Assembly (NCBI GenBank): GCA_028818755.1
Contig: JAPPNF010000037.1
Span: 1-45,764, forward strand
Origin: Deltaproteobacteria bacterium
Lineage (GTDB): Bacteria > Desulfobacterota > Binatia > UBA9968 > JAJDTQ01
Direction of reading: 5' to 3'
DNA length: 45,764 bases
A program made the position numbers and the translations under genes. Shown one piece after another: positions 1 to 45,764 of the stretch (positions within the stretch are counted from its first letter, which is position 1; the number at the start of each line of letters is the position of its first letter). The notes beneath the pieces are model-generated. The model did not search any database, was not told where the DNA came from, and worked only from the letters and a program-made list of their open reading frames with translations.

Positions 1-83
1 GGCACCACGCGAGGAAGAGCAACGCAGCCGACGGCGAAAAAGACCCGCAGATTATTATGCGAATTAACCATACAGGACACTAG
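1..83. mobile_element. Right half of a palindromic MITE-like element, cut by the window edge
   Basis: The terminal inverted repeat occupies about 27-83 and ends in CTAG at 80-83. Its reverse complement matches the sequence starting at 45661 over about 60 bases with few mismatches (shared blocks include CTAGTGTCCTGT and GGTTAATTCGCAT). Bases 1-22 are identical to the last 22 bases of the window. Joined through that overlap the two ends make one 165-bp element with no coding capacity, CTAG at both tips and 60-bp arms. CTAG tips would suit a TA-targeting transposase such as the IS630/mariner type; that part is inference, as no transposase is present. Confidence 0.75.
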
Positions 84-89
84 CCATCC

Positions 90-1913
90 ATGTGCGGAAT
101 CGTGGGATATATCGGCGGCCGGGACGCCGTCCCGGTGCTCATCGACAGCCTGAGAAAGCTGGAATACCGGGGCTATGACTCCGCCGGCATCGCCGTCCTC
201 GACGACGGGGAGCTCTCGTTGCGGCGCTCGGAAGGCAAGCTGGCCAGACTCGAAGCGCTCCTGGCCGAAGCGCCCGTGGCGGGCCATGCCGGCATCGGCC
301 ACACGCGCTGGGCCACCCACGGCGGCCCTTCCGAGGCCAACGCCCATCCGCACCGGGCCGGCGATACCGTCGTGGTGCACAACGGCATCATCGAGAACTA
401 CCTGGAGCTCAAGGAAGCCCTGCTGGCAAGCGGCGCGGAGCTGGCGTCGGATACCGACACCGAACTCGTCGCCCACCTCGTGGAGGCCAGGCTCGCCCGA
501 GGGATGGAGCTGCTGGACGCCGTCCGCGAGACGATCGGCGAGATACACGGCTCCTACGCCCTGGTGTTCCTGAGCCGGCGCGAGCCCCACCGGCTCATCG
601 CGGCCAGGAACGCATCGCCCATGGTCGTCGGCGCAGGCGACGGAGAAAGCTTCATCGCCTCGGACGTCCCGGCGCTGCTCGAGTACACCCGGGACGTGGC
701 ATTCCTGGAGGACGGCGAGATCGCCGAGGTCCGGTCCGACGGCTACCGCATTCTCGACTCGAAGTCGCGTACGGTCGCGCGCCCCACCAGACGCATCACG
801 TGGGATGCCGTGGCCGCGCAAAAGGGCGGCTACCGGCACTTCATGCTGAAGGAGATCCACGAGCAACCCCAGGCGGTCACCGACACCCTGCGCGGGCGCA
901 TCTCCCTCGAAACCGGCGCCATCAACGTAGCCGAGCTGAACCTCACCGAGGATCAGTTGGCGCGCACCGGGAAGATCCACCTGGTGGGCTGCGGCACGGC
1001 GTGGCACGCGGCGCTGGTGGGCAAGTTCCTGATCGAGGAGCTGGCCCGGATCCCCGCCGAGGTGGACTACGGCTCCGAGTTCCGGCACCGCAACCCGCTC
1101 CTGGGACCGGATTCGCTGCTGCTGCCGGTGAGCCAGTCGGGGGAGACCGCGGACACGCTGGCGGCCCTGGAGGTGGGCCGGCGGCAAGGCGCCCGGGCCG
1201 TGTCCATCTGCAACGTCGTGGACTCGTCCCTGGCGCGGAAGTCCGACGGCGTCTTCTACACCCACGCCGGCCCGGAGATCAGCGTCGCCAGCACCAAGGC
1301 GTTCACCACCCAGCTCACGGCGCTCTACCTGCTCGCCGTGCAACTGGGGCGGCTCAACGGGCAACTCGGCCCGGACGCGGCCACCCGCCTGCTGGAGGAC
1401 GCTACCCGGCTGCCCGGCTGGATCGAGGCCGCGTTGAAGCTCGAGGACGCCATCGCCGGACTGGCCCACGGACTGAGCCACGCCGACGACGTGCTGTACC
1501 TGGGCCGGGGCATCAACTACCCCATCGCCCTGGAAGGCGCACTCAAGCTGAAGGAGATCTCCTACATCCACGCCGAAGGCTATCCCGCCGGGGAGATGAA
1601 GCACGGGCCCATCGCCCTCATCGACGAGAGCATGCCGGTGGTGATGATCCTGCCCCGGGACCACTACTACCCGAAGACGCTGAGCAACCTGAAGGAAGTC
1701 GAGGCACGGGGCGGCAGACTGCTTGTTGTAACCGACGAGCCCGACGACGGCATGGCGCCGGAGTCCACGCTGGTCGTTCCCAAAATTCCCTACCACCTGG
1801 CCCCGGTGGTGCTGACCATCCCCATGCAACTCCTCGCCTACCACATCGCTGTCCAGCGCGGCACGGACGTGGACCAACCCCGCAACCTCGCCAAGAGCGT
1901 GACCGTGGAATAG
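90..1913 (+). CDS. glmS: Glutamine--fructose-6-phosphate aminotransferase (isomerizing)
   Basis: Makes glucosamine-6-phosphate from fructose-6-phosphate and glutamine, the first step to UDP-GlcNAc for peptidoglycan and lipid A, in the cytoplasm. The 607-residue product has the usual family length. It opens with MCGIVGYIGG, whose Cys2 becomes the N-terminal glutaminase nucleophile. Two SIS sugar-isomerase domains follow (CGTAWHAALVGK near residue 300 and a second after about 450), and the C-terminus PRNLAKSVTVE is canonical. The start codon lies only 6 bases after the tip of the MITE arm and has no Shine-Dalgarno sequence, so the native upstream region (often glmU) has been displaced or lies beyond the element. 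A TATTAT -10-like hexamer inside the arm (53-58) could drive it. It converges on rlmE with 8 bases between the stops. Confidence 0.97.
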   Translation: MCGIVGYIGGRDAVPVLIDSLRKLEYRGYDSAGIAVLDDGELSLRRSEGKLARLEALLAEAPVAGHAGIGHTRWATHGGPSEANAHPHRAGDTVVVHNGIIENYLELKEALLASGAELASDTDTELVAHLVEARLARGMELLDAVRETIGEIHGSYALVFLSRREPHRLIAARNASPMVVGAGDGESFIASDVPALLEYTRDVAFLEDGEIAEVRSDGYRILDSKSRTVARPTRRITWDAVAAQKGGYRHFMLKEIHEQPQAVTDTLRGRISLETGAINVAELNLTEDQLARTGKIHLVGCGTAWHAALVGKFLIEELARIPAEVDYGSEFRHRNPLLGPDSLLLPVSQSGETADTLAALEVGRRQGARAVSICNVVDSSLARKSDGVFYTHAGPEISVASTKAFTTQLTALYLLAVQLGRLNGQLGPDAATRLLEDATRLPGWIEAALKLEDAIAGLAHGLSHADDVLYLGRGINYPIALEGALKLKEISYIHAEGYPAGEMKHGPIALIDESMPVVMILPRDHYYPKTLSNLKEVEARGGRLLVVTDEPDDGMAPESTLVVPKIPYHLAPVVLTIPMQLLAYHIAVQRGTDVDQPRNLAKSVTVE

Positions 1914-1921
1914 GCGGTCAG

Positions 1922-2515
1922 TCAGCCTCTGAAACCCTTGGCCGCCACGTAGATCTCCGACGAGCCCTTGCGCGTGGCGGCGGACCGGACTCGCTGCACC
2001 GTCCGGAAACCGTCCGACATCTCTTTCAGGAGGGCCTCCACGTCGGCGCCCGTAAAGGTCTTGAACAGGAACGAGCCGCGGGGTTTCAGGACCGTCCGGG
2101 CAATGTCGAATGCCTTCCGGGTAAGCTCCAGGGCGTTCCGGCGATCAGCGTCGCGGATTCCCGAGAGGCGCGGCGCCATGTCGGAGAGAACGCAGTCCAC
2201 CGTCCCTCCGGCGAGAGCGCCGATGCGCTCCGCCGCGTCTTGCGCCAGAATATCCAGCTCGAACGTCTTCACCTGCGGCCGGGAGAGGGGCTGGACCGGC
2301 TGCAAATCGAAGCCCAGCACCCGCCCCCGAAGACCGGCAGCCTCGGCCGCCACCTGGAGCCACCCGCCGGGCGCGGCCCCCAGGTCCACCACCGTGTACC
2401 CCGGCCGGATCACCCGGAATCGTTGGTTGATCTCCAGCAGCTTATAGGCCGCCCGGGAACGATAACCCTCGCGCTTGGCCTTGCGGAAGAATCCGTCCTG
2501 GGGCCGATACGACAC
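1922..2515 (-). CDS. rlmE: 23S rRNA (uridine-2552 2'-O)-methyltransferase RlmE/FtsJ
   Basis: Methylates the ribose of U2552 in the A-loop of 23S rRNA on the nearly finished 50S subunit, using S-adenosylmethionine. The 197-residue protein shows the SAM-binding motif VVDLGAAPGGWLQ near residue 42 and the K-D-K-E catalytic tetrad of the family: K25 in AAYKLLEI, D in LSDMAPRLSG, K in FLFKTFTG and E in GSSEIYVAA. The start is GTG at 2515. The gene is convergent with glmS and divergent from the DUF1302 gene, sharing a 153-bp intergenic region with it. It is not followed by ftsH as in enterobacteria. Length and motifs are complete, so the gene is probably functional. Confidence 0.95.
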   Translation of the reverse strand: MSYRPQDGFFRKAKREGYRSRAAYKLLEINQRFRVIRPGYTVVDLGAAPGGWLQVAAEAAGLRGRVLGFDLQPVQPLSRPQVKTFELDILAQDAAERIGALAGGTVDCVLSDMAPRLSGIRDADRRNALELTRKAFDIARTVLKPRGSFLFKTFTGADVEALLKEMSDGFRTVQRVRSAATRKGSSEIYVAAKGFRG

Positions 2516-2632
2516 GCGTCACCACTCACGCTTCTCGGAATCCGTCCGCATCCAGAGAATTTATGCTATTCCCATTCAAGAATATCGATATCGGAATCGA
2601 ACTCTTTGACCCACCGCGCATTCCTGCCCATC

Positions 2633-2660
2633 TTGACATCCAATTGGAGAAAGTGATACT
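2633..2660 (+). promoter_or_regulatory. Predicted sigma70-type promoter of the envelope operon
   Basis: A perfect TTGACA (2633-2638), a 16-base spacer and GATACT (2655-2660, 4 of 6 matches to TATAAT). Transcription would start near 2667, at or 1-2 bases before the ATG at 2669, and there is no well-spaced Shine-Dalgarno sequence. The transcript may therefore be leaderless. Confidence 0.5.
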
Positions 2661-2668
2661 CGCCCATC

Positions 2669-4738
2669 ATGATGACGTTAAAGCATATCGGAATTGGTGT
2701 TATTGTGGCGGCCGCGGTGCTCGCCATGAGCGCCTCGTTGCCGTTGAGACAGGCCGACGCCGTGGACCTGAGTTCGGGCGAGGTGGAGGCGAGCCTGGAT
2801 ACCACCATTTCCTATGGGGTGACCGTCCGCGTCGAGGGGCAGGACCCGGAGTTGACCTCGAGCGTCAACGACAACGAGGGCGCCAGCAACTACAAACGCG
2901 GGATCGTCAGCAACGCCGCGAAGTTCACCAGCGATCTTGAGATAGGCTACCAGAACATCGGGCTGTTCCTGCGCGCGACCGGGTTCTTCGACTACGAGAA
3001 TGAGAACGGTGTCCGGGAATACAGGCCGCTGTCCGCGGACGCGAAGAGCGCGGTAGGGAAGGACCTGGACCTGCTGGACGCTTACGTCTCGGCCAACCTC
3101 GACTTCGACGAGTTGGCAGTGGATGTCCGGTTGGGCAATCACGTGCTCAACTGGGGTGAGAGCACGTTCATCCAGAACGGCATCAACGCCGTCAACCCGT
3201 TCGATGTGAGCAAACTCAGGGTGCCGGGGTCTGAATTGCGAGAGGCGTTGGTCGCGGTCCCCTTGGTTTCGGCGTCCGTCGCCGGGGACCTCAACTTCAC
3301 GATGGAGGGTTTCTACCAGATCGCGTGGGAGAAGACCGAGATCGACGCGGTGGGCAGCTACTTCTCGGTCACCGACTACGTCGGTCCGGGGGCGGAGAAT
3401 GCGGTGATCGCCCTGCCCGGACTGGAACTCGGCGACATGGGACTGACCGCCGACCCTGACAAAAATCCCTTCCTCATCTTCTCGCAAACCTCCTTCGCCG
3501 GTGCTCTGACTCCCCTCATCGCGCCGAATCCCGACTTCCTGATAGCGGATCGCGAGCAAGATCACGACCCCCGCGACTCTGGCCAATGGGGAATCGGCTT
3601 CCGCTATCTCGCCGAGGGATTGAACAATACCGAGTTCGGTCTGTATTTCATGAACTACCACAGCCGCCTGCCTGTGGTCAGCGCGCACACCGGAACAGCG
3701 GTGGACGCAGGGAGAGGCTTGGTCGCGGCCCAGACCATTGGGGCCACGGCCGCGATGGCGGTCGAAGAACTCGTGCGCGGCGCCGTCGGGCGGGCCTTGG
3801 CCGCAGCACAGTGTCCTTCTCCAACGCATAGCGTGGAATGCGGTGCCATCGCACAACAGGTTCAAGGCCAAGCGACAGCCCAGCTCGCACCTCTCGCTGA
3901 AGGCGCTGCTGGAGCCGTCGGCATCGACGCCTACGCCAAGGAAGGGCACTATTTCATCGAGTATCCAGAGGACATCCAGCTCTATGGCGTTAGTTTCAAC
4001 ACCACGCTCGGGCCGACCGGCTTCGCACTGCAGGGCGAATACTCCTATCGTCGTAACGCGCCGCTGCAATTAGCGGAACGCAAGGTTTTCGCCGATGCCC
4101 TGGGGCCGTTCACCGGCTTGGGCGGATGCATCGAACAAAAGGCCCGGAGCGGTGTCCCGCCACAACAGGCAACCCAACTGTGCATCGGCGAGAACGCCGC
4201 CGCCCGCTTGTACGACGCGGACACCGTGGGCTACGTCCTGCGCGACGTGAGCCAGACCCAAGCCACTGTCACCAAGGTGTTCGGCCCGGTTCTGGGAGCG
4301 GACGGCGGGGTGTTCGTGGCCGAAGCGGCGCTGATGCATGTGCACGACATACCGGACGGCCAAGGTGCGACATCGAAGGAACTGGCTGCGAACGACAAAC
4401 TTCAACCCCTGGAAAGCCCTGCCGGCGCGGTCGGGGACGACGACAACGACGCTGACGCCACCTCCTGGGGCTACCGGCTGGCCGCGCGGCTCGACTACAA
4501 CAGGGCAATCGGAGCGGTGAACCTGTTCCCCTATATTCGGTTCGGGCAAGACGTCAGCGGCAACAGCCCCGCGCCCAGCGGCTCTTTCGTGGAAGGCCGG
4601 ACCGCGCTGACCTTCGGCCTCAGCGCCGACTATCTCAGCCGCTGGCAGGCAGACCTCAGCTACACCCAGTTCGCCGGCCGCGGGAACAAATTGAGAGACC
4701 GTGATTTCATCACCGCCACGGTCAAATACTCTTTCTAG
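2669..4738 (+). CDS. DUF1302 family outer-membrane beta-barrel protein
   Basis: The 689-residue product has a signal peptide (hydrophobic stretch around residues 8-22, likely cleaved near ADA-VD at about 31), repeated amphipathic strands rich in aromatic residues and Gly/Asn turns, and a C-terminal aromatic residue (VKYSF), the usual outer-membrane barrel ending. The family (DUF1302) is annotated as porin-like and has no firmly assigned substrate. It is the first of four co-directional genes with short gaps (5, 90 and 23 bases), the others being DUF1329, a YCF48-like propeller and an MMPL/RND exporter. This set recurs in hydrocarbon- and steroid-degrading Gram-negative bacteria. I infer an outer-membrane channel of a trans-envelope lipid route. 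ATG at 2669 is followed at once by a second ATG at 2672; either may be used. Confidence 0.85.
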   Translation: MMTLKHIGIGVIVAAAVLAMSASLPLRQADAVDLSSGEVEASLDTTISYGVTVRVEGQDPELTSSVNDNEGASNYKRGIVSNAAKFTSDLEIGYQNIGLFLRATGFFDYENENGVREYRPLSADAKSAVGKDLDLLDAYVSANLDFDELAVDVRLGNHVLNWGESTFIQNGINAVNPFDVSKLRVPGSELREALVAVPLVSASVAGDLNFTMEGFYQIAWEKTEIDAVGSYFSVTDYVGPGAENAVIALPGLELGDMGLTADPDKNPFLIFSQTSFAGALTPLIAPNPDFLIADREQDHDPRDSGQWGIGFRYLAEGLNNTEFGLYFMNYHSRLPVVSAHTGTAVDAGRGLVAAQTIGATAAMAVEELVRGAVGRALAAAQCPSPTHSVECGAIAQQVQGQATAQLAPLAEGAAGAVGIDAYAKEGHYFIEYPEDIQLYGVSFNTTLGPTGFALQGEYSYRRNAPLQLAERKVFADALGPFTGLGGCIEQKARSGVPPQQATQLCIGENAAARLYDADTVGYVLRDVSQTQATVTKVFGPVLGADGGVFVAEAALMHVHDIPDGQGATSKELAANDKLQPLESPAGAVGDDDNDADATSWGYRLAARLDYNRAIGAVNLFPYIRFGQDVSGNSPAPSGSFVEGRTALTFGLSADYLSRWQADLSYTQFAGRGNKLRDRDFITATVKYSF

Positions 4739-4743
4739 GCGCC

Positions 4744-6111
4744 ATGAAAATGAAAACACTCACGATTCGATTCGCCGCCGCGCTCGTGCTGGCGTGCGCG
4801 CTCGGCTCTCCCGCGGCCGCGGAAATTTCCGCGGACGAGATCGCGCGTCTCGGCAAGGATTTGACTCCTCTCGGTGCCGAGCGGGCCGGCAATGCCGACG
4901 GCACCATCCCGGAGTGGACCGGGGGCATTACCAAGCCTCCGGAGGGCTACCAACTGGGGGAACACCACCGTGATCCGTACGCGGCCGACAAGCCGCTTTT
5001 CGTGATCGACAAAGCCAGCCTGGACAAGTACCGGGACAAGCTCTCGGTGGGTCACCAGCGCCTGCTGGAAACCTATCCGACCTACAGGCTGGTGGTATAC
5101 CCGACCCGGCGCAGCGCCTCCGTGCCACAGCGCATCTACGACGCCACCCGGGAAATCGCGGCCGTGACGAAGCTCGTCGACGATGGCGACGGCGTCGACG
5201 GCGCCGTCATCGGCATCCCCTTCCCTATCCCCAAGAACGGCCTGGAGGTGATCTGGAACCACCTGCTGCGCTATCGGGGCGAGGCGGTGTCCTGCACACT
5301 GGGCCAGGCGGCCGTGACTCGCGGCGGCGACTACACGTTGGTCAAGTACGCCGTCGACGTCAACGTGCGTTACTCGTGGCCGGGCATGACCGTGGAGAAG
5401 CTCGGCAACACCATGATCCTGTTCAAGCAGCGGGTGACCGCGCCGGCGCGGCTGGCGGGAGACATCGTGTTGGTGCACGAGACGATGAACCAGGCACGGG
5501 AGCCTCGCAGCGCCTGGACCTACAACCCCGGCCAGCGCCGGGTGCGGCGCGCGCCCAACATTGCCTATGACAACCCGGGGACCACCTCGGACGGATTGCG
5601 CACCGCGGACCAGTTCGACATGTTCAACGGCGCGGTGGACCGCTACGACTGGAAGCTCGTTGGCAAGCGCGAGATGTACGTACCGTACAACGCCTACCGC
5701 GTGCACAGCGGCAAGCTCAGATTCGGCGATATCATCAGGCCGCTGCACGTGAACCCGGAGCACCTGCGCTACGAGCTTCACCGGGTCTGGATCGTCGACG
5801 CCACGCTCAAGGAGGGCGCAAGCCACATCTACAAGCGGCGGACCTTCTACATTGACGAAGACTCCTGGCAGATCATGCTGGCGGACATCTACGACAACCG
5901 CGATCAGCTCTGGCGGGTGTCCGAGGGCCACGTCATCAACTTCTACGAAAAGCCGCTTACGTGGCCGACCCTGGAGGTCCACCACGATCTGCAGGCGGGA
6001 CGCTATCTCGCCCTCGGGCTCGACAACGAGTTCCCCATGTGCACGTACGACATCAAGTTCAAGGCCCGGGACTTCAAGCCGAGTTCCCTGCGGCGCGCGG
6101 GTCGGCGGTGA
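4744..6111 (+). CDS. DUF1329 family periplasmic (LolA-like) protein
   Basis: The 455-residue protein carries a Sec signal peptide (hydrophobic residues about 9-24, cleavage near AAA-EI) and the typical mature start of DUF1329 proteins, with GTIPEWTGG near residue 59. Databases label the family 'outer membrane lipoprotein-sorting protein' because its fold resembles LolA/LolB, which carry lipidated cargo through a hydrophobic cavity. It starts 5 bases after the DUF1302 stop, so the two are almost certainly co-translated. A periplasmic shuttle role between the MMPL pump and the DUF1302 barrel is inferred from family and context, not shown by the sequence. No truncation or frameshift is seen. Confidence 0.87.
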   Translation: MKMKTLTIRFAAALVLACALGSPAAAEISADEIARLGKDLTPLGAERAGNADGTIPEWTGGITKPPEGYQLGEHHRDPYAADKPLFVIDKASLDKYRDKLSVGHQRLLETYPTYRLVVYPTRRSASVPQRIYDATREIAAVTKLVDDGDGVDGAVIGIPFPIPKNGLEVIWNHLLRYRGEAVSCTLGQAAVTRGGDYTLVKYAVDVNVRYSWPGMTVEKLGNTMILFKQRVTAPARLAGDIVLVHETMNQAREPRSAWTYNPGQRRVRRAPNIAYDNPGTTSDGLRTADQFDMFNGAVDRYDWKLVGKREMYVPYNAYRVHSGKLRFGDIIRPLHVNPEHLRYELHRVWIVDATLKEGASHIYKRRTFYIDEDSWQIMLADIYDNRDQLWRVSEGHVINFYEKPLTWPTLEVHHDLQAGRYLALGLDNEFPMCTYDIKFKARDFKPSSLRRAGRR

Positions 6112-6127
6112 TGCCCACCAACCCCGC

Positions 6128-6199
6128 GTCATTCCCGCGAAGCTTGTCCCCGACCCCGATCGGGGAGCAGGAATGGATTCCCGCTGTCGCGGGAATGAC
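6128..6199. repeat. Composite dRS3-like palindromic repeat
   Basis: Contains a half copy (CATTCCCGCG) and a full ATTCCC-N8-GGGAAT copy at 6177-6196, with an internal GACCCCGATCGGGGA-type palindrome between them. It is the only sizeable gap inside the four-gene envelope operon. The downstream flank GACCGATGCG supplies the ATG used by the next gene. Confidence 0.8.
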
Positions 6200-6201
6200 C
6201 G

Positions 6202-7209
6202 ATGCGAATAGTCAGCACCTTGAATCAACAGCGTAGGGCACCCAAAGACCCCAGGACATCCCCACGCAGGACCCGTTGGAGCTTGGCCGCGATCCTGCCG
6301 GCCGTGATCCTTTGCCTCGCCGGCCAGGCCCTCGCGGACGCCAGACCGGCGGTAGAGGCGCCACTCGCGCCTACGTCCCTGCTGCTCGACGCGGCCACCG
6401 CCGGCACGCGTGTGGTGGCCGTCGGCCAGCGCGGCCACATCCTGGTCTCCGGCGACGGCGGCGCGAGCTGGACGCAGGCGCCGGTGCCCGCCCGCGCACT
6501 GCTCACCGCGCTGTACATGCACGACGAGAACACCGGCTGGGCGGTGGGGCACGACGCGGTGGTCCTCCGCACCGACGACGGCGGCGAAACCTGGCGGCTG
6601 GTGCACCGCGCGCCGGAAGAGGAGCGCCCGCTGCTCGACGTCTGGTTCCGCGACAAGCAGACGGGCTTCGCGGTAGGGGCCTACGGGTACTTCCTGACCA
6701 CCCACGACGGCGGCAAAACCTGGACCTCCCGCGCCATCAGCAAGGACGACTTCCACCTGAACGAGATCGTGCCCGCCGGCCCGCGGCGGCTGTTCATCGC
6801 CGCGGAAGCGGGAGTGGTGTACCGTAGCGACGACGGCGGCGCGAGCTGGCGCGAGCTTTCCTCCCCCTATACCGGTTCGTGGTACGGCGTGCTCGTGACG
6901 GATAAGGAAGAGGTGCTGTTGCTCGGGCTCCGAGGCCACCTGTTTCGCTCCGAGGACGGCGGCGGGAGCTGGACGCAGGTAGCCACCGGCACCACCGCGA
7001 CCCTCACCGATGCCATCCGGTTGCCGGACGGGGCGGTGCTCATCACCGGCCTCGAAGGAATCCTGCTCACCAGCCGGGACGGGGGCCGCAGCGTATCGGC
7101 CACCCGCCTGCCGTCGCGTCAAGGCATCACGTCGGCGCTCGCGCTGGCCGACGGCGGCGTGCTGCTGACCGGAGAGTTCGGCGTGCGGCGCCTGCCGCGA
7201 CCCGAGTAA
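6202..7209 (+). CDS. YCF48/Hcf136-like beta-propeller protein, exported
   Basis: A 335-residue protein with recurring DGG-x2-W signatures (GDGGASWTQ, DDGGETWRL, HDGGKTWTS, DDGGASWRE, EDGGGSWTQ), each with an Asp-Gly-Gly turn, forming a beta-propeller of about six or seven blades. The plant and cyanobacterial relative (Ycf48/Hcf136) is a photosystem II assembly factor; in non-phototrophs the family is a scaffold of unknown function. Residues 27-45 (WSLAAILPAVILCLAGQALA) look like a signal peptide, placing it in the periplasm, but the N-terminal stretch before it is unusually long. The ATG at 6202 lies in the flank of the dRS3-like repeat; TTG at 6220 is an alternative. The MMPL gene follows 23 bases later. 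Confidence 0.82.
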   Translation: MRIVSTLNQQRRAPKDPRTSPRRTRWSLAAILPAVILCLAGQALADARPAVEAPLAPTSLLLDAATAGTRVVAVGQRGHILVSGDGGASWTQAPVPARALLTALYMHDENTGWAVGHDAVVLRTDDGGETWRLVHRAPEEERPLLDVWFRDKQTGFAVGAYGYFLTTHDGGKTWTSRAISKDDFHLNEIVPAGPRRLFIAAEAGVVYRSDDGGASWRELSSPYTGSWYGVLVTDKEEVLLLGLRGHLFRSEDGGGSWTQVATGTTATLTDAIRLPDGAVLITGLEGILLTSRDGGRSVSATRLPSRQGITSALALADGGVLLTGEFGVRRLPRPE

Positions 7210-7232
7210 CGCCCACGCGCGAGTAGCCGCCC

Positions 7233-9599
7233 ATGCCGGACGCACCTCGAAACGCCTCACCGAACTGGCTCACCGCCCGCATCGAGGGTTGTCTCTTCGG
7301 GCGTCGCGTCCTCGTGCTCGCCGCCTTCGCGCTCGTCACCATCGTCATGGGATGGTATGCCGCGCAGCTCCGCGTGGACGCCGGGTTCTTCAAGCTCGTG
7401 CCACTCAAGCACGAGTACATGCAGACCTTCCTCAAGCACCAGGACGAGTTCGGCGGCGCCGACCGGGTGGTGATCGCGATCACGGCGCGCGAAGGCGACA
7501 TGTTCACCCCCGAGTTCTTCACAGTGCTGAAGCAAGTCACGGACGCGATGTTCTTCCTGCCCGGCATCGACCGCACCCAAGTCTCCTCCATCCTGACTCC
7601 CAACGTACGCTACATCGAGGTGGTGGAGGACGGCGTCGTCGCCGGCAACGTGCTGCCGGCGAACTTCCGCCCCACCCCGGAGGGCCTTGCCCGGGTGCGT
7701 GAGAACGCCATCAAGGCCGGTATCGTCGGCCGCCTGGTGGCCAACGATTTCACCGGCGCCATCGTCAGCGGCAGGCTGCAGGAGTTCCACCCGAACACCG
7801 GCGAGCGCCTCGACTACATCGAGGTGGCGCGCCAACTCGAACAGATCCGCGCCAAGGCGCTGGCGGGCGCCGACGTGGACGTGCACGTGCACGTCATCGG
7901 CTTCGCCAAGCTGGTGGGAGACATCGCCGCGGGGGCGGCGCGGGTAATCGTGTTCTTCGGCATCACGTTCCTGATCACCGCCCTGTTCGTGTTCCTCTAC
8001 ACCCGCTCGGTGCGGCTCACCATTCCGCCCCTGGTGTGTTCGCTGGTGGCGGTGGTGTGGCAGCTCGGAACGGTCACGGCCCTGGGCTTCGGCATCGACC
8101 CCATGTCCATCCTGGTGCCGTTCCTGGTGTTCGCGGTGGGCGTCAGCCACGGCGTGCAGATGGTGAGCGCGGTGCGCGCCGAGGTGGTGGCGGGCGCCGC
8201 CAGCCTGGACGCCGCCCGGGCCAGCTTCCGGCGCCTGCTGCTGCCGGGGGCGGTGGCCCTCGCCTCCGACTCGGTGGGGTTCATCACCATCTCGCTCATT
8301 GACGTCCAGGTCATCCGGGAGACCGCCATCACCGCCAGCCTGGGGATCGTGGCCATCATCCTCACCAATCTGGGGCTGCTGCCGGTGCTGCTTTCCTATT
8401 TCCGCATGAGCGACGCGCAGCGGCGGGCCGCGGCCGAGCGGGACAGCGTCCTGCGGCCGTTGTGGTCGCGGGTGGCGCGGCTGGCGCGCCGGGGTCCAGC
8501 GGCGGTGACGGTGGCGCTTGCCGCGGTACTGGTGGCGGTTGGGGCGCACTACGCGGTCCAGGTCCGGGTGGGCGACAGCCACGCAGGCGTACCGGAGTTG
8601 CGGGCGGAATCCGTGTACAATCAGGACATCGCGGTCATTACCGAGCGCTTCAAGATCGGCGTCGACGTGCTCACGGTCTTCGCGGAGACGGTGCCGGACG
8701 GCTGCATCGACTACGAGGTGCTCACCACCCTGGACGAGTTCGCGTGGCACGTGCGCAACGTAGACGGGGTCCAGTCCGTGCTGAGCCTCGCCGGCGTCGC
8801 CCGCAACATCAACGCCGGCTGGAACGAAGGCAACCTCAAGTGGCGCACCCTGCCCCGCAACCGATATTCACTGGTGCAATCCGTCTCCCCGGTGCCCACC
8901 AGCAGCGGGCTCATCAACAACGACTGCAGCGTGCTGCCGGTGCTGATCTACACCACCGACCACAAGGCCGAGACCATCCAGCGCGTGGTCGACGCCACCA
9001 AGGACTTCCAGCGCCGCAACACCCTGGACCGCATCAACTTCCGGCTCGCCGGGGGCAACGTCGGGGTCATGGCGGCCACCAACGAGGAGGTGGACGCCTC
9101 CCAGTTCCCGATCCTGGGCTACGTCTTCGCCGGCGTCATCCTGCTGTGCCTGATCTCGTTCCGCTCGGTCACGGCCACGGTGTGCATCATCGTGCCGCTG
9201 GCCGCCGTGTCGCTACTGGCCTACGGGCTCATGGCGATCCTCGAGATCGGGCTCAAGATCTCGACCCTGCCGGTGGTGGCCCTGGGGGTGGGGATCGGCG
9301 TGGACTACGCCATCTACATCTACGGGAGGCTACGCACGCATCTCGACCAGGGACTGGACTTCGCCACCGCCTACGAGCGTACCCTCAACGTCACCGGCGC
9401 CGGGGTGGTCCTCACCGGCCTTACCCTGGCGGCGGGCGTGGCCACCTGGATCCTCGCTCCGCTCAAGTTCCAGGCCGACATGGGCACGGTGCTGATGTTC
9501 ATGTTCCTGGTGAACATGATCGCCGCGGTGCTGCTGCTGCCGGCCCTGGGTGCGTGGCTGGTGCGCCCCAAGACGGCGCGGCCCGGCAGCGAATCGTAG
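7233..9599 (+). CDS. MMPL/RND superfamily exporter
   Basis: The 788-residue inner-membrane protein has the duplicated RND layout: one transmembrane helix near residues 27-45, a periplasmic domain, a bundle of helices at about 230-390, a helix near 420-440, a second periplasmic domain and a final bundle at about 620-780. It belongs with the predicted RND exporters that include HpnN (hopanoid transport) and mycobacterial MmpL lipid transporters, driven by the proton gradient. It is the last gene of the envelope operon and likely its energised component. The stop codon TAG at 9597-9599 lies within a dispersed GTAGGGRCGGG repeat. The cargo is unknown; a lipid, terpenoid or hydrophobic catabolite is inferred. 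Confidence 0.9.
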   Translation: MPDAPRNASPNWLTARIEGCLFGRRVLVLAAFALVTIVMGWYAAQLRVDAGFFKLVPLKHEYMQTFLKHQDEFGGADRVVIAITAREGDMFTPEFFTVLKQVTDAMFFLPGIDRTQVSSILTPNVRYIEVVEDGVVAGNVLPANFRPTPEGLARVRENAIKAGIVGRLVANDFTGAIVSGRLQEFHPNTGERLDYIEVARQLEQIRAKALAGADVDVHVHVIGFAKLVGDIAAGAARVIVFFGITFLITALFVFLYTRSVRLTIPPLVCSLVAVVWQLGTVTALGFGIDPMSILVPFLVFAVGVSHGVQMVSAVRAEVVAGAASLDAARASFRRLLLPGAVALASDSVGFITISLIDVQVIRETAITASLGIVAIILTNLGLLPVLLSYFRMSDAQRRAAAERDSVLRPLWSRVARLARRGPAAVTVALAAVLVAVGAHYAVQVRVGDSHAGVPELRAESVYNQDIAVITERFKIGVDVLTVFAETVPDGCIDYEVLTTLDEFAWHVRNVDGVQSVLSLAGVARNINAGWNEGNLKWRTLPRNRYSLVQSVSPVPTSSGLINNDCSVLPVLIYTTDHKAETIQRVVDATKDFQRRNTLDRINFRLAGGNVGVMAATNEEVDASQFPILGYVFAGVILLCLISFRSVTATVCIIVPLAAVSLLAYGLMAILEIGLKISTLPVVALGVGIGVDYAIYIYGRLRTHLDQGLDFATAYERTLNVTGAGVVLTGLTLAAGVATWILAPLKFQADMGTVLMFMFLVNMIAAVLLLPALGAWLVRPKTARPGSES

Positions 9600-9623
9600 G
9601 GACGGGCTTCAAACCCGCCCCTG
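9596..9623. repeat. GTAGGGRCGGG palindromic repeat at the stop of the MMPL gene
   Basis: Matches the copy at 43168-43195 at almost every position and contains a CGGGCTTCAAACCCG hairpin. Its TAG forms the stop codon of the MMPL gene. A hairpin here could also weakly terminate transcription, but there is no T-tract. Confidence 0.7.
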
Positions 9624-9657
9624 TTCGATCCGCGGGAAAGAGAAGTCCCGGCAGCCC

Positions 9658-10296
9658 CTACGCGGCGAACGACGCCTGCGTTTCCTTCTCGAAAGCCAGC
9701 AGCTCCTGCACGCTGGACCGCGTCTGCATGCGCGCGAAATGCGCCCGGGTGTTGGGATAGGGCTCCAGGTCGATGTCGAACTGGGTGCTGCGGCGCACGC
9801 ACCAGAAGAAGTGCGCGTCCGGCGCCGTGAAGTGGTCGAAGAAGTACTCGCGCCCCTCCAGCATGCCCTCGGCGATGCCGTAGGCTTCGGCCAGGAACTC
9901 GGCGGCGATGCGCGACACGCTCTCTTCGGTTCCTGCCACGTCGCTGACCTTGGCCGGCGAATTGATGCGGCTGAGGTACGGATGGATGCCCGACGCGCAC
10001 CAGGACATGATCGAGATCGCCTTGAGTTCGTCCCAGGGATCCGACGGCAGCAGCCCGGCCTCGGGGAAACGCCGCGCGATCCAGACCTGGATGGCGACGT
10101 TCTCGGTGAGCGCCTTTCCGTCCACCACCAGCAGCGGCACCTTGTGCTTGGGGTTGAGTTTCATGTACTCCTCGGTCCGGTTCTGTCCGGCCCGGAAGTT
10201 CAGCGGCTTCACCTCGAAGTCCGCGCCGGCCTCGGTCAACGTGATGTAGGGCGCCAGCGCACAGGTGGTTGGGGCATAGTACAACTGGATGCTCAT
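9658..10296 (-). CDS. Glutathione S-transferase family protein
   Basis: A 212-residue soluble protein with a thioredoxin-fold N-terminal domain (MSIQLYYAPTTCALAPYI, the beta-class arrangement with Cys near residue 12) and the conserved NPKHKVPLL cis-Pro loop near residue 50. TENVAIQVWIA follows, with the glutathione-binding Glu, and then the all-helical C-terminal domain. Beta-class enzymes conjugate or reduce electrophiles with glutathione. The substrate cannot be read from the sequence. A GGGAGG Shine-Dalgarno sequence 6 bases upstream supports ATG at 10296. It is convergent with the MMPL gene and lies 36 bases downstream of tRNA-Leu on the same strand. Confidence 0.9.
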   Translation of the reverse strand: MSIQLYYAPTTCALAPYITLTEAGADFEVKPLNFRAGQNRTEEYMKLNPKHKVPLLVVDGKALTENVAIQVWIARRFPEAGLLPSDPWDELKAISIMSWCASGIHPYLSRINSPAKVSDVAGTEESVSRIAAEFLAEAYGIAEGMLEGREYFFDHFTAPDAHFFWCVRRSTQFDIDLEPYPNTRAHFARMQTRSSVQELLAFEKETQASFAA

Positions 10297-10331
10297 GGGA
10301 ACCTCCCTGGAAGAATATTCGCTGAACGGTT

Positions 10332-10418
10332 TGGTGCCGGAGGGGGGACTCGAACCCCCACAGGGTTGCCCCTACTGGATTTTGAGTCCAGCGCGTCTAC
10401 CAGTTCCACCACTCCGGC
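10332..10418 (-). tRNA. tRNA-Leu (anticodon CAA)
   Basis: The minus strand folds as an 87-nt class II tRNA with acceptor arm GCCGGAG/CTCCGGC, anticodon stem CTGGA/TCCAG around loop CTCAAAA (anticodon CAA), a long variable arm, T-loop GTTCGAGTC and an encoded CCA. It reads the UUG codon. Confidence 0.97.
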
Positions 10419-10430
10419 ACGGAGAAGAAT

Positions 10431-10459
10431 TGACTAGCCCATGGGTGAGGAGAGGTCAA
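10431..10459 (-). promoter_or_regulatory. Predicted promoter of tRNA-Leu
   Basis: On the minus strand TTGACC (10454-10459), a 17-base spacer and a weak -10 TAGTCA (10431-10436) lie 12 bases upstream of the tRNA 5' end. The -35 is good; the -10 is poor, so this is tentative. Confidence 0.4.
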
Positions 10460-10474
10460 GGTCGGGATACGTCC

Positions 10475-10741
10475 TCAACGGTCGCCGCCAGCCTCCTCCA
10501 GCGGGATACCCTGTTCCACGAGCATCAGGGGAATGCCGTCGCGGATAACGTAGAGGTACCGGCCGTCCTCGCGGACCAGCCCGCCGCTGATGGGTTCGGT
10601 CACCGTTTCGCCCGCGCGATTGACCAACTCCCTGGCTTCGATCTTCCGGTTGAGGCTCTCGATGAGCGCCTCGTCCGCCAGCGACACCGCCTCCCGGGTC
10701 TCGGGGCATGCCAGGATATTGAGCAATTGCTGATCGATCAC
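10475..10741 (-). CDS. Trm112/YcaR-like small protein
   Basis: An 88-residue protein with the Trm112-type start LLNILACPET and the late motif YLYVIRDGIPLML, typical of the UPF0434/Trm112 family. Eukaryotic and archaeal Trm112 activates several methyltransferases; bacterial members are uncharacterised or fused to methyltransferases. This copy keeps one Cys (residue 12) and lacks the second Cys of the usual CP-x-C pair, so it probably cannot bind zinc in the family way. The start is GTG at 10741. It lies upstream of tRNA-Leu on the same strand with no obvious partner gene beside it. Confidence 0.8.
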   Translation of the reverse strand: MIDQQLLNILACPETREAVSLADEALIESLNRKIEARELVNRAGETVTEPISGGLVREDGRYLYVIRDGIPLMLVEQGIPLEEAGGDR

Positions 10742-10831
10742 GCTTATCTCCCGTGTGATTAACGCTGAACCAATATTCCTCTCCGTCTCGCCGGTGTCAA
10801 TCCGGCCGGCAATGCCCGCCCCTCGCCACCC

Positions 10832-10866
10832 CTGGATTCCCGCTTCCGCGGGAATGACGGATGCGG
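10832..10866. repeat. dRS3-like palindromic repeat
   Basis: Full ATTCCC-N8-GGGAAT copy at 10836-10855 followed by GACGGATGCGG, the same flank seen at 6196 and 21852. The ATG in that flank (10861) opens a spurious N-terminal extension of the UbiD reading frame. Confidence 0.85.
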
Positions 10867-10900
10867 AACTCCTTGGTTGGACGGGTGCGGGCTTCCTTGG

Positions 10901-10929
10901 TTGATGCAGCCAGACCTCTTGGCTATGTT
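10901..10929 (+). promoter_or_regulatory. Predicted promoter of the UbiD gene
   Basis: TTGATG (10901-10906), a 17-base spacer and TATGTT (10924-10929). Transcription would begin near 10936, just before the GGAGGTGG ribosome binding site at 10937-10944. This supports ATG 10951 as the true start. Confidence 0.45.
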
Positions 10930-10950
10930 GCCGTCTGGAGGTGGCCAGAA

Positions 10951-12519
10951 ATGAACGGGACCTTTCGGGAGTACATCGAGCTCTTGCGGGACAATGACGA
11001 ACTGCTGGACATACGCAAGCCGGTAGATCTGAGGGACGTGGCGGCGCTCACGGACCAGAGCGACAAGGGGCTGCTGTTCGAGAATCCCTTGGGATATTCC
11101 ATGCCGGTGGCGTGCGGCATGCTTCAGAAGCGGGAACGTCTCGCCATCGCCCTGGACGCGCCCTACCCCGAGATCCACAAGCGCTTCCAATGGGCCATGT
11201 CCAACTCCATCGACCCGGTGACGGTGGAAGACGCCCCGGTGAAGGAGTTCATGCAACTGGGCGCGGACGTGGACCTGTTCAAGTTGCCTGTGCCCATCTT
11301 CTCCACCCTGGACGGCGCCCCCATGATCACCGCCGCGGTGGTCATCTCCGAGGACCCCGAGTACGGCATGAACGCCGGCTGCTACCGGCTGATGCTCAAG
11401 GAGCGCAACGTCACCGGCATCGACATCGTCACGCCCAACAACCTCCACAACTTCACCAGGCGGGCGCTGGCCGAGAACCGTCCGCTGCCCATCTCCATTT
11501 CCATCGGCGTGCACCCGCGCGAGCTCATGGGGGCGCTCTTCAAGGCTTCGCTGGGAACCAACGAGCTGGGCTTCGCCGGCGGCCTCGGCGGACGCCCGGT
11601 GGAGCTCACCCCCGGCGTCACCGGCCCGGTGCCGTTCATCGCCGGCTCCGAGATCGTGCTGGAAGGAGAGATCCCGCCCGAAGGCTGGGTGCACCCGGAA
11701 GGGCCCTTCGGCGAGTTCTCGCGCCTGGTGGGAGGCACCCACCGGAACCCCAACGTCCACATCAAGTCCGTGCTGCACCGCCGCGACCCCATCTACTACG
11801 CGCTGCATATGCCCTGGGAGAACCTGTGGATGAGCGCCCCCATCTACGAAGCAGCGGCATGGCGCGTGATGGCGGAAACGGGCGTACAGGTCACCGCCAT
11901 CAACGTGACGCCGGGGGGCTGCTGCCACTGGCACATCGTGGCGTCCATCAAGAAGAGCCCGGGCGACGGCAAGAACGCCATCGCCGCGCTGCTGTCCATC
12001 GCCGACATCAAGTACGTGGTGGTGACCGACGACGACATCGACATCTACGATCCCGTTGAGGTGGAGTGGGCCATCGCCACCCGCGTGCAGGCGGACCGCG
12101 ACACCGTGATCCTGTCCAACGCGCGCTCCAAGCCACTGGACCCGTCCATCCCGCCGAGCGCCAACGGCGTCCCCACCACGGCCAAGATGGGCATCGACGC
12201 GACGATCCCGGAGAACGTGCCGCGCTATCGCTACAACCGCATCGTCTACCACAACCAAGGGAAGGCGGTCCTGGACGACTACCTGGGCGAGTCCCCGGCA
12301 GCGGCCCAGCCGGCCGCCGCCAGCGAAGACGCCATCGAGCGGCTTGCGGAGCAAACCCTCGATATGCTGCGCGAGAAACGGCTCACCTTCAGCGAGCTGC
12401 TGGACGCGTACTCGGACGAGGGGTTCGCCACCGTCATGGCGCTGGTGGGACGCCTCAATGAACGGAAGCAGATCACCCTGGACGAAGAGGGGAAGTACAT
12501 GCCCGTGGAGGAAGCCTGA
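10951..12519 (+). CDS. UbiD family (prenylated-FMN) decarboxylase
   Basis: A 522-residue UbiD-type enzyme. These reversibly decarboxylate aromatic or alpha,beta-unsaturated acids using prenylated FMN made by UbiX. The signature PEGPFGEFSRLVGG carries the acidic catalytic residues, and NVTPGGCCHWHIVASIKKS is a conserved later block. The reading frame extends upstream to 10861, but the GGAGGTGG ribosome binding site six bases before ATG 10951 and the promoter just ahead make 10951 the start. The last 60 or so residues, after an Ala/Pro-rich linker, look like a small helical winged-helix tail beyond the standard fold. No ubiX is nearby. The following GST, 37 bases downstream, suggests a catabolic unit; the substrate is unknown. 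Confidence 0.9.
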   Translation: MNGTFREYIELLRDNDELLDIRKPVDLRDVAALTDQSDKGLLFENPLGYSMPVACGMLQKRERLAIALDAPYPEIHKRFQWAMSNSIDPVTVEDAPVKEFMQLGADVDLFKLPVPIFSTLDGAPMITAAVVISEDPEYGMNAGCYRLMLKERNVTGIDIVTPNNLHNFTRRALAENRPLPISISIGVHPRELMGALFKASLGTNELGFAGGLGGRPVELTPGVTGPVPFIAGSEIVLEGEIPPEGWVHPEGPFGEFSRLVGGTHRNPNVHIKSVLHRRDPIYYALHMPWENLWMSAPIYEAAAWRVMAETGVQVTAINVTPGGCCHWHIVASIKKSPGDGKNAIAALLSIADIKYVVVTDDDIDIYDPVEVEWAIATRVQADRDTVILSNARSKPLDPSIPPSANGVPTTAKMGIDATIPENVPRYRYNRIVYHNQGKAVLDDYLGESPAAAQPAAASEDAIERLAEQTLDMLREKRLTFSELLDAYSDEGFATVMALVGRLNERKQITLDEEGKYMPVEEA

Positions 12520-12556
12520 ACCCGCGGACGGCTTTCGGACTGAAAGGAGGATGACG

Positions 12557-13183
12557 GTGACGGCGGAGCTCGTTTTCTACACCAACCCGATGTCGCGCGG
12601 CCGCGTCGTGCGCTGGATGCTGGAGGAATTGGGGGTCCCCTACCGTACCGAGCTGGTGGAGTACGGCCCTCCCATGAAGTCGCCGGAGTACCTGGCCATC
12701 AACCCAATGGGAAAGGTGCCAGCGATCCGCCACGGCGAGACGGTCGTCACCGAGTGCGCGGCCATCTGCGCGTACCTCGCCGACGCCTTCCCCGCTGCCG
12801 GCCTGGCCCCTCCCAGCGGGCAGCGCGGCGCCTATTACCGCTGGCTGTTCTTCGCCGCCGGCCCGCTGGAGGCGGCGGTCACCAACCGCACGTTCGGACT
12901 CGCCGTGCCGCAGGACAAGGAATCGATGGTCGGCTACGGCAACATCGCCACGGTGATGGACACGCTGGAGAAAGCCGTCGAGGGCGGGGGCTACGTTGCC
13001 GGGGAAACCTTCTCCGCCGCCGACGTCTACGTCGGGTCGCATATCGGCTGGGGCATGCAGTACGACATGATCGAAAAACGCCCGGCCTTCGAGGCCTACT
13101 GGTCGCGGCTCAGCGGACGCGAGGCGTATCAGCGCGGCAATGCCCTGGATGATGCGGCCGCAAGCGCGGCCGGGAAGGAGTGA
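12557..13183 (+). CDS. Glutathione S-transferase family protein
   Basis: A 208-residue GST with thioredoxin-fold start (LVFYTNPMSRGRVVRWML), the NPMGKVPAI cis-Pro loop and TECAAICAYLADAF with the glutathione-binding Glu/Cys region. Helical C-terminal signature VAGETFSAADVYVGS follows. An AAAGGAGG ribosome binding site at 12543-12550 abuts ATG 12551 with no spacing, but is 6 bases from GTG 12557, so GTG is the more likely start. It follows the UbiD gene by 37 bases on the same strand and is probably co-transcribed. A role in handling a product or toxic intermediate of UbiD is inference. It is convergent with the TctAB gene. Confidence 0.9.
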   Translation: MTAELVFYTNPMSRGRVVRWMLEELGVPYRTELVEYGPPMKSPEYLAINPMGKVPAIRHGETVVTECAAICAYLADAFPAAGLAPPSGQRGAYYRWLFFAAGPLEAAVTNRTFGLAVPQDKESMVGYGNIATVMDTLEKAVEGGGYVAGETFSAADVYVGSHIGWGMQYDMIEKRPAFEAYWSRLSGREAYQRGNALDDAAASAAGKE

Positions 13184-13206
13184 CGCCGATCGAGCCTACG
13201 GGGCCT

Positions 13207-15237
13207 TCAGACCAGCAGCCAAGCCGGCAACCACGCCGGCAGTAGCTCCGGCAGCCAGTACGACAGCCACGAGGGGTGCCAGAACAGGTGGACGATGCGG
13301 TCGTAGAACGCTACCAGCACGGCCCAGCCGCCGAGCGCATAGCAGACTGACAGCCGCCAGCGGTAACGGCCCCACAGCACGAGATAGGCGGTGATAAAGA
13401 TCGGCACCGCCATCTTCTGGCCGAGCACCATGGTCAGAAGCAGGACGCCCACCAGATAACCGAAGAAGGCCGCCGCCGGCCGCGCTTGGAAGTTCTCGCG
13501 CGTTTCCTCAAACAGCGTGGTCAGCCCGCCCAACTCGCTGAGGCGCGCGGCGAGTTGCCGTACATCGATCAGGAGCGTCCCCAACGCCAACGCCAAGCCG
13601 GGTACGGCGATGGCCATCGGGAACTGCCGCGCGCTGGGCGGCCAACCCGGCGACACCCACACCGCGTACGCGAAAACGGCCGACAGGAAGAGCGACAGCG
13701 GCAGCGACACGATGGGATTGACCTCGGTCCCTTCGCCACCGGCCTGCCGGTCGTCGAGCTTCCGGTTTCGCGCGATGCCGCGCGCGGCGAAGAAGATCGT
13801 CAGCACACACAGCCCGGCGATGGCCATCACTATCGGGCGCTCCCACAACCAGCTCGGTCCGCGATGCGCGGCCATGCTGATCTGAAAGGTCTGCTCCATG
13901 AGCCCGCCGAGGATGAGCGCGAGGACGAACGGAGGACGGGGCCAGCCGCCGCGCTTCATCACATAGCCGATGAAGCCGAAGACGATGACGGTGACCCAAT
14001 CCCCCACGGATGTGCGCGACAGCCAGGATCCCATGAGGACGAACGTCAACACGCCCGGCACCAGCAGGTGCCCGGGAATGAACGCCAGCCGGGCGATGTG
14101 ACGGCTCGTCAGCATAAGGAACCCGGCGCCGATGAGGTTGGCGACGACGATGGTCCATACCAGGCTGTAGGTGATCGGCAGGTTGCGGGTGAGCATGTCC
14201 GGCCCGGGCTGCAGACCCTGGATGAGAAACGCGCCGAGAAGGATGGCCGCTCCCAGGCTGCCCGGGATTCCGAAGGCGATGGTGGGCACCAGGGCGCCGC
14301 CGCGGATCGCGTTGTTGGCGGCCTCGGGGGCGATCACGCCGCGGATATCACCCTGTCCGAACCTCGACTTGTCCTTGGCGCTTTGTACGGCGTGGCCGTA
14401 GGCGACCCAGTCGACGATCTGGCCGCCGAGACCGGGCAACAGGCCGACATAGGTGCCGATGACGCTGCAACGCACCACCAGCCACCAGTGGCGGCAGGCG
14501 TCGCGCACGCCGTCGAGGAGGCCGCCGCCCTTGGCTTGGCCGTGAGGCACGCGGGAAATCGACGTGTTGCTGGCCGCAAGCTCCAACAACTCGGGCACCG
14601 CGAACAGCCCGAGCACCATGGGGATCAGCGGCAGGCCGTCCAGCAGGTAGACGATCCCGAAGTGGAAGCGCGGCACCGGCTGGATGTCGCCGTAGCCCAC
14701 GGTAGAGATGATCAGACCGAACAGCGCCACCGTAAGCCCCTTGGTGACGGAGCGGCCGGTGAGCGAGCCCACCATGGTCAGCCCGAGCACGGCGAGCATG
14801 AAAAGCTCGGCTTTCGAGAAGGCGAGGATCAGCGGCAGCACCAGCGGCAGCGACACCGACAGGACCAGGGCGCCGAACACGCCGCCGAAGGCGGAGACCG
14901 TGAACGCCGCGCCCAGCGCCCGCGCCGCGTGCCCCGCCTTGGCCAACGGGTAGCCGTCGAGGATCGTCGCCTGCGAGGCGACGGTGCCGGGAACGCCGAG
15001 CAGGACCGAGGCGATGGTGTCGGCCGTCGACGTCACCGTGAACATGCCGAGCAGCAGCGCGATGGCCGGTACCGGCTCCATGTCGAAGGTGAACGGCAGC
15101 AGCAGGACGAGGCCGATGATCGGTCCCAGGCCGGGAACCGCGCCCAGCCAGAGGCCGATCAGTATCCCCAGCAGCAGGAAGCCGATGGCCGGCCACTGGA
15201 AGATGAGGACCAGCCCCTGGACGAAGGCCTCTAACAT
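13207..15237 (-). CDS. Tripartite tricarboxylate transporter permease, TctA-TctB fusion
   Basis: Membrane subunit of a TTT importer, which takes up carboxylates captured by a periplasmic TctC protein using an ion gradient. Residues 1 to about 500 are TctA: about twelve helices and the conserved motifs GAVPGLGP near 32-40, DTIASVLLGVPGTVASQATILDGYPLAKAG-type loop near 73-102, and a second GLLPGLGG near 263. Residues about 520-676 add four to five more helices, matching the size and topology of TctB, normally a separate protein of 150 residues. No separate tctB is present, which supports a fusion. It follows tctC by 68 bases. The start ATG at 15237 has no clear Shine-Dalgarno sequence. Confidence 0.88.
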   Translation of the reverse strand: MLEAFVQGLVLIFQWPAIGFLLLGILIGLWLGAVPGLGPIIGLVLLLPFTFDMEPVPAIALLLGMFTVTSTADTIASVLLGVPGTVASQATILDGYPLAKAGHAARALGAAFTVSAFGGVFGALVLSVSLPLVLPLILAFSKAELFMLAVLGLTMVGSLTGRSVTKGLTVALFGLIISTVGYGDIQPVPRFHFGIVYLLDGLPLIPMVLGLFAVPELLELAASNTSISRVPHGQAKGGGLLDGVRDACRHWWLVVRCSVIGTYVGLLPGLGGQIVDWVAYGHAVQSAKDKSRFGQGDIRGVIAPEAANNAIRGGALVPTIAFGIPGSLGAAILLGAFLIQGLQPGPDMLTRNLPITYSLVWTIVVANLIGAGFLMLTSRHIARLAFIPGHLLVPGVLTFVLMGSWLSRTSVGDWVTVIVFGFIGYVMKRGGWPRPPFVLALILGGLMEQTFQISMAAHRGPSWLWERPIVMAIAGLCVLTIFFAARGIARNRKLDDRQAGGEGTEVNPIVSLPLSLFLSAVFAYAVWVSPGWPPSARQFPMAIAVPGLALALGTLLIDVRQLAARLSELGGLTTLFEETRENFQARPAAAFFGYLVGVLLLTMVLGQKMAVPIFITAYLVLWGRYRWRLSVCYALGGWAVLVAFYDRIVHLFWHPSWLSYWLPELLPAWLPAWLLV

Positions 15238-15305
15238 TCACGGAGCTGGGCGGCAGGACCGGCACGGGCCGGTGCCGCCGCCCGGAGAAGAAGAAAACGT
15301 TGTGC

Positions 15306-16403
15306 CTATTTCGCGCCGGCCTGGCGGGCGGTGCGATCCTTCCAGAACGCCACCATCTTCGGATCCGCGTCACGGAGGCTGTCCATCACCTTCTTGGCCA
15401 GGTCGTAGTTGATGTGGCGGAGCGCCGCCTTCAAGGCCTTCTTGGCCTCGGCGATGGTTTCGGGGTCCGCCATCGCCTTCTCGTAGGCCGCGCGCAGTTG
15501 CTTGGTCGCCTCCGGGTTCATGTTGGGCGGACCGAGGGCCAGGAAGTTGGCCGTGCCCTGCGCGCGCTTGGCGAAATCGTAGGCCGCGGCCAGCGGGCCG
15601 GACGGTTTGGAGCCCTTGGCCGCGAGGTAGAATTCGTCGAGCAGCGGCACGCCGGGATAGGCCGGATCGGGGGTCAGCGAGCCGTCGGGCTGGAATACGC
15701 CGAACTGGAACAGCGCTTTCACCTTTCCGGTATCGATCAACCGCGGCTTCATCTGCGTGTTCCAGGTGGCGGACCCCACACCCGTGATGTGCGTCTCCGC
15801 CTGCTCGATGGATGTCGTGATGGAGGCGGAGTCACGGAACCCGCGGACGTAGTTGTGCTTCATCCCCAGCAAGTCGAACCCCAGTGTGGACATGACGTCG
15901 ATGGAGTGCAGTGGATTGCGGCCGGTATAGTTCAAGGCCTTCGTGATCTTGGCGATGTCGGACGGCTTGTTCAGCCCGCCCGGAGCCAGGTCGTTGCGCG
16001 CCACGGCCACGAACGAAGGGGCCTTGACGCCCGCGACGAAGGTGAACTTGGGATAGCTGAAGCGCACGCCCTCCCGTCCCGTGATCTCCGCCATCACCTG
16101 GAACGGGTTGAAGCTCAGGGTCGTGCCGTCGGGCTTCGCCCGCTCGAAGACGAAGTTCTGCGCCTTCAGGCTCGCGCCGCCGGGCATGTTCTTGACGACG
16201 ACGGAGGGATTGCCGGGGAGGTACTTCGACAGGCGGCGGGCGACGATGCGGGCCGTGGTGTCGGTGCCGCCGGAGGCGAACCCGACGAGGATCTCGATGG
16301 TCTTACCCTTGAAGTACTGCGCGTTGGCGGTGGCGGAGAAGGCGATCAACAACAATGCCGCCAAGGCAAGGCGACTGAAGGAACTTCTGTAGACGTTCGA
16401 CAT
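15306..16403 (-). CDS. TctC/Bug family periplasmic solute-binding protein
   Basis: A 365-residue extracytoplasmic binding protein. A signal peptide (residues about 10-28, cleavage ANA-QY) is followed by the typical TctC start KTIEILVGFASGGTDTTARI and the loop PGGASLKAQNF. TctC proteins bind carboxylic acids with a Venus-flytrap fold. The product feeds the TctAB permease encoded 68 bases downstream. The ribosome binding site AAAGGAG seven bases before ATG 16403 is good. The gene is divergent from an amidohydrolase, suggesting the imported compound is that enzyme's substrate or product (inference). Residues that would define the ligand cannot be read by eye. Confidence 0.9.
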   Translation of the reverse strand: MSNVYRSSFSRLALAALLLIAFSATANAQYFKGKTIEILVGFASGGTDTTARIVARRLSKYLPGNPSVVVKNMPGGASLKAQNFVFERAKPDGTTLSFNPFQVMAEITGREGVRFSYPKFTFVAGVKAPSFVAVARNDLAPGGLNKPSDIAKITKALNYTGRNPLHSIDVMSTLGFDLLGMKHNYVRGFRDSASITTSIEQAETHITGVGSATWNTQMKPRLIDTGKVKALFQFGVFQPDGSLTPDPAYPGVPLLDEFYLAAKGSKPSGPLAAAYDFAKRAQGTANFLALGPPNMNPEATKQLRAAYEKAMADPETIAEAKKALKAALRHINYDLAKKVMDSLRDADPKMVAFWKDRTARQAGAK

Positions 16404-16474
16404 AAAGGACTCCTTTACAATCTCTTGCGTGCCGGCTCGAAATCCCGTGCGCAGTCATCGAGCCGGCCCTGCCA

Positions 16475-16526
16475 TTGACAAGGCGATCGGCCGCCCATAC
16501 AACCGCATGATCGGGAGACTTGTCAA
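16475..16526. promoter_or_regulatory. Face-to-face divergent promoters sharing a -10 region
   Basis: Plus strand: TTGACA (16475-16480), 17-base spacer, TACAAC (16498-16503), towards the amidohydrolase. Minus strand: TTGACA (16521-16526), 18-base spacer, TTGTAT (16497-16502), towards tctC. The -35 elements form the inverted repeat TTGACAAG ... CTTGTCAA and the two -10 elements coincide, so the polymerases would exclude each other. Confidence 0.5.
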
Positions 16527-16651
16527 ACAAATTTCCCGGCCATTGCGTTTCGTGTCGAGCCACGACGACGGGCTTCACCGGCGATACGGTCGCCGAGCCG
16601 CCAGTTTCAGCAGCGATCCGGTAACCGCGGATAGCGAAACGGACCCTACCG

Positions 16652-18196
16652 ATGCTTGACGAACTCATCCTCGTCAACGGCGACATCCACACCATGGACG
16701 ACGACGGTACCGTCGTCTCTTCGGTGGCCATCGAAGGCGGCCGAATCGCGGCGCTAGGCGACGACCTGAAGCCGCGCGGCCCGGATGCGCGCACCATCGA
16801 CCTCAAGGGCTACACCGTCATTCCGGGCCTGATCGACAACCACGTCCACTTCCTGCGCATGGGACTGCTGCCGGGCCACGACATGCGGGAGTTGGAGACC
16901 GCGTTCTCGCTCCAAGACGCGCTCGCATGCATCGCCGCGCGCGCATCCGTTGTCCTGGAGGGCGAGCTGTTGAGCGCTCTCGGCGGGATCCACCCCAACC
17001 AGTTCCAGGAGAAACGTTATCCCACGTTGCAGGAGCTGGACGACGCCGCGCCGCGCCACCCCGTCTACCTGTCCATCTCGAACTTCGGACCCGGCGCCAC
17101 CAACGGGCTCGCCCGTGACCTGCTGAGGGCAAGGGGTATCCAAGTGGATGACGACGGCTCCGTCGCACCCGGCGGCACGACCTACGCTGCCTGGGAAGCG
17201 CTCAGCGGCATGCGCACACAGGCGGACGTGCGGCGTCAGACGATGTGGGAGATCGACCACGCGCTGGGCCTCGGGCTGGTGTGCCTGTTCGACATGGGCG
17301 GCACCATCCCGGCGGGCGGGTTCCTCGATCCCCGCACCGGCTACGTACCGATACTGGAGCTGATGCGCGAAGACCGCCTGCCGCTGCGCCTGCGGCTGTT
17401 CCTGCCGGTGCAGGACGATGCCGCTTCGCTGCCCGAGCTCACGGCGCGCCTGGATAACACGTTCAACGAGTTCGGCAACGACATGCTCCGTGTCATCGGC
17501 CTCGGCGAATGGCTCATACCGACCCGGCTACAGCGCCTCCAGCCGCTGCCGGAGTTCTATACCGCCTCGGTGCGGGCAGTGGCCGAGCGCGGCTGGATCT
17601 ATAAGCAGCACATGATCACGCTGCCCGAACAGTGCGCCCACCTCGATGTCTGGGAAGCCGTCAACCGGTCCTTTTCCGTAGGCGACCTCCATTGGTCCAT
17701 CGACCATTGCTACGGCATGGACGACAAGACCCTGAGCCGCTGCAAGGACCTCGGCATCGGCATCAGCGCGCACGGCTCCCCCTACCTCGAAGGCGAGCCG
17801 CTGCCCATGGGTAACCCGCCGTTCCGCATGATCGTCGACAGCGGCATCCCTGCTGGCAGCGGCTCCGACGGGGCGCGCATCGCGCCGATCAACCCGTGGC
17901 TGATGATCTACTACGCGCTGACTGGCATCAACTCCGCCGGCGCGCCGATCAACACGCACCAGACCATCGACCGCAAGGAGGCGCTACGTTTATGGACGTC
18001 GGCGCAAGGCTGGTTCAGCAAGGAGGACGCGCACATGGGCGGGCTTGCCGTGGGCAAGTTCGGAGATCTCGCGGTCCTCGACCGCGACTACTTCGATGCC
18101 CAAGCGGTGTCGGATGCCGACGTCCGGCAAATTAAGTCCGTGCTCACGGTGGTCAATGGCAAGGTGGTCCACGACGCCGGCGTTTTGGGCGCATGA
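16652..18196 (+). CDS. Amidohydrolase family 3 (YtcJ-like) metal-dependent hydrolase
   Basis: A 514-residue member of the amidohydrolase superfamily, subfamily 3. Strand 1 carries the metal-binding HxH (GLIDNHVHFLRMG, near residue 66). Later blocks are WSIDHCYGM with a metal-ligand His, ISAHGSPYL, and GSGSDGARIAPINPW, where the Asp is the usual catalytic base. The composite N- and C-terminal beta-sandwich is intact (VNGDIHTMDDDG start, GKFGDLAVLDRDYF and LTVVNGKVV end). Such enzymes cleave amide or ester bonds of small molecules; the substrate is unknown. It is divergent from tctC across a compact promoter region, so import and hydrolysis are probably linked. The start ATG at 16652 has a weak ribosome binding site. 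Confidence 0.88.
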   Translation: MLDELILVNGDIHTMDDDGTVVSSVAIEGGRIAALGDDLKPRGPDARTIDLKGYTVIPGLIDNHVHFLRMGLLPGHDMRELETAFSLQDALACIAARASVVLEGELLSALGGIHPNQFQEKRYPTLQELDDAAPRHPVYLSISNFGPGATNGLARDLLRARGIQVDDDGSVAPGGTTYAAWEALSGMRTQADVRRQTMWEIDHALGLGLVCLFDMGGTIPAGGFLDPRTGYVPILELMREDRLPLRLRLFLPVQDDAASLPELTARLDNTFNEFGNDMLRVIGLGEWLIPTRLQRLQPLPEFYTASVRAVAERGWIYKQHMITLPEQCAHLDVWEAVNRSFSVGDLHWSIDHCYGMDDKTLSRCKDLGIGISAHGSPYLEGEPLPMGNPPFRMIVDSGIPAGSGSDGARIAPINPWLMIYYALTGINSAGAPINTHQTIDRKEALRLWTSAQGWFSKEDAHMGGLAVGKFGDLAVLDRDYFDAQAVSDADVRQIKSVLTVVNGKVVHDAGVLGA

Positions 18197-18252
18197 CGAC
18201 GACGCCGGTGCACACGTGAGAGCGATCGCCGCCGCCGTTTGCGCGGCCCGCT

Positions 18253-18282
18253 GTAGGGGCGACGGGCCGGTCGCCCGTCGCC
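18253..18282. repeat. Strong hairpin repeat between convergent amidohydrolase genes
   Basis: GGCGACGGGC (18258-18267) and GCCCGTCGCC (18273-18282) are perfect 10-bp arms around a 5-base loop, preceded by GTAGG as in the other GTAGGGG repeats. Lying between two convergent stops it may act as a bidirectional terminator, although there is no T-tract. Confidence 0.65.
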
Positions 18283-18288
18283 GCGCGG

Positions 18289-19356
18289 TTACTGGCCCAA
18301 CCGGTAGAAGCGGCGGGCGTTGTCCGCGAGGATGGCGGCCTTGTCGTCGTCGCTGAGCGCCGGGTTCTCGGCCACCTCGGCGATCTCGTGGCCGATGTCG
18401 CCGGGGCCGATCTCGTGCGGGAAGTCGCTGGCGAACAGGAACCGGCCGTTGCCGGCACGCTGGATCTGGTAGTCCAGGCCATTCTCCCCGCCCTCGCAGC
18501 CCACGAATACGTTGTCCAGCACCGCATAGTGACTGGGATAACGCTCCGGATCGGGGCCGTGGTAGTTGCCGTGGGAGTTCCACTCCCCGAAAAAGCCATG
18601 GGAGCGATCCATGCGGTCCATCCAGAAGGTCAGCCACCCGGCACCCCCTTCCAGGAAGGCCACCCGCAGGTTGGGGAAGCGGTCGAACACGCCGTGGTAG
18701 ACCATCCCCGAGAACGCGATCATCAGGCTGAAGGGATGTCCCAGACCGGCGATGGGGACGAAGGCCTCGAGGGTGTCGAGGCCCATGCCGTGGTGGCAGC
18801 CGCCGTGCACCGCGAGGCCGCAGCCCAGCCGTTCGGCCTCCTCGTAAACGGGCCAGTAGGTCTTGTGGCCCAGGTCCATGGGCAGGCCGCGCGAGGGCAG
18901 CATGGCCCCGAGCATGCCCAACTCGGTGACCGCGCGGCGCAACTCCTTCACCGCCTCCTGCGGGTCCTGCAGCGGGATCAGCGCCATGCCCTTGAGCCGC
19001 GGATTGTCCTTGAGGTAGCGGTCGTGGAGCCAGCTATTGTAGGCGTGAGCCACCGCGCAGGCCCAGTCGGGCATGCTGATGTTGCCCATGGCGAGGCCCC
19101 AGGTGGGGTACAGCACGCTGCACTCGAACCCAGCCTGTTCCACGAACGAGCGCCAGTCCTCGGGGGTCACGGGCTCGCCGCCGCCGAAAGCGCCCTCGCT
19201 CAAGTACTTGAGCCCCAGGTGGTGATAGTCCAGGGAGGGGAAGACCCGCGTCAGGATGCGCTTGCTCGCCTGGCTGCGGTAGGGCTCCTCGATGTAATCG
19301 ACGATGGACTCGTCCTCGATCACATGACCGTCGGCATCGATGACGGGCAGACTCAT
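18289..19356 (-). CDS. Amidohydrolase family 2 (ACMSD-like) protein
   Basis: A 355-residue TIM-barrel protein of the amidohydrolase-2 family, which holds decarboxylases such as ACMSD and gamma-resorcylate decarboxylase, and hydrolases. The strand-1 motif is DADGHVIED (metal-binding Asp/His in place of HxH), then LAVHGGCHHGMG and FASDFPHE with the conserved Asp near the end. AAAGGAGG with good spacing precedes ATG 19356. It lies 13 bases after npdG and is the last gene of the F420 transcription unit, so its reaction may supply or use a product of an F420H2-dependent enzyme. That link is context only; nothing in the protein binds F420. Confidence 0.88.
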   Translation of the reverse strand: MSLPVIDADGHVIEDESIVDYIEEPYRSQASKRILTRVFPSLDYHHLGLKYLSEGAFGGGEPVTPEDWRSFVEQAGFECSVLYPTWGLAMGNISMPDWACAVAHAYNSWLHDRYLKDNPRLKGMALIPLQDPQEAVKELRRAVTELGMLGAMLPSRGLPMDLGHKTYWPVYEEAERLGCGLAVHGGCHHGMGLDTLEAFVPIAGLGHPFSLMIAFSGMVYHGVFDRFPNLRVAFLEGGAGWLTFWMDRMDRSHGFFGEWNSHGNYHGPDPERYPSHYAVLDNVFVGCEGGENGLDYQIQRAGNGRFLFASDFPHEIGPGDIGHEIAEVAENPALSDDDKAAILADNARRFYRLGQ

Positions 19357-19369
19357 GTATCCGCCTCCT

Positions 19370-20032
19370 TTAGTGGATTCCGGTTATCTTGACGCTGGCG
19401 TGCTTCGACTTGTAGCGGCGGTTGAGGGCGATGAGCACGCCGGTGAGCCCCTCCACCACGTAGGCGTTGGCCGCCGGGCCGGCGTCGAGACCGGTGGCGC
19501 CGATGCGATCCAGAAGCTCGATGACGCGCTCCTTGGCCTCCCTGCTGTCGCCGCACACCAGGACGTCGCCCAGGGGCTCGTCCGGGGCGCTGAGGTCCAG
19601 CGCCGAGATGTTGTGCAGCGCGCCGATGACCGGGGTGCCGTCGCCCAGGATCTTCTGCGCCTCCAGCAGCGCCGAGCCCGCCTCGGGCACGAACGGCCGG
19701 CCCTTGAGCAGCGGCACCACCGCGTCGATGACGATCTTCCCGCGCAACTCCTCCGCCAAGTCGGTCACCATCTTTTCCTGGCCCTCGTACGGAACGGAGA
19801 TGACGGCCAGCTCCGCTTCCCGCACGGCGTCGGCGTTGACCATGCCCTCGACGAAGTCCGTACCCAGCCTCTCGTTCAAATCCCTGGCCGCGTCCGCGCC
19901 GCGTTGCGCGTCCCGCGAACCGATAAGGACCCGTACGCCGGGCCGCGCCAGGCGTCCCGCCAAGCCCATCCCCAGACTTCCGGTCCCTCCCACGATTGCG
20001 ATTGAAATGGAATCTTGCATGTGAAGGCTCAT
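19370..20032 (-). CDS. npdG: NADPH-dependent F420 reductase
   Basis: Exchanges hydride between NADPH and coenzyme F420, giving F420H2 for other enzymes. The 220-residue protein has the N-terminal Rossmann motif SIAIVGGTGSLGMGLA, then LIGSRDAQRGADAA where the Ser-Arg pair reads the NADPH phosphate. Later blocks are VISVPYEGQ, VIDAVVPL, GALHNISA and VCGDSREAK, all typical of NpdG/Fno. Start ATG at 20032; ATG at 20020 (MQDSISIAIVGG) is equally plausible since neither has a strong ribosome binding site. It sits downstream of cofE across a 173-base repeat and directly upstream of an amidohydrolase. No F420-dependent luciferase-like oxidoreductase is in the window. Confidence 0.92.
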   Translation of the reverse strand: MSLHMQDSISIAIVGGTGSLGMGLAGRLARPGVRVLIGSRDAQRGADAARDLNERLGTDFVEGMVNADAVREAELAVISVPYEGQEKMVTDLAEELRGKIVIDAVVPLLKGRPFVPEAGSALLEAQKILGDGTPVIGALHNISALDLSAPDEPLGDVLVCGDSREAKERVIELLDRIGATGLDAGPAANAYVVEGLTGVLIALNRRYKSKHASVKITGIH

Positions 20033-20078
20033 AGCATGCCGGCGCCGGGTGCGACAAATACGGCCCCGTCGAGCCGGT

Positions 20079-20203
20079 CCTTCGACTTCGCTTCGCTAAC
20101 GCTCCGCGGAGCCTGTCCTGAGCTCGTGGAAGGGCTCAGGACGAACGGCATTGTTCTCCGGTCCCCTGAGCGTAGCTCCGCGTCAGCGGAGCGAAGTCGA
20201 AGG
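20079..20203. repeat. Nested inverted-repeat element between cofE and npdG
   Basis: Outer arms CCTTCGACTTCGCT... (20079-20112) and its near-complement (20174-20203, ending in GCGAAGTCGAAGG) enclose inner arms GTCCTGAGC (20115-20123) and GCTCAGGAC (20134-20142). It fills most of the gap inside the F420 unit. Similar TTCGAC/CTCAGGAC elements are widespread in environmental genomes. No coding capacity. Confidence 0.75.
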
Positions 20204-20205
20204 CC

Positions 20206-20967
20206 TCACCGGCCGCCGCGGAACAGGTCGTCCTCGGCCGGACGGATCAGCTCCCGCGCTGAGCCGTCGCCTTGAGGCACCTCGCAACCTCTGACGATGG
20301 CGGCGGGCACCTGGTCCGTCTTTCCCATGACCAACTCCGCGGCGCTGGCGATCTGGTCGGCCACGGCCGTGACCGAGGCCTTGAGCTCGTATCCGTAGGG
20401 GTCCTTCCCGCCGCGGTAGTCGATGAGCGGGCCGAAGCCGGCCACGCCGATGGCCACGTCGGTGGTGCCCAGGCGCCAGGGACGTCCGAACGTGTCGGTG
20501 ATGAGGACGCCCACGGCGGTCCCCGTGAGCTCTTGCACCTCTTCCCGGATGCGCCGGGCGGAACCGTCCGGGTCCCTGGGCAGTAGCAGGGCTCGCTCCA
20601 CGCCGATGTTCGACAGGTCGATGCCGGCGTTGGCGCACACGAAGCCGTGATGGGTTTCCACGACAATGGTGCTGCGGCCCTTGGCCACGATGCGGCGGCT
20701 CTCCCCTAGGATGAGCTCCAGCAGTCGCGGGTCCTTGCCGTCGAGCTCGGCCGAAAGCCGCGAAGCCTCACCGGACGGCTTTACCGTGCCGAGGTCCACG
20801 GCGCGGCCTTCGGACTTGGACACGATCTTCTGCGCCAGCACCAGGACGTCACCGTCCAGCAGCGTGACTCCGTGCCGCGCGCACGCCTCCACCACGAGCC
20901 TTCCCAGCGGGTCGCCGGGCCCGATCTCACCGAGACCCTCCACGCCGATGATCTCAAGGCGCCGCAT
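20206..20967 (-). CDS. cofE: Coenzyme F420-0:L-glutamate ligase
   Basis: Adds L-glutamate residues to F420-0 with GTP, making the polyglutamate tail. The 253-residue protein is the single-domain CofE form (LAQKIVSKSEGRAVDL near residue 45, then ETHHGFVCANAGIDLSN, LITDTFGRPWRLG and DYRGGKDPYGYELK, all conserved). It has no C-terminal nitroreductase domain as in actinobacterial FbiB, which reduces dehydro-F420-0. ATG at 20967 was chosen; an upstream TTG at 20970 is adjacent. It follows cofC by about 50 bases. The final residues run up to the repeat at 20203. Confidence 0.94.
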   Translation of the reverse strand: MRRLEIIGVEGLGEIGPGDPLGRLVVEACARHGVTLLDGDVLVLAQKIVSKSEGRAVDLGTVKPSGEASRLSAELDGKDPRLLELILGESRRIVAKGRSTIVVETHHGFVCANAGIDLSNIGVERALLLPRDPDGSARRIREEVQELTGTAVGVLITDTFGRPWRLGTTDVAIGVAGFGPLIDYRGGKDPYGYELKASVTAVADQIASAAELVMGKTDQVPAAIVRGCEVPQGDGSARELIRPAEDDLFRGGR

Positions 20968-21017
20968 CAACTTGCATACTGCACGAACGGAAACGATGAT
21001 GCTCAGGCCGCGGGACG

Positions 21018-21713
21018 TCAGCCCGCCTTGGCGAAGAAGCTGCTGCCATTGTCCTTCATGGCCGCGAGGCGATCGTGGGTGCGTCCGCTCCCCAGCCGGC
21101 AGATAAGCTGCTCAAGATCCGCGGGCTCGTCGATGTCCAACGCGATCCGTGAGTTCTCGAGCACCTTTACGGAGGCGCCACGGGCTCCCGCTTCGTCCAG
21201 ATGATAGCGGAAGCTGTCGTGGCCGAAGCGGAGCTGGAGCACGTCCGGGGGCGCCAGCAGCAGCGCGTTGGTGCCCATGCGGTCGTGGGAGGGTACCATG
21301 ACCGCGAAGGGTGCGCCGGATCCGGCGGGCGCCGCCTGGAGCACGGCCTCTACATCGCCGGAGCGCAGCAACGGAATGTCTCCCGGCACCACCAGGGCGG
21401 CGTCCATGCCGACCTCCTTCATCACGTCGAGAGCGAAGTGAACGGCATCGGTCTCGCCGGTCTCTTCGCGTTCCCGGATGACCTCCACGCTCAGCGCCGA
21501 GACCCAGTCGACCACCTCGGAAGAGCCGGTCACGACGTAGGTCTTGTGGAGGCCCGCGGCCCGGATCACCTCGGCCAGCACGTCGTGCACCATGGCCTTC
21601 ATGAGCTCCGAGCGCTCGGACGGACTGAGCCGCGAGGAAAGCCGCTGCTTGGCCCCTTCAAAGCCCTTGACAGGAATGAGCGCGCCAATGTTCATGATCG
21701 AACAGAAATCCAT
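21018..21713 (-). CDS. cofC: 2-phospholactate/3-phosphoglycerate guanylyltransferase CofC
   Basis: Activates the C3 phospho-acid of F420 with GTP to give the GDP-linked donor for CofD. The product of about 231 residues is a small nucleotidyltransferase: ALIPVKGFEGAKQRLS at the N-terminus (nucleotide loop), VVPGDIPLLR (metal-binding Asp) and IALDIDEPADLEQL near the end. Homologues use 2-phospho-L-lactate, phosphoenolpyruvate or 3-phosphoglycerate; which applies here cannot be told by eye. ATG 21713 has AGGTG upstream; ATG 21695 is an alternative nearer the usual family start. The frame remains open further up only because it crosses dRS3-like repeats. Confidence 0.9.
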   Translation of the reverse strand: MDFCSIMNIGALIPVKGFEGAKQRLSSRLSPSERSELMKAMVHDVLAEVIRAAGLHKTYVVTGSSEVVDWVSALSVEVIREREETGETDAVHFALDVMKEVGMDAALVVPGDIPLLRSGDVEAVLQAAPAGSGAPFAVMVPSHDRMGTNALLLAPPDVLQLRFGHDSFRYHLDEAGARGASVKVLENSRIALDIDEPADLEQLICRLGSGRTHDRLAAMKDNGSSFFAKAG

Positions 21714-21757
21714 AGCACCTGCCCGGCAAATTTTGAAACTTGCCGATACACACCTCC

Positions 21758-21856
21758 CGTCATTCCCGCGAAAGCGGGAATCCACGTGCGTCAGGGTGCT
21801 ACGGTTGTGTTTCCCCGCCTCACCCATCCTGGATTCCCGCTTGCGCGGGAATGACG
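21758..21856. repeat. Inverted pair of dRS3-like repeats between cofD and cofC
   Basis: Full ATTCCC-N8-GGGAAT copies at 21762-21781 and 21833-21852 face opposite ways 51 bases apart. Their outer flanks are CCCGTC and GACGGATG. They fill the gap between cofD and cofC and could fold into one long hairpin in the F420 transcript. Confidence 0.85.
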
Positions 21857-21881
21857 GATGCGGGGCGTCGCGACGTCTCCG

Positions 21882-22829
21882 TTACACCGAGAATTGCAGC
21901 AGTTCCCGGGCCAACCGCTTCTTGTCGTCGAGGGTGTCCATGCGGATGGACGTGGCGCGTGCGTCGACGCCGAGCTGTTCGATGGCGGGTTGCAGGCCGC
22001 GGTCCTCGGTATCGATGACCAGCACGTCCACGAAATCCCGGTAGGCCGCGGCAAGTCCGGTCACCGACGCCTCCACGCCCAGCGTGGCCATCAGCTTGTG
22101 GGCCGGGCCGCTGAAGGAGCGCCCCTGGACCATGGGGCTGACGGCCGCCACCTTGGCGGGTGTCTCCCGCAGCGCCGCGCGCACGCCGGGTACCGCGAGG
22201 ATGGGGCCGATGCTGGTGGCCGGGTTGCTGGGGCACACGACCACCAGGGCGGCGCCGTGGATGGCCTCGAGCAGCCCCGGCGACGGCCCGCAGGTTTCGA
22301 TGCCCCGGTAGCGCAGGCTCAGGACCTCCGGCTGCCAGCGCGCCTTGACGAAATATTCCTGGAAGGAAAGCTCCCCCGCCGAAGTGGACAGCCGGGTCTC
22401 CACCCGCTGGTCGGACATGGGCAGCACCGTGGATTTCACTCCCAGCGCCTGGCACAGCGCCGCGGTGACGCGCGACAACGGCTGTCCCTCGGTCAGGAGG
22501 CGCGTGCGGGTCAGGTGGGTAGCGATGTCCCGGTCGCCCAGATGGAACCAGGTCTCGCCGCCGAGCCGTTGGATCTGCTCCAGCACCGCAAAGGTATCGT
22601 CGTGGATGCCCCAGCCCTTGGCGGGGTCGATGAGGCCGGCGAGGGTGTAGACGATGGTGTCGACATCGGGGGATACGTGAAGGCCGTGCACCACCGAATC
22701 GTCGGCGGTGTTGCACACCACCACCAGATCTTCGGGTGCGGTCTCCTCGTGGAAGCCGAGGACGAGCTTTGCGCCGCCGGTGCCTCCCGTGAGGAGGACG
22801 AGTGTCCTGGAACTGGAGTCCCTGGACAC
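21882..22829 (-). CDS. cofD: 2-phospho-L-lactate transferase (F420-0 synthase) CofD
   Basis: Transfers the phospho-acid moiety from its GDP donor to Fo, giving F420-0 (or dehydro-F420-0). The 315-residue product has the family's start LTGGTGGAKLVLGF, the VVCNTADDSVVHGLHVSPD block near 38, and VCPSNPATSIGPIL with the conserved Asn/Pro loop. Length and motifs match CofD/FbiA. The start is GTG at 22829, 10 bases after the cofH stop, consistent with co-translation. Paralogues called YvcK/CofD-like share the fold but lack this gene context; the neighbouring cofH, cofG and cofE make CofD nearly certain. Confidence 0.94.
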   Translation of the reverse strand: MSRDSSSRTLVLLTGGTGGAKLVLGFHEETAPEDLVVVCNTADDSVVHGLHVSPDVDTIVYTLAGLIDPAKGWGIHDDTFAVLEQIQRLGGETWFHLGDRDIATHLTRTRLLTEGQPLSRVTAALCQALGVKSTVLPMSDQRVETRLSTSAGELSFQEYFVKARWQPEVLSLRYRGIETCGPSPGLLEAIHGAALVVVCPSNPATSIGPILAVPGVRAALRETPAKVAAVSPMVQGRSFSGPAHKLMATLGVEASVTGLAAAYRDFVDVLVIDTEDRGLQPAIEQLGVDARATSIRMDTLDDKKRLARELLQFSV

Positions 22830-22839
22830 CGCTGTCGCC

Positions 22840-24084
22840 TTACAGGCCGGCGGCCGTCTGGTCCGTCACGCCCACGGCAGGCGCGAGATCGCTCGCGAGG
22901 ACCTCGGACTCGTTCTCCCACGTCCGCAGGATCTCATAGCCCGTGGCACGCTCCGCCGGGATGCGGTTGATCTCGCGGATCAGCGAGCGGAACTCGTGGG
23001 GCCAGATCATCTGCCCCTCGGTGGAGCCGGCCAGCCGCGAGATGCTCTCTTCCATGAGCGTGCCGCCGAAGTCGTTGGCGCCAGAGCGGAGGCAGAGCTG
23101 CGACATCGGCCGTCCCATCTTCACCCACGAGACCTGGACGTTGGGAATGCTGTCGTTGAGCAGCACCCGCGCCAGGGCGTGGACCCGGATGTCCTCTTCC
23201 TCGGTGGGGCCGGGCCGCGCCAGCCCCTGGGCGTAGAGCGCGGTGTTCTCGTGCACGAACCCGAGCGGGACGAACTCTGTGAAGCCGCCGGTCTCCTTCT
23301 GGATGTCCCGCAGCAGCAGCATGTGGTTCACCCAGTGGCGGCCGTCCTCCCGGTGGCCGTACATCATGGTGGAGGTGGTGAAGATGCCCACCTCGTGGGC
23401 GGTGCGGATCACCCGAATCCACTGCTCGGTGCTGACCTTGTTCTTCGACAGCACCATGCGGACCTCGTCGTCGAGGATCTCCGCGGCCGTGCCCGGCACG
23501 CTGTCGAGGCCAGCGTCACGCAGCATCCGCAGGTAGTCGTCCAGGGGCATGCCGGTGAGTTCCACCCCGTAGGTGATCTCCATGGGCGAGTATGCGTGGA
23601 TGTGGATGCCGGGAACGCGGGAGCGAATGGACTGCAAGAGGTCCCGGTAATAGAACGGCGTCATGCCGCGGGGCAGGCCGCCCTGCATGCAGATCTCGGT
23701 GGCGCCGCGGTTCCACGCGTCCTCCGCCTTGTCCGCCACATCCTCCAGCGAATGATCCCAGCTTCCGGGCTTGTTGGGGCCGGTGTGGAACGCGCAGAAC
23801 TTGCAGCCGACGTAGCACACGTTGGTGAAGTTGATGTTGCGGCACACGACATAGGTGACGCGGTCGCCCACCTTTGCCTGCCGCATCAGGTCGGCCGTGA
23901 CCGCCAGAGCGGCAAGCTCGTCGCCGTCTACCTCCGACAGCGCGAAGCCTTCCTCACGCGTGATCTCGCGGCCCTCCAGGGCGCGCTCCAGGATTCGTGC
24001 GACTCGATCCTCGATGCGGGGCAACAGCCGGTTCAGCCGCTCGGCCCCGTCGTCATAATCGAACATCGCTTCGATGTGGCTCAT
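22840..24084 (-). CDS. cofH: Fo synthase subunit 2, radical SAM enzyme CofH
   Basis: With CofG makes the deazaflavin Fo from tyrosine and 5-amino-6-ribitylamino-uracil. The 414-residue radical SAM protein carries CYVGCKFCAF near residue 90, the CxxxCxxC cluster motif, preceded by NINFTNVC. MQGGLPRG and VPGTAAEIL are typical of the CofH/MqnC group; the adjacent cofG distinguishes it from menaquinone MqnC/MqnE enzymes. GGGAGGA five bases ahead supports ATG 24084, which lies inside the end of cofG (32-base overlap), indicating translational coupling. In actinobacteria the two are fused as FbiC; here they are separate. Confidence 0.94.
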   Translation of the reverse strand: MSHIEAMFDYDDGAERLNRLLPRIEDRVARILERALEGREITREEGFALSEVDGDELAALAVTADLMRQAKVGDRVTYVVCRNINFTNVCYVGCKFCAFHTGPNKPGSWDHSLEDVADKAEDAWNRGATEICMQGGLPRGMTPFYYRDLLQSIRSRVPGIHIHAYSPMEITYGVELTGMPLDDYLRMLRDAGLDSVPGTAAEILDDEVRMVLSKNKVSTEQWIRVIRTAHEVGIFTTSTMMYGHREDGRHWVNHMLLLRDIQKETGGFTEFVPLGFVHENTALYAQGLARPGPTEEEDIRVHALARVLLNDSIPNVQVSWVKMGRPMSQLCLRSGANDFGGTLMEESISRLAGSTEGQMIWPHEFRSLIREINRIPAERATGYEILRTWENESEVLASDLAPAVGVTDQTAAGL

Positions 24085-25261
24085 GATATCCTCCCGCGAC
24101 GAGGCCGTCCTCGCCGCACAACCTCTCTATGTATGGAATCAGCTCGGGCGCGACGAACCGCTCCGCCCGGGCGATGTATTCGGGGTAGACGGGGAGCCGG
24201 GGCCTTAACGTGAAGCCGGCCGCCGCGGTCCGCCGCACAAGCTCCTCCAGCTCAGGCCAAGGGGCCTCGGGGTTGATGAAGTCGCGGGTGACGGGGGACA
24301 CGCCGCCCCAGTCGTTGATGCCCGCGTTAAGGTACCACTCGTAGCATTCCGGCGTGAGGTTGGGCGGCGCCTGGACGTTCATGTCGCCGCCCAGGATCAG
24401 GCGCGCAAGGGCGATGGTCCTGGCCTCCTCCACGTAGTCCGCGTGCGGGTGATCACGCATGGGAATCTCGGGCTTCACGCGGAAGTTCTGGACGATCACT
24501 TCCTGGATGTGGCCGTAGCGCTCGTGCAACTCCCGAATGGCGTACAGCGACGCGATGCGCTCCTCCCGGGTCTCGCCGATGCCGATGAGGATCCCGGTGG
24601 TGAAGGGGATGCGCAATCGCCCTGCCTCCGCCAGGGTCCGAAGCCGGGCCGCCGGCTTCTTGTCCGGAGCGTCGGCATGGGGGCCGCCGGGTTCCATGAG
24701 GCGCTCGCTCACGTTCTCCAGCATGAGCCCCATGCTCACGTTGACCTGCCTGAGCCGCGCCAGGTCGGCGCGGGCCATGAGTCCGGGGTTGGCGTGAGGC
24801 AGCAACCCGGTCTCTTCAAGCACCACGCGGCAGGCGTCGTGCAGGTATTCCAGCGTCCGGCGGTAGCCTCCTTGCGCCAGGAACTCCCGCATCTCGGGAT
24901 AGATCGCTTCCGGCTTGTCGCCCAGGCTGAACAGCACCTCGGTGCAGCCCATGGCCCCGGCCCGCCGCACCGTCTCCAGCACCTCGTCCAGGGACAGGGT
25001 CTTGGCGCCGTCCTCTCCAGGCGCCTTGCGGAAGGTGCAATAGCCGCAGAAGTCGCGGCACAGATTGGTCAGCGGAATGAAGACCTTGGGGGAGAAGGTG
25101 ACGGTCCGGCCCTTGTGCCGGTCGCGCAACTCCGCGGCCGCTTGAAGCAGCGCCGTGAACTCATCTCCCTCGACACTGGACAGCAGGAGGGCGTCGCCCG
25201 GCGCTAAGGCCCCCCCATCGAGACATTCCTGCAGCAGTCGTGGGACTCGGCGCGTCGTCAT
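24053..25261 (-). CDS. cofG: Fo synthase subunit 1, radical SAM enzyme CofG
   Basis: Partner of CofH in forming Fo. The product of about 402 residues has the radical SAM motif CRDFCGYCTF (CxxxCxxC), then FSLGDKPE, LLPHANPGLM and NFRVKPEIPM, all CofG-like. It is the first gene of the F420 unit. The frame is open up to a TTG at 25312, but that codon overlaps a predicted -35 element. ATG 25261, 16 bases after the predicted transcription start, gives the conventional length, so it is preferred. The C-terminal 10 codons overlap cofH. Confidence 0.92.
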   Translation of the reverse strand: MTTRRVPRLLQECLDGGALAPGDALLLSSVEGDEFTALLQAAAELRDRHKGRTVTFSPKVFIPLTNLCRDFCGYCTFRKAPGEDGAKTLSLDEVLETVRRAGAMGCTEVLFSLGDKPEAIYPEMREFLAQGGYRRTLEYLHDACRVVLEETGLLPHANPGLMARADLARLRQVNVSMGLMLENVSERLMEPGGPHADAPDKKPAARLRTLAEAGRLRIPFTTGILIGIGETREERIASLYAIRELHERYGHIQEVIVQNFRVKPEIPMRDHPHADYVEEARTIALARLILGGDMNVQAPPNLTPECYEWYLNAGINDWGGVSPVTRDFINPEAPWPELEELVRRTAAAGFTLRPRLPVYPEYIARAERFVAPELIPYIERLCGEDGLVAGGYHEPHRSDVRL

Positions 25262-25283
25262 TGGCCAAACGCTCAAGATGGTC

Positions 25284-25312
25284 TGAATAACGGATAAGGG
25301 TGTGCAGGTCAA
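25284..25312 (-). promoter_or_regulatory. Predicted promoter of the F420 operon
   Basis: On the minus strand TTGACC (25307-25312, 5 of 6), a 17-base spacer and TATTCA (25284-25289, weak). Transcription would begin near 25277. The spacing and -35 sequence resemble the tRNA-Leu promoter in this window. Confidence 0.4.
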
Positions 25313-25396
25313 CTAGTGACCCAGTGCATTCGGGGTACGCAAGGGTCTTGCATTTTCGCGGCAGATGAAGGAAATTTTCTTCTTAATCCAACGCCC

Positions 25397-25427
25397 GTCT
25401 CCGGCGTAACGGAGACAAGGAGTCCGT
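25397..25427 (+). promoter_or_regulatory. Two mutually exclusive RNA hairpins around a ribosome binding site
   Basis: Hairpin A pairs GTCTCCG (25397-25403) with CGGAGAC (25110-equivalent arm at 25410-25416), 7 bp with a 6-base loop, and leaves the ribosome binding site AAGGAG (25417-25422) free. Hairpin B pairs ACGGA (25409-25413) with TCCGT (25423-25427), 5 bp, and puts AAGGAG in its loop. The two share bases 25410-25413 and cannot form together, so the site could be gated. Confidence 0.45.
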
Positions 25428-25429
25428 CA

Positions 25430-25552
25430 ATGTCAGATGACCCACAAGATGACAGTAAGCCTCCGTCGCGCAACTCGCACCTGAAGGCTCCCATCACCCT
25501 CCCCTGCTTCCTCAACGTCTCGATGTCTCCACCGGGACTCATGTGCCCCTAG
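25430..25552 (+). CDS. 40-residue acidic/proline-rich small ORF, candidate leader peptide
   Basis: A 40-codon ORF with a strong AAGGAG ribosome binding site 7 bases before ATG 25430. The N-terminus MSDDPQDDSKPP holds four Asp and three Pro within twelve residues; there are eight Pro overall and two Cys (residues 26 and 39). No domain is recognised. It lies 104 bases upstream of the CorC-family gene on the same strand, with two hairpins between. Acidic residues mixed with proline at the start are the hallmark of MgtL, the leader of the enterobacterial mgtA magnesium transporter gene, where such a nascent chain destabilises ribosomes at low magnesium. By analogy this may be a magnesium-sensing leader; a stand-alone peptide or chance ORF cannot be excluded. 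Confidence 0.55.
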   Translation: MSDDPQDDSKPPSRNSHLKAPITLPCFLNVSMSPPGLMCP

Positions 25553-25567
25553 AGTGAACTCAACGTC

Positions 25568-25599
25568 CGCGGGAATTCTCCGCGCCCGGCTCGTCCGGG
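25568..25599 (+). promoter_or_regulatory. Tandem hairpins in the leader of the CorC-family gene
   Basis: CGCGG/CCGCG (25568-25572 and 25580-25584) and CCCGG/CCGGG (25585-25589 and 25595-25599) are two perfect 5-bp stems back to back, about 57 bases upstream of the CorC start and 16 bases after the small-ORF stop. They could be attenuator elements; no T-run follows directly. Confidence 0.4.
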
Positions 25600-25656
25600 G
25601 GCGGGATTCTTCGTTGCCCTTTTGCGTCCCGGCATTCCCGGACGGGAGATTGATTC

Positions 25657-26982
25657 ATGCTTGACAGCATATGGTTGGGTGGAACCGTCATCTTTTTGTT
25701 AATCCTGGCCAACGGCTTTTTCGCCGCCGCGGAAATCGCCGTGATCGCCACGCGCAGGACCCGCATCGATCAGGTCCGCGGCAGGGGCGCGCGCTCGGCC
25801 GCGGCTCTGGGCCGGCTCAAGGACGAGCCCGACCGGTTTCTCGCCACGGTCCAGATCGGCATCACCTTCGTCGGCACCCTGGCCTCCGCCATCGGGGGAG
25901 CCGGAGCCATCCGGCTCCTGCAGCCGCACCTCCAGTCGTTGCCGATCCCTTACGCGGAGACCTGGGGCAACTATGCCGCCATCCTCATCGTGGTCCTGCC
26001 CATCGCCTATCTGAGCCTGGTCCTCGGCGAGCTCGTGCCCAAGTCGTTGGCGCTGCGCTATTCCGAGCGCATCGCGTTCTTCGTGGCGCTTCCCATCGAC
26101 GCCATCTCCAGGAGCACGTCGTTCCTGGTTCAGATACTGACACGCTCCAGCAATGTGGTCCTGCGGCTGTTCGGCGGCAAGGAAACCGGCTCCGCCAGCT
26201 TCATTTCCGAGGAAGAGGTCAAGTCGCTGATACGGGAAGGCACGGCCAAGGGGATCTTCGACGAGACCGAGAAGGAGTTGATCCACAGCGTCTTCGACTT
26301 CGTGGACACGCCGGTAAGGGCCGTGATGATCCCGCGCACAGAAATACACGCCGTCGATATCGGCACCGAGCCCGCCGATGTCCTGGGGAACTTCGTCGAG
26401 AGCGGCTTTTCCCGGCTGCCGGTGTACGAGAACGACCTCGATCAGGTGCTGGGCATCGCCTACAACAAGGACATCCTGCGGGCGATGCAGGCCAACGAGC
26501 CCATCGACCTCCGCAACATGCTGCATCCACCCTTCTTCGTGCCCAGCTCGCTGGCCATCAGCCAGTTGCTGAAGGACCTGCAGCGGCGGCGCATGGCCCT
26601 GGCCCTGGTGGTGAACGAGTACGGCGAGGTTGAAGGGCTGGTGACGCTGGAGGATGTCATCGAGGAAATCGTCGGCGAGATCCGCGACGAGTACGACGCC
26701 GAGGAGCGCGGCCCGGTGGAGCGGCTGCCGGACGGCTCGCTGGTGGTGTCGGGCTCCGCCCTGCTCCGTGACCTCCAGTCCGACTACGACCTGCCCTTCG
26801 AGGAGTCGGTGGACTACCACACCCTGGCGGGGTTCGTTTTGGCCAAGCTGAAGCGCATACCCCGAGGGGGCGAGAAGATCGAGACGGACGGCCACCGGCT
26901 CACCATCGTCGACGTGGAGGGCCGCAGGATCGTGAAGATCCGGGTGGAAGAGAACCGTCGCGCCAACGGCGGCGCGGTGTAA
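25657..26982 (+). CDS. CorC/HlyC family (DUF21-CBS) membrane protein, likely magnesium/cobalt transport
   Basis: A 441-residue inner-membrane protein with a DUF21 (CNNM) transmembrane domain of about four helices at 1-190 (including the conserved ANGFFAAAEIAVIA start and VLGELVPKSLAL). A tandem CBS pair follows at about 205-340 (MIPRTEIHAVD, SRLPVYE, VNEYGEVEGLVTLEDVIEEIVGEI) and then the CorC_HlyC C-terminal domain. Relatives are linked to magnesium and cobalt efflux (CorC) and bacterial CNNM proteins to sodium-driven magnesium export; the name hemolysin is historical. GGGAG precedes ATG 25657 by about 8 bases. The long 5' leader contains a small ORF and hairpins. A PPOX gene follows 24 bases later. 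Confidence 0.9.
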   Translation: MLDSIWLGGTVIFLLILANGFFAAAEIAVIATRRTRIDQVRGRGARSAAALGRLKDEPDRFLATVQIGITFVGTLASAIGGAGAIRLLQPHLQSLPIPYAETWGNYAAILIVVLPIAYLSLVLGELVPKSLALRYSERIAFFVALPIDAISRSTSFLVQILTRSSNVVLRLFGGKETGSASFISEEEVKSLIREGTAKGIFDETEKELIHSVFDFVDTPVRAVMIPRTEIHAVDIGTEPADVLGNFVESGFSRLPVYENDLDQVLGIAYNKDILRAMQANEPIDLRNMLHPPFFVPSSLAISQLLKDLQRRRMALALVVNEYGEVEGLVTLEDVIEEIVGEIRDEYDAEERGPVERLPDGSLVVSGSALLRDLQSDYDLPFEESVDYHTLAGFVLAKLKRIPRGGEKIETDGHRLTIVDVEGRRIVKIRVEENRRANGGAV

Positions 26983-27006
26983 GGACAGCTCGAGGAGACG
27001 CGCGAC

Positions 27007-27639
27007 ATGAATACCATCGACAAGACTGACCCGCACACCGTCACATCACTAGAAGGTCTCGGCCACATCTATGCCAGCCCGCTGCCCGCCACCGCTACCA
27101 AGGAAACCGACCATATCACCGAAGTCGGGCGCGCCTTCATCGCCGCGGCGCCGTTCCTGATCCTGGCCACGTCGGACGGGGACAAGATCGATTGTTCGCC
27201 CAAGGGCGACGCACCGGGTTTCGTTCAACTACTCGACGACCGCACCCTGCTAATCCCCGACCGGCCGGGCAACAACCGCATCGATGGCATGAAGAACCTG
27301 CTCAGCAAACCGAAGGTCGGCATTATATTCATGGTGCCGGGGTCGAACGAGACCTACCGCGTCAATGGCACGGCGACAATCAGCACCGACCCCGATTTGC
27401 TCAGGCGCTTCGAGGTACGCGGCAGGCCGCCTCGCGTCGTCATGGTCGTCTCGGTCGAGACCGCGTTCAACCACTGCCCCAAGGCGATGGTGCGGGCGAA
27501 GCTGTGGGAGACCGACGGACGGCCGACCGGCGCGCCGACCCATGGCGACTTCGCCGCCGCCCGCGACGGCAAGGACTCCGCTTTCGCGAAGGAATACAAC
27601 GAGAAATATGCGGAACGGCTGAAAACCACGCTCTATTGA
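27007..27639 (+). CDS. Pyridoxamine 5'-phosphate oxidase-family flavoprotein (MSMEG_1061-like)
   Basis: A 210-residue split-barrel flavin-binding protein. The conserved blocks are PFLILATSDGDKIDCSPKGDAPGFVQLLDD, RPGNNRIDGMKNL and GIIFMVPGSNETYRVNGTATIS, typical of an FMN-dependent PPOX subfamily. These proteins reduce or oxidise small molecules; several relatives use F420 rather than FMN. Its position about 1.7 kb from the F420 operon makes F420 use possible, but it reads in the opposite direction and could equally bind FMN. GGAG lies 6-9 bases upstream of ATG 27007. It may be co-transcribed with the CorC gene and converges with hisC. Confidence 0.82.
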   Translation: MNTIDKTDPHTVTSLEGLGHIYASPLPATATKETDHITEVGRAFIAAAPFLILATSDGDKIDCSPKGDAPGFVQLLDDRTLLIPDRPGNNRIDGMKNLLSKPKVGIIFMVPGSNETYRVNGTATISTDPDLLRRFEVRGRPPRVVMVVSVETAFNHCPKAMVRAKLWETDGRPTGAPTHGDFAAARDGKDSAFAKEYNEKYAERLKTTLY

Positions 27640-27729
27640 GGTTTTCACCAAGGTGAGTGGCGGCGGCACCGGGGAACGGATGGAAACATTCTGCCGTGGA
27701 TGGAATTGTTTGGCCGGCCCCGCTCGCTG

Positions 27730-28809
27730 CTACGACGCCCGCTGCGTGACGCCGCGGCCGTGCAGCAGGGTTTCCGTTTCCCTGAGCAGCGCCCGGATCT
27801 CCTGGGGCCTCCCCACCGTGACCCGCATCATGTTCCGGAGCTCCGGGGTGTCGAAGAAGCGCACCAGGATGCCCCTGTCCCGGAGCCCTTCGTGTAGCCA
27901 GCGGATGCTGTCCTTCCCGAGTTTCGCCATCACGAAGTTGGCCTGGGACGGTTGCACGTCGAAGCCCAGCTTGCGCAGGCCCCGGATCAACGTCTTGCGG
28001 GTGCGCTGGATGCGCCCGACGTTCCGCCTCATCCACTCCACGTCTTCCAGCGCCGCCAGCGCCGCCGTCAGGCTCAGACGGCAGAGGTTGTAGGAGTCCT
28101 TGACCTTGAGCATGTTGCGGACGATGTCCTCGCTGCCGAAGGCCAGCCCCACGCGCATTCCTGCCAGTGAGAAGGCCTTGGAGAAGGTGCGCAGGACCAC
28201 CAGGTTCGGGAAACGCTTGACCAGAGCGATGGCGCTCTCGTCCGTGTCGGCGAAGTCGATGTAGGCCTCGTCCACGATCAGCAACCCGGCGACCGAACGC
28301 GCCAGGCGGGCGATCTCACTCACCGGCTCCAGGGTCCCCGAGGGGGCGTTGGGGTTGCACAGGATCGTCACCTTGCTCGACTGGGAGTAGAGCGGAGCCG
28401 GTATCGCGAAGTCGTCCGAATAGGGGAGCATGAGGCTCCGCCCGTCCTGGATCGCGATCAGCGTCTCGTACAGGCTGTAGGTGGGAACCGGGTATGCGAC
28501 GGTGTCTTCCTCGCCCACGTAGCAGCGCATGAGGATGGACAGCAGCTCGTCCGAGCCGTTGCCGGCCATGACGTTCTCGGGCCGAACGCTGTAAAGGACG
28601 GCCGCGCGCTGACGCAACTCCAGTGCCACCGGGTCAGGATACATGCGTAGCGACGAGTTGAGTTCCTTGCGCACCGCGGACAGGACCCTGGGCGACGGTG
28701 GATAGGGGTTCTCGTTGGTGTTGAGCTTGATCAGATCCGCCCGCTTGGGCTGCTCTCCCGGCGTGTAACCTTCCAGTTCTTCGATGTTTTTTCTCAGGAG
28801 GGACTGCAT
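27730..28809 (-). CDS. hisC: Histidinol-phosphate aminotransferase
   Basis: PLP enzyme converting imidazole-acetol phosphate and glutamate to histidinol phosphate in histidine synthesis. The 359-residue protein has LIKLNTNENPYPPSP (family start), NPNAPSGTL, VDEAYIDFAD and the PLP-lysine motif RTFSKAFSLAGMRVG. Length and motifs are complete. No other his gene is nearby, so it is either a lone hisC or a close paralogue acting on aromatic amino acids, but the start and GNGSDELL motif favour HisC. It is downstream of clpB by 47 bases... on the same strand order hisC follows clpB's stop, and the two genes do not share an obvious function. Confidence 0.9.
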   Translation of the reverse strand: MQSLLRKNIEELEGYTPGEQPKRADLIKLNTNENPYPPSPRVLSAVRKELNSSLRMYPDPVALELRQRAAVLYSVRPENVMAGNGSDELLSILMRCYVGEEDTVAYPVPTYSLYETLIAIQDGRSLMLPYSDDFAIPAPLYSQSSKVTILCNPNAPSGTLEPVSEIARLARSVAGLLIVDEAYIDFADTDESAIALVKRFPNLVVLRTFSKAFSLAGMRVGLAFGSEDIVRNMLKVKDSYNLCRLSLTAALAALEDVEWMRRNVGRIQRTRKTLIRGLRKLGFDVQPSQANFVMAKLGKDSIRWLHEGLRDRGILVRFFDTPELRNMMRVTVGRPQEIRALLRETETLLHGRGVTQRAS

Positions 28810-28856
28810 CCGGAGAGTCTAGCGAGCCTCCACGGCCTTTGCAAATCGGGAACCAG

Positions 28857-31481
28857 TTACGCCGCGTCCGCCACCGCCGAGGCCGACACCGTCAGGTCGC
28901 TGCCGTCGTGGTCCACCACCACCCGGCTGTGGTCCTTGACCTCGCCGGACAGGAGCTTTCGAGCAAGCGCGGTCTCCAGCTCCTTCTGGATCAGCCGCTT
29001 GAGCGGCCGGGCGCCGTAGGCGGGGTCGTAGCCCGTGTCCGCGAAGTGGTCCTTCGCCTTCTGTGTCAACTCCAGGCTGATGTGGCGTTCGTCCAGGCGC
29101 TCGCGCAGGTGGCCGAGCTGGATCTCGACGATCTCCCGGAGATCGTCGCGGGTGAGGCCGTGGAACACCACGATGTCGTCCACCCGGTTCAGGAACTCCG
29201 GCCGGAACTCCCGCCGCAGGACATCCAGAACCTCCCGCTTCATGGCCTCGTAGCCGCTGTCGTCGCCTCGGCCGCTGTAGTTCAGGATGAGCTGGCTGCC
29301 GATGTTGGAGGTCATGATCACCACCGTGTTCTTGAAGTCCACTGTACGGCCGTGGCCGTCGGTCAGGCGGCCGTCATCGAGGATCTGCAACATGACGTTG
29401 AACACGTCGGGATGGGCCTTCTCCACCTCGTCGAACAGGACCACCGAGTAGGGATGGCGGCGCACCGCCTCGGTGAGCTGGCCGCCCTCGTCGTAGCCCA
29501 CGTATCCCGGCGGAGCGCCCAGGAGGCGCGCCACGGTGTGCTTTTCCATGTACTCGGACATGTCGAGGCGCACCATGTTGGCCTCGTCGTCGAACAGGAA
29601 CTCCGCCAGCGCCCGCCCCAGCTCGGTCTTGCCCACGCCGGTGGGGCCCAGGAAGATGAACGAGCCGATGGGCCGGTTGGGGTCCTTGAGCCCCGAGCGG
29701 GCGCGCACCACCGCGTCGGCCACCGCCGACACTGCCTCGTCCTGGCCGATGAGACGCTTGTGCAGGTGGTCGCCCAGGCGCAGCAGCTTCTCCCGCTCTC
29801 CCTCCAGCAGCTTCGACACCGGCACGCCGGTCCAGCGCGACACCACCTCGGCGATGTCGTCCTCGTCCACTTCCTCCTTGAGCAGCACGCCGCCGTCCTC
29901 GGTCCTGAGGCTCTCCTCCTGCCTGGCCAGCTTGCCTTCGAGCTCGCTCAGCCTGCCGTACTTGAGCTCGGCCACGCGGTTGAGGTCGTACTCGCGCTCC
30001 GCCTGCTCCATCGCCCGGCGGGTCTCGTCGATCTCCTCCTTGAGCTTGCGCAGGCGGGCGATGGCGTCCTTCTCCATCTCCCAGCGCGCCTTGAGCTTGT
30101 TGGCTTCTTCCTTGAGGTTGGCGAGCTCGTTCTCCAGCTTGGCCAGGCGCTCCCGGGAGGCGTCGTCGCTCTCCTTGTGCAGGGCCTCGCGCTCGATCTC
30201 GAGCTGCATCACCTGGCGCGAAGCCTGGTCCAGCTCGGCGGGCATGGAGTCGATCTCGGTGCGCAGCTTGGAAGCCGCCTCGTCCACCAGGTCGATGGCC
30301 TTGTCGGGCAGAAAGCGGTCGCTGATGTAGCGGTGCGACAGCACCGCCGCGGTCACCAGCGCGCCGTCCTTGATGCGCACCCCGTGGTGCAGCTCGTAGC
30401 GCTCGCGCAGCCCCCGCAGGATGGAGACGGTGTCCTCCACCGTGGGCTGGTCCACGGTCACCGGCTGGAAGCGCCGCTCCAGCGCCCGGTCCTTCTCCAC
30501 GTACTTGCGGTACTCGTCCAGGGTGGTGGCGCCGATGCAGTGAAGCTCGCCCCGGGCCAGCATGGGCTTCAGGAGGTTGCTGGCGTCCATGGCCCCTTCG
30601 GCGGCGCCGGCGCCCACCACGGTGTGCAACTCGTCGATGAACAGGATTACCTCGCCCGAGGACTCCTGCACCTCCTTGAGCACGGCCTTGAGCCGCTCCT
30701 CGAACTCGCCGCGGTACTTGGCGCCGGCGATGAGCAGCCCCATGTCCAGCACCACGATGCGTTTCCGCTTGAGCCCCTCGGGCACGTCCCCCGCCACGAT
30801 GCGCAGCGCCAGCCCCTCCACGATGGCGGTCTTGCCCACGCCGGGGTCGCCGATGAGCACGGGGTTGTTCTTGGTGCGGCGCGACAGCACCTGCACCACC
30901 CGGCGGATCTCTTCATCCCGGCCGATGACCGGATCGAGCTTGCCCTGGGCGGCAAGCTGGGTCAGGTCACGGCCGTAGCGCTCCAGCGCCTGGTAGGTGC
31001 CTTCGGGGTTCTGGCTGGTGACGCGCTGGTGGCCGCGCACCTTCTGCAGCGCCTCCAGCAGGGTGTCGCGGCCGACACCGTTGGCTCGAAGCACCTGGCT
31101 CGCCTTGCCCCCCTCCTCAAGAATCGCCAGCAGCAGGTGCTCGACGCTGATGTAGTCGTCCTTGAGGTTCCGGGCCTCGTCCTCGGCCCGGGTGAACAGG
31201 CGGGCCAGCCGCTGGGTGACGTAGAGCTGCTCCGGCCCGGCCGCCGCTCCCGCCCCGGTGACCCGCGGAATGCGATCAAGCTCCTGGTCGAGCCCCTTCT
31301 TCACCGCCGCCGCGGACACGCCGGTCTGCGTCAGCAATGCCGTGACGACGCCATCGGCCGGCTCCAGCAGGGCGGCGAGAAGATGCTCGACGTCCACCCC
31401 CTGGTGGTTGCGCCGCGACGCCAGGGTCTGGGCCTGGCGCAGCGCTTCCTGCGACTTTTCGGTCAGACGATTGATGTCCAT
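28857..31481 (-). CDS. clpB: ATP-dependent disaggregase ClpB
   Basis: Hexameric AAA+ chaperone that threads aggregated proteins with DnaK. The 874-residue protein shows the Clp N-domain (two repeats in residues 1-150), then NBD1 with Walker [14 protein letters not shown] and Walker [17 protein letters not shown] coiled-coil middle domain (about 405-525, the ClpB-specific feature) follows, and NBD2 carries Walker [14 protein letters not shown] and Walker [19 protein letters not shown] five bases before ATG 31481 fixes the start, although the frame stays open through the bioF region. A TTGACT-TAGATT promoter lies about 33 bases upstream. No sigma32-type CTTGAA/CCCCAT signal was seen, so heat-shock control may differ. 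Confidence 0.97.
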
Positions 31482-31513
31482 GATTCCTCCGGATGCCCGG
31501 GAGTCCTTCAAAA

Positions 31514-31541
31514 AATCTAGGTACGGATTCGCCAAAGTCAA
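31514..31541 (-). promoter_or_regulatory. Predicted promoter of clpB
   Basis: On the minus strand TTGACT (31536-31541, 5 of 6), a 16-base spacer and TAGATT (31514-31519, 4 of 6), about 33 bases upstream of the clpB start. It resembles a housekeeping sigma promoter rather than a heat-shock one. Confidence 0.5.
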
Positions 31542-31555
31542 CGCGGCCTCCCCAT

Positions 31556-31605
31556 CCCTGGATTCCCGCTTCCGCGGGAATGACAGAGGGGTAGCGGGAA
31601 TGACG
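31556..31605. repeat. dRS3-like repeat plus a half copy
   Basis: Full ATTCCC-N8-GGGAAT copy at 31562-31581 followed by a half copy GCGGGAATGACGG at about 31593-31605. It lies in the clpB-bioF divergent region. Confidence 0.8.
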
Positions 31606-31691
31606 GTGCGGGACATCCGAGACTTGTACGGCAATACAAACTCGTTTTCTGGTTCGGGGACGGTATTTCTGCTATCTACCCAACCGGAGCC

Positions 31692-32855
<1,164 letters not shown>

Positions 32856-32926
32856 CGGTACCGACACGACGATCACAACCGTAGCGGCGACCGGCGGTCG
32901 CCCCGAACCCGATTCCGGATGAATAC

Positions 32927-35007
<2,081 letters not shown>

Positions 35008-35038
35008 GGTGCCGGGAATCCCGACGCACTGCTCCGGA

Positions 35039-35085
35039 CGTCATTCCCGCCCTACTCCGTCATTCCCGCGAAAGCGGGAATCCAG
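35039..35085. repeat. dRS3-like repeat (half plus full copy) overlapping the larC stop
   Basis: Half copy at 35040-35050 and a full ATTCCC-N8-GGGAAT at 35062-35081. The larC stop codon (35060-35062) and its last seven codons lie inside the full copy, so the repeat inserted into or replaced the 3' end of larC. Confidence 0.85.
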
Positions 35086-36256
35086 GGGTGGCGGGGTCCG
35101 TGAAGCAGCGGGCAACCTCGTCGTAGACCGCCTTCAACGGCACCTTCTTCGACGCCGCGACCTTCCGCGCCTCGTCGTACTCCGGCATCGCCCTCTTCCC
35201 ACCGCCCGGCTCCTCGGCGACCTTGACGGTGATGGTGCCGAAACGGGTCTTGAGCTTCCGCATCTCGCGCCGCAGCACCAAGCGGTCCACCGGGTAGCAC
35301 CGGACTCCCAACGTGGTGGTTTCCCGCAGCACGATCCCGACGAGCGCGTCCCTGAGCTCGGGCTCCGCGAGGATCCGCATCAGCGTGCCCGGCCGGTTCT
35401 TCTTCATCTGGACCGGCGACAACGTCACGTCGCGGGCGCCGGCGGCGAACAGCAGGTCCAGCACGTAGTCGTAGATCTCCGGGTTCATGTCGTCGATATG
35501 GGTCTCCATCACGAGCATGCGGTCACGGCCCAGCGCCGGCTCGGCCTCTCCCAGCACGATCCGCAGAACATTGGGCCGGTCCAGGAACTCCAGCGTTCCC
35601 GCGCCGTAACCCGTACCCTCGATACGCATGGCCGGAGTCTCGCCCTTCCGCGAAACGAGGGCCGAAAGGATGGCCGCACCCGTGGGGGTGACGTTCTCCG
35701 CTTCGAGGCGCGCGTCCTCCACCGGAAAACCCTTCAGCAACTCCAGTGTCGCCGGCGCCGGAACCGGCAGCACGCCGTGCAGCGAACGGGTCAGGCCGCG
35801 GCCCAGCGGCACCGCGGAACAGGCGAAGGCATCGATGTCCAGGTGACACGTTGCAATGGCGACGGCGACGACGTCGACGATGGAGTCCACCGCCCCGACC
35901 TCGTGGAAATGAACCTCCTCGGGCGCGACGCCGTGAATCTTCGCCTCGGCCTCGGCCAGTTTCGAGAAGATCGCGATGGCGCGAGCCTTCACGTCCGCGG
36001 ACAGCCCGCTCCGCTGGATCAGGCGGCGGATGCCGGACCAGTGCCGTCCGGGCTGGTCCTTTTCGGCAATGACCTGGAACCGAACCGCCCGGATGCCGTT
36101 GACGGTCTTCCTGCCCATCCGGATGCGGAAATCGACGCCCTTGAGCTTGTCCAACTCCTCCCGAAGACGCCGGCGCGGCACCCCCAGGTCCAGAAACGCC
36201 GCCACCGTCATGTCTCCGCTGATTCCGGAGATGAGATCGAAGTATGCGATTCTCAT
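35060..36256 (-). CDS. larC: Nickel-pincer cofactor biosynthesis protein LarC
   Basis: CTP-dependent nickel insertase that completes the nickel-pincer nucleotide cofactor of lactate racemase and related enzymes. The 398-residue protein begins IAYFDLISGISGDMTVAAFLDLG, has HFHEVGAVDSIVD near residue 115 and ENVTPTGAAILSAL, then THIDDMNPEIYDYVLDLLFAAGA and QMKKNRPGT, all LarC signatures. It is a single uninterrupted chain, not split as in Lactobacillus plantarum. LarB, LarE and LarA are absent here. The last residues TPGFPLSRE come from a dRS3-like repeat and are not conserved. Start ATG 36256; no clear ribosome binding site. Confidence 0.9.
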   Translation of the reverse strand: MRIAYFDLISGISGDMTVAAFLDLGVPRRRLREELDKLKGVDFRIRMGRKTVNGIRAVRFQVIAEKDQPGRHWSGIRRLIQRSGLSADVKARAIAIFSKLAEAEAKIHGVAPEEVHFHEVGAVDSIVDVVAVAIATCHLDIDAFACSAVPLGRGLTRSLHGVLPVPAPATLELLKGFPVEDARLEAENVTPTGAAILSALVSRKGETPAMRIEGTGYGAGTLEFLDRPNVLRIVLGEAEPALGRDRMLVMETHIDDMNPEIYDYVLDLLFAAGARDVTLSPVQMKKNRPGTLMRILAEPELRDALVGIVLRETTTLGVRCYPVDRLVLRREMRKLKTRFGTITVKVAEEPGGGKRAMPEYDEARKVAASKKVPLKAVYDEVARCFTDPATPGFPLSRE

Positions 36257-36311
36257 GTTGAAGGCAGGCGTACGAAACTCGCCGGTGGCGTGTCAAGCGT
36301 ACGGATGCGCG

Positions 36312-36340
36312 TTTACTTGCGGATCGATGAGTGCTACCTT
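36312..36340 (+). promoter_or_regulatory. Predicted promoter of tRNA-Ala
   Basis: TTTACT (36312-36317), a 17-base spacer and TACCTT (36335-36340) lie 19 bases upstream of the tRNA. Both hexamers are imperfect, so confidence is low. Confidence 0.35.
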
Positions 36341-36359
36341 GGAAGTCTGCAAGCAGCGT

Positions 36360-36435
36360 GGGGCCGTAGCTCAGCTGGGAGAGCGCTAGGTTCGCAATCT
36401 AGAGGTCGTGGGTTCGATCCCCATCGGCTCCACCA
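36360..36435 (+). tRNA. tRNA-Ala (anticodon CGC)
   Basis: A 76-nt cloverleaf with acceptor GGGGCCG/CGGCTCC (including the G3-U70 pair that identifies alanine tRNA), D-arm GCTC/GAGC, anticodon stem CTAGG/TCTAG around TTCGCAA (anticodon CGC), T-arm GTGGG-TTCGATC-CCCAT and an encoded CCA. Confidence 0.97.
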
Positions 36436-36470
36436 TCCCACCCTCACGTTCCACAACATGTGCCGGCGGT

Positions 36471-37094
36471 TCAGGATTGTTTCTTCGGTGCAGGCACCCT
36501 TCTTTTCCTGGCCGTCATGCGCGCCGTTTGCCGGGCGATGGCTCGCTGGATGCGGTCGCCATGCTGTCCGAACAACTCCCCTTGCGGCAGGTCGCCGTGC
36601 ATGACGAGGAGCCGGTCCATGGCTGCCGCGTGGGTTTCCAAGGTGCCGTCCGCCCGTATATGTCGAACGGCAGTACCCTGAGCCTCGAGGGACTGCGCCA
36701 CCAGCAGGGTCCGATGGCATTCCAGCGGCTCCTTCTCCGCGCACAGGATCGCGACGCCGTGGTCGGCCGCGTCGTGAACGAGCCGCTCCAGTCCCCGTTG
36801 AAACACGGGAGTGGCCGCGACACGATCGTAGCGGATCCGCCCGTTCTCGTAGCATGCCGGGTCATCCGGGCGTCCGCCCAACTCGCGCCCGAGGTACACG
36901 TATTCGATGCCGCATGAGACCAGGCCGTGCGCCAGCGACTCGCGGTTGAACTGCGGATTGAAGCGGCTGTACGGCGTCGAACGGACATCGGCCACCTTTC
37001 CAACACCGTGGCGTTCCAAGAGGCCGACGAAGGATTCGATGGCATGGGTGGAATGGCCGATGGTAAGGAGGTTAATCGAAATCGACGACTCCAT
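36471..37094 (-). CDS. DUF488 family protein
   Basis: A 207-residue soluble protein with all the DUF488 landmarks: LTIGHSTH at the start, DVRSTPYSRFNPQFNRE near residue 36, YVYLGRELGGRPDD, and CAEKEPLECHR with the conserved Cys-His. The function of the family is unknown; the conserved Cys/His/Arg suggest an enzyme. The C-terminal tail is Lys/Arg/Pro-rich. ATG 37094 was chosen over an upstream TTG. GC content resembles the host chromosome, unlike the island genes that follow, so it is probably an old resident. It faces tRNA-Ala and lies about 145 bases from the island's last gene. Confidence 0.88.
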   Translation of the reverse strand: MESSISINLLTIGHSTHAIESFVGLLERHGVGKVADVRSTPYSRFNPQFNRESLAHGLVSCGIEYVYLGRELGGRPDDPACYENGRIRYDRVAATPVFQRGLERLVHDAADHGVAILCAEKEPLECHRTLLVAQSLEAQGTAVRHIRADGTLETHAAAMDRLLVMHGDLPQGELFGQHGDRIQRAIARQTARMTARKRRVPAPKKQS

Positions 37095-37239
37095 GGTTGC
37101 GAACAATTTCCCTGACGATCCGCGTCTCTTGTTCGCAGAAGACTATCAAATTGTGCGACTCGGGCCATGTTGCGACTTTCACGGATCCCCAGCGATACGC
37201 GTGGCCTCCCGTACAATCGTGCATTCTCGGTCCCGACCG

Positions 37240-38472
37240 CTATTCCGCCGCCCAAATGATGAGACGGAGCTCGCTCTCGTCAATGACCGTGTACTCGGGT
37301 CGACGTCCTGACAAACCGAGGCTATTCTTCAAGATGATCGGCACCCCGTCCCCTCGACGGTCCATGAGATTTTCACGGCCGAGGCCCGCAGGCGCGGGAC
37401 AACGTGCCAACAGAGACACGATCAATTCGTTTCGGTTGGCTTGCCGCAGGTGCAGGGTGTCAGGCGTGAGTGTGTTCGCCAGTGCGCCGGGAACGTAAAG
37501 CTCCAGACGATCGCCGAACGTATGGAGCCGTACACGCGAACCCGCCATCGAATAGTCCCGGTGTGCAACCGCGTTAACCAAAGCCTCGAACACGGCCCGC
37601 TCGCTGAACTGTGGCCGATCCGTCCGACCCTTGGTCTTCGTAGCACGCACCAGCATGTTTTTGCGCACGAAGTGTAACGCCGCGGCAACCTGCTCGTCGA
37701 GGGGTCCCCCAATGTCGCGAGCATCGGTCTGATAATTCACGTCCGTCCGCTCGCCCGCATAGCTAACTGCCTGCACGTAGGCATACGGCAGCCAACGCTG
37801 CGGTTCGCGCGTGCACATCAGTACACCTGCGAGCGTGAGGCGCGCCACTTCATCTTCGTCATCGGCTATCAAGCGCAGCTTTCGCGCAGCGTTCCCCTGA
37901 ACCCCATCGTCGACCGAGTCGTCGGGCAAGAAACGGACGGTCAGTTCCTCGTCCAGGTTGTCTGACGTGGTTTTGGGTACAACCGATTCGTCGAACCTGA
38001 TAACGCGACTCTGGCTGCGCTCTTGAAACAACCGGGCGAGCAACTCGGGCGCCAACTCCCGCTTCGAGCTTCCAATCCTCCGAAAGTACCCACCCGGACT
38101 CTTGTGGACAAACAGGCTACGGTCAATCTCGACGCAAATCACCGTGACGATACCGCCACCACCCCCAGGTACCTCGACCTTTCGGATCAAGGCGTCGATT
38201 GGCGGCACAACGGAATCGTTACAGATTTCCCTCACCCAAGTCTCGACCGCATCTAGCTGGTTCGTGGCGATCCCGATAACATCGCGACTCTTGTCCTCAA
38301 CGCCCAATACGACGGTTCCACCCCAACCGTTGGCCAAGGCGCCCAATTCGTCGGCGAATTCGTCGCGCTTGGGAGCCGCGACTTTGGAGCCGGCAAGCAG
38401 TACGCGCTTGAGTTCCAGGGTCGAATCCTCACCCAAGCGAATGCGGCGGATCAACTCGTCACGTTCCATCAT
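37240..38472 (-). CDS. Schlafen AlbA_2 / HATPase_c_4 ATP-binding protein
   Basis: A 410-residue protein. Residues 1-130 are an AlbA_2 (Schlafen) domain with GEDSTLELKRV, ELGALANGWGGTVVLGVED and HKSPGGYFRRIGSS. The C-terminal half is HATPase_c_4-like, with FEALVNAVAHRDYSMAGSRV (the N-x3-HRDY nucleotide motif) and DRLELYVPGAL. Such proteins are often annotated as transcriptional regulators or RecG-like, and Schlafen-AlbA domains are frequent in phage-defence loci. Its ATG (38470-38472) overlaps the stop of the ABC ATPase gene by 4 bases, so the two are translationally coupled. Sampled GC is about 57 %, lower than its surroundings. The precise biochemical role is unknown; nuclease or tRNA-targeting activity is a family inference. 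Confidence 0.85.
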   Translation of the reverse strand: MMERDELIRRIRLGEDSTLELKRVLLAGSKVAAPKRDEFADELGALANGWGGTVVLGVEDKSRDVIGIATNQLDAVETWVREICNDSVVPPIDALIRKVEVPGGGGGIVTVICVEIDRSLFVHKSPGGYFRRIGSSKRELAPELLARLFQERSQSRVIRFDESVVPKTTSDNLDEELTVRFLPDDSVDDGVQGNAARKLRLIADDEDEVARLTLAGVLMCTREPQRWLPYAYVQAVSYAGERTDVNYQTDARDIGGPLDEQVAAALHFVRKNMLVRATKTKGRTDRPQFSERAVFEALVNAVAHRDYSMAGSRVRLHTFGDRLELYVPGALANTLTPDTLHLRQANRNELIVSLLARCPAPAGLGRENLMDRRGDGVPIILKNSLGLSGRRPEYTVIDESELRLIIWAAE

Positions 38473-41192
38473 GGCTGGGGTCCCTGCTGACGCATGATCC
38501 GTTGGTAACGGGTCTCGAACGCCTCGCGACCACCTTCCATAACCCGACAAATCTCTTCTCGAACGGCCTTCTCTTGCAAGCCGCCCTGGCACGTGATTCG
38601 ACTCCTGCCTCCCCAAGCTTCGAGAGAGAGAACCAACTCGGCGTCACCGTGCACGACAATGTTGGGATTGTGGGTCACAATGATCACTTGCCGTTTGATT
38701 TTTGTCTCCTTCAGTCGGCTCACCAACAACTCGTAAATGAGCGTGTTGTCCAGATCATCCTCTGGCTGGTCCAGGATAATCGGCTCAGTACCATAGCCGA
38801 GAACAAACGCTAGTAGCGCCGCCGTCTGCTGTCCCGGCGAACCTTGTGTGAGGGGCCTCCATTCCCCGGAGGAACGGTCTTTGAAATTGACCTCAACGGC
38901 ATCCTCCGGAAGATAGAGAGCGAGTCGATCGAGGCGTTCGGGGGGAACCCTTTCCAGGGCCGTCGCGAACCGGTTGTCCTTGATCGGCCAAGGTCGCAAC
39001 CCGCCCGCACGAGACTGCCGTATCCTCGCGACCACATCATCGAGTCCTTCCCAACTCCACGGATCACCCTCCTTCGGTTGTATTCGTCGAGCGATCTCCT
39101 GCCGGTCGCCCTCAAAGCGCTCGATACCGAGGATACCGGAGAGGTTTTCCGCAAGATTCCCGCGGTTGCCGCATTCGACTATCTCGACCCGGATACTCTC
39201 ACTCGGTGTGCCGGTCGCGAAACTTTGACGTCGTTGGTTCAGCTCATAGCGCTGTGCCCGATATGCCGCAAGAGTTTCGGTTGCCTCTTGGTCCAACTTC
39301 TCGGCGCGTTCTCGCTCATCATCCAAAGCGACGATCTGTCGTCCAAGTTCAGCGGCCTGTTCCAACAGCTCTCCGTACTGGTTCGGATCGGCAATTCCGG
39401 CGCCAGCCAGTTGGGCAGATACTTGTTCAAATGCCTGTGTCGCGGCCTCCACCGACGCACGCCATTGTCCGGCATCCGCCCCTGCTTCAATTTGCTGGAT
39501 CTCTTGCTGCGCTTGTTCGACGCGCTCGATCACGTCTTGCCGAAAGTTGTCAATCGTCTGCCTCAAGGCTCCATGGGCACCTCTGAGCTTGGCTTCCGGT
39601 TCGTCCTCCTGGAGGTCGGCGTTCAGATCGAGATCGGCTACCGAGAGTTCTGCTACGTTCTCCTTGACCGCATCCAACGCTTGCGAAGACGCTTCGACGA
39701 TCGCACGCCATGTCTCGTCCTGCTGCCTTTGCTTCCGGAACTTGTTGAGGACGAGCGCTTGACCCCCTTTTTCGAGCAGATCCAATTTGCGTCGGATGTC
39801 CGCCAGCAGGGCTTTGCGTCCCGGCAGTTGTGCGGCCTGAGTCCACGCTGCACGCGCCTGTGCGCACAGCGACAGGTAGCGATCGCCCAACTGTTCAATG
39901 GTGCGGCTCTGCTCCGTACCGCGGACGGACTCGCTATCATCGATCACCGTCAACAACGCATTGGGATCCTGGGCGAGGGCGAAGAGTTGCTTCTGGCTAT
40001 AGATACGTATTGGGAAACGCTCTCGGATATCGCCCTCTTCTGGAGTTCTTTGATCGCCATCCAAGCGAGTGACCGGCGGAGCATTACCGCCTTCTTTCCA
40101 GGAAAGAACAAAGCGCTCCCCGTCCTTGCGATACACCACTTCGATTAACGTCTCGTCCGTCAACAGTCCTTCATCCCCGCGCGATGGAGGGACTCGCATG
40201 CGACGATTGAACGAATCACGAAGCGATCCTTCTTCACTCCGGTCGCTACGGTCAAGCTCTGCCTCGCGACGGAGCGTCTTGCGACAGAAGTCCACGAGTG
40301 TCGATTTCCCGGTGCCTCGCCCACCAATAATTGAATTCAGCCATGGATTGAACCCGACCGTGATCGGGGTGTCTCGACCTATAAATTTCCCCTTGTCAAC
40401 AGTTATGCTTTCGAGAGCCAACGCCGCATGGTTGTTTGGCGCCTTGGGGCCGTCGCGTGTATCCGGTTGGAGGGAAGCTTCGCCATCCAGCAGAGCCAAA
40501 CGAAGCCCTTCCAAGTTCGGACGAGTCATCTTCACCCAAGTAAAGCGCCGACCCAGCACGTCGAGCGCATGACCATCGGAAGCGTGTATTTGGGAAATTT
40601 TTCGTCCCACCTCACGCTTACTGCCGTCTAGCCAGCTCTCGTCTACGTCCTTTTCGGGGTCGACTTCGACACCAACCAAATTGGGATGCCCAAGTACCGC
40701 CAGCCGTTGCTGACCGCCGTGTTGGAGCAGGCCGTCAGGTCCGTTGACGTGGGCACCAATGACTAGCGCGTCTTCTCCACATTTCTCCAGGATTTGCTCG
40801 ACGCTTAGCGATGAACGAGATGTATCGCGGCCCCGGCTGTCTACAGGAACATCCACCCTGGAGAGGAGATCATCGATGTGCTGTTGTGTACAGGCCGTAT
40901 CCATCAACAAGAGCAGATGCACGCCATTGCTGGCGGTGAGTTCTACGGCCGGGAAGATTGTCGGTGCGTCTTCGACGCTAGCCGCAGCCCGCTGTAACTC
41001 GGAGATACCGGCCGAAGTGTTGTGATCGGTCACCGCCACCGCATCAAGGTTGGCCCCCGCCGCCTTGATCCACCGCGCCCACATAGGTTCCTCGTCATCG
41101 TCCGGGGGCTTGAAGTCGTACGACGCTGGCGAATGCGAATGGAGATCGACGCGCCACCAACGCGCGCCGGGCCAACTCCATGACTGGCTCAT
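38469..41192 (-). CDS. PHP domain-SMC/ABC ATPase fusion (TrlF-like)
   Basis: A 907-residue protein. Residues about 14-210 are a PHP phosphoesterase domain with its metal ligands intact: DLHSH (H18, H20), TDH (D56, H57), E84, H148 and the HASDGH block (H203, D206, H208). Walker A GGRGTGKST follows at 290-298, then a long Glu/Gln-rich coiled-coil region (about 430-680). The ABC signature QGSPGQQTAALLAF and Walker B EPIILDQPEDDLD with VTHNPNIVVHGD come next. The layout resembles SMC/Rad50-like ATPases coupled to a nuclease; databases call close relatives TrlF. It overlaps the AlbA_2 gene by 4 bases downstream and the helicase remnant by 4 bases upstream. DNA or RNA cleavage is inferred from the PHP fold. 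Confidence 0.87.
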   Translation of the reverse strand: MSQSWSWPGARWWRVDLHSHSPASYDFKPPDDDEEPMWARWIKAAGANLDAVAVTDHNTSAGISELQRAAASVEDAPTIFPAVELTASNGVHLLLLMDTACTQQHIDDLLSRVDVPVDSRGRDTSRSSLSVEQILEKCGEDALVIGAHVNGPDGLLQHGGQQRLAVLGHPNLVGVEVDPEKDVDESWLDGSKREVGRKISQIHASDGHALDVLGRRFTWVKMTRPNLEGLRLALLDGEASLQPDTRDGPKAPNNHAALALESITVDKGKFIGRDTPITVGFNPWLNSIIGGRGTGKSTLVDFCRKTLRREAELDRSDRSEEGSLRDSFNRRMRVPPSRGDEGLLTDETLIEVVYRKDGERFVLSWKEGGNAPPVTRLDGDQRTPEEGDIRERFPIRIYSQKQLFALAQDPNALLTVIDDSESVRGTEQSRTIEQLGDRYLSLCAQARAAWTQAAQLPGRKALLADIRRKLDLLEKGGQALVLNKFRKQRQQDETWRAIVEASSQALDAVKENVAELSVADLDLNADLQEDEPEAKLRGAHGALRQTIDNFRQDVIERVEQAQQEIQQIEAGADAGQWRASVEAATQAFEQVSAQLAGAGIADPNQYGELLEQAAELGRQIVALDDERERAEKLDQEATETLAAYRAQRYELNQRRQSFATGTPSESIRVEIVECGNRGNLAENLSGILGIERFEGDRQEIARRIQPKEGDPWSWEGLDDVVARIRQSRAGGLRPWPIKDNRFATALERVPPERLDRLALYLPEDAVEVNFKDRSSGEWRPLTQGSPGQQTAALLAFVLGYGTEPIILDQPEDDLDNTLIYELLVSRLKETKIKRQVIIVTHNPNIVVHGDAELVLSLEAWGGRSRITCQGGLQEKAVREEICRVMEGGREAFETRYQRIMRQQGPQP

Positions 41193-41347
41193 GTCTCACC
41201 TTCCACATCTAGATCACCGAACGACCATCCCTGCGCCTTAGACCGCACCAGTCGGACAATCGCCAGCCAGCTCTGGACCACGGTGATGATGCGCACAGTA
41301 ACAATACCGCGTAGGGCGGTGTTGGATTGGAGGTCTTCGAATTTCAT
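41189..41347 (-). pseudogene. Remnant of a SNF2/DEAD-type helicase gene, internally deleted
   Basis: A 52-codon frame whose first 27 residues (MKFEDLQSNTALRGIV, then VTVVQSW after a short gap) resemble the conserved N-terminus of SNF2-type helicases found in defence clusters (consensus MKFEDLQPG-x-V-x-G). The rest matches nothing I know. It overlaps the start of the PHP-ABC gene by 4 bases (ATGA). I infer that a large helicase gene lost nearly all of its body while keeping its start and its coupling to the next gene. A tiny functional ORF is the alternative. Confidence 0.5.
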
Positions 41348-41594
41348 AAGGTACCGACGGCTGGGTCGGATGGATTCACTCTTCCCCAAATCTCTCTTTC
41401 ATAGCATTCCCCGCTACGGAATGGCTACGCGACGACCGTGGGGAAGGGACCGATGGCCCGGGTTCGAGCACGAGATGGGTGCCCCCGTTCCCATGGTTGT
41501 TGCCGGCTCACCACCCCTCGCCCAAACCTCCCGTTTCATGTATCGTGGCTCTCGGATCGACCGAACCATCCTACGGACCACCAGGAGGAATCCC

Positions 41595-42764
41595 ATGAGC
41601 AACCTTCGAGGCAAGTACGCCATCGCCGGGGTCGGGCACAGCAAGCTCGGCAAGGTGCCCGAGATGGGTCCCATCGGGATGTTCGCGGTGGCGGCGCGAA
41701 ACGCCATCGCGGACGCGGGGCTGACCAAGGCGGACGTGGACGGGCTGATCACGCGGGGGCCGGACGACGTCTACTGCCATCACCAGCGGGTGGGCGAGGC
41801 GCTGGGCCTGAACGTCACCTACAGCACCTCGACGGACAACGGCGGCGCGAGCCAGGTGCTGGGAGTGGTCATGGCCTGCATGGCCATCGACGCGGGGCTC
41901 TGCAACACGGCCGTGGTCGGATTCGGGCGGGATACCTGGTCCCGCACGCACCGCACCGAAGCGGCGCGCAAGCGGGTCAACATCGGCATTCAGAACCAGG
42001 GAGAGTTCGGGCCGGAGTTCGGCTGGTTCGGCGCTCCGTCCAACTACGCGGTCTCCGCCCGGCGCCACATGAAGCTCTACGGCACCACCAGGGAACAACT
42101 GGGGCACATCGCGGTGGCGTTCCGGGAGCACGCGAGCCGGAACCCCAACGCCTTCTTCCAGAAACCGTTGACCATCGAGGAGTACCTGGGCGCCCGGATG
42201 ATCGTCGATCCGCTTTGCCTCTACGACTGCAGCATCTACATCGACGGCGCCGCCGCGGTGGTGGTGACCTCGGCGGAGCGCGCCAGGGACCTCAAGAATC
42301 CTCCGGCCTATGTCATGGGCTTCGGTTTCGGCAACCGCCTCAGCGGCTGGTTCGAGGAGAGCAACATGCTCACCACCGGGGCCAAGGAGGCCGGCGAGGC
42401 GGCCTACCGCATGGCCGGCATCGGCCCCGACGATGTGGACACCGCCCAGCTCTACGACTGCTTCACCCAGATGGTGCTGCTGCAGCTCGAGGACTACGGC
42501 TTCTGCGGAAAGGGCGAGGGCGGCCCCTTCGCCGCCTCCGGGGCTCTGCGGCTGGGTGGACGGCTGCCCACCAACACCTCGGGCGGGCAGCTCTCGGAAG
42601 GCCATACCGAGGGCATGCTGCAGATCGTCGAGGGCGTCCGGCAGGTCCGGCACGAGCACGGCCCGGACCGGCAGGTGAAGGACGCCGAGATAGCCCTGGT
42701 GAGCGGCCACGGCGGCAACACCGCCTGCCAGTCCGCCATGATCCTCGCAAGAGATGCGTCATGA
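41595..42764 (+). CDS. SCP2-type thiolase-like protein (Ltp2-like, no nucleophilic Cys)
   Basis: A 389-residue thiolase-fold protein of the SCP2/lipid-transfer group. The usual nucleophilic Cys in the CASG-type loop is replaced: the loop reads STDNGGASQVLG (residues 77-90) with Gly where Cys sits. The catalytic-loop His (xHDCFT) is replaced by Tyr287 (QLYDCFT). GQLSEGH (His347) and CGKGEGG are kept. This pattern is that of Ltp2-type retro-aldolases in steroid side-chain breakdown, which use Tyr and work with a DUF35 partner; here a DUF35 gene overlaps the stop by 4 bases. A thiolase that condenses acyl-CoAs is the alternative. AGGAGGAA five bases before ATG 41595 fixes the start. Confidence 0.88.
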   Translation: MSNLRGKYAIAGVGHSKLGKVPEMGPIGMFAVAARNAIADAGLTKADVDGLITRGPDDVYCHHQRVGEALGLNVTYSTSTDNGGASQVLGVVMACMAIDAGLCNTAVVGFGRDTWSRTHRTEAARKRVNIGIQNQGEFGPEFGWFGAPSNYAVSARRHMKLYGTTREQLGHIAVAFREHASRNPNAFFQKPLTIEEYLGARMIVDPLCLYDCSIYIDGAAAVVVTSAERARDLKNPPAYVMGFGFGNRLSGWFEESNMLTTGAKEAGEAAYRMAGIGPDDVDTAQLYDCFTQMVLLQLEDYGFCGKGEGGPFAASGALRLGGRLPTNTSGGQLSEGHTEGMLQIVEGVRQVRHEHGPDRQVKDAEIALVSGHGGNTACQSAMILARDAS

Positions 42765-43171
42765 GCGAGTACGCCAAGCCCTTGCCGTATCCCACGGTGG
42801 AGTCCGAGCCCTTCTGGGAGGGCTGCAAGCGCCACGAGCTGCTGTTGCCGCAATGCCGCCAATGCAGCGGCTACTGGTTCCCGCCGGGTTCCACCTGCCC
42901 GCATTGCTGGAGCACGGAGTGGGACTGGAAGAAGGCGTCCGGGCGGGGCAGGATCCACTCCTTCGGCGTCTACCACCGGGTGTACCACCCGGGCTTCGAA
43001 GGCGAGATACCCTACGTGTTCGCGGTCATTCAACTGGACGAAGGGCCGCGGATGGTAAGCAACGTGGTGAACGAGTCGCCGGACAAGCTCGAATGCGACC
43101 AACCGGTGGAGGTGGTGTTCGAGGACGTCACCGAGGACGTGACGCTCTACAAGTTCATGCCGGCCCCGTAG
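42761..43171 (+). CDS. Zn-ribbon/OB-fold (DUF35) partner of the thiolase-like protein
   Basis: A 136-residue protein with the DUF35 layout: an N-terminal helix (PFWEGCKRHELLLPQC), a zinc ribbon with four Cys (32, 35, 46, 49), and an OB-fold (GRGRIHSFGVYHRVYHP, PYVFAVIQLDEGPRMVSNVV). DUF35 proteins are obligate partners of thiolase-like enzymes, as in Ltp2-ChsH2 and the archaeal thiolase/HMG-CoA synthase complex, where they bridge CoA substrates. ATG 42761 overlaps the thiolase stop (ATGA), indicating coupled translation and a stoichiometric complex. The TAG stop at 43169-43171 lies in a GTAGGGGCGGG repeat, a repeat-supplied end similar to that of the MMPL gene. Confidence 0.9.
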   Translation: MSEYAKPLPYPTVESEPFWEGCKRHELLLPQCRQCSGYWFPPGSTCPHCWSTEWDWKKASGRGRIHSFGVYHRVYHPGFEGEIPYVFAVIQLDEGPRMVSNVVNESPDKLECDQPVEVVFEDVTEDVTLYKFMPAP

Positions 43172-43195
43172 GGGCGGGTTTCAAACCCGCCCGTG
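43168..43195. repeat. GTAGGGGCGGG palindromic repeat at the DUF35 stop
   Basis: GGGCGGGTTT-C-AAACCCGCCC is a near-perfect hairpin; the copy at 9596-9623 is closely related, and a third related element is at 18253-18282. The TAG in GTAGGGG is the stop codon of the DUF35 gene. Confidence 0.75.
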
Positions 43196-43222
43196 CCCGG
43201 CTTCACCCGCCCGTGCGCCGCA

Positions 43223-43903
43223 CTAGCGCGACGCTTTGGTGAGGACCCGGATAAGGTCGTCCGCCTGCGGGTTCTTGTACTTTCTCCGGAGCAGGATATC
43301 CCGGGGAGAGATCTTGGTCCGTCCGTAGTAGGTCTGATTGTCGGCCCGGTTGACCACCACCACCCCGCCCTCGATGGTGAGACCCGCGAATATTCCCTTG
43401 ACGCGGGAGAACGAAAAGATGTCGAAGATCTCGGCCTTGGCTCCGATCCCTTCGGGACCCACGCTGATGCTGGCGTCGGCGCCGAGCTGGAACTTGTCGT
43501 TGAGGAATCTCCTCAGGCCTCGGTCGGTCATGATCATGAGGATGACCTGCCCGCCGGCGGCGCCGAACTGGAGGCCGAAAGAAGCGGAACCCACGTCGTA
43601 GAAGGCGGGATAACTCCACGTGCCCGCGGCGTCCTGGGCCAGCAACACGCCCCTGCCCCCGGAGCCGCCGAAAAAGAACCCTCCCCTGACCAGCACCGGC
43701 ATGATGAGAAGCCCCTTGGCATAACGAACATTCTGCCGGAACCACGTCATCCGCGGATCCCTCTCGAAGTCACGGAACGCGAACTGGGCCTTCGTCACCC
43801 TCTGAGCCAGGTCTTCCTCGGTGACCTGCTGCGCGCTCGACGGGACGGCGAACAACGAAGCGGACAGGAACAAGACCGCGAGGGATACCAGGAACCTTTT
43901 CAT
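43223..43903 (-). CDS. SYLF (Ysc84) domain lipid-binding protein, exported
   Basis: A product of about 226 residues with a signal peptide (hydrophobic stretch in residues 4-19, cleavage near SSA-QQ) and a SYLF domain: KGLLIMPVLVRGGFFFGGSGGRGVLLAQD, then SYPAFYDVGSASFGLQFGAAGGQVILMIMTDRG and SVGPEGIGAKAEIFDIFSFSRVKGIFAGLTIEGGVV. Eukaryotic SYLF proteins bind phosphoinositides; bacterial exported versions are of unknown role and probably face membrane lipids. GGAGAGG lies about 7 bases before ATG 43903; an ATG at 43918 exists but contains that ribosome binding site. It is convergent with the DUF35 gene and about 85 bases downstream of the GT39-type gene on the same strand. Confidence 0.86.
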   Translation of the reverse strand: MKRFLVSLAVLFLSASLFAVPSSAQQVTEEDLAQRVTKAQFAFRDFERDPRMTWFRQNVRYAKGLLIMPVLVRGGFFFGGSGGRGVLLAQDAAGTWSYPAFYDVGSASFGLQFGAAGGQVILMIMTDRGLRRFLNDKFQLGADASISVGPEGIGAKAEIFDIFSFSRVKGIFAGLTIEGGVVVVNRADNQTYYGRTKISPRDILLRRKYKNPQADDLIRVLTKASR

Positions 43904-43988
43904 CGGATGCCTCTCCATATCCCAAATCTAACACTGTGGGGCGGGGATAAGAAACGAAAAGCGACCGGCGACGGCTGCGCCGGCTCCA

Positions 43989-45653
43989 TTATCGGCGCCG
44001 CAGGACGAAGTACCGGTCTCCGCCGGCCATCAACTCCTTCACCACCTGAAGCTGCCAAGCGGTGTTGGCCGGGCCGTAAATCGCCTCCGCGGCGTCGCCG
44101 GCCAGAAGCGCGGCGGAGCCCGGATGGTCCCGCAGGAAGCGCTCGATCGCATCTTCGGTGTCCAGAAGCTCCACGTTGCGCCGTGAATAGAACCCGAACG
44201 CGGCCATCTTGGCCCGTCCCCGGCGCGGATTCGCGAGCCCGACCACGGTTTCTGAACCGACGTTACCCGCTATCCAGCGTCCCGCCGGTTCGTAGGTCTT
44301 GACCGGATTGAACCGGGGCATGAACCAGCACAACACGAGGAAATAGACTGAGACGATGCCGATGGCGAGCCGGCACAATACCCGCGACAGGTCGGGGTAA
44401 CGCCGCGCGCGCAGGACCCAAAGGCCCGCGACGACGCTCACGAGACCGATCCCGAGACCCGGCGCCCGAAGACTCCCGGCAACCGCCGTCTCCGACGGAT
44501 CCAGCGCGAGCCGCTGCACCAGCAGGTCCACGCCCAAAGCCGCCGACAGCAGGATGCCGCCCAGGAGGACCGGCAGGGAACCCGCGAGCATGGCCGCGAC
44601 CGTGGCGAAGCGCCGCTCGAGCCCGCCGAACCCGGCCTGTCCGCCGACGACCGACGCGACCCATTGGCCGACGAAGAGAGCGACCGCCGGGTAGGCGGGC
44701 AGCAGATACAGTTGGCGCTTGGTCGCGGCAACGGAAAGGAACGCGAAGAATACTCCGAACCACCACAGCAACAACTGCTGCCGGGGGTCGTTCCAGGCGC
44801 GCTTGCGCCAGATCCACCACAACGCCAACGGCAACAGCAGGCTCCACGGCGCCATGTCGGGCCATATCGTCACGGCGTAGTAGTACACGGGCCGGGCATG
44901 CCCGCGGGCTCCGCTTGCGAAACGCGCCGCGTTCTGCTGCCACAACTCCTGCAGGACGTTGCCCGCGCCGGTCTGATACGCGCACGCGATGAACCACGCC
45001 AGGTACAGCGCCAGGCTCACCAGGGCGAGGGGAGCCAGCATGACGAGCGGACGCCACTCCCGCCGTGCGCCGTGCCACAGGCACAGCACCAGGCCGGGAA
45101 GCAGGAGTCCCAGGGGGCCCTTAGTCAGCATGGCCAGGCCGAACAGGACGAACCCCGCGACCCGCGCCGGCAACCACGGCGCCGGGCCGGCGCCGGACGC
45201 GTAGACCAGGAGCCCGGAGGCGATGAACAGGCTGAACAGCATGTCCGGACGGTAGCCGACGGCCTGGAACGCGAACTGGGGGAACGTCAGCAGCACGAAA
45301 CCCGCCCACAGTCCGGCGGAAGGTCCGAACCAACGCGAGCCCATGGCGCAGGTGACAAGCGCCAGGGCAATGGCGCCCAAGGCCGAGGACAGCCGCAACG
45401 ACACCTCGCTCATGGCGCCGAGCATGGCGGAGAAGAGGGAGCCCGCCCAGTAGATCAACGGCGGATAGTCGAGCCACACGAGCCCCATGCGGCGCGGCAC
45501 GATCCAATCCCCGCTCAGGTACATGGCGAGGGCGGTCTGGGCGACGTTGGGCTCGTTGGGAAACCACAGGTCGCGCAACCCGAGGCAGGTTACGTAAAGG
45601 ACCGTTCCGAGGGAGGCCAGAAGAAAATAGCGGTGACGCTCGAGAGCGCTCAA
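43989..45653 (-). CDS. GT39/ArnT-like membrane glycosyltransferase
   Basis: A 554-residue multi-spanning inner-membrane protein of the dolichyl-phosphate-mannose/ArnT family (GT-C fold), which moves sugars from polyprenyl phosphates onto lipid or protein acceptors at the periplasmic face. The first periplasmic loop carries the family's motif LRDLWFPNEPNVAQTALAM, with the acidic pair, then DWIVPRRMG. About eleven to thirteen helices follow and a soluble C-terminal domain ends the chain. The start is TTG at 45653, only 7 bases outside the MITE arm, with no ribosome binding site; the frame is open into the element, so the native start may have been lost. Donor and acceptor are unknown. Confidence 0.87.
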   Translation of the reverse strand: MSALERHRYFLLASLGTVLYVTCLGLRDLWFPNEPNVAQTALAMYLSGDWIVPRRMGLVWLDYPPLIYWAGSLFSAMLGAMSEVSLRLSSALGAIALALVTCAMGSRWFGPSAGLWAGFVLLTFPQFAFQAVGYRPDMLFSLFIASGLLVYASGAGPAPWLPARVAGFVLFGLAMLTKGPLGLLLPGLVLCLWHGARREWRPLVMLAPLALVSLALYLAWFIACAYQTGAGNVLQELWQQNAARFASGARGHARPVYYYAVTIWPDMAPWSLLLPLALWWIWRKRAWNDPRQQLLLWWFGVFFAFLSVAATKRQLYLLPAYPAVALFVGQWVASVVGGQAGFGGLERRFATVAAMLAGSLPVLLGGILLSAALGVDLLVQRLALDPSETAVAGSLRAPGLGIGLVSVVAGLWVLRARRYPDLSRVLCRLAIGIVSVYFLVLCWFMPRFNPVKTYEPAGRWIAGNVGSETVVGLANPRRGRAKMAAFGFYSRRNVELLDTEDAIERFLRDHPGSAALLAGDAAEAIYGPANTAWQLQVVKELMAGGDRYFVLRRR

Positions 45654-45660
45654 CGGTGCA

Positions 45661-45764
45661 CTAGTGTCCTGTCCGGTTAATTCGCATGATAATCTGCGGA
45701 GGATTTTTTATCGTCGGCAAGGCGCGATGACGAGCAGTGGCGGGCACCACGCGAGGAAGAGCAA
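45661..45764. mobile_element. Left half of a palindromic MITE-like element, cut by the window edge
   Basis: Starts with CTAG (45661-45664) and the arm GTGTCCTGTCCGGTTAATTC, the near-complement of the arm at 27-83. The last 22 bases equal bases 1-22. The arm carries TATCAT (complement of 45686-45691) as an outward -10-like hexamer facing the GT39-type gene. See the entry at 1-83 for the joined 165-bp element. Confidence 0.75.

What the first reader, a model, noticed from the sequence alone, without database searches (positions are those of the whole stretch)
25430..25656. Acidic/proline-rich leader ORF upstream of a CorC-family magnesium gene, MgtL-like in logic
Seen: a 40-codon ORF with a strong ribosome binding site ends 104 bases before a CorC/CNNM-family gene on the same strand. 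Its first twelve residues hold four Asp and three Pro, and two tandem hairpins lie between ORF and gene. Known: in enterobacteria the MgtL leader (acidic and proline codons at its start) senses low Mg2+ through ribosome destabilisation and controls the mgtA transporter gene. Inference: this is an independent leader of the same logic in front of a different class of Mg2+ protein, in an unrelated lineage. I know of no described leader of this kind for CorC/CNNM genes.
Basis: partly seen in the sequence, partly recalled or inferred. Interest (0 to 1): 0.75.

Follow-up and report, generated by a model that had tools for sequence, protein, structure and literature searches.

The report
Conserved leader ORF before corC gene
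In a genus of uncultured bacteria, a gene for a membrane protein of a magnesium-handling family is preceded by a tiny conserved reading frame whose acidic, proline-rich start and C-rich second half suggest that it switches the gene by letting the ribosome shield, or expose, the message.

Summary
A 40-codon ORF with a good ribosome-binding site (25430-25552 +) ends 104 nt before a CNNM/CorC gene in a Candidatus Binatia-type genome. D3, D4, D7, D8, P11 and P12 never change, and codons 2-14 show excess synonymous change (permutation P 0.0005-0.0056 over three trees). Codons 21-40 show no amino-acid constraint but hold the window's most C-over-G 63-nt stretch on the + strand, kept in all 8. In other genera of the order 9 of 17 corC loci share the promoter element, and most such leaders start with short ORFs of unrelated sequence. 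'MgtL logic' is only partly supported: an Mg2+-sensitive start is plausible, but no MgtL-type alternative stems appear and an efflux-type gene would need the opposite sign. Best reading: a Rho-shielding leader; a ribosome that completes the ORF covers a rut-like stretch and corC is made, one lost on DDPQDD exposes it. Conservation is shown; translation, Rho, Mg2+ and direction are inferred. Leaders for CorC-domain genes are not wholly new (YoaL).

The parts
25347..25376 (+). putative promoter P1: CTTGCATTT with -35-like TTGCAT (25348-25353), 17-nt spacer, -10-like GAAATT (25371-25376)
   Evidence: CTTGC[AT]TTT kept in 8 of 8 genus genomes; CTTGCNTTT occurs once on the two strands of the window and at -158 to -182 of corC in 9 of 17 same-order loci. 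Both hexamers match the sigma-70 consensus at only 3 of 6 and the consensus scan reported no promoter here.
25397..25416 (+). 5' UTR hairpin directly 5' of the leader ORF's Shine-Dalgarno
   Evidence: folds in 8 of 8 (-9.6 to -15.6 kcal/mol for 36 nt); z -2.3 in the window sequence; arms covary between the two sub-groups (CCG/CGG versus CCU/AGG in most, read by eye)
25417..25422 (+). Shine-Dalgarno AAGGAG of the leader ORF
   Evidence: invariant in 8 of 8
25430..25552 (+). leader ORF, 40 codons + TAG; acidic/Pro start MSDDPQDDSxPPS
   Evidence: a profile of the 8 finds it in 8 of 145 genomes at E <= 2e-22, all in this genus before corC; next best 0.007
25451..25553 (+). C-over-G bubble (rut-like), peak window 25471-25533
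   Evidence: C minus G = 22 in 63 nt, the maximum of the window's + strand (- strand maximum 21); 19-22 within the ORF in all 8 genus members; the ORF RNA is no more structured than shuffles (z +0.8)
25580..25602 (+). hairpin H2 after the leader stop; no proper T-run follows
   Evidence: folds in 8 of 8; terminator-like pattern at 25590-25605, 1 found versus 0.5 expected in shuffles
25624..25648 (+). hairpin H3 just 5' of the corC Shine-Dalgarno GGGAG
25657..26982 (+). corC: CNNM transmembrane domain, CBS pair, CorC_HlyC domain, 441 aa
   Evidence: Pfam; solved relatives 7m1t and 7m1u (E 1.4e-44, 9.1e-44), 4hg0 named CorC (2.6e-37)

Best explanation
The ORF is a translated cis-regulatory leader of corC that works by controlling ribosome cover of a Rho-loading stretch. 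Transcription from P1 yields a leader with a strong start site. Its first codons make MSDDPQDDSxPPS, an acidic/Pro nascent chain of the kind that destabilises ribosomes, more so when Mg2+ is low. If the ribosome passes, it covers the C-rich second half of the ORF, Rho cannot load, and polymerase goes on through H2/H3 into corC. If it is lost early, the C-rich stretch is bare, Rho loads and transcription stops in the 104-nt spacer or early corC. Predicted sign: corC on at high Mg2+, off at low Mg2+, the reverse of MgtL-mgtA and right for an exporter. Shown: conservation, coding signal of the start, C-over-G bubble, conserved upstream promoter candidate. Inferred: translation in the cell, Rho, Mg2+, sign. 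My odds: translated leader about 0.8 (lowered from 0.85 after the tree check); acts in cis on corC about 0.65; Rho shielding about 0.4; Mg2+ through the acidic start about 0.35; all together about 0.25-0.3.
For: 8 of 8 conservation; synonymous bias in the acidic/Pro start, P 0.0005-0.0056, and no amino-acid constraint in codons 21-40; in three cross-sub-group pairs the ORF differs less than the 5' UTR and, for most of its length, than the spacer; C-over-G bubble the + strand maximum and kept in 8 of 8, as a rut should be where amino acids do not matter; the ORF found only before corC; upstream promoter element shared with other genera; Rho over cut-off in 8 of 8; an EttA-type ABC-F, a factor that relieves acidic-residue drop-off in E. 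coli, over cut-off in 8 of 8. Precedents: CruR, whose C>G bubble lies in the uORF and where premature stops abolish downstream expression (PMC9426467, passages); MgtL's EPDP drop-off at low Mg2+ (PMC11282234, passages); CorC and MgpA of Salmonella induced at high Mg2+.
Against: No expression data of any kind. The ORF is limited to one genus. The amino-acid bias rests on 15-17 inferred changes, parsimony and a tree whose nodes are mostly weak (38-79% at four of five). The stretch 25263-25310 upstream, outside the leader, is as well or better kept than the ORF between sub-groups (0.09-0.13), so conservation alone is not special. Acid density is modest (two DD pairs). C-over-G bubbles are a weak predictor: 13 other + strand clusters among the window's top 120 windows reach 18-21. 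P1 is far from consensus. The Mg2+ specificity of this CorC protein is assumed from its family.
Confidence: 0.27

Rival explanations
1. MgtL wiring proper: full translation of the ORF at high Mg2+ lets Rho stop transcription, abortion at low Mg2+ turns corC on.
For: acidic/Pro start and hairpins downstream, as in MgtL/CorL
Against: no alternative stems in the consensus folds; C-rich stretch lies inside the ORF, where a complete pass hides it; sign wrong for an efflux-type protein
Confidence: 0.12
2. Nascent-chain or Pro-dependent pause leader (TnaC/CruR type): ribosomes pause at PPS (codons 11-13) or at the conserved end P-[PS]-G-x-M-x-P-stop, keeping Rho off; the signal is EF-P/tRNA-Pro supply or something else, not Mg2+.
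For: P11, P12, P34, G36, M38 and P40 invariant in 8 of 8 with codon 37 highly variable between them; PPG in 4 of 8, PSG in 4 of 8; CruR uses a RAPP pause to hold off Rho
Against: codons 34, 36, 38, 40 show no change even at synonymous sites, so RNA constraint is not separated from peptide constraint (event list); the acidic start is left unexplained
Confidence: 0.2
3. Plain translational support: the ORF keeps the leader ribosome-covered or helps open H3 at the corC start, with no signal sensed.
For: H3 abuts the corC Shine-Dalgarno in 8 of 8; spacer of 100-106 nt in all 8
Against: does not explain why the acidic/Pro start alone is kept at amino-acid level; a 100-nt spacer is long for reinitiation (general knowledge)
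Confidence: 0.2
4. A functional small protein that happens to sit before corC.
For: ORF conserved in one genus with strong start site
Against: no amino-acid constraint in codons 21-40; no Pfam match; single context
Confidence: 0.12
5. Conserved non-coding leader RNA; the open frame is incidental.
For: a permuted frame has no stop in 17-26% of trials and the whole-ORF synonymous test is not significant; hairpins conserved
Against: synonymous bias in codons 2-14 (P 0.0005-0.0056), frame-keeping indel, invariant SD/ATG/TAG; no Rfam match in the leader
Confidence: 0.1

Closest known systems
MgtL leader of mgtA and CorL leader of corA (enterobacteria)
   Same: short ORF in the leader of a Mg2+ gene, acidic/Pro in MgtL; Rho named as effector in Salmonella mgtA and in corA, not found for mgtA in E. 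coli (PMC11552253 and PMC11282234, passages)
   Different: no EPDP motif but DDPQDD; ORF 40 codons; C-rich stretch inside the ORF; no alternative stems found; gene is a CNNM/CorC protein, so the predicted sign is opposite; no homologue of the ORF found outside one Binatia genus (145 genomes)
CruR (Bp2923), copper-responsive uORF of Bordetella
   Same: C-over-G bubble starting in the uORF where amino acids do not matter; ribosome on the uORF keeps Rho off; Pro-Pro element (PMC9426467, passages)
   Different: CruR is a DUF2946 protein that senses copper by CXXC; our ORF has no Pfam match
YoaL leader of mgpA/yoaE and the destabilising start of CorC/YbeX in Salmonella/E. coli
   Same: leader or acidic start tied to a CorC-domain gene; loss of the YoaL start lowers MgpA translation, the same sign as proposed here (PMC12421838, passages)
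   Different: YoaL overlaps the upstream region of mgpA; Rho is not mentioned in that paper (0 occurrences); no sequence comparison was made here
[quoted passage not shown]
   Same: Asp/Glu codons at the start abort translation and control a Mg2+ gene (PMC8092293, passages)
   Different: 8 codons, acts by freeing the RBS of mgtB, with abortion raising an importer as in MgtL

Membership tests
MgtL-type Mg2+ leader | short ORF in the 5' leader of a Mg2+ transport gene | tested here: inconclusive
   ORF before corC in 8 of 8; gene is CNNM/CBS/CorC_HlyC. That it carries Mg2+ is a family inference, and the transcript start is unproven
MgtL-type Mg2+ leader | acidic and Pro codons at the ORF start | tested here: met
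   D3 D4 D7 D8 P11 P12 invariant in 8 of 8, P5 in 7 of 8; synonymous bias P 0.0005-0.0056
MgtL-type Mg2+ leader | EPDP destabilising motif | tested here: not met
   DDPQDD instead; motif named
MgtL-type Mg2+ leader | mutually exclusive leader stems | tested here: not met
   consensus folds show local hairpins, no conserved switch; minimum-energy folds only, so a switch is not excluded
MgtL-type Mg2+ leader | Rho-dependent termination in the leader | tested here: inconclusive
   C-over-G bubble present, rho gene present; no termination data
MgtL-type Mg2+ leader | Mg2+-dependent loss of the ribosome | not testable with these tools
   needs in vitro translation or profiling
Rho-shielding uORF (CruR-like working) | C-over-G bubble in the uORF | tested here: met
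Rho-shielding uORF (CruR-like working) | amino acids of the bubble region unconstrained | tested here: met
   codons 21-40: 8 synonymous of 41 changes, 10.1 expected; 8-9 of 41-42 with other trees and tie-breaks, 8.3-12.1 expected
[quoted passage not shown]
   no Pfam match for the ORF
M-box or other known Mg2+ riboswitch | Rfam covariance match in the leader | tested here: not met
   only two tRNAs in the whole window at gathering scores

The most novel reading that the evidence does not exclude
corC genes across this Binatia order are governed by leader ORFs at the start of their transcripts (short, near-leaderless ORFs of fast-changing sequence in one family; a 40-codon acidic/Pro ORF in this genus) that act as Mg2+-gated Rho shields: an inverted MgtL for a Mg2+ exporter, evolved independently.
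Probability: 0.2. Interest if true: 0.75.

Novelty: new variant of a known kind. Interest (0 to 1): 0.5.

Why it matters
If true, nascent-chain sensing of Mg2+ was invented again outside enterobacteria, on the export side of Mg2+ balance and with reversed output obtained simply by moving the Rho-loading stretch into the ORF. It would give a design rule (where the rut lies sets the sign) and a genomic search image, acidic/Pro start plus C-over-G tail, for metal leaders in uncultured phyla. Even the modest claim, a conserved coding leader before a CNNM/CorC gene, adds to the few leaders I found reported for this gene family.

Tried and rejected
Homologues of the ORF outside the genus: the profile search of 145 genomes, run at E <= 0.5, listed weak hits in 63 genomes, but only the 8 of the genus were below 0.006 (next 0.00677). 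Known RNA families: none in the leader. A long-range switch between ORF and spacer: the consensus fold shows only a 6-bp match between the 5' UTR arm GUCUCC and the corC Shine-Dalgarno, which any anti-SD-like arm would give; not used. Intrinsic terminator at H2: weak tail, 1 found against 0.5 in shuffles, and the T-run is not kept in the second sub-group (by eye). Conserved ATGAAGGA at 25365 as an alternative start: in frame with the leader ORF in L006, not in the window, L003, L004 or L005 (by eye; the other three not checked); rejected.

Order-level pattern, with its misses: of 17 same-order loci read with upstream sequence, 9 have CTTGCNTTT within 250 nt; L018 was added by a looser pattern. 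L015, L016 and L027 have matches only at -357 to -415 and were left out; L016's lies in a neighbouring gene (by eye), and two of the three have no early ATG. Of the 10 kept (L024 and L025 near-identical, counted once = 9), 8 have a first ATG within 20 nt of the -10 and an ORF of 13-21 codons; shuffles give 2.2 and 0.36, 0 of 3000 reaching the observed; the cut-offs were set after seeing the data. Two hold-outs looked at afterwards: both have P1, one has the ORF (17 codons, resembling that of L017 from the same genus), one has none. Pro excess 16 of 80 versus 10.6, P 0.041; acidic residues are 3 of 80 by eye, so these ORFs are not acidic like the window's. Not used: L020, L028, L029 (cut at contig starts), L030 and L031 (about 40% identical paralogues), genomes without this corC.

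Weakening checks told: whole-ORF dN/dS-like ratio 0.65 in the coding frame against 0.59 in one antisense frame, so that crude measure does not single out the frame; tree and tie-break choice moves the codon 2-14 P from 0.0005 to 0.0056.

Full report
What is there. The ORF at 25430-25552 (+) reads MSDDPQDDSKPPSRNSHLKAPITLPCFLNVSMSPPGLMCP-stop, with AAGGAG 7 nt before its ATG and 104 nt from its stop to the ATG of a 441-codon gene. That gene has the CNNM transmembrane domain, CBS pair and CorC_HlyC domain; its best solved relatives by sequence are 7m1t and 7m1u, and 4hg0, named CorC, is also matched. The window lies in a 4.9-Mb assembly whose nearest named relatives are Candidatus Binatia or Deltaproteobacteria MAGs. 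Upstream, on the other strand, lies a gene I recall as an F420-synthesis gene (not tested).

Conservation. Of 9 genus genomes searched (window included), 8 hold this corC (G006, 76% complete, does not) and all 8 hold the ORF, at 40 codons in 7 and 41 in one, which has a single in-frame 3-nt insertion. A profile of the 8 finds nothing else convincing in 145 genomes: 8 hits at E <= 2e-22, next 0.007, and a tail of weak hits up to the 0.5 limit. Asp 3, 4, 7, 8 and Pro 11, 12 are invariant; Pro5 is kept in 7 of 8. In the three pairs compared across the two sub-groups, codons 1-14 differ at 0.14-0.17 of sites, 15-20 at 0.17-0.28 and 21-41 at 0.21-0.24, against 0.38-0.48 for the 5' UTR, 0.27-0.33 for the spacer, 0.21-0.33 for P1 and 0.29-0.38 for synonymous sites of corC, uncorrected. 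The stretch 25263-25310, outside the leader, is kept as well or better (0.09-0.13), and within sub-groups the contrast is weak: window against L003 the spacer (0.08) is better kept than codons 21-41 (0.14).

Two halves with different constraint. I placed the changes on the corC tree and re-dealt them among sites with the same base. Codons 2-14: 11 of 17 changes synonymous, 4.5 expected, P 0.0005. Codons 2-20: 17 of 31, P 0.0013. Whole ORF: 25 of 72, P 0.11. Codons 15-40: 14 of 55, 14.5 expected. Codons 21-40: 8 of 41, 10.1 expected, no bias. Five segments were tested. Repeating this with a leader tree, a joint tree and the other tie-break gives P 0.0006-0.0056 for codons 2-14 and 0.0008-0.026 for codons 2-20. 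No stop arises, but 17-26% of re-dealings of the whole ORF have none either. A simple ratio of nonsynonymous to synonymous difference over the whole ORF (0.65) does not single out the frame (0.59 in one antisense frame).

The second half is a C-over-G bubble. In 63-nt windows, C minus G peaks at 22 for the window starting at 25471, the maximum of the + strand of the 45.8-kb window; the maximum of the - strand is 21; 13 other + strand clusters among the top 120 windows reach 18-21. All 8 genus members have 19-22 in the ORF, not compared with their own genomes. Such bubbles are taken as marks of Rho-loading stretches, and in CruR one lies in a uORF with amino acids that do not matter there (PMC9426467, passages). 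Rho is present over cut-off in 8 of 8 genomes.

Transcript. CTTGCNTTT occurs once on the two strands of the window, at 25347. It is in 8 of 8 genus members, with 51-54 nt from the -10-like hexamer to the ORF, and 158-182 nt before corC in 9 of 17 loci of the same order, followed there by TAGAAT-like hexamers. The consensus promoter scan reported no site in the region; both hexamers of the genus match the consensus at 3 of 6 only. I take it as the corC promoter, with moderate confidence; it would put the ORF in the corC leader. Three local hairpins fold in 8 of 8: before the ORF's SD (z -2.3 in the window), H2 after the stop, H3 before the corC SD. The spacer as a whole is not unusually stable (z -1.1, -0.6, -1.2 in three members), and no switch is visible.

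Other genera of the order. Their corC leaders do not have this ORF. Eight of nine non-redundant P1 leaders start an ORF of 13-21 codons 8-16 nt after the -10, five of the eight with 17 codons; shuffles give 2.2 for the early ATG and 0.36 for the full criterion, with cut-offs chosen after the fact. A hold-out of two gave promoter 2 of 2, ORF 1 of 2. Pro is mildly enriched (16 of 80, 10.6 expected, P 0.041), acidic residues are not. Sequences look unrelated between most genera. I read this as a hint that corC leaders in the order tend to be translated, no more.

How it most likely works. The start DDPQDD fits what is published for ribosome drop-off: acidic residues adjacent or one apart within the first 30, helped by Pro, relieved by EttA (PMC11282234, passages); an EttA-type protein is present over cut-off in 8 of 8 (the family also lights up many other ABC proteins below cut-off). 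In MgtL such drop-off at low Mg2+ turns an importer gene on. Here the C-rich stretch lies in the ORF after the acidic start, so a ribosome that falls off bares it and one that goes on covers it. Rho would then stop corC at low Mg2+. That is the useful direction for an efflux-type CorC protein: in Salmonella, CorC and MgpA protect from excess Mg2+ and are induced by high Mg2+, and the authors suggest, as hypotheses, that a destabilising start in CorC and the leader YoaL may serve this (PMC12421838, passages). Every step from translation onward is inference.

Known or new. Ten literature searches (open-licence PMC papers only, listings capped) showed no acidic/Pro leader ORF upstream of a CNNM/CorC gene outside enterobacteria in the rows listed. 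No held paper has both 'Binatota' and 'leader peptide'. Of 40 rows listed of 45 papers with two of 'CorC', 'leader peptide', 'upstream open reading frame', three hold 'CorC', and of these I read passages of PMC12421838 only. Subscription papers were not covered. It works like MgtL in its suspected sensor and like CruR in its suspected output, and is a member of neither by sequence. I rate it a new variant of a known kind.

Noticed in passing
25529-25552 and aligned loci: The ORF's end keeps P34, G36, M38, P40 and CCC-TAG in 8 of 8 while codon 37 is highly variable; looks like P-[PS]-G-x-M-x-P-stop, a possible termination pause.
   Followed up: partly
L011, L012, L013, L014, L019, within about 100 nt upstream of corC: A second promoter-like element, TTTGTTGA (TTTGTCGG in L019) with TATCAT/TATGAT about 17 nt on, seen by eye; L014 has both this and P1.
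   Followed up: no
25364-25376: Block GATGAAGGARATT kept in 8 of 8 genus members across the -10-like hexamer of P1; unusually well kept for a weak -10, possibly an operator or a further start.
   Followed up: no
L015, about 157-95 nt before corC: The one genome of family f2 has an even stronger C-over-G stretch (23 in 63 nt) in its corC upstream region, inside a 57-codon ORF of unrelated sequence.
   Followed up: partly
21882-25312, - strand: Three adjacent ORFs that I recall as F420-synthesis genes run divergently from corC; only the start of the one next to corC was seen in the alignment with relatives. Names not tested.
   Followed up: no
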